From positions 1 to 21,541 of IMG/VR virus record IMGVR_UViG_3300009428_000092: DNA of 21,541 nucleotides, one strand, 5' to 3'. Below, piece by piece: positions 1 through 21,541 of the stretch. A model generated the notes under the pieces. It worked only from the letters and a program-made list of their open reading frames with translations. It did no database searches and was not told the DNA's origin. The translations under genes were made by a program, and so were the position numbers. Each line of letters starts with the position of its first letter. Position 1 is the first letter of the stretch. This DNA comes from a virus.

Positions 1-144
1 GTGTATGGGGGTCATATTATAGATAATATAATAGAAGAAGAAAAGAAGTACTCTATATATATAAAAAAGAATAATGAGCTAATCCTTTGGAAAGATTTTA
101 ACAAGAATATGGCTATAGCCGTCGAGTATAATCTTGAATACTAA
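1..144 (+). CDS. C-terminal end of an unidentified phage protein (partial)
   Basis: An open frame enters from the left edge and ends with TAA at 142-144, giving 47 visible residues. It begins VYGGHIIDNI and ends KNMAIAVEYNLEY; the middle is rich in Lys, Glu and Ile. The initial GTG need not be the start, because the frame is open to the edge. The stop shares a base with the ATG of the next gene (TAATG, 142-146), so the two are probably translationally coupled. The same arrangement recurs at 952-956 before the large terminase, so this gene belongs to the same packaging operon. The family is not recognised and no function is proposed. Confidence 0.6.
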   Translation: MYGGHIIDNIIEEEKKYSIYIKKNNELILWKDFNKNMAIAVEYNLEY

Positions 145-734
145 TGAAATCTGTTTTTAATTTTATAGTGTCGCCAAAAGCGGGCAGATCTACATCATCT
201 AGTAAAATAGGAAATAAAGAGTTGCTATTAAACACTGAATTACAGAACCATAATTACGTAAGTAGATTAGGCACAATAATCTCTACACCTTTAATCGAAA
301 GTGTGGAAGTAACTAAAGGCGACGAAGTAATTGTGCATCACAATGTATTTAGAAGATTTTATGACGTTAGAGGTAAAGAAAAAAATAGCAAAAGCTATTA
401 TGAAAAAAATAAGTATTTTGTTCAGCCTGATCAAATTTATGCTTACAAAAGAAACGGCGAATGGAAAGCCACTAAGGGATTTTGCTTTGTAAAGCCTATA
501 AAAGAAGATAAAATGTTTTCAACAGATTTTGAAAAGCCCGGCAAGGGTATTATAAAGTATTCTGATGGAAGCTTAGAAAAAGAAATGGTAGTATCCTTTA
601 AAGAGGGCATGGAGTACGAATTTTTTATTGAAAAAGAAAGACTGTATAGAGTGCCTACTAATCAAATTACAATTAAATATGGATATAAAAGAAACGAAGT
701 TGAATATAATCCAAGCTGGACACAAAGCAGTTGA
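144..734 (+). CDS. Unknown protein with two possible GroES-like beta-barrel modules
   Basis: A 196-residue protein whose ATG overlaps the upstream stop (TAATG). Two halves show a similar order of elements. Residues 42-102 have a G-T-I-I turn, a KGDEVIVHH strand and a YFVQPDQIYAYK strand. Residues 133-182 have KGIIKY, FKEGMEYEFF and YRVPTNQITIKY. This G-x-V, then K-x-GD-x-V, then V-x-x-x-x-I-x-A-x pattern resembles the co-chaperonin GroES fold, which known phages such as T4 (gp31) use to help fold the capsid protein. The match is from pattern reading, not a search, and the first half carries a long Lys/Tyr-rich loop (residues 73-92) where GroES is shorter. Position next to the terminase genes fits a head-assembly role. 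Another small beta-barrel virion or DNA-binding protein is equally possible. Confidence 0.75.
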   Translation: MKSVFNFIVSPKAGRSTSSSKIGNKELLLNTELQNHNYVSRLGTIISTPLIESVEVTKGDEVIVHHNVFRRFYDVRGKEKNSKSYYEKNKYFVQPDQIYAYKRNGEWKATKGFCFVKPIKEDKMFSTDFEKPGKGIIKYSDGSLEKEMVVSFKEGMEYEFFIEKERLYRVPTNQITIKYGYKRNEVEYNPSWTQSS

Positions 735-954
735 GGAATTAATCAAGGTAGCAAAAGAGGCTATTGTTGATTCAGGAGATGATATTACAGCAGATAGGCT
801 AAAGAACGCTGCGGCTACAAAGAAGCTGGCTATATTTGATGCTTTTGAAATTCTTAACAGAATTAAAGATGAGCAAGATATGCTTAATAATAAACCTAAA
901 GAAGAGATGATTCAAAAGTCATTTAGCGGGTTTGCGGAAAAAAGATCTAAATAA
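679..954 (+). CDS. Small helical protein, candidate small terminase subunit (start uncertain)
   Basis: From ATG 679 this is 91 residues; a TTG at 628 in the same frame would give 108. Residues from AVEELIKVAKEAI onward look strongly alpha-helical, with an acidic turn (SGDDITADRLK) and a second helix (KLAIFDAFEILNRIKDEQD); the tail is basic and disordered-looking. Its stop overlaps the ATG of the large terminase (TAATG, 952-956), the classic place for a small terminase subunit, which recognises the packaging site and regulates the large subunit. No helix-turn-helix is evident, so the role rests on position, size and helix content. The start overlaps the preceding gene by 56 bases and has no visible ribosome site. 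The residues before the first helix read like out-of-frame sequence, so the true start may lie later, or the two frames may be joined by a shift. Confidence 0.6.
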   Translation: MDIKETKLNIIQAGHKAVEELIKVAKEAIVDSGDDITADRLKNAAATKKLAIFDAFEILNRIKDEQDMLNNKPKEEMIQKSFSGFAEKRSK

Positions 955-3164
955 TGTACGAGCAAAGCTTATATAAAATAATAGAACCCGTAAAATTAAC
1001 CACTATATCTAGGCTTAATAAAACTAAAAAGTGGCAATACGGATACAACAAAGAAAATGATATTGTTGTAATAAGTAAGACCGGTCAAATAGGAGAAATA
1101 TACGATATACAAGGACTTAAGATAGCACTGCCTAAAGCTCCCGCTAAATTAAGTAAAATTAATAACAAGTGGAAGCCAGAGGATTACCCTAAGGAGCTTA
1201 AATCAATTAGTAGTATATTTGATTGGAGGGAATACCCGGAGAGCTTTCAGACTAAATGGGAACCATATATAGATGAGCAATTTAAAAGAAGAGAAGAAGG
1301 TTATTGGTTCTATAATAAGGGCTTGGCTACTTACATTACTGGTGCTCACTTTATGTACCTGCAGTGGAGTAAAATTGACGTCGGGAAACCAGACTTTCGG
1401 GAAGCAAACAGATTATTCTTTATATTCTGGGAAGCTTGTAAAGCGGACACACGATGTTACGGAATGTGTTATCTTAAAAACAGAAGGAGTGGATTTTCGT
1501 TCATGTCCTCAGCTGAAACTGTTAACCTCGCGACAATTTCCTCGGATTCACGATTTGGCATATTGTCAAAGTCTGGCTCTGACGCTAAGAAAATGTTCAC
1601 AGATAAAGTCGTACCAATATCCGTTAACTACCCATTCTTCTTTAAGCCCATTCAAGACGGTATGGACAGGCCAAAAACCGAGCTTGCCTATAGAATCCCC
1701 GCCTCGAGGCTTACAAGGAAGTCCATCCAAGCTAAAAAAAGCACAGAAACTCTTGAGGGACTAGATACGACGATTGATTGGAAAAATACTGGCGACAACT
1801 CCTATGATGGAGAAAAACTAAAGCTGCTAGTACATGACGAAAGCGGAAAATGGGAAAGACCAGATAATATATTAAACAACTGGAGGGTAACCAAAACTAC
1901 CCTTAGGCTAGGATCGAGAGTCATAGGGAAGTGTATGATGGGGTCCACATCAAACGCTTTAGATAAAGGCGGAGCAAATTTTAAAAAGCTTTATAATAAT
2001 TCTAATGTAACAAAAAAGAACAGGAACGGCCAAACGGCTTCTGGTTTATATTCTTTATTTATTCCAATGGAATGGAACTATGAGGGATTTATTGACGAAT
2101 ACGGAATGCCGGTATTTGACACTCCTGTAAAAAAAACATTAGGACCTCACGGAGAGGTTATAGACATTGGGATTGTAGAACATTGGGATAATGAAGCAGA
2201 CGGATTAAAAGGAGACCAGGATGCTTTAAATGAGTTCTACAGGCAATTCCCGCGTACTGAAGAGCACGCTTTTAGAGATGAAACAAAAAATAGTATATTT
2301 AATTTAGCAAAAATATACGAGCAAATAGATTATAATGAAGATTTGCGAAATACAGCTGTAATAACCACTGGAAGTTTTAGCTGGGAGAATGGGGTTAAGG
2401 ACACTAAGGTTTTATTTAGCCCGAACCCGCAAGGCAGATTTAAAATAAGCTGGGTTCCAAATAGCATTTTGCAAAATAAGCAAATTACAAAAAACGGAGT
2501 TAAATACCCTGGCAATGAACACGTAGGAGCTTTTGGTTGTGACAGCTATGATATATCAGGAACAGTAGGAGGCAATGGGTCTAAAGGAGCTTTACATGGT
2601 TTAACAAAGTTTAGTATGGAAGATGCTCCTCCAAATTCGTTTTTTTTAGAATACGTAGCTAGGCCGCAAACCGCTGAAATGTTTTTTGAAGATGTATTAA
2701 TGGCTTGTGTATTCTACGGAATGCCGTTATTATGTGAAAACAACAAACCTAGGCTTTTGTATTATTTTAAAAGAAGAGGCTACAGGGGTTATTCAATGAA
2801 TAGACCTGATAAGCTTTGGAATAAGTTATCAGTGGCTGAAAAAGAAATAGGAGGAATACCTAATTCTAGTGAAGACATTAAGCAAGCGCACGCTGCAGCA
2901 ATTGAATCGTATATAGACAAATATGTAGGTCTAAAAGAAAATGGGGACTATGGAGACATGTACTTTACAGACACCCTTAATGATTGGGCTGGGTTTGATA
3001 TTAACAATAGAACAAAATTTGATGCAGCAATTAGCTCCGGGTTAGCAGCTATGGCTTGTAATAAGAATTTGTATAGACCTATTGGACAAATACAAAAACA
3101 AAAGATAAATTTAAAAATCGCTAAGTTTACTAATAGCGGTTCAACATCGAAAATAATAAAATAA
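954..3164 (+). CDS. terL: Terminase large subunit (packaging ATPase and nuclease)
   Basis: A 736-residue motor that pumps DNA into the procapsid through the portal and cuts the concatemer. The ATPase core has a variant Walker A, KNRRSGFS at 175-182, lacking Lys in the usual GK[ST] position; the Lys stands at the start of the motif, as in lambda gpA (KSARVGYS). Walker B is LLVHDES at 291-297 with Glu296 as probable catalytic base, and the coupling motif is GSTSN at 330-334. The RNase H-like nuclease half has GCDSYD (Asp530, Asp533), CENN (Glu595) and FDAAISSGLA (Asp690) as likely metal ligands. An extended N-terminal part of about 100 residues precedes the ATPase. The ATG overlaps the upstream stop, and the portal follows after two bases. 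Base composition is higher in GC around 1500-1740 (about 47 per cent in several 60-base lines) than around 1980-2100 (30 per cent). Confidence 0.95.
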   Translation: MYEQSLYKIIEPVKLTTISRLNKTKKWQYGYNKENDIVVISKTGQIGEIYDIQGLKIALPKAPAKLSKINNKWKPEDYPKELKSISSIFDWREYPESFQTKWEPYIDEQFKRREEGYWFYNKGLATYITGAHFMYLQWSKIDVGKPDFREANRLFFIFWEACKADTRCYGMCYLKNRRSGFSFMSSAETVNLATISSDSRFGILSKSGSDAKKMFTDKVVPISVNYPFFFKPIQDGMDRPKTELAYRIPASRLTRKSIQAKKSTETLEGLDTTIDWKNTGDNSYDGEKLKLLVHDESGKWERPDNILNNWRVTKTTLRLGSRVIGKCMMGSTSNALDKGGANFKKLYNNSNVTKKNRNGQTASGLYSLFIPMEWNYEGFIDEYGMPVFDTPVKKTLGPHGEVIDIGIVEHWDNEADGLKGDQDALNEFYRQFPRTEEHAFRDETKNSIFNLAKIYEQIDYNEDLRNTAVITTGSFSWENGVKDTKVLFSPNPQGRFKISWVPNSILQNKQITKNGVKYPGNEHVGAFGCDSYDISGTVGGNGSKGALHGLTKFSMEDAPPNSFFLEYVARPQTAEMFFEDVLMACVFYGMPLLCENNKPRLLYYFKRRGYRGYSMNRPDKLWNKLSVAEKEIGGIPNSSEDIKQAHAAAIESYIDKYVGLKENGDYGDMYFTDTLNDWAGFDINNRTKFDAAISSGLAAMACNKNLYRPIGQIQKQKINLKIAKFTNSGSTSKIIK

Positions 3165-3166
3165 GT

Positions 3167-5593
3167 ATGGCTGAGTCAGTTGTAAAAAGTTTTTTTCCTA
3201 GTCAAGTTGCTAGTGATGCCGAAAAAGTTTCTCCAGAATATGGATTAAAGGTAGGTAGAGCTATTCAAGACGAATGGTTTAAGTCCGATAATGGAAATGT
3301 TAGGTACCAAAGTAATCAAAATACATTTCATAGATTACGGTTATACGCTAGAGGCGAGCAACCTATTCAAAAATATAAAGACGAGTTATCTATAAACGGA
3401 GATTTGTCTTATTTAAACCTAGACTGGAAACCAGTGCCTATTATACCTAAGTTTATAGATATAGTGGTAAATGGCATATCAGAAAGAGTTTACGATATTA
3501 AAGCTTATTCGCAGGATCCATACGGTGTTAGCAAAAGAACCGCGTATATGGACTCTTTAATAAGAGACATGCAGACAAAAGAAATAAACCAATACGTAGA
3601 GAAAGAACTAGGTATGAATTTGTTTGAAAATAATCCTGCCGAGCTGCCAGAGACTAAAGAAGAGCTAGAGGTGCATATGCAAATGTCTTATAAAGATAAC
3701 ATTGAGATAGCTGAAGAGGTCGCTATTAATACTATATTAGATGGTAATAAATATGAGTTAACCAGGAAAAGAGTAAACTATGATTTAGCTGTTTTAGGCA
3801 TTGGAGCTGTGAAAAACACATTTACAAAGTCTGAAGGTCTTAAAGTAGAATATGTAGATCCTGCTAATTTAATTTATTCAAAGACGGAATCTCCTTATTT
3901 TGACGATATTTATTACGTTGGTGAAATAAAACAAGTTCATTTGAACGAACTTAAAAAAGAATTTCCTAATTTGTCGCAAAGTGAAATGGAAGCAATATCA
4001 AAAACTTCTTATCAAAACAACGGGGCATACAACAGGAGCTTTAATAATTACGACGAAACCGACTCTAACACGGTGCAATTGCTTTATTTTAACTATAAGA
4101 CCTATATGAATGAGGTTTACAAAGTTAAGCAAACGGCAAGTGGAGCATCTAAGATATTGCTAAGAGATGATCAATTTGATCCTCCTGTAGAAATGCTTGA
4201 GGAAGTTTTTGGTAAAATGTCAAGATCTTTAGAAGTTTTATATGAAGGTGTTTTAGTCCTTGGGACTGATAAGCTTTTAAAGTGGGAAATTGCTAAAAAC
4301 ATGATGCGTCCTAAAAGCGATTATACTAAAGTTAAAATGAACTATAGTATAACAGCTCCTAGAATGTATAAGGGTAGAATTGAATCTTTAGTAAGCAGAA
4401 TAACTGGCTTTGCAGATATGATTCAGTTAACCCACTTAAAATTACAACAAGTAATGTCAAGGCTTGTTCCTGACGGAGTTTATCTTGATGCAGATGGATT
4501 AGCTGAGGTTGATTTAGGTAATGGTACAAATTACAACCCGCAGGAGGCGTTAAATATGTTTTTTCAAACGGGATCAGTTATTGGTAGATCGTTCACGCAA
4601 GAAGGAGATATAAACCCAGGTAAAGTTCCTATTCAGGAATTATCTAGCGGATCAGGAGGAGCTAAGTTGCAATCTTTAATTACGACGTATAATTACTACA
4701 TGCAAATGATCCGGGATACTACCGGATTAAACGAAGCAAGAGACGGTTCAACTCCAGATCCTAAGGCATTGGTCGGTGTTCAAAAAATAGCAGCGGCAAA
4801 TTCTAATACAGCCACAAGACATATATTAACAAGTGGACTTTACTTAACTGCTGATTTAGCTGAGGGTATATCTTTAAGAATATCAGATATAATTGAATAC
4901 TCCCCTACGCGAGAAGCGTTTATACAAAAAATAGGTGTTCATAACGTGGCTACTCTTGAAGAGATTTCCACATTGCATTTATATGACTTCGGTATATTTA
5001 TTGAATTAACTCCCGACGAAGAGGAAAAAGCTGTGCTGGAAAATAACATTCAAGTTGCTCTAGCTCAAAAAACAATTGACTTAGAGGATGCTATAGACGT
5101 TAGGGATATACGCAATCTTAAGTTAGCTAACCAGGTTTTAAAATTAAGACGCAGGAAAAAGCAAGAAAGAGATCAATTGATACAGCAGCAAAATATTCAA
5201 GCTCAAGCCCAAGCGAATCAGCAAAGTCAGCAAGTAGCTGCTCAGTTATCAATTCAAAAAGAACAAGCAATTGCGCAAAGCAAAATACAGATAGAGCAAG
5301 CGAAGTCTCAGTTTGATACTCAAAAGCTTATGCAAGAAGCTCAGCTTAAAAAAGAATTAATGGCTTACGAATTTCAAATTAATTTAAAATTACAAGAAGG
5401 CCAGGTAGCAGTAAAAAAGTCACAAGAAAGTTATAAAGAAGATAGAAAAGATGACAGAACAAAAATACAAGCTACCCAGCAAAGCGAATTAATAGAGCAA
5501 AGAAAAAACAATACCCCTCCGCAAAACTTTGAATCTTCAGGTAATGACATAATGGGCGGTGGATTTGGCTTAGGTTCCTTTGACCCTAAGTAA
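3167..5593 (+). CDS. Portal protein
   Basis: An 808-residue protein placed between terminase and scaffold. Portals form the dodecameric ring at one capsid vertex through which DNA enters and leaves. The N-terminal part (residues 1-300) contains VIPKFIDIVVNGISERVYDI, fitting the portal stem/wing fold. The middle (about 390-600) has the long helix IESLVSRITGFADMIQLTHL and the tract RDTTGLNEARDGSTPD, which I associate with portals of marine podophages. From about residue 660 the protein becomes a Gln/Lys/Ala-rich coiled-coil region to about 785, starting RRRKKQERDQLIQQQ, and ends in a Gly-rich tail. Such a C-terminal helical extension would suit a barrel protruding into the head, as in P22. It is longer than many portals (usually 450-750) for that reason. 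It starts two bases after the terminase stop. Start ATG 3167 is the first in frame. Confidence 0.9.
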   Translation: MAESVVKSFFPSQVASDAEKVSPEYGLKVGRAIQDEWFKSDNGNVRYQSNQNTFHRLRLYARGEQPIQKYKDELSINGDLSYLNLDWKPVPIIPKFIDIVVNGISERVYDIKAYSQDPYGVSKRTAYMDSLIRDMQTKEINQYVEKELGMNLFENNPAELPETKEELEVHMQMSYKDNIEIAEEVAINTILDGNKYELTRKRVNYDLAVLGIGAVKNTFTKSEGLKVEYVDPANLIYSKTESPYFDDIYYVGEIKQVHLNELKKEFPNLSQSEMEAISKTSYQNNGAYNRSFNNYDETDSNTVQLLYFNYKTYMNEVYKVKQTASGASKILLRDDQFDPPVEMLEEVFGKMSRSLEVLYEGVLVLGTDKLLKWEIAKNMMRPKSDYTKVKMNYSITAPRMYKGRIESLVSRITGFADMIQLTHLKLQQVMSRLVPDGVYLDADGLAEVDLGNGTNYNPQEALNMFFQTGSVIGRSFTQEGDINPGKVPIQELSSGSGGAKLQSLITTYNYYMQMIRDTTGLNEARDGSTPDPKALVGVQKIAAANSNTATRHILTSGLYLTADLAEGISLRISDIIEYSPTREAFIQKIGVHNVATLEEISTLHLYDFGIFIELTPDEEEKAVLENNIQVALAQKTIDLEDAIDVRDIRNLKLANQVLKLRRRKKQERDQLIQQQNIQAQAQANQQSQQVAAQLSIQKEQAIAQSKIQIEQAKSQFDTQKLMQEAQLKKELMAYEFQINLKLQEGQVAVKKSQESYKEDRKDDRTKIQATQQSELIEQRKNNTPPQNFESSGNDIMGGGFGLGSFDPK

Positions 5594-5627
5594 TAATAAT
5601 AGAGTACTAATTATATAATATTTTATC

Positions 5628-6800
5628 ATGAAAGAAAAAGAACAAGAATCGCCTTTAGCGGAAGTGCAAGAAGCACCCGTAGTTGAGGTACAAGAAAAGG
5701 TTACCCCGGAAGAAACCGGACCAGTAGCTACAAAAAAAGAAGACGGTACATTTAAGCTAGACTTAGCTGCTCCAATTGAAAAACCTGAGGGCTTAACTGA
5801 ACCTGAGCTGAAAGCTGAAGAGGTAGTGGTAGAGGAAATAGAGCCAACAGAACCTAATCAAATCCAAGAACCTGTTCTCCAAGAGATAACAGATGATGAG
5901 GTTTTAGAGGTTGTTGAAGAGCTTCAAGATAATATACAAGAAGCTATAGCTGAACAGAAAGAGTCTGGCATAGAGTTACCAGACAACATTCAAAAAGTAG
6001 TTGAATTTATTAACGAAACCGGAGGAAATTTAGAAGATTATGTAAAACTAAACACGGATTATTCATTATTAAAAGAAGATCAACTGTTAAAAGAGTATTA
6101 CGAATCAACAAAAAAGCATTTAAGCAAAGATGACGTAGATTTTTTAATGGAAGATAGCTTCGCTTATGACGAAGAGCTAGATGACGAAAAAGAAGTTAGA
6201 CGTAAAAAGCTAGCTTGGAAAGAAGAGCTTTTAAAAGCTAAAAATCATTTAGCCTCACAGAAAGACAAGTATTACGAAGAAATTAAAGCTGGATCTAGAT
6301 TAAATCCAGAACAACAAAAAGCGGTTTCGTTCTTTGACCGATATAATAAAGAGCAAGAGCAAACAACTAAATTAGCTGAAAAGCAAAAGTCTGCGTTTTT
6401 AAATAAAACAAATACAGTCTTTAATAAGGATTTCAAAGGTTTTGATTATTCTGTTGGAGACAAAAAGTATAGGTTTAACGTAAAAAATGCGGATGAGGTT
6501 AAAAGTAGCCAAAGCGATATTAATAATTTTATCAAGAAGTTCTTGAATGACAAAAATGAAATATCAGATGCAAAAGGTTACCACAAATCGTTATTTACAG
6601 CTAATAACCCGGATATGGTTGCACAACACTTTTATGAGCAAGGCAAGGCTGATGCGATGAAAGAAAGTATGGCTAGAACGAAGAATGTAGATATGGCTCC
6701 GAGAGGGACTCATGAACAAGTTACAGCTTCTAATGGTTGGACGGTTAAAGCCGTAAACGGAAAAGATGTTTCTCAATTTAAAGTAAAAATTAGAAAATAA
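5628..6800 (+). CDS. Probable capsid scaffolding protein
   Basis: A 390-residue, very acidic protein lying directly between portal and major capsid protein, the usual place of a scaffold. The first 100 residues are Glu/Pro/Val-rich and probably disordered; the middle (about 125-260) is helical and charged with Lys/Glu alternation. The C-terminal quarter is basic, ending FKVKIRK. An acidic disordered N-terminal part, a helical core and a small basic C-terminal capsid-binding tail is the common scaffold build. No Ser-His-Asp protease signature was found in it or its neighbours, so a separate maturation protease is not apparent. An A/T-rich leader (5594-5627) precedes the ATG. Function is inferred from position and composition. 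Confidence 0.6.
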   Translation: MKEKEQESPLAEVQEAPVVEVQEKVTPEETGPVATKKEDGTFKLDLAAPIEKPEGLTEPELKAEEVVVEEIEPTEPNQIQEPVLQEITDDEVLEVVEELQDNIQEAIAEQKESGIELPDNIQKVVEFINETGGNLEDYVKLNTDYSLLKEDQLLKEYYESTKKHLSKDDVDFLMEDSFAYDEELDDEKEVRRKKLAWKEELLKAKNHLASQKDKYYEEIKAGSRLNPEQQKAVSFFDRYNKEQEQTTKLAEKQKSAFLNKTNTVFNKDFKGFDYSVGDKKYRFNVKNADEVKSSQSDINNFIKKFLNDKNEISDAKGYHKSLFTANNPDMVAQHFYEQGKADAMKESMARTKNVDMAPRGTHEQVTASNGWTVKAVNGKDVSQFKVKIRK

Positions 6801-6819
6801 CAAATTTAAAAATTAAAAA
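6801..6819 (+). promoter_or_regulatory. A-rich translation leader of the capsid gene, no Shine-Dalgarno
   Basis: The 19 bases before the major capsid ATG consist only of A and T except one C, with three runs of A up to five long. No purine-rich GGAG-type site occurs. Bacteroidota genes are known to start translation without a Shine-Dalgarno, helped by A residues upstream of the ATG. The same style recurs before 9261 (AAAAACATACAA), 19970 (TAAAAATAAA) and 21160 (AATAAAAAT). It supports the proposed host and suggests an efficient start for the most abundant virion protein. Confidence 0.5.
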
Positions 6820-8280
6820 ATGGCTGGAACATTTACTGGGAGCACACAGGCTCTCGCACATTTAACACCTCGTCCTAATAAGACGACATTTAACGACAAC
6901 TACCTGTCTATTGCAGGTAATGACTTCAACTTTACAAAACAATTCTTACCAGAAGTGTACGAGCAAGAAGTAGAGCGTTTTGGAAACAGAACAATCTCAG
7001 GCTTTTTACGTATGGTAGGAGCAGAAATGCCTATGGCTTCTGATACAGTAACTTGGTCAGAACAAGGAAGATTACACATTGCTTATGATGATGTAGCTGT
7101 AAAAGCTGCTACTACTGATGTTTTAGTATTCCCCGCAGGTCATTTGATTAGCGCAGGAATGACTATTGTAGTATCAAAAGCGGACGGAATCGTTGTAGAT
7201 AAGGCATTCGTTATATCAGTAGCAAATACAGAAGTTACTGTAGCATGTTACGGGGCACAAGCGGCTTTAAACGCTGCTATTGTTACCGCTGGACAAGCTG
7301 GAGCAACTCTTAAGTCTTTTGTTTATGGATCTGAATATGGAAAAAAATCACAAGACGGCGGTGCTTCTATTGACGCTTCATTCACACCTTTTACTAATAA
7401 GCCAATTATCTTAAGAGACAAGTATTCTGTAAGTGGATCAGATACTGCTCAAATTGGATGGGTTGAAGTTACTACTGAAGCTGGAACTGGGGGATACTTA
7501 TGGTATCTAAAGTCTGAGCATGAAGCTAGATTACGTTTTGACGATTACTTAGAAATGAGTATGATTGAAGCGGAGATTGCTGCAGTGCCGATTACTGACG
7601 CTTCAGGCGCAACATTAACTGGATCTGAAGGTTTATTTGCTGCTATCAAACAACGTGGGCTAGTTTACAACAATTCTGATTTTGATTCTGTAACTGGATT
7701 TCAATCAGGTGGGGTTGCAACAAATTACGTAGCGCCAACTGGCATCGACGAATTCGATACTATCCTACAAGAACTTGATAAGCAAGGAGCAATTGAAGAA
7801 AACATGCTTTTCTTAGATCGCGCTAAAGCTTTAGAGTTTGATAATATGTTAGCTGCTCAAAATTCTTATGGAGCTGGTGGTACATCTTACGGAGTATTTG
7901 AAAATTCCGAAGACATGGCGCTTAACTTAGGGTTTAGTGGATTCCGTAGAGGATCTTACGACTTTTATAAGACCGACTGGAAATATCTAAATGATTCTAC
8001 GACTCGTGGACTTATTGCTGATGTAGAAGGAGTTATTGTACCGGCTGGAGTATCAACTGTTTACGATCAGCAATTAGGTTCAAACATTCAAAGACCATTC
8101 CTACACACTCGTTATAGAGCTTCTGAAGCTGACGATCGTAGAATGAAGTCTTGGATCACTGGATCTGTTGGTGGAACTTATACAACTGCTGCGGATGAAA
8201 TGAATGTTCATTTCTTATCTGAAAGATGTTTAGTAACTCAAGCCGCTAACAACTTTGTATTGTTAACTAAGACTGCATAA
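6820..8280 (+). CDS. Major capsid protein, probably HK97 fold
   Basis: A 486-residue protein that would form the icosahedral shell. It follows the scaffold and precedes a terminator, as expected for this gene. The N-terminal part (residues 20-70) carries helical sequence like an N-arm (FTKQFLPEVYEQEVERFG). Residues about 100-168 form a beta-rich, Ala/Val-rich block that looks like an inserted domain. Residues 169-220 (FVYGSEYGKK, FTNKPIILRDKY, QIGWVEV) look like E-loop and backbone strands. Long helices follow at 230-260 and 310-345. Codon choice differs from neighbours: more AAC, TTC, TAC and CGT, typical of very high expression. No delta domain or protease site is evident. Identification rests on position, size, composition and resemblance to marine podophage capsid proteins. 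Confidence 0.88.
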   Translation: MAGTFTGSTQALAHLTPRPNKTTFNDNYLSIAGNDFNFTKQFLPEVYEQEVERFGNRTISGFLRMVGAEMPMASDTVTWSEQGRLHIAYDDVAVKAATTDVLVFPAGHLISAGMTIVVSKADGIVVDKAFVISVANTEVTVACYGAQAALNAAIVTAGQAGATLKSFVYGSEYGKKSQDGGASIDASFTPFTNKPIILRDKYSVSGSDTAQIGWVEVTTEAGTGGYLWYLKSEHEARLRFDDYLEMSMIEAEIAAVPITDASGATLTGSEGLFAAIKQRGLVYNNSDFDSVTGFQSGGVATNYVAPTGIDEFDTILQELDKQGAIEENMLFLDRAKALEFDNMLAAQNSYGAGGTSYGVFENSEDMALNLGFSGFRRGSYDFYKTDWKYLNDSTTRGLIADVEGVIVPAGVSTVYDQQLGSNIQRPFLHTRYRASEADDRRMKSWITGSVGGTYTTAADEMNVHFLSERCLVTQAANNFVLLTKTA

Positions 8281-8295
8281 GTCAAGTAAATTACT

Positions 8296-8341
8296 GTAAT
8301 TATTGCCCTCGTTGTATTAACGGGGGTAATTATTACTTTTT
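8296..8341 (+). terminator. Intrinsic terminator after the capsid gene
   Basis: GTAAT (8296-8300) pairs with ATTAC (8332-8336). After a single T/T mismatch, ATTGCCCTCGTT (8302-8313) pairs with AACGGGGGTAAT (8319-8330) around a five-base loop GTATT. This gives 17 pairs (two of them G/T) and is followed at once by TTTTT (8337-8341). It lies 16 bases after the capsid stop and 25 bases before the next ATG. It probably ends or attenuates the transcript so that capsid mRNA exceeds that of downstream genes, and it may also protect the 3' end. Confidence 0.85.
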
Positions 8342-8366
8342 ATCAATTATTTAATTATATTATATT

Positions 8367-9191
8367 ATGGCTAAAAAAGCTACAGCAGAAACAATTGAGG
8401 TTGCACCTCAGCAAGAAGTGGTAACAAAAGTTACTGCTCCAGTACAACCCACAAAACCAACGTGGGAAATTAAGGATAGGCTATATACATTAAAAGGTAA
8501 TAATTCACCGTTAGTATATTCCATGAGTACAAGACATACAGGTAAAAAACCATTATTGTATTTTGATCCAAAAACAAACACTCAAAGAGAGCTAAGGTAC
8601 GCCACAAATATGAACTCCCCTTTTGCAGATGAGCAAAAAGGTATGGCTACATTAGGCCGCATTATTTTTAGAAATGGTATGCTTAGAGTTCCCAAGGAAG
8701 ACCAATGTTTGCAAAAACTATTGTCCTTGTATTATCCGTCGAGAGATGCACTGTATGAAGAGTATAATCCAGTACAAGAGTCGGTAGATGAATTACAATG
8801 GATTAACATGGAAATTGATGCTCTAATGTTAGCTAAGCAGCTAGACATAACTCAAGCAGAGGGAATCTTAAGAGTAGAATATGGCAATGAAGTAGATAGT
8901 CTAAGTAGCAGTGAGTTAAAAAGAGATTTACTTATATTTGCAAAAAGAAAACCTTTATTATTTATTGAACTAGCTAATGATGACAGCGTTGAATTAAGGA
9001 ACGTAGGAATTAAAGCTACTCAAAATGGTATTATACAACTATCACAAGATCAAAGAACATTTACGTTCGGGGAATCAAAAAGGAAATTAATGACAGTTCC
9101 TTTTGATGAACATCCATATTCAGCATTAGCTGCATTCTTTAAAACGGATGATGGTATGGAAGTTTACAAAAACATAATTAAAAGACTATAA
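8367..9191 (+). CDS. Unknown head or head-tail joining protein
   Basis: A 274-residue protein between the capsid gene and the connector genes. The first 35 residues are Ala/Thr/Val/Gln/Pro-rich and likely disordered. A beta-rich part follows (WEIKDRLYTLKG, LVYSMSTRHTGKKPLLYF, QRELRYATN). A helical middle has VDELQWINMEIDALMLAKQLDITQAEGILRVEYG, split here only by my reading. The C-terminal third is LRNVGIKATQNGIIQLSQ followed by RKLMTVPFDEHP. I associate this layout with uncharacterised virion-cluster genes in marine phage genomes but know no tested function. It is bracketed by a terminator upstream and a long hairpin downstream, so it may be a separately controlled transcript. Head completion, decoration or ring protein are all possible. 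Confidence 0.75.
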   Translation: MAKKATAETIEVAPQQEVVTKVTAPVQPTKPTWEIKDRLYTLKGNNSPLVYSMSTRHTGKKPLLYFDPKTNTQRELRYATNMNSPFADEQKGMATLGRIIFRNGMLRVPKEDQCLQKLLSLYYPSRDALYEEYNPVQESVDELQWINMEIDALMLAKQLDITQAEGILRVEYGNEVDSLSSSELKRDLLIFAKRKPLLFIELANDDSVELRNVGIKATQNGIIQLSQDQRTFTFGESKRKLMTVPFDEHPYSALAAFFKTDDGMEVYKNIIKRL

Positions 9192-9199
9192 GTCACTAA

Positions 9200-9242
9200 T
9201 TATAGTAGCTAGGCCGCTGTAATGGCGGCTTACTTACTATAA
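9200..9242 (+). other. Long RNA hairpin without a T tract
   Basis: The arms 9200-9217 and 9225-9242 pair over 17 positions with a single C/C mismatch (9209/9233) and two G/T pairs. The core is GCCGC/GCGGC with a seven-base loop (TGTAATG, 9218-9224). The bases after the stem are AACAATAAAAAAC, so there is no T run on this strand for a normal intrinsic terminator. It sits between the stop at 9191 and the A-rich start at 9261. Possible roles are an RNA processing or stability element, a Rho-type or weak terminator, or a structure exposing the next start site. Confidence 0.7.
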
Positions 9243-9260
9243 ACAATAAAAAACATACAA

Positions 9261-9986
9261 ATGGCAATAAGCATAAACACTGTTTATCAAAGAGTGCTTG
9301 CAATACTTAACAAAGAACAAAGGGGCTATGTAACCGCTCAAGAGTTTAACTTGTTTGCTAATCAAGCTCAATCTGATTTATTTGAACAATACTTTTATGA
9401 TATAAATCAATTTAGTAGAATACCAGGTAATGATACCGAATATTCTGATATGTTGAATATCCTAAATGAAAAAATAAGTCCATTTGAAAATTCTGCAGCC
9501 CTAGTTTATGGAGCTGCTTCTTTTGCATTACCTGCTGACCTATATAGGTTAGGCACTGTAGTATATGCAAACACAACGACCAATAGTTTTGGCGTTGCAT
9601 CCACGGAGCTAATAGAAGCTGAGAGACTCAACAAAAACGAACTTCTATACATAAACCTATCTCCCCTAACAAAACCTAAAAATACGCGTCCTGTGTACAC
9701 ATCAGATGCAGCTGGCGTTAATGTTTATGGTGCAGCAGAATTAACTTCTGCTATAACTTGTAATTATATTAAAAAGCCTGCAACGGTGCAGTGGGCATAC
9801 AAAATTGTTTTTAACGAACCACTGTATGACGCTACTAATTCTATAAACTTTGAATTAACACCAGCAGAAGAGCCTGAACTTATAATAAAGATATTAGAAC
9901 TTGCGGGCATATTAATTAAAGACATTAATCTTTATAACGTTTTTAACGCTGAAGAAATTGAAACTATCCAACAAGAAAAATCTTAA
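9261..9986 (+). CDS. Putative head-tail connector or tail ring protein
   Basis: A 241-residue protein beginning with a helical bundle-like stretch (INTVYQRVLAILNKEQRGYV, then FNLFANQAQSDLFEQYFYDI). A beta-rich centre holds FALPADLYRLGTVVYAN, and later CNYIKKPATVQWAY and ELTPAEEPELIIKILELAGI. The last helix resembles the C-terminal helices of adaptor proteins that dock below the portal. It is four bases upstream of another connector-like gene and lies just before the giant tail protein, so the pair probably forms successive rings at the portal vertex. No enzymatic motif is visible. The A-rich leader (9243-9260) supports this ATG. The role is inferred from position and layout. Confidence 0.65.
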   Translation: MAISINTVYQRVLAILNKEQRGYVTAQEFNLFANQAQSDLFEQYFYDINQFSRIPGNDTEYSDMLNILNEKISPFENSAALVYGAASFALPADLYRLGTVVYANTTTNSFGVASTELIEAERLNKNELLYINLSPLTKPKNTRPVYTSDAAGVNVYGAAELTSAITCNYIKKPATVQWAYKIVFNEPLYDATNSINFELTPAEEPELIIKILELAGILIKDINLYNVFNAEEIETIQQEKS

Positions 9987-9989
9987 TAA

Positions 9990-10898
9990 ATGGGACTTAT
10001 AAATCAAACAAATGAAGAGTATTACTTAGGTCCTGATGGGGTTTGGAATAGCCTTGATGAAAACTACGGTGATTACCAATTTATCTCAATAAAAGATATT
10101 ATAAATAATTTTATTATATCTTACATTGGAGAAGGTAAGCTTATAAGCAAATTAAAAAGATCAGATGTTGCTTTTCATGCACAGCGTGGAATTCAAGAAT
10201 TTAGCTTTGATATTTTACCATCTAATAAAACTCAAGAGATTGAAATACCTCCAGCTTTGTATATGGTTCTTCCCCAGGACTACGTAAACTATGTGAAATT
10301 TACGTGGACCGACGAAGCGGGCATCGAAAGAATTATATATCCAGCAATTAAAACTTCGGATCCTTTACCTGTTATACAAGATAGTAATTACGAATATACT
10401 TTTGACCAGCAAGGAGAAATATTATATGCATCAGAGTCTGAGACTTCTAAAAGATTTAGAGCTGATGGCAATGCAATACCCAACGTTGACAACAACCCAA
10501 ATGCTTTTGGTATGATATCCAGAAATGGATACGGCAGAAGATATGGACTGAATCCTGAAAATGCTCAAGCAAACGGTGTATTTTATATAGATCAAGTAAA
10601 AGGGCTAGTTCATTTTAGTGCAGATATGGTTGGTAGAATAATAACCATTAAGTATATAAGTGACGGGCTTGGCAGTGACGAAGAAATGACTGTACATAAG
10701 TTTGCAGAGGAAGCATTATACAAATATATAGCTTATGCTGTGTTGTCTACAAGAATTAATACTCCTGAATATATAATTAATAGATTCAAAAGAGAAAAGC
10801 AAGCAGCTAGACGTAATGCAAAGTTAAGATTATCAAATATAAAGATAGAGGAAATTACCCAAGTTATGCGTAATAAATCTAAGCAAATAAAACACTAG
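9990..10898 (+). CDS. Putative tail tubular A / adaptor-like protein
   Basis: A 302-residue protein reminiscent of T7 gp11-type adaptors, which connect portal and nozzle. The N-terminal half has IKDIINNFIISYIGEGKLIS, then RSDVAFHAQRGIQEFSFDIL followed by strands ending in PQDYVNYVKF, a common opening of such connectors. The centre (about residues 120-200) is Asn/Gly-rich and loop-like. The C-terminal part (ITIKYISDG, HKFAEEALYKYIAYAVLSTR, then a Lys/Arg-rich helix RFKREKQAARRNAKLRLSN) matches the helical ends of adaptors. The basic helix could contact DNA or the portal. It starts four bases after the preceding stop and ends three bases before the giant protein, indicating co-translation. Adaptor is the best guess; another ring protein is the alternative. 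Confidence 0.7.
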   Translation: MGLINQTNEEYYLGPDGVWNSLDENYGDYQFISIKDIINNFIISYIGEGKLISKLKRSDVAFHAQRGIQEFSFDILPSNKTQEIEIPPALYMVLPQDYVNYVKFTWTDEAGIERIIYPAIKTSDPLPVIQDSNYEYTFDQQGEILYASESETSKRFRADGNAIPNVDNNPNAFGMISRNGYGRRYGLNPENAQANGVFYIDQVKGLVHFSADMVGRIITIKYISDGLGSDEEMTVHKFAEEALYKYIAYAVLSTRINTPEYIINRFKREKQAARRNAKLRLSNIKIEEITQVMRNKSKQIKH

Positions 10899-10901
10899 TA
10901 C

Positions 10902-13900
10902 ATGGCTGAATACATCCACACGTTTACCGTTGGTAGAATGAATAAAGACCTTGACGAACGTTTAGTTCCGAATGGAGAATACAGAGATGCTTTAAACTTA
11001 GACTTAGCTAATTCAGATGCAAGCGATGTAGGGGCTCTTCAAAATGTAGTGGGAAATATTCAACTAAGAGGAAACTCAGCTACAGGGGGCAGTTGGACAA
11101 GCAACTACATTGACGCTTTGACTAATCCTGTTTGTATAGGTACTTATAGAGATGACATAAACGAAAGAATATATTGGTTTATCGCTTCGGACCCAGATCC
11201 CGTTACGGGAGTAAAAGTTAGCGCCATTGCAGAATATGATCAAGCTTCAAATGCTGTAAACCCTGTTCTAGTAGATACTGCTGATATACTTAATTTTACT
11301 TCACAATATTTAATTACAGGGATTAACATTATTGATAAGTTTTTGTTTTGGACAGATGACCAAACAGAGCCAAAGAAGATCAATATTGAAAAGTTTAAAA
11401 CTGGATCTTGTAATTTTACTACACAAACAAAAATACCTGTTTACAACGCTGCCACAAATACATATGCAAATTTTCAATGTAGCAACGTACCAGCTTCATT
11501 GCTTGATTTTACAGAGGCAGATGTTACTGTGATTAAAAAATCACCGCTTACAGCTCCTGTCTTAGACATAGCAGCAAGTAAGTTTGGTAATAATTCTGCT
11601 GGCGATGGCATCCCAGGAACAGGGTTAAGCCCTGTTAGGACTACATATACAGTTACAGATCAAGAGAATTTTACCTACATCCCGAACCTTTCTTTTGCCC
11701 CGACAGAGTATGAGTCTATGCCTACCTATGGAGATTATGTTTTTAATACCAGCCCTGTAACAGGAAGTGCAAATTATTATCAAAACAGTAGCTTAGGAGC
11801 AAGTTGGGATGGTACCGTTACGTTTGATGTAAATCCCGCTTATGGCAATGACGCAGGTGGAAATCCTGTATGGAAGGTTGGTGATATATTAAATATGGAG
11901 TCAGATTATATTGATCCTTTAAATAATATATATAATTACCAAATAAGATTATTAATAAGTGCTATTAACGGAAATTCCGTTACAGGGGAGATACAAGCTA
12001 TCTCAACTAATATATTAAAATTTGAAACATCCGATGGTGTTAACATTCCTTTGGAATGGGAAGTTGTTTTAGAGGAGGGCGTGCCTATGTTTGAATATGT
12101 TTTTCCTAGATTTGCGTATCGCTGGAAGTATATAGATAATGAGTATTCCTGCTATTCTCCGTTTACAGACGTTGCGTTTGTTGGGGGGAAATTTGAATAT
12201 GTTTCTTCAGACGGCTACAACATTGGCATGACTAATAATGTAAGAAAGCTTATAATAAACAGCTTAACATGGGGATCTGATGAAGTTGTTGAGATAGATT
12301 TATTATTTAAGCAATCAAACAGCCCCGTTGTTTATACCGTAGATACATTAAAAAAGATTGACTACACGCAACAAACACCTAGCGGCGCGGTTTTGAACAC
12401 TTCTTATGAAATAAAAACAGAATTAATTGGAGCTGTTGTAGAAGGCAATCAATTGCTAAGACCCTGGGACAATGTTCCCCGAACAGCTAAAGCTCAAGAA
12501 ATTACAGGCAATAGAATAGTTTACGCTAACTACTTGCAAAATTACGACGTAGGCACCATTGATCTTGACGTAACTTTAACACGAAGACCTCATAAATCTC
12601 TTACTCAAAGTAATGTTGATACTTATGGCTGGCCTAATCAATTTACGGGATTACCTGAAGCTTCGTTAAAGTCCATAAGAACGTATCAAGCTGGAATTGT
12701 ATATAAGGACGCCTATGGCAGGGAAACCCCTGTATTTACAAGTGTTAATGGCTCTTTTGACGTGGATGTAATAGATTCTGACTCTGCAACTAGTATTAGT
12801 GTTAAACCTCTTTCATCACCTCCAGTATGGGCTACTCATTATAAATTCTTTATAAAAGAAATGTCTAATGAATATTATAACTTGGCAATGGATAGGTTCT
12901 ATCCAGCAGAGGACGGCAATGTTTGGTTGTCCTTTCCCTCTTCTGAAAGAAATAAAGTAAGCGAAGAAACCTACTTGATATTAAAAAAACAGCATGATAC
13001 CAGCGTAGCTGTTGATGATTTAACTAGATATAAAATAATAGCTATAGACAATGAAGTCCCAGAGTTTGTGGGCGAATTTCAAAAAACCAACTTTGGGGGA
13101 GTTGTAGTGATCTTAAACGAAATAGAACCAGGGTTTTTAACTTTAAGATTGAGGGGGCCTAGCTATTCCGCCAACCAATTGTTCCAAAATAACTTAACTT
13201 CTGATAATAGCATTAGGATAATTAAAGGTGGAAATAAAACTGAAGATTACCAAATAGAAAGATCAGCAATTTTAGGTGCGCCTGGAGCTGGTACAGATGA
13301 TTATACCATAACGTTGAAACGACCATTAGGTGGAGATGTTTCTTTTTTAGAAGGGTTACCCGTTGGCACTTCAGTTGAAATAGTCTTATTTAGTACCGAA
13401 TTTAAAAATAAAGCTGAATTTGAAGGAAGGTTTTTTGCTAAAATAAATAGAGATTTTCAATTTGAAAAAAATATTATAAGCCCATTTAGGGCCTTAGAGC
13501 CTAGATATGCTATTGTGGACGACATTGACTTTACGTATACGAATGCTCCTTTTTCAGGAGACGGTAACGGAGGTAAGGGATATCACTGGGGTGATTCGGG
13601 GTGGGCTGAGGGTGATTTGACTTGCGGAGATGAGGCTTTTAATAATAGAAGTCTTGGGCAAGGCAGCTGGGGTGGAGTTGGTGGCCTTTTATTAAATGAT
13701 TTATTTACTAACTATAACCCTCCTCAAGCGGATAATTTTTGGTTTGGGTATTCTTACATTAATTTAGAAAATGGATGGGGTACAATGATAGACAGCTTCA
13801 CAGGGCAATCTTCAGCTGCGGTTGGAAACTTTAATGGCTTAGCTACATCGGGTGCTCAAATAAGATTTGTGAACAATACTACAGGAGAATATTCTAATGT

Positions 13901-16454
13901 GTACACAATAAATCGAACTATTAGTAAGGCAACCAGTAGAGGGCGGGAAGAGTGGAATGCTATTGATGAGTGTCACACTTCTACAGATGGTAACAATAGA
14001 AAGTATACCGTAGCAATTGAATTAACAGAGCCAATACAGAATAATCTCGATTGGATTCCAAACGGACCTGGCCAATGGTCCAAGTTAAACAACGCTTTAA
14101 TAAGCATTCAGATTGTTACAGAAGAATATGATGGAGATAATAAATTACTTACCTCTTCAAACCCAGCTGTATTTGAGACTGAACCTAAAGAGGCAATAGA
14201 CTTAGATTTATATTACGAAGCTAGCGATGCTTTACCTATCTCCAATCACGCAAATGCTGTAAATCTAAATTGGTATAATTGCTATTCTTATGGGAATGGA
14301 GTTGAATCAAACAGGATTAGAGATGACTATAACGCAGTTTACATAGATAAAGGCGTTAAAGTTTCAACTGTTTTGGATGAACCATATGCTTCCGAAAGAA
14401 GAGGCAGTGGGCTTATATTTTCACAGATATATAATTCAACATCGGGTATTAACAGATTAAATCAATTTATACAAGCATTGCCCATAACAAAAGATTTAAA
14501 CCCTATATATGGAACAATACAAAAGCTACATACTAGAGATACAGATTTAATTTCTTTATGTGAAGATAAGTGTTTACGTATATTAGCAAATAAAGACGCT
14601 TTGTTTAATGCTGACGGGAATGTTAATCTAACAGGTAACACAGCTGTATTAGGCCAAGCTATGCCGTATGCAGGTGAATTTGGAATATCTAAAAACCCAG
14701 AATCTTTTTCTTCTTATGGATTTAGAGCTTATTTTACGGATAAGAACAGGGGAGCAGTGATTAGATTGTCTAGAGATGGTATAACTAATATAGCAGACAA
14801 AGGTATGTCTGGCTTTTTTGCTGATAACTTAAGAACATCAACTACAGCTATAGGGAGTTATGATGATGACAAGGATATTTATAACTTAACATTAAACAAG
14901 CTATCTAATTATTGGCAACTAAAGCTAAGTCCAGACGCTAGTTATCAATTAAACCCTGATTGTGATGCAACTACTAATCAGGTTACCTCTAATGCTACGG
15001 TATCTTTTAAAGAAAGCATAGATGGCTGGACAAGCAGAAAAAGCTTTATTCAAGAATCAGGAATAACTTTAAACAATATATATTACACTTTTAAAAAGGG
15101 CCTTGCGTGGGTTCACGGAGGTAATGCGCTTTATAACAATTTTTATGGAGTTCAATACGATAGCTCGTTTAATGTTTTAATAAATGAGCAGCCTGAGGTT
15201 GTTAAAGGATTTAAAACTTTAAATTACACAGGGACAAGAACTAAATTATTTGAGTATGAATCAAACGGGAGGTGGTACTCTATTGCTGAAATTAATGCTA
15301 ACGGATTAATACCTACTACCGTAAGCCAGAAGCAAGCTGGGTGGTATGTAAATTACGTTAAAACAGATTTAGAAGGAGGCGAGGTTAAAGAGTTTGCAAA
15401 AAAAGAAGGTAAATATTTTAATTATATTAAAGCTTTAACTATATTTAATGATTGCGAAATTATACCAGATGGTATAGGGGAGGTTACAGAAGAGGAATCA
15501 GACCCTCAAGAGTATATTTTAACTGTAACTATCGATGAAGAATGCAGCACAGGTAGCACCACTCCACCTGTTCCAGATTTAATTATTCAACTTACCGAAA
15601 ATCAAAGAGAGTGCGCTGATGCTAGCTCCGGCTTTAGCTATGTTAATCAACCCACCGCTTTAGCTGCCAAATGCGGAATGGATGCCTTTTTTACTAATAC
15701 AGTTCAAGGAAATTACTCTTTAGCCCAATGCGCTTCAATACCTAATTTTAAATATTTTTCTAGTGCCGGTATTGTAGTTGGGACTCAGTTGTATGACCCA
15801 GTAACAAATAGTGCTATTGGACCTAATGATCAAGGCTTTTACTTATATAAAGGAAGCTTAGATGGTGCCAGCGATATAACAGGCTGGTATTTAGATCCAT
15901 TAAATACGGCTTACACAATACCAAACAATTGGTATATTCTTGAAATTAGCGCAACTGGTACTATAGCTTCTTTAACTCAGTATAATACTTTAGGGCCTTG
16001 CGTAAGCGAGCCTTTAGTAGGAGGAGCAGTCATTGGGTTAGTTTGCAATAATTCAGGAGAGTCTGCTTGCCAGCCTGATTTAACTTTCAATAATTCTTCT
16101 GATTCTAGTGATTTATTATGTGACATAAGAAATTGGCTAGCGACTTGGGCTGGTGTCCCAGCCGCTAATAAGAGAAATGGATCTCGTATAGACTCAATTT
16201 ACTGGTACACAAATACATTTTTTGAAGTTGGTGATACCTTAAATAAATCACAAAGCACTTATAACAATAAATTATTTATATATTACCAATCTTCTAATGC
16301 AAATTACCAGCCAACGACGTTTACATACTCGGCGGGATCTTATTGGACTAACTTGAGTGCTATTCCAAACGAATATTATGTGGTAGCCACTAATGCTTCT
16401 GGCGTGGTTACTCAAAAAACTAAAATCAATACATTAACTGTAACCTGCCCTTAA
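10902..16454 (+). CDS. Giant tail nozzle / stabilisation-like structural protein
   Basis: An 1850-residue protein, the largest here. Its opening has GRMNKDLDERLVPNGEYRDA (residues 11-30), then SDVGALQNVVGN, recalling the start of nozzle proteins (T7 gp12 type) and 'stabilisation' proteins of marine and Bacteroidota podophages. Most of the chain is beta-rich with repeated aromatic/Asn/Asp strands, compatible with propeller-like and Ig-like domains. Around residues 1475-1530 comes GWYVN...KKEGKYFNYIK, then an acidic linker. The C-terminal 280 residues are Cys-rich and hold two diverged copies of one module (1571-1700 and 1723-1849), both opening and closing with Cys. Typical nozzle proteins are 700-900 residues, so this one seems extended by surface-exposed domains, perhaps for receptor contact. 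It begins three bases after the adaptor gene. No peptidase or glycanase motif was recognised. Confidence 0.75.
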   Translation: MAEYIHTFTVGRMNKDLDERLVPNGEYRDALNLDLANSDASDVGALQNVVGNIQLRGNSATGGSWTSNYIDALTNPVCIGTYRDDINERIYWFIASDPDPVTGVKVSAIAEYDQASNAVNPVLVDTADILNFTSQYLITGINIIDKFLFWTDDQTEPKKINIEKFKTGSCNFTTQTKIPVYNAATNTYANFQCSNVPASLLDFTEADVTVIKKSPLTAPVLDIAASKFGNNSAGDGIPGTGLSPVRTTYTVTDQENFTYIPNLSFAPTEYESMPTYGDYVFNTSPVTGSANYYQNSSLGASWDGTVTFDVNPAYGNDAGGNPVWKVGDILNMESDYIDPLNNIYNYQIRLLISAINGNSVTGEIQAISTNILKFETSDGVNIPLEWEVVLEEGVPMFEYVFPRFAYRWKYIDNEYSCYSPFTDVAFVGGKFEYVSSDGYNIGMTNNVRKLIINSLTWGSDEVVEIDLLFKQSNSPVVYTVDTLKKIDYTQQTPSGAVLNTSYEIKTELIGAVVEGNQLLRPWDNVPRTAKAQEITGNRIVYANYLQNYDVGTIDLDVTLTRRPHKSLTQSNVDTYGWPNQFTGLPEASLKSIRTYQAGIVYKDAYGRETPVFTSVNGSFDVDVIDSDSATSISVKPLSSPPVWATHYKFFIKEMSNEYYNLAMDRFYPAEDGNVWLSFPSSERNKVSEETYLILKKQHDTSVAVDDLTRYKIIAIDNEVPEFVGEFQKTNFGGVVVILNEIEPGFLTLRLRGPSYSANQLFQNNLTSDNSIRIIKGGNKTEDYQIERSAILGAPGAGTDDYTITLKRPLGGDVSFLEGLPVGTSVEIVLFSTEFKNKAEFEGRFFAKINRDFQFEKNIISPFRALEPRYAIVDDIDFTYTNAPFSGDGNGGKGYHWGDSGWAEGDLTCGDEAFNNRSLGQGSWGGVGGLLLNDLFTNYNPPQADNFWFGYSYINLENGWGTMIDSFTGQSSAAVGNFNGLATSGAQIRFVNNTTGEYSNVYTINRTISKATSRGREEWNAIDECHTSTDGNNRKYTVAIELTEPIQNNLDWIPNGPGQWSKLNNALISIQIVTEEYDGDNKLLTSSNPAVFETEPKEAIDLDLYYEASDALPISNHANAVNLNWYNCYSYGNGVESNRIRDDYNAVYIDKGVKVSTVLDEPYASERRGSGLIFSQIYNSTSGINRLNQFIQALPITKDLNPIYGTIQKLHTRDTDLISLCEDKCLRILANKDALFNADGNVNLTGNTAVLGQAMPYAGEFGISKNPESFSSYGFRAYFTDKNRGAVIRLSRDGITNIADKGMSGFFADNLRTSTTAIGSYDDDKDIYNLTLNKLSNYWQLKLSPDASYQLNPDCDATTNQVTSNATVSFKESIDGWTSRKSFIQESGITLNNIYYTFKKGLAWVHGGNALYNNFYGVQYDSSFNVLINEQPEVVKGFKTLNYTGTRTKLFEYESNGRWYSIAEINANGLIPTTVSQKQAGWYVNYVKTDLEGGEVKEFAKKEGKYFNYIKALTIFNDCEIIPDGIGEVTEEESDPQEYILTVTIDEECSTGSTTPPVPDLIIQLTENQRECADASSGFSYVNQPTALAAKCGMDAFFTNTVQGNYSLAQCASIPNFKYFSSAGIVVGTQLYDPVTNSAIGPNDQGFYLYKGSLDGASDITGWYLDPLNTAYTIPNNWYILEISATGTIASLTQYNTLGPCVSEPLVGGAVIGLVCNNSGESACQPDLTFNNSSDSSDLLCDIRNWLATWAGVPAANKRNGSRIDSIYWYTNTFFEVGDTLNKSQSTYNNKLFIYYQSSNANYQPTTFTYSAGSYWTNLSAIPNEYYVVATNASGVVTQKTKINTLTVTCP
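15612..16451 (+). repeat. Duplicated Cys-bounded C-terminal module in the giant tail protein
   Basis: Copy 1 spans about residues 1571-1700 (15612-16001) and copy 2 about 1723-1849 (16068-16448). Shared features in order are: Cys at the start, a second Cys about 17-20 residues on (AAKC / DLLC), a helix, an aromatic strand (KYFSS / YWYTN), VG-x-x-L (VGTQLYD / VGDTLNK), an aromatic strand (GFYLYKG / LFIYYQ), IPN-x-x-Y (IPNNWYILE / IPNEYYVVA), ATG or ASG with V/I, and a final Cys (LGPC / VTCP). The copies are too diverged to be a DNA repeat; the similarity is at protein level. Confidence 0.6.
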
Positions 16455-16464
16455 ATAAAATAAT

Positions 16465-18489
16465 ATGCCAACCATAAATAATTACACATTTTCTTCGGTA
16501 TCTTTTAGCGTACAAGAACAAACTTTTATTTCGGACACTCAGTCAACCGCGGTTTTAACAATATCCCCAGCTGCAGGTTATTCTGTTGCTGTTGGCGATT
16601 TTTCACTAGATCCTAGCTTTTCTAATCAATATGTAAACACTGTAGTTTTTGTTCAGGACGGAAATAATGTTATATGTACAGTTACTTTTTTAACTGATGT
16701 ACAAATGCCTTCTGACAATGTTACCATACCTCTATGTGTTATAGGGGAAGGCAGTATAAATGCTTTACCTGTTTCTGGAACATTTTCAGCCAATGTTGCA
16801 GCTGCAGTTATTGGATCCGGCGCGGAAGTAGACACTCCTTATAGTGCTTCGGGTCTTGAGGGAGCACAGGTTTCTTTGATTACTAGGTCGTATTCAGCTC
16901 CTTCTGGATTTTTTATTGCGTCTTCTGCTCCTCAAATAGTTGTAGGAAACCAATCTAATTATACCTTCGGTACTACCAACACATTTGACGCACTAGGAAA
17001 CATAACAACAATTTCTTATGATTTCAAATACTTATTTCCAGGGGTAGGCGTGTCAGGAGATAAAATTACTATTAAAGGAATTAATGTTTACGCTTTAAGA
17101 TTACCTCAACCGTTAGAAGTAACTGGGTATAGCACTTTACCTGTATTTATGCAGTTTAGTGGAGGAAACTTTTCTTGGAATGTATTTGGAGTGGACGGAG
17201 CTAGTTTTAGTGCTTCTATGACAGATGGAGTAGATACAGTAACCATAGCTACCAATGTTATTATCGGCACAGGAGGCGTTAGTTCTCAGATCATAGAGTT
17301 CCCTACGTATTTAGGGAATACGTACAAAGACTGGACACTGACTTTAACAGGTGATCTCCAATCTCCTTTTTCACAAGACAACCCTGCTACCATAAGGCAA
17401 TATGCTGCAAACGTAACCACATTGACCGCTAGTTCTGCAAACGGAATTGTAGGGTTTACACCGATTTTATCAACGCTACCTGCTTTACAGCAATATGCTA
17501 CCCCTATGGTTTATCCTGTATCCTGGAATCTATCGGTTCCCGCTGGAACAATAATTAGTGAACGTCAGCCCATAATATATGATGTAACAGAAGTGATATC
17601 AATATTTGCAGGAGCCGATGGTTCTCAGTCGAACGTATCTTCATTAAATATTAATAATTTGGTTGCGTTATACGGATCTTTGCAAGTTGGAGATAGATTT
17701 AATGTAAACGCACCTTTAACTACTTTTGGACAAGCCCCTTTCCCTTATGAGGTGACAGCGGTTAATTCCTCTACTAATATAAGCGTATCCCCCAACATAA
17801 CAGTTACAGACGAAGACGGGCTTAGGTTCTATAGAACTAATGGCACGGCGTTTAGCCTTACAAATGTTACATTTACTCAAGTGGACAATCAAAATATAAC
17901 ATTAGATTTTGATCTTGAAATAACCGCAACAGGAGACGTAAGCACAACACTAACTTTAGATTTAGACAATATAATAGACTTTGCACCTGCGATTGCTTGT
18001 AATGCGACTATCCCTAGTGGTGGTGTAGGTGTTACGGATACTTCTGTAGCACTAGATCCAGCTGGTGGGGTTGTTTGCTTCTTAGTTGATCCAGTAGGCG
18101 TGCCCGATAAATTTGAGATTGTACATGGAATTGCAAATGGAACCAAGGTTGCTACGTCAGGAATGAATACGACTGGAAATTTTGGGCCTTTCGATAACAC
18201 ATTTGGTACAGAGACAACAAACGTAATACCAACGGTTGCAGAAGCTACAAGCACTTTGCAGTTTATAGGTACAAGCAAAGGAACTATAGACACGCGCCAA
18301 ACTGAATTTACCGCAGCTACCGGAGAAACAATAGCAACTATGCAGCCTGGAGGAGTTGGTACTATTTATAAACAAGTGTTATGGTGGAAATATACCGCTG
18401 CAAATTATGTTACAAATCCAACTGCAACGTTTAGAGTTACTGGCCCTACAGGAACGGGATGGAGTGCTCTAAGAGTGTGCTTCCCTTAA
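16465..18489 (+). CDS. Beta-rich structural protein, possible tail or head fibre
   Basis: A 674-residue protein rich in Thr, Ser, Val, Asn and Gly with alternating hydrophobic patterns throughout, suggesting a chain of Ig-like or fibre beta domains. It opens MPTINNYTFSSVSFSVQEQT. No membrane segment, signal peptide or enzyme motif is seen. Cys is sparse. The C-terminal 110 residues form a compact Thr/Ala/Gly-rich block ending WSALRVCFP, similar in its final Cys-x-Pro style to the end of the giant tail protein just upstream. It begins 10 bases after that protein's stop and is followed at once by another small structural gene, so all three may form one tail sub-assembly. A receptor-binding or decoration role is inferred from composition and place only. 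Confidence 0.65.
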   Translation: MPTINNYTFSSVSFSVQEQTFISDTQSTAVLTISPAAGYSVAVGDFSLDPSFSNQYVNTVVFVQDGNNVICTVTFLTDVQMPSDNVTIPLCVIGEGSINALPVSGTFSANVAAAVIGSGAEVDTPYSASGLEGAQVSLITRSYSAPSGFFIASSAPQIVVGNQSNYTFGTTNTFDALGNITTISYDFKYLFPGVGVSGDKITIKGINVYALRLPQPLEVTGYSTLPVFMQFSGGNFSWNVFGVDGASFSASMTDGVDTVTIATNVIIGTGGVSSQIIEFPTYLGNTYKDWTLTLTGDLQSPFSQDNPATIRQYAANVTTLTASSANGIVGFTPILSTLPALQQYATPMVYPVSWNLSVPAGTIISERQPIIYDVTEVISIFAGADGSQSNVSSLNINNLVALYGSLQVGDRFNVNAPLTTFGQAPFPYEVTAVNSSTNISVSPNITVTDEDGLRFYRTNGTAFSLTNVTFTQVDNQNITLDFDLEITATGDVSTTLTLDLDNIIDFAPAIACNATIPSGGVGVTDTSVALDPAGGVVCFLVDPVGVPDKFEIVHGIANGTKVATSGMNTTGNFGPFDNTFGTETTNVIPTVAEATSTLQFIGTSKGTIDTRQTEFTAATGETIATMQPGGVGTIYKQVLWWKYTAANYVTNPTATFRVTGPTGTGWSALRVCFP

Positions 18490-18506
18490 TATAAAAATAT
18501 AATACT

Positions 18507-18836
18507 ATGGCAAACATAACAATAACTTTTACAAACCCTTTACCTGACGGAATTCAAATAGGAGATATAGCCTGGTATTCTAATAGTACCACGGGAACAG
18601 AAATTGAAATGGGTCCAATAACCGCTATAACTAGCGCTCCGATTACTATAACTATAAACGCAGCCGCTGGGGTTCAACCTCCTTCGGTAAATGATTTTGT
18701 GTTTTATGTTAAAAATCCTATAACAACCGTTAGCTCTTTAAAAGGGTATTATGCGGAGGCTCAATTTACAAATAATTCGAAAGCTTATGCCGAATTGTTT
18801 TCTGTTGGATCTGAGGTATTTGTAAGCAGCAAATAA
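18507..18836 (+). CDS. Small beta-rich virion protein
   Basis: A 109-residue protein. It opens with the strand ANITITFTNPLPDGIQIGDI, followed by AWYSNS, a hydrophobic threonine/isoleucine stretch (GPITAITSAPITITINAAAG) and a closing part with KGYYAEAQFTNNSKAYAELF and VGSEVFVSSK. I associate this end with a family of small uncharacterised proteins in the structural cluster of marine podophages; this is memory of the type, not a search. There are no Cys, membrane or catalytic motifs. Its size, beta content and position after the 674-residue protein suit a decoration or capping subunit. The leader is AT-rich (18490-18506). Confidence 0.65.
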   Translation: MANITITFTNPLPDGIQIGDIAWYSNSTTGTEIEMGPITAITSAPITITINAAAGVQPPSVNDFVFYVKNPITTVSSLKGYYAEAQFTNNSKAYAELFSVGSEVFVSSK

Positions 18837-18853
18837 CATGTAATAATACCTAT

Positions 18854-19342
18854 ATGTCTAAAAATCCAATAAAATCAAATAATACTCAATTAAGCAACTT
18901 CGCACACCAGTTGGAGGATTTGCAAAATGTAATGATTGAAAATAACCATATGGATCACGTGTATGGAGACGGTAAAAGTCTAGTTAACAACGATATATTT
19001 AAAATAGAAAATGATTTTTCTGACCAGTTGTATATGCGTAAAATGCACATGCCTAAAGAGTGTGTTGTAATTAGCGCAATGCACCATACAGAACATTTTT
19101 GGTTTTTATTAAAAGGTAAAATCCTTGTTACCACAGAAGGTGAACAAGTAGAACATATAGCTCCTTGTTTTGAAAAGTCTATGAAAGGAGCTAAAAGATT
19201 AATATTGTCTTTAGAGGATTCTTTATTTATAAATGTACATAAAAACCCAACAAATACTAGAGACATGAAGCAGGTTGAAGAATCCTTGTATTCAATAACA
19301 ATTGAAGAGTACAATAAAAAAGAAAAATTATGGCAGGAATAG
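18854..19342 (+). CDS. Cupin-like protein among virion genes
   Basis: A 162-residue protein with a helical N-terminal part (residues 10-32) and a central cupin-like barrel. The metal-site region is SAMHHTEHFWFLLKGKILV: His77, His78, Glu80 and His81, followed by G-K-I-x-V. This resembles cupin motif 1 (H-x-H then E then G) with compressed spacing. A second His (His129, in FINVHKNPTN) could complete a metal site as in cupin motif 2. The Lys/Gly stretch MKGAKRLILS lies between. Cupins include enzymes, sugar isomerases and metal-binding structural proteins, so substrate cannot be stated. Its last 13 bases overlap the next gene, tying it to the internal virion genes. A virion-borne or assembly role is likely but unproven. 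Confidence 0.65.
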   Translation: MSKNPIKSNNTQLSNFAHQLEDLQNVMIENNHMDHVYGDGKSLVNNDIFKIENDFSDQLYMRKMHMPKECVVISAMHHTEHFWFLLKGKILVTTEGEQVEHIAPCFEKSMKGAKRLILSLEDSLFINVHKNPTNTRDMKQVEESLYSITIEEYNKKEKLWQE

Positions 19343-19950
19343 CGACAGCCGCAGCGATAGGCGGTATAGTATCTGGAGTAGCTGGTGTTGCAGGAGGTTT
19401 AATAGGCCGAGGCAAACGTAAAGCAGAAGAAAAAGCAGCGCAACAGGAAATGAACCAAGAAAAAGCTAACTATCAAATGTTAGACACTTCTAACCTTTAC
19501 GGCAACTTATCAAACACCATGGAGGATCTTACCGTTAATACGCAGCAAGCAGATTTTATGCAACAGCAGCAACAGCAAGCAGCAGCAAATACTATGACCG
19601 GTTTACAAGGAGCGGCTGGTGGATCTGGTATTGCAGCATTAGCTCAGTCACTAGCAGGTTCTCAAATGCAAGCGGCACAGCAATCTTCAGCATCTATTGG
19701 AGCTCAAGAATCTAAAAATCAAATGCTAGCAGCTCAGCAAGAAGCAGCAAATCAAAACCTTTCAGCTCAAGGAGCTACTGCAGCAAGAGAAAAACAATAT
19801 GACAAAACAGGAACACTGTTAGGCATGTCACAACAAAGATTAGGTGCTGCAAAACAAGCAAGAGCAGATGCAACACAAGCAATAGTAGGAGGTATAGGAT
19901 CTATAGCCGGAGGTGTAGCAGGTATACCTGGAGTAATACCAGGAGCCTAA
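19330..19950 (+). CDS. Putative internal virion / DNA ejection protein, Gln/Ala-rich
   Basis: A 206-residue protein starting inside the end of the cupin-like gene (13-base overlap). The first 27 residues are hydrophobic with repeated Gly/Ala spacing (AAAIGGIVSGVAGVAGGLIG), a glycine-zipper-like stretch able to insert in a membrane, followed at once by RGKRK. The middle is Gln/Ala-rich, with six Gln in a row near residue 80 and GLQGAAGGSGIAALAQSLAG. A second Gly/Ala/Ile stretch ends the protein (IVGGIGSIAGGVAGIPGVIP). This build, two membrane-active ends around a polar helical middle, is like T7 gp14-type ejection proteins, which leave the virion and make a channel in the outer membrane. No direct family match was checked. 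A holin is an alternative, but the length and the Gln-rich core argue against it. Confidence 0.6.
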   Translation: MAGIATAAAIGGIVSGVAGVAGGLIGRGKRKAEEKAAQQEMNQEKANYQMLDTSNLYGNLSNTMEDLTVNTQQADFMQQQQQQAAANTMTGLQGAAGGSGIAALAQSLAGSQMQAAQQSSASIGAQESKNQMLAAQQEAANQNLSAQGATAAREKQYDKTGTLLGMSQQRLGAAKQARADATQAIVGGIGSIAGGVAGIPGVIPGA

Positions 19951-19969
19951 GTAAACTTATAAAAATAAA

Positions 19970-21148
19970 ATGGCAATAAACGAAGCATTAATAAAAGGCG
20001 CAGCAATAGCTGCAGGGGGATTTAATGATCTAGGAGCAGCTTTCAATAAAGGCTTTCAGCCTGTAATGAACTCTATACAGCTAGCTAGAGAAAAAGAAGC
20101 TTTGAAGCAAGAGAAAGCAGACTTGAAAAGAGAAAGATCACTTGGTAAAATAGACGGCAAAGTTGCTAACTATATGTCGAGGTTAAATTCCAACGTGGAT
20201 ATGAGCAAGCTTACTGCTCAAGAACAAAAAGTTATTGCTGAAAAAAGTTTTGAATGGAAAACAGAATACGCTAAATACGCTACTGAACTAGCTAACGTTT
20301 CTCCTTCAACTGACGCACAACTGTATATGGAAATATCTGAAAAAATGAACAGTGTTAATCAAAGATTTACTAATTTAGTAAATAACGTGAAAACAGCGAA
20401 ACAAGGTAAAATAGATTATTTAAACGCTCAAGAATTAGGTTCTATTTCAGCTGGAAATGATTTATCTTCTCAAGAAACTCTTTCTAATATTTATACTGAC
20501 AATGCTGCCATCGCTATAACTGACAACGGATCTATTGCTTATGAGGTTACGCCTGGAAATGCAATACTTGTTGACGATCTTCCCGTGTTATTTAGCAATG
20601 AAGCAGGAAAAGCTATAGGAAAACAAATAGGAGACGTTGCTAACGCAATACAAACTAAAGGACTAAAGCTAACAGACAGCGATTTAGAAAAGTACTCAAA
20701 TCAAATAGGAGCATCACTACAAAACAGAAACACTCTGTTGTCAATTGTAAGAGATAATTCTGCTATTCCTGGAGTTCCATCTGGTGTTTTTGAGGATATC
20801 CCTGGATATCTTTATGATCCTCAAAATACTGATATACTCAGAGAGGTAGTGGTACAGAAATTAGTTGAGGGGCTAGCAGCTTCCGCTGATGCTGGAGTAT
20901 TAGCTTTAGAACAAAAAAATCAAACCGCTCTTGAAAATGCAGCTAAAGCACAGCAGCAAAGAATTAACATAAATAAAGCTAATAGCCCAGAAGAACCAGT
21001 AGATGTACTTATAAAAATTGAGGCAATAGAACGTGGTGATGGTGAACTCGATTATAAAGCTTATTATACAAACTCAGGTAGAAAAGGCCAGATTATCACA
21101 AAAGTATCTGACGCTGAGGCTTACAGGAAATATAATCTAACACTTTAA
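19970..21148 (+). CDS. Putative internal virion protein, helical
   Basis: A 392-residue protein. Residues 1-30 are moderately hydrophobic and Gly/Ala-rich (AAIAAGGFNDLGAAFNKGFQ). A long charged helix follows (IQLAREKEALKQEKADLKRE, about residues 37-56). The centre mixes helices with an acidic beta part (residues 165-210, including NAILVDDLPVLF). A second helical, Ala/Gln-rich region runs about 290-335, and the end is IEAIERGDGELDYKAYY. The gene lies between the glycine-zipper protein and a further gene that runs out of the window, matching the T7-like gp14-gp15-gp16 order of ejected core proteins. Assignment rests on order and composition. The A-rich leader (19951-19969) fits ATG 19970. Confidence 0.6.
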   Translation: MAINEALIKGAAIAAGGFNDLGAAFNKGFQPVMNSIQLAREKEALKQEKADLKRERSLGKIDGKVANYMSRLNSNVDMSKLTAQEQKVIAEKSFEWKTEYAKYATELANVSPSTDAQLYMEISEKMNSVNQRFTNLVNNVKTAKQGKIDYLNAQELGSISAGNDLSSQETLSNIYTDNAAIAITDNGSIAYEVTPGNAILVDDLPVLFSNEAGKAIGKQIGDVANAIQTKGLKLTDSDLEKYSNQIGASLQNRNTLLSIVRDNSAIPGVPSGVFEDIPGYLYDPQNTDILREVVVQKLVEGLAASADAGVLALEQKNQTALENAAKAQQQRININKANSPEEPVDVLIKIEAIERGDGELDYKAYYTNSGRKGQIITKVSDAEAYRKYNLTL

Positions 21149-21159
21149 TAAATAAAAAT

Positions 21160-21541
21160 ATGTACGAAATTAACGGTATACAGTATTCTTTAGAGGAGAT
21201 TACGAGCGCAGCTGAAAGCAATGGAATGTCCTTAGACGATTTTGTTGCTGCATTGGGAAAAAAACACGGAGCTGAAGCTGTTATAGCTAATCCAAGCGTA
21301 TCAAAAAAAGCAAAAGACGGTGTACAGGGTGCGAATGCTCCGTCAGAAAATCAAGCACCAGATATGGTATCTCTTTTGGAAAGTGGTTTTTCGGATTCAC
21401 CAAAAGAAGAGTCTAAAAAGGACTCTAAAGATATTAACGTTATGCCAGCTAAAATAGCTGAGCAGGTTTCATATGTTTTTAGTGACGGCCAAGAAAGCAC
21501 CGAAGAGGACATTGTAAACAGCCTCAGGTCGCTAGACATAA
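21160..21541 (+). CDS. N-terminal part of a probable large internal virion protein (partial)
   Basis: ATG 21160 follows an A-rich leader (AATAAAAAT), 11 bases after the previous stop, and the frame stays open to the right edge: 127 complete residues. It opens MYEINGIQYSLEEITSAAES, a small folded-looking N-terminal unit (strand, then helices with FVAALGKKHG). A disordered Ser/Lys/Asp/Pro-rich linker follows (PSENQAPDM, SPKEESKKDSKD). A second ordered unit begins at about residue 95 (AKIAEQVSYVFSDG). This opening resembles, from memory, the start of giant virion proteins of marine podophages located right after the ejection genes, possibly gp16-like with a cell-wall-cutting domain further on. 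The rest lies outside the window, so function cannot be confirmed. Confidence 0.6.
   Translation, partial: MYEINGIQYSLEEITSAAESNGMSLDDFVAALGKKHGAEAVIANPSVSKKAKDGVQGANAPSENQAPDMVSLLESGFSDSPKEESKKDSKDINVMPAKIAEQVSYVFSDGQESTEEDIVNSLRSLDI

Follow-up and report, generated by a model that had tools for sequence, protein, structure and literature searches.

An exchangeable cassette of C-terminal domains on the muzzle protein of a crAss-like phage

According to the excerpted text of the crAss001 report, the muzzle is highly conserved among crassviruses and likely serves as the gatekeeper of ejection, and its crass domain is thought to touch the cell and start ejection (PMC10172136). For T7 gp12, excerpts of a second report describe a C-terminal domain that forms a platform contacting the adaptor, with the fibre dock lying between propeller and platform (PMC6702177). 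Here we describe a muzzle protein encoded in 21,541 nucleotides of viral DNA (IMG/VR record IMGVR_UViG_3300009428_000092, positions 1 to 21,541; hereafter the window), in which, by sequence comparison among relatives, the C-terminal 300 residues form an exchangeable cassette of domains appended to the muzzle.

The muzzle gene, P0001, was recognized by matches to PF25729 (crAss_MUZ_C; 30.1 bits versus a cut-off of 27) and phrog_14478 (E 6.9e-131), so the nozzle-type identity proposed in an earlier note on this DNA was borne out. Alignments of cultured relatives to P0001 begin at residue 1 and, among the matches listed, end no later than residue 1528. The named relatives are 29.6-36.4% identical to P0001 across 36-53% of its length and belong to Pervagoviridae, Elemovirus and Pachyviridae, with one unclassified; Crassvirales is absent from their taxonomy lines. 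TerL and portal, assigned by PHROG, lie upstream, and the muzzle stands at the end of the order. Three genes between portal and muzzle carry only the PHROG label 'virion structural protein', and two further genes before the muzzle received no PHROG assignment from that search. The gene layout ahead of the muzzle in phi38:1 matches that of the window, and the capsid and ring names of the upstream genes are presumed from gene order. Placing the window muzzle on solved structures by sequence gave no placement, and an AlphaFold model of residues 1341-1850 was poor in its core part. On the sequence matches, P0001 is a crAss-like, nozzle-type muzzle protein, and the window phage is crAss-like and related to seawater phages of Flavobacteriia. 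In several relatives that lack the modules described below, the muzzle stop lies directly past the end of the conserved core.

Table 1. Muzzle gene, its parts and the adjoining gene, in coordinates of the window.
Feature	Position	Strand	Basis
P0001, crAss-like muzzle (tail gate) protein, 1850 aa + stop	10902..16454	+	PF25729, phrog_14478, cultured relatives
Conserved muzzle core, residues 1-1548, last residues TVTIDEEC	10902..15545	+	aligned in 46 distinct complete muzzles
crAss muzzle C-terminal domain (PF25729), residues 1411-1510	15132..15431	+	Pfam match
Linker, core to first module	15546..15644	+	between core end and profile match
M1 (class A), residues 1582-1700, helix Cys 1591, terminal Cys 1700	15645..16001	+	profile match
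M2 (class B), residues 1727-1850, helix Cys 1740, terminal Cys 1849	16080..16451	+	profile match
P0002, downstream gene, 674 aa	16465..18489	+	starts 10 nt past muzzle stop

Beyond the core lie two modules, M1 and M2. The earlier note had proposed two related segments of about 128 residues; the segments themselves were recovered, with sizes refined to 119 residues for M1 and 124 for M2. M1 matched two class A profiles (E 5.5e-34 and 3e-33), values that are not independent because both profiles include the window's M1, and M2 matched a class B profile that likewise includes the window's M2 (E 7.0e-37). Motifs claimed for both segments are present: the four cysteines listed in Table 1, which occur among other cysteines of the region, VG-x-x-L (VGTQL and VGDTL) and IPN-x-x-Y (IPNNWY and IPNEYY). 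Folded alone by AlphaFold, M1 reached a pLDDT of 84.1 and a pTM of 0.78. In the model of residues 1341-1850, M1 and M2 both consist of a long helix followed by strands, of which M1 has five and M2 four and a further one of only two residues. The different folds that the earlier note had named as a refutation were thus not seen in this model, but the predicted likeness of element order carries limited confidence, with low to middling 10-residue means of 35-77 for M2. Domains of the family, which has at least two sequence classes, span about 110-150 residues, and very divergent copies retain two invariant glycines, one invariant proline and a near-invariant pair of cysteines that is kept jointly or absent jointly across members.

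Aligned directly, as the earlier note had suggested, the two modules are only weakly alike. Residues 1570-1705 against 1716-1850 gave a local score of 61 (shuffle mean 32.6, sd 6.1), equalled by 4 of 2000 shuffles, the global score being equalled by 8 of 2000; BLASTP returned E 7e-5 over just 25 residues. A repeat is likely from these figures, and not certain from two copies alone. What settles the matter is profile evidence from the family: hhalign of 15 first against 14 second modules gave a probability of 98.2 (E 3.9e-14, 111 columns), and a profile of 26 first modules found later modules in eight distinct relatives (E 6.8e-21 to 1.4e-8) and matched the window's M2 in part (E 0.0016). By these comparisons M1 and M2 are homologous domains, and they represent two module classes, A and B, found across the clade. 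Given that both classes recur in relatives, and that a class B module stands alone in L013, a recent local tandem duplication in the window phage is ruled out, and the term 'duplicated' used earlier does not hold in that sense.

Module number varies from 0 to 3 among related phages, in agreement with the variation that had been anticipated. Of 71 relatives found, 19 were excluded from counts (18 with open-ended muzzle ORFs, plus L072, in which the reading frame from the match start ends after 363 amino acids); the remaining 52 and the window, minus 7 identical proteins, left 46 distinct complete muzzles, that is, the window and 45 relatives. L082, L083 and L087, later matches to a module query, were also left out, since they were found by having the module. 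No module was present in 15 muzzles, one in 8, two in 22 and three in 1, a module lost through a stop codon being counted simply as a shorter protein. At least one module is thus borne by 31 of the 46, a share that may be raised, as one of the six peptide search patterns sits in M1. On the core tree there were at least 16 changes among nine architecture states, counted without a shuffle control. A few muzzles carry other domains at the module position: DUF285 (E 2e-26) with a PKD match below cut-off in L026, Big_9 marginally above cut-off in L067, and BNR below cut-off in L014 and L003. The earlier expectation of excess variation at the C terminus was correct for M2, the most variable part of the protein (mean pairwise identity 0.08-0.13, versus 0.22-0.86 in core windows), but not for M1 (0.24-0.28), whose variation is close to that of core windows 901-1050 (0.22-0.25).

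All 990 pairs among the 45 relatives were screened for DNA matches of at least 80% identity and at least 2 kb that reach the core end, a requirement that makes the screen uninformative on breaks inside the core. Twenty-five pairs passed, of which 16 were unbroken up to the stop and nine lost alignment before the stop codon. All nine breaks lie within 52 nucleotides of a module boundary, eight of them within 29, in keeping with the diversifying C terminus proposed earlier; the nine pairs are not independent, as two clusters of relatives contribute seven. In four of the nine, DNA alignment restarts 9-22 nucleotides past the stop. The right edge of the exchanged stretch in relatives is the start of the P0002 gene, whose product had no Pfam match; a resemblance of its end to the phi13:2 muzzle end was not upheld by profile search. 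The muzzles of L038, L060 and L051 have cores that are 93-95% identical and bear one, one and three modules, respectively. L038 and L060 align over 10.6 kb at 90% and then, from directly past the stop, over 4.7 kb at 85%; within that 15.8 kb the cassette is the sole gap. Conversely, second modules can be far more alike than the proteins that carry them: M2 is 94% identical in L009 and L029, and 89% in L004 and L051, despite cores only 59% identical in each pair. The correlation between module and core similarity is weak for first modules (Spearman 0.23, 435 pairs), stronger for later class A modules (0.40, 36 pairs) and not detectable for class B second modules (0.09, 105 pairs); on these values, module similarity is not independent of the core everywhere. 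Breaks at module boundaries, with similarity resuming past the stop, fit recombination between the core and the next gene. Variation driven by a diversity-generating retroelement (DGR) was rejected, with reverse transcriptase PF00078 in none of 14 relatives' records, which may be fragments; the window phage's own genome is represented by just 21.5 kb.

Searches of module members against Pfam, PHROGs, NCBIfam and PDB matched no known family or solved fold. A Pfam scan of 15 class A and 14 class B members found no BACON match and only isolated weak ones, including one Big_4 (E 0.062). One member of 40 matched a PHROG (E 0.0079), and two NCBIfam fructose-bisphosphatase models each matched one of 40 (best E 0.0015); these were taken as chance. 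Searching PDB sequences with the class A profile returned pentatricopeptide chains, through the sum of tiny matches, and polyamine-binding chains (E 1.4-1.5), all of which were rejected. By structure, the best Foldseek match of the module in PDB had E 1.1, VIA-align reached a Z of at least 2 with none of 998 chains, and a viral structure library gave no match with E below 0.001. Three rows of that library with probability 0.95-0.97 (E 0.033-0.052) were uncharacterized proteins of uncultured phages and Virus NIOZ-UU157, and a Cellulophaga phage phi17:1 row was weak (E 2.2, probability 0.25). Among isolated phages, tblastn with four queries yielded nothing or chance-level Salmonella phage rows (E 0.8-2), and the muzzles of five isolates contained no module. 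As for a bacterial origin, none of 60 candidate genome-contig stretches encoded a module relative, and no match came from 397 genomes of the family to which a Flavobacterium caseinilyticum genome belongs or from two further searches, though empty results of this kind carry no weight unless a positive control accompanies them. Among the article titles and abstract openings surveyed, none described a cassette of modules at the C terminus of a muzzle or nozzle protein.

These observations suggest that the cassette is a changeable contact surface on the gate protein, probably for host cells. On balance we consider it probable that it is a variable adhesive cassette that binds the host surface at the muzzle and is secondary to separate tail fibres. 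No relative with a known function was recognized for the module, so the adhesive role is argued from position and from the pattern of variation. Each module would be a small helix-plus-strands domain with one disulfide, from helix cysteine to terminal cysteine; if the muzzle is hexameric as in crAss001, 6-18 modules would surround the tail. They would bind host surface structures, and a cassette swap would retune attachment or triggering and leave the gate conserved. In T7 gp12 the C-terminal domain is a platform adjoining the adaptor; by this analogy, the modules probably sit at the muzzle shoulder rather than its tip.

The modules are part of the muzzle ORF, unlike a trimeric tail fibre or tailspike with its own N-terminal tail anchor. 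The record G002, whose muzzle core is 61% identical to that of the window, has an S74-type tail fibre in a separate gene, which makes it unlikely that the modules are the only recognition element; they most likely make a secondary contact close to where muzzle and tail barrel meet. S74 fibre-type matches occur in module-bearing and module-free relatives alike, so host range may be determined elsewhere. A stronger form of the adhesive reading, in which a new disulfide-stapled family forms a 6-18-copy collar on a hexameric gate, couples receptor contact to that gate and evolves specificity by cassette swap independently of fibres, is conceivable but doubtful.

Fibre genes also bear on an alternative that we regard as unlikely, in which the modules serve to dock or decorate the phage's own fibres or collar and owe their variation to that of the fibres. 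Fibre-type genes do differ among relatives: S74 matches were present in 8 of 14 records, and 10 of 14 had another fibre-like protein. In the window, the gene three places downstream of the muzzle, P0009, matches short-tail-fibre and adhesin PHROGs; the gene at this place can differ between close relatives, as in L060 versus L051. The T7 analogy would set the muzzle C-terminal domain beside the fibre dock, and the ring-joining domain of crAss001 is T7-like in the excerpted report (PMC10172136). However, the presence of one or three modules on cores 93-95% identical, and the lack of any module in some other muzzles, fit optional display better than a structural socket. More improbable still is a mainly neutral or weakly selected landing site, where a C terminus tolerant of fusions has its contents swapped by recombination between core and next gene: breaks do fall at the edges of conserved stretches and several unrelated domains occupy the slot, but the glycines, proline and cysteine pair kept in very divergent modules, and the presence of modules in two-thirds of distinct muzzles, argue against it. 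Adhesion to non-host targets such as organic particles, free glycans or other organisms, for which gut phages, crAss-like ones included, offer a precedent in the modular Ig-like and BACON adhesins that confer epithelial binding (PMC13370021, in excerpt), is equally improbable, since the modules lack a BACON match and such an adhesin on an ejection gate would be odd.

An actively exchanged muzzle cassette would point to a contact site open to testing in a phage group of which few members are in culture, and would extend to nozzle-type proteins the range of sites at which phages hold changeable recognition domains. Module type and number would also serve as a marker to compare with host data.

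Among described systems, the gut-phage BACON and Ig-like adhesins resemble the modules in being small domains in variable combinations, with crAss-like phages included, but they belong to a different domain family, and 'muzzle' does not appear in the excerpted text (PMC13370021). Modular receptor-binding proteins share with the window cassette domain mosaicism, recent exchange and a link to host interaction; the excerpts treat mosaicism in receptor-binding proteins, endolysins, neck and replication proteins, with 'crass' and 'nozzle' absent (PMC10684548). TTPA and TTPB of Vibrio phage OWB and T7 gp12 are gate or nozzle-type proteins like the window muzzle, with receptor binding reported in OWB; unlike the window muzzle, they are not mentioned as bearing added variable modules in the excerpted reports (PMC7241545, PMC6702177). 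Similarity between the window muzzle and crAss001 gp44 is weak (E 0.9 over the whole sequence, 0.00089 for one stretch), and gp44 (1371 amino acids) ends about 95 residues past the stretch that aligns with the window core, by eye without an appended module. In the excerpted report, gp44 is, like the window muzzle, a large gate protein at the tail end past the ring proteins, but its length varies by insertions in the internal crass and IG2 regions, whereas that of the window protein varies by a C-terminal cassette (PMC10172136).

The 1850-residue ORF that follows TerL, portal and further virion genes in this viral window (21,541 bases) matches phrog_14478 in PHROGs (E 6.9e-131) and, in Pfam, the crAss muzzle C-terminal domain with a score above the cut-off. 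Searching phage records gave 87 matches (Flavobacterium 68, Cellulophaga 15, Tenacibaculum 2, Maribacter 1, unclassified 1), and none of the matches listed (the 50 best and 60 spread, for 87 phage records) aligns past residue 1528. Based on these matches and the point by which they stop, the 'giant tail protein' of the earlier note is a crAss-like muzzle, with the repeat stretch added after its conserved end. Several named relatives whose records were opened come from seawater. An 862 kb Flavobacterium caseinilyticum contig (L118) contains a distant relative of the muzzle, divided between two ORFs, which may belong to a crAss-like element that has integrated or decayed, and one relative (G002) carries a GroEL-type chaperonin gene (phrog_5725, E 1.8e-138; PF00118).

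Coordinates of the muzzle, nearby genes and C-terminal variants in the window and its relatives
Locus	Feature	Nucleotides	Residues
Window	Muzzle ORF	10902-16454	1-1850
Window	Core		1-1548
Window	Variable core stretch	~13602-14051	901-1050
Window	First module, M1 (class A)		1582-1700
Window	Second module, M2 (class B)		1727-1850
Window	Third gene downstream (P0009)	18854-19342	
L060	Third gene downstream	13565-14113	
L051	Third gene downstream	14420-14908	
G005	Fibre-like match, first	23033-23746	
G005	Fibre-like match, second	25760-26473	
L120 (G002)	GroEL-type chaperonin gene	5571-7160	
L118	Muzzle relative over two ORFs	~6992 onward	
L058, L067, L071	Other C-terminal extension, without module		
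L003, L014, L037	Extension beyond the modules		~340 further
L026	DUF285 and weak PKD match, after the modules		225 further
L031	Extra stretch without assigned domain		151 further

Aligned directly, the two modules of the window show weak similarity (a local score of 61 with a shuffle z of 4.7, reached by 4 of 2000 shuffles; BLASTP E 7e-5 over 25 residues). Family profiles bear out the repeat that the earlier note proposed: the profile built from 15 first modules and the one from 14 second modules align across 111 columns with a probability of 98.2 and an E of 3.9e-14, and a profile of 26 first modules matches second or third modules in eight distinct relatives (E 6.8e-21 to 1.4e-8) and, only partially, M2 of the window itself (E 0.0016). 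At the level of sequence, the repeat is thus clear once relatives are included. In a joint structure model, both modules have a long helix and, after it, strands in similar order, with low to middling confidence for M2; M1 modelled alone from 40 sequences reached pLDDT 84.1 and pTM 0.78.

Two glycines and one proline are invariant in a 40-row module alignment, and a helix cysteine and a terminal cysteine are each present in at least 90%. By script, 48 of 55 modules have both cysteines, five have neither and two have only one; read by eye, the L002 module lacks both (the residue counted was not the helix cysteine) and the L015 module has both (its profile match started past the helix cysteine), giving 49 with both and six with neither. 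Since the five script-negative modules form one subclass, there may have been only two losses. A predicted disulfide between the two would be the simple explanation for their pairing; disulfides stabilise the tail barrel and hubs of crAss001 (PMC10172136). Additional Cys occur in M1 of the window and in its relatives L016 and L024. No relative of the module was found among known families (Pfam, PHROGs, NCBIfam) or solved folds (PDB). Searching the records of 14 relatives for the module at E up to 1 gave 22 matches in 11 records, 21 of them at 1.8e-4 or better, all within muzzle-length ORFs or the interrupted L072 muzzle.

Module number varies among related phages. From 71 IMG/VR relatives we obtained 52 usable complete muzzle ORFs, which, with the window added and identical copies removed, left 46; annotated with class A and class B profiles (E under 1e-3), 15 have no module, eight have one, 22 have two and one has three. 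Other extensions occupy the same slot or follow the modules (see table). On a core tree (quick method, LG+G4), the nine architecture states need 16 or more changes, counted with no shuffle control. Muzzle-like genes in two genome contigs (L112, L113), filed under Maricaulis and Flavobacteriales MAGs, carry proline-rich linkers and GCTDP..NYDP..DDGSC repeats in this slot; the Maricaulis filing may be mis-binning. Turning to the diversification expected of the C-terminus, mean pairwise identity across 39 muzzles including the window (50-residue windows, gaps counted) is lowest in M2, at 0.08-0.13, a figure that takes in rows without M2 or with another class at that place; M1, at 0.24-0.28, lies within the core range of 0.22-0.86. 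The core has its own minimum (0.22-0.25) at residues 901-1050, another highly variable region that may belong to the distal crass domain.

Exchange of the cassette, the C-terminal stretch after the core, between phages is well supported by break positions and a reverse case. All 990 pairs of 45 relatives were surveyed for DNA matches of at least 80% over at least 2 kb reaching the core end, leaving 25 pairs. The match runs on beyond the stop codon in 16; in nine it stops earlier, never more than 52 nt from a boundary (the core end in four, the end of M1 in three and that of M2 in two) and in eight of them no more than 29 nt away. Similarity returns 9-22 nt past the stop in four of these pairs and at least 191 nt past it in another four; in the remaining pair it returns 44 nt upstream of the stop. 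These nine pairs overlap, and perhaps represent some six separate events. In the clearest, L038 and L060, 10.6 kb at 90% is followed by a cassette without match and then, from just after the stop, 4.7 kb at 85%. Conversely, L009 and L029 have M2 94% identical and cores 59%, with an 87.5% DNA match spanning the M2 stretch and about 360 nt further. Module and core identity correlate weakly for first modules (Spearman 0.23, 435 pairs), more strongly for later class A modules (0.40, 36 pairs) and not detectably for class B second modules (0.09, 105 pairs). The simplest route for this exchange would be recombination within the conserved core and within the gene that follows the muzzle. In the window, the third gene after the muzzle matches short-tail-fibre and adhesin PHROGs; its counterparts in the close relatives L060 and L051 differ with no DNA match, so that variation close to the muzzle has another site here.

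Its position, exchange and the kinds of other domains in the slot fit the cassette as a putative display site for host contact, and adhesion by the modules, as predicted earlier, is a fair inference. That the modules are the sole recognition element is disfavoured, as far as gene content indicates, by separate S74 and fibre-type genes in relatives: a 1044-residue gene product of G002 contains an S74 chaperone domain and also matches fibre-type PHROGs, and eight of 14 relatives' records (six that carry modules, two that lack them) have S74 matches at E up to 0.01, seven of these above the cut-off. These genes favour a secondary contact, in which the modules would help to commit or trigger; coupling of such contact to the gate is speculation. 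Two stretches of G005 match a fibre-like protein of G002 with equal score and identity (46%); the pair may have arisen by recent duplication or reflect a repeat in the assembly.

The C-terminal domain of T7 gp12 is a platform touching the adaptor, with the fibre dock adjoining it on the outside (PMC6702177); the crAss001 muzzle shares with gp12 a ring-joining domain and a propeller, and has its crass domain at the tip (PMC10172136). By analogy with these layouts, the modules should hang from the muzzle shoulder near the barrel, not from the tip. A nozzle-type protein reported to bind a receptor has a precedent in phage OWB (PMC7241545). Modular tail adhesins that are shuffled between phages are already known; among the papers listed by the literature searches, none describes such adhesins at the C-terminus of a muzzle.
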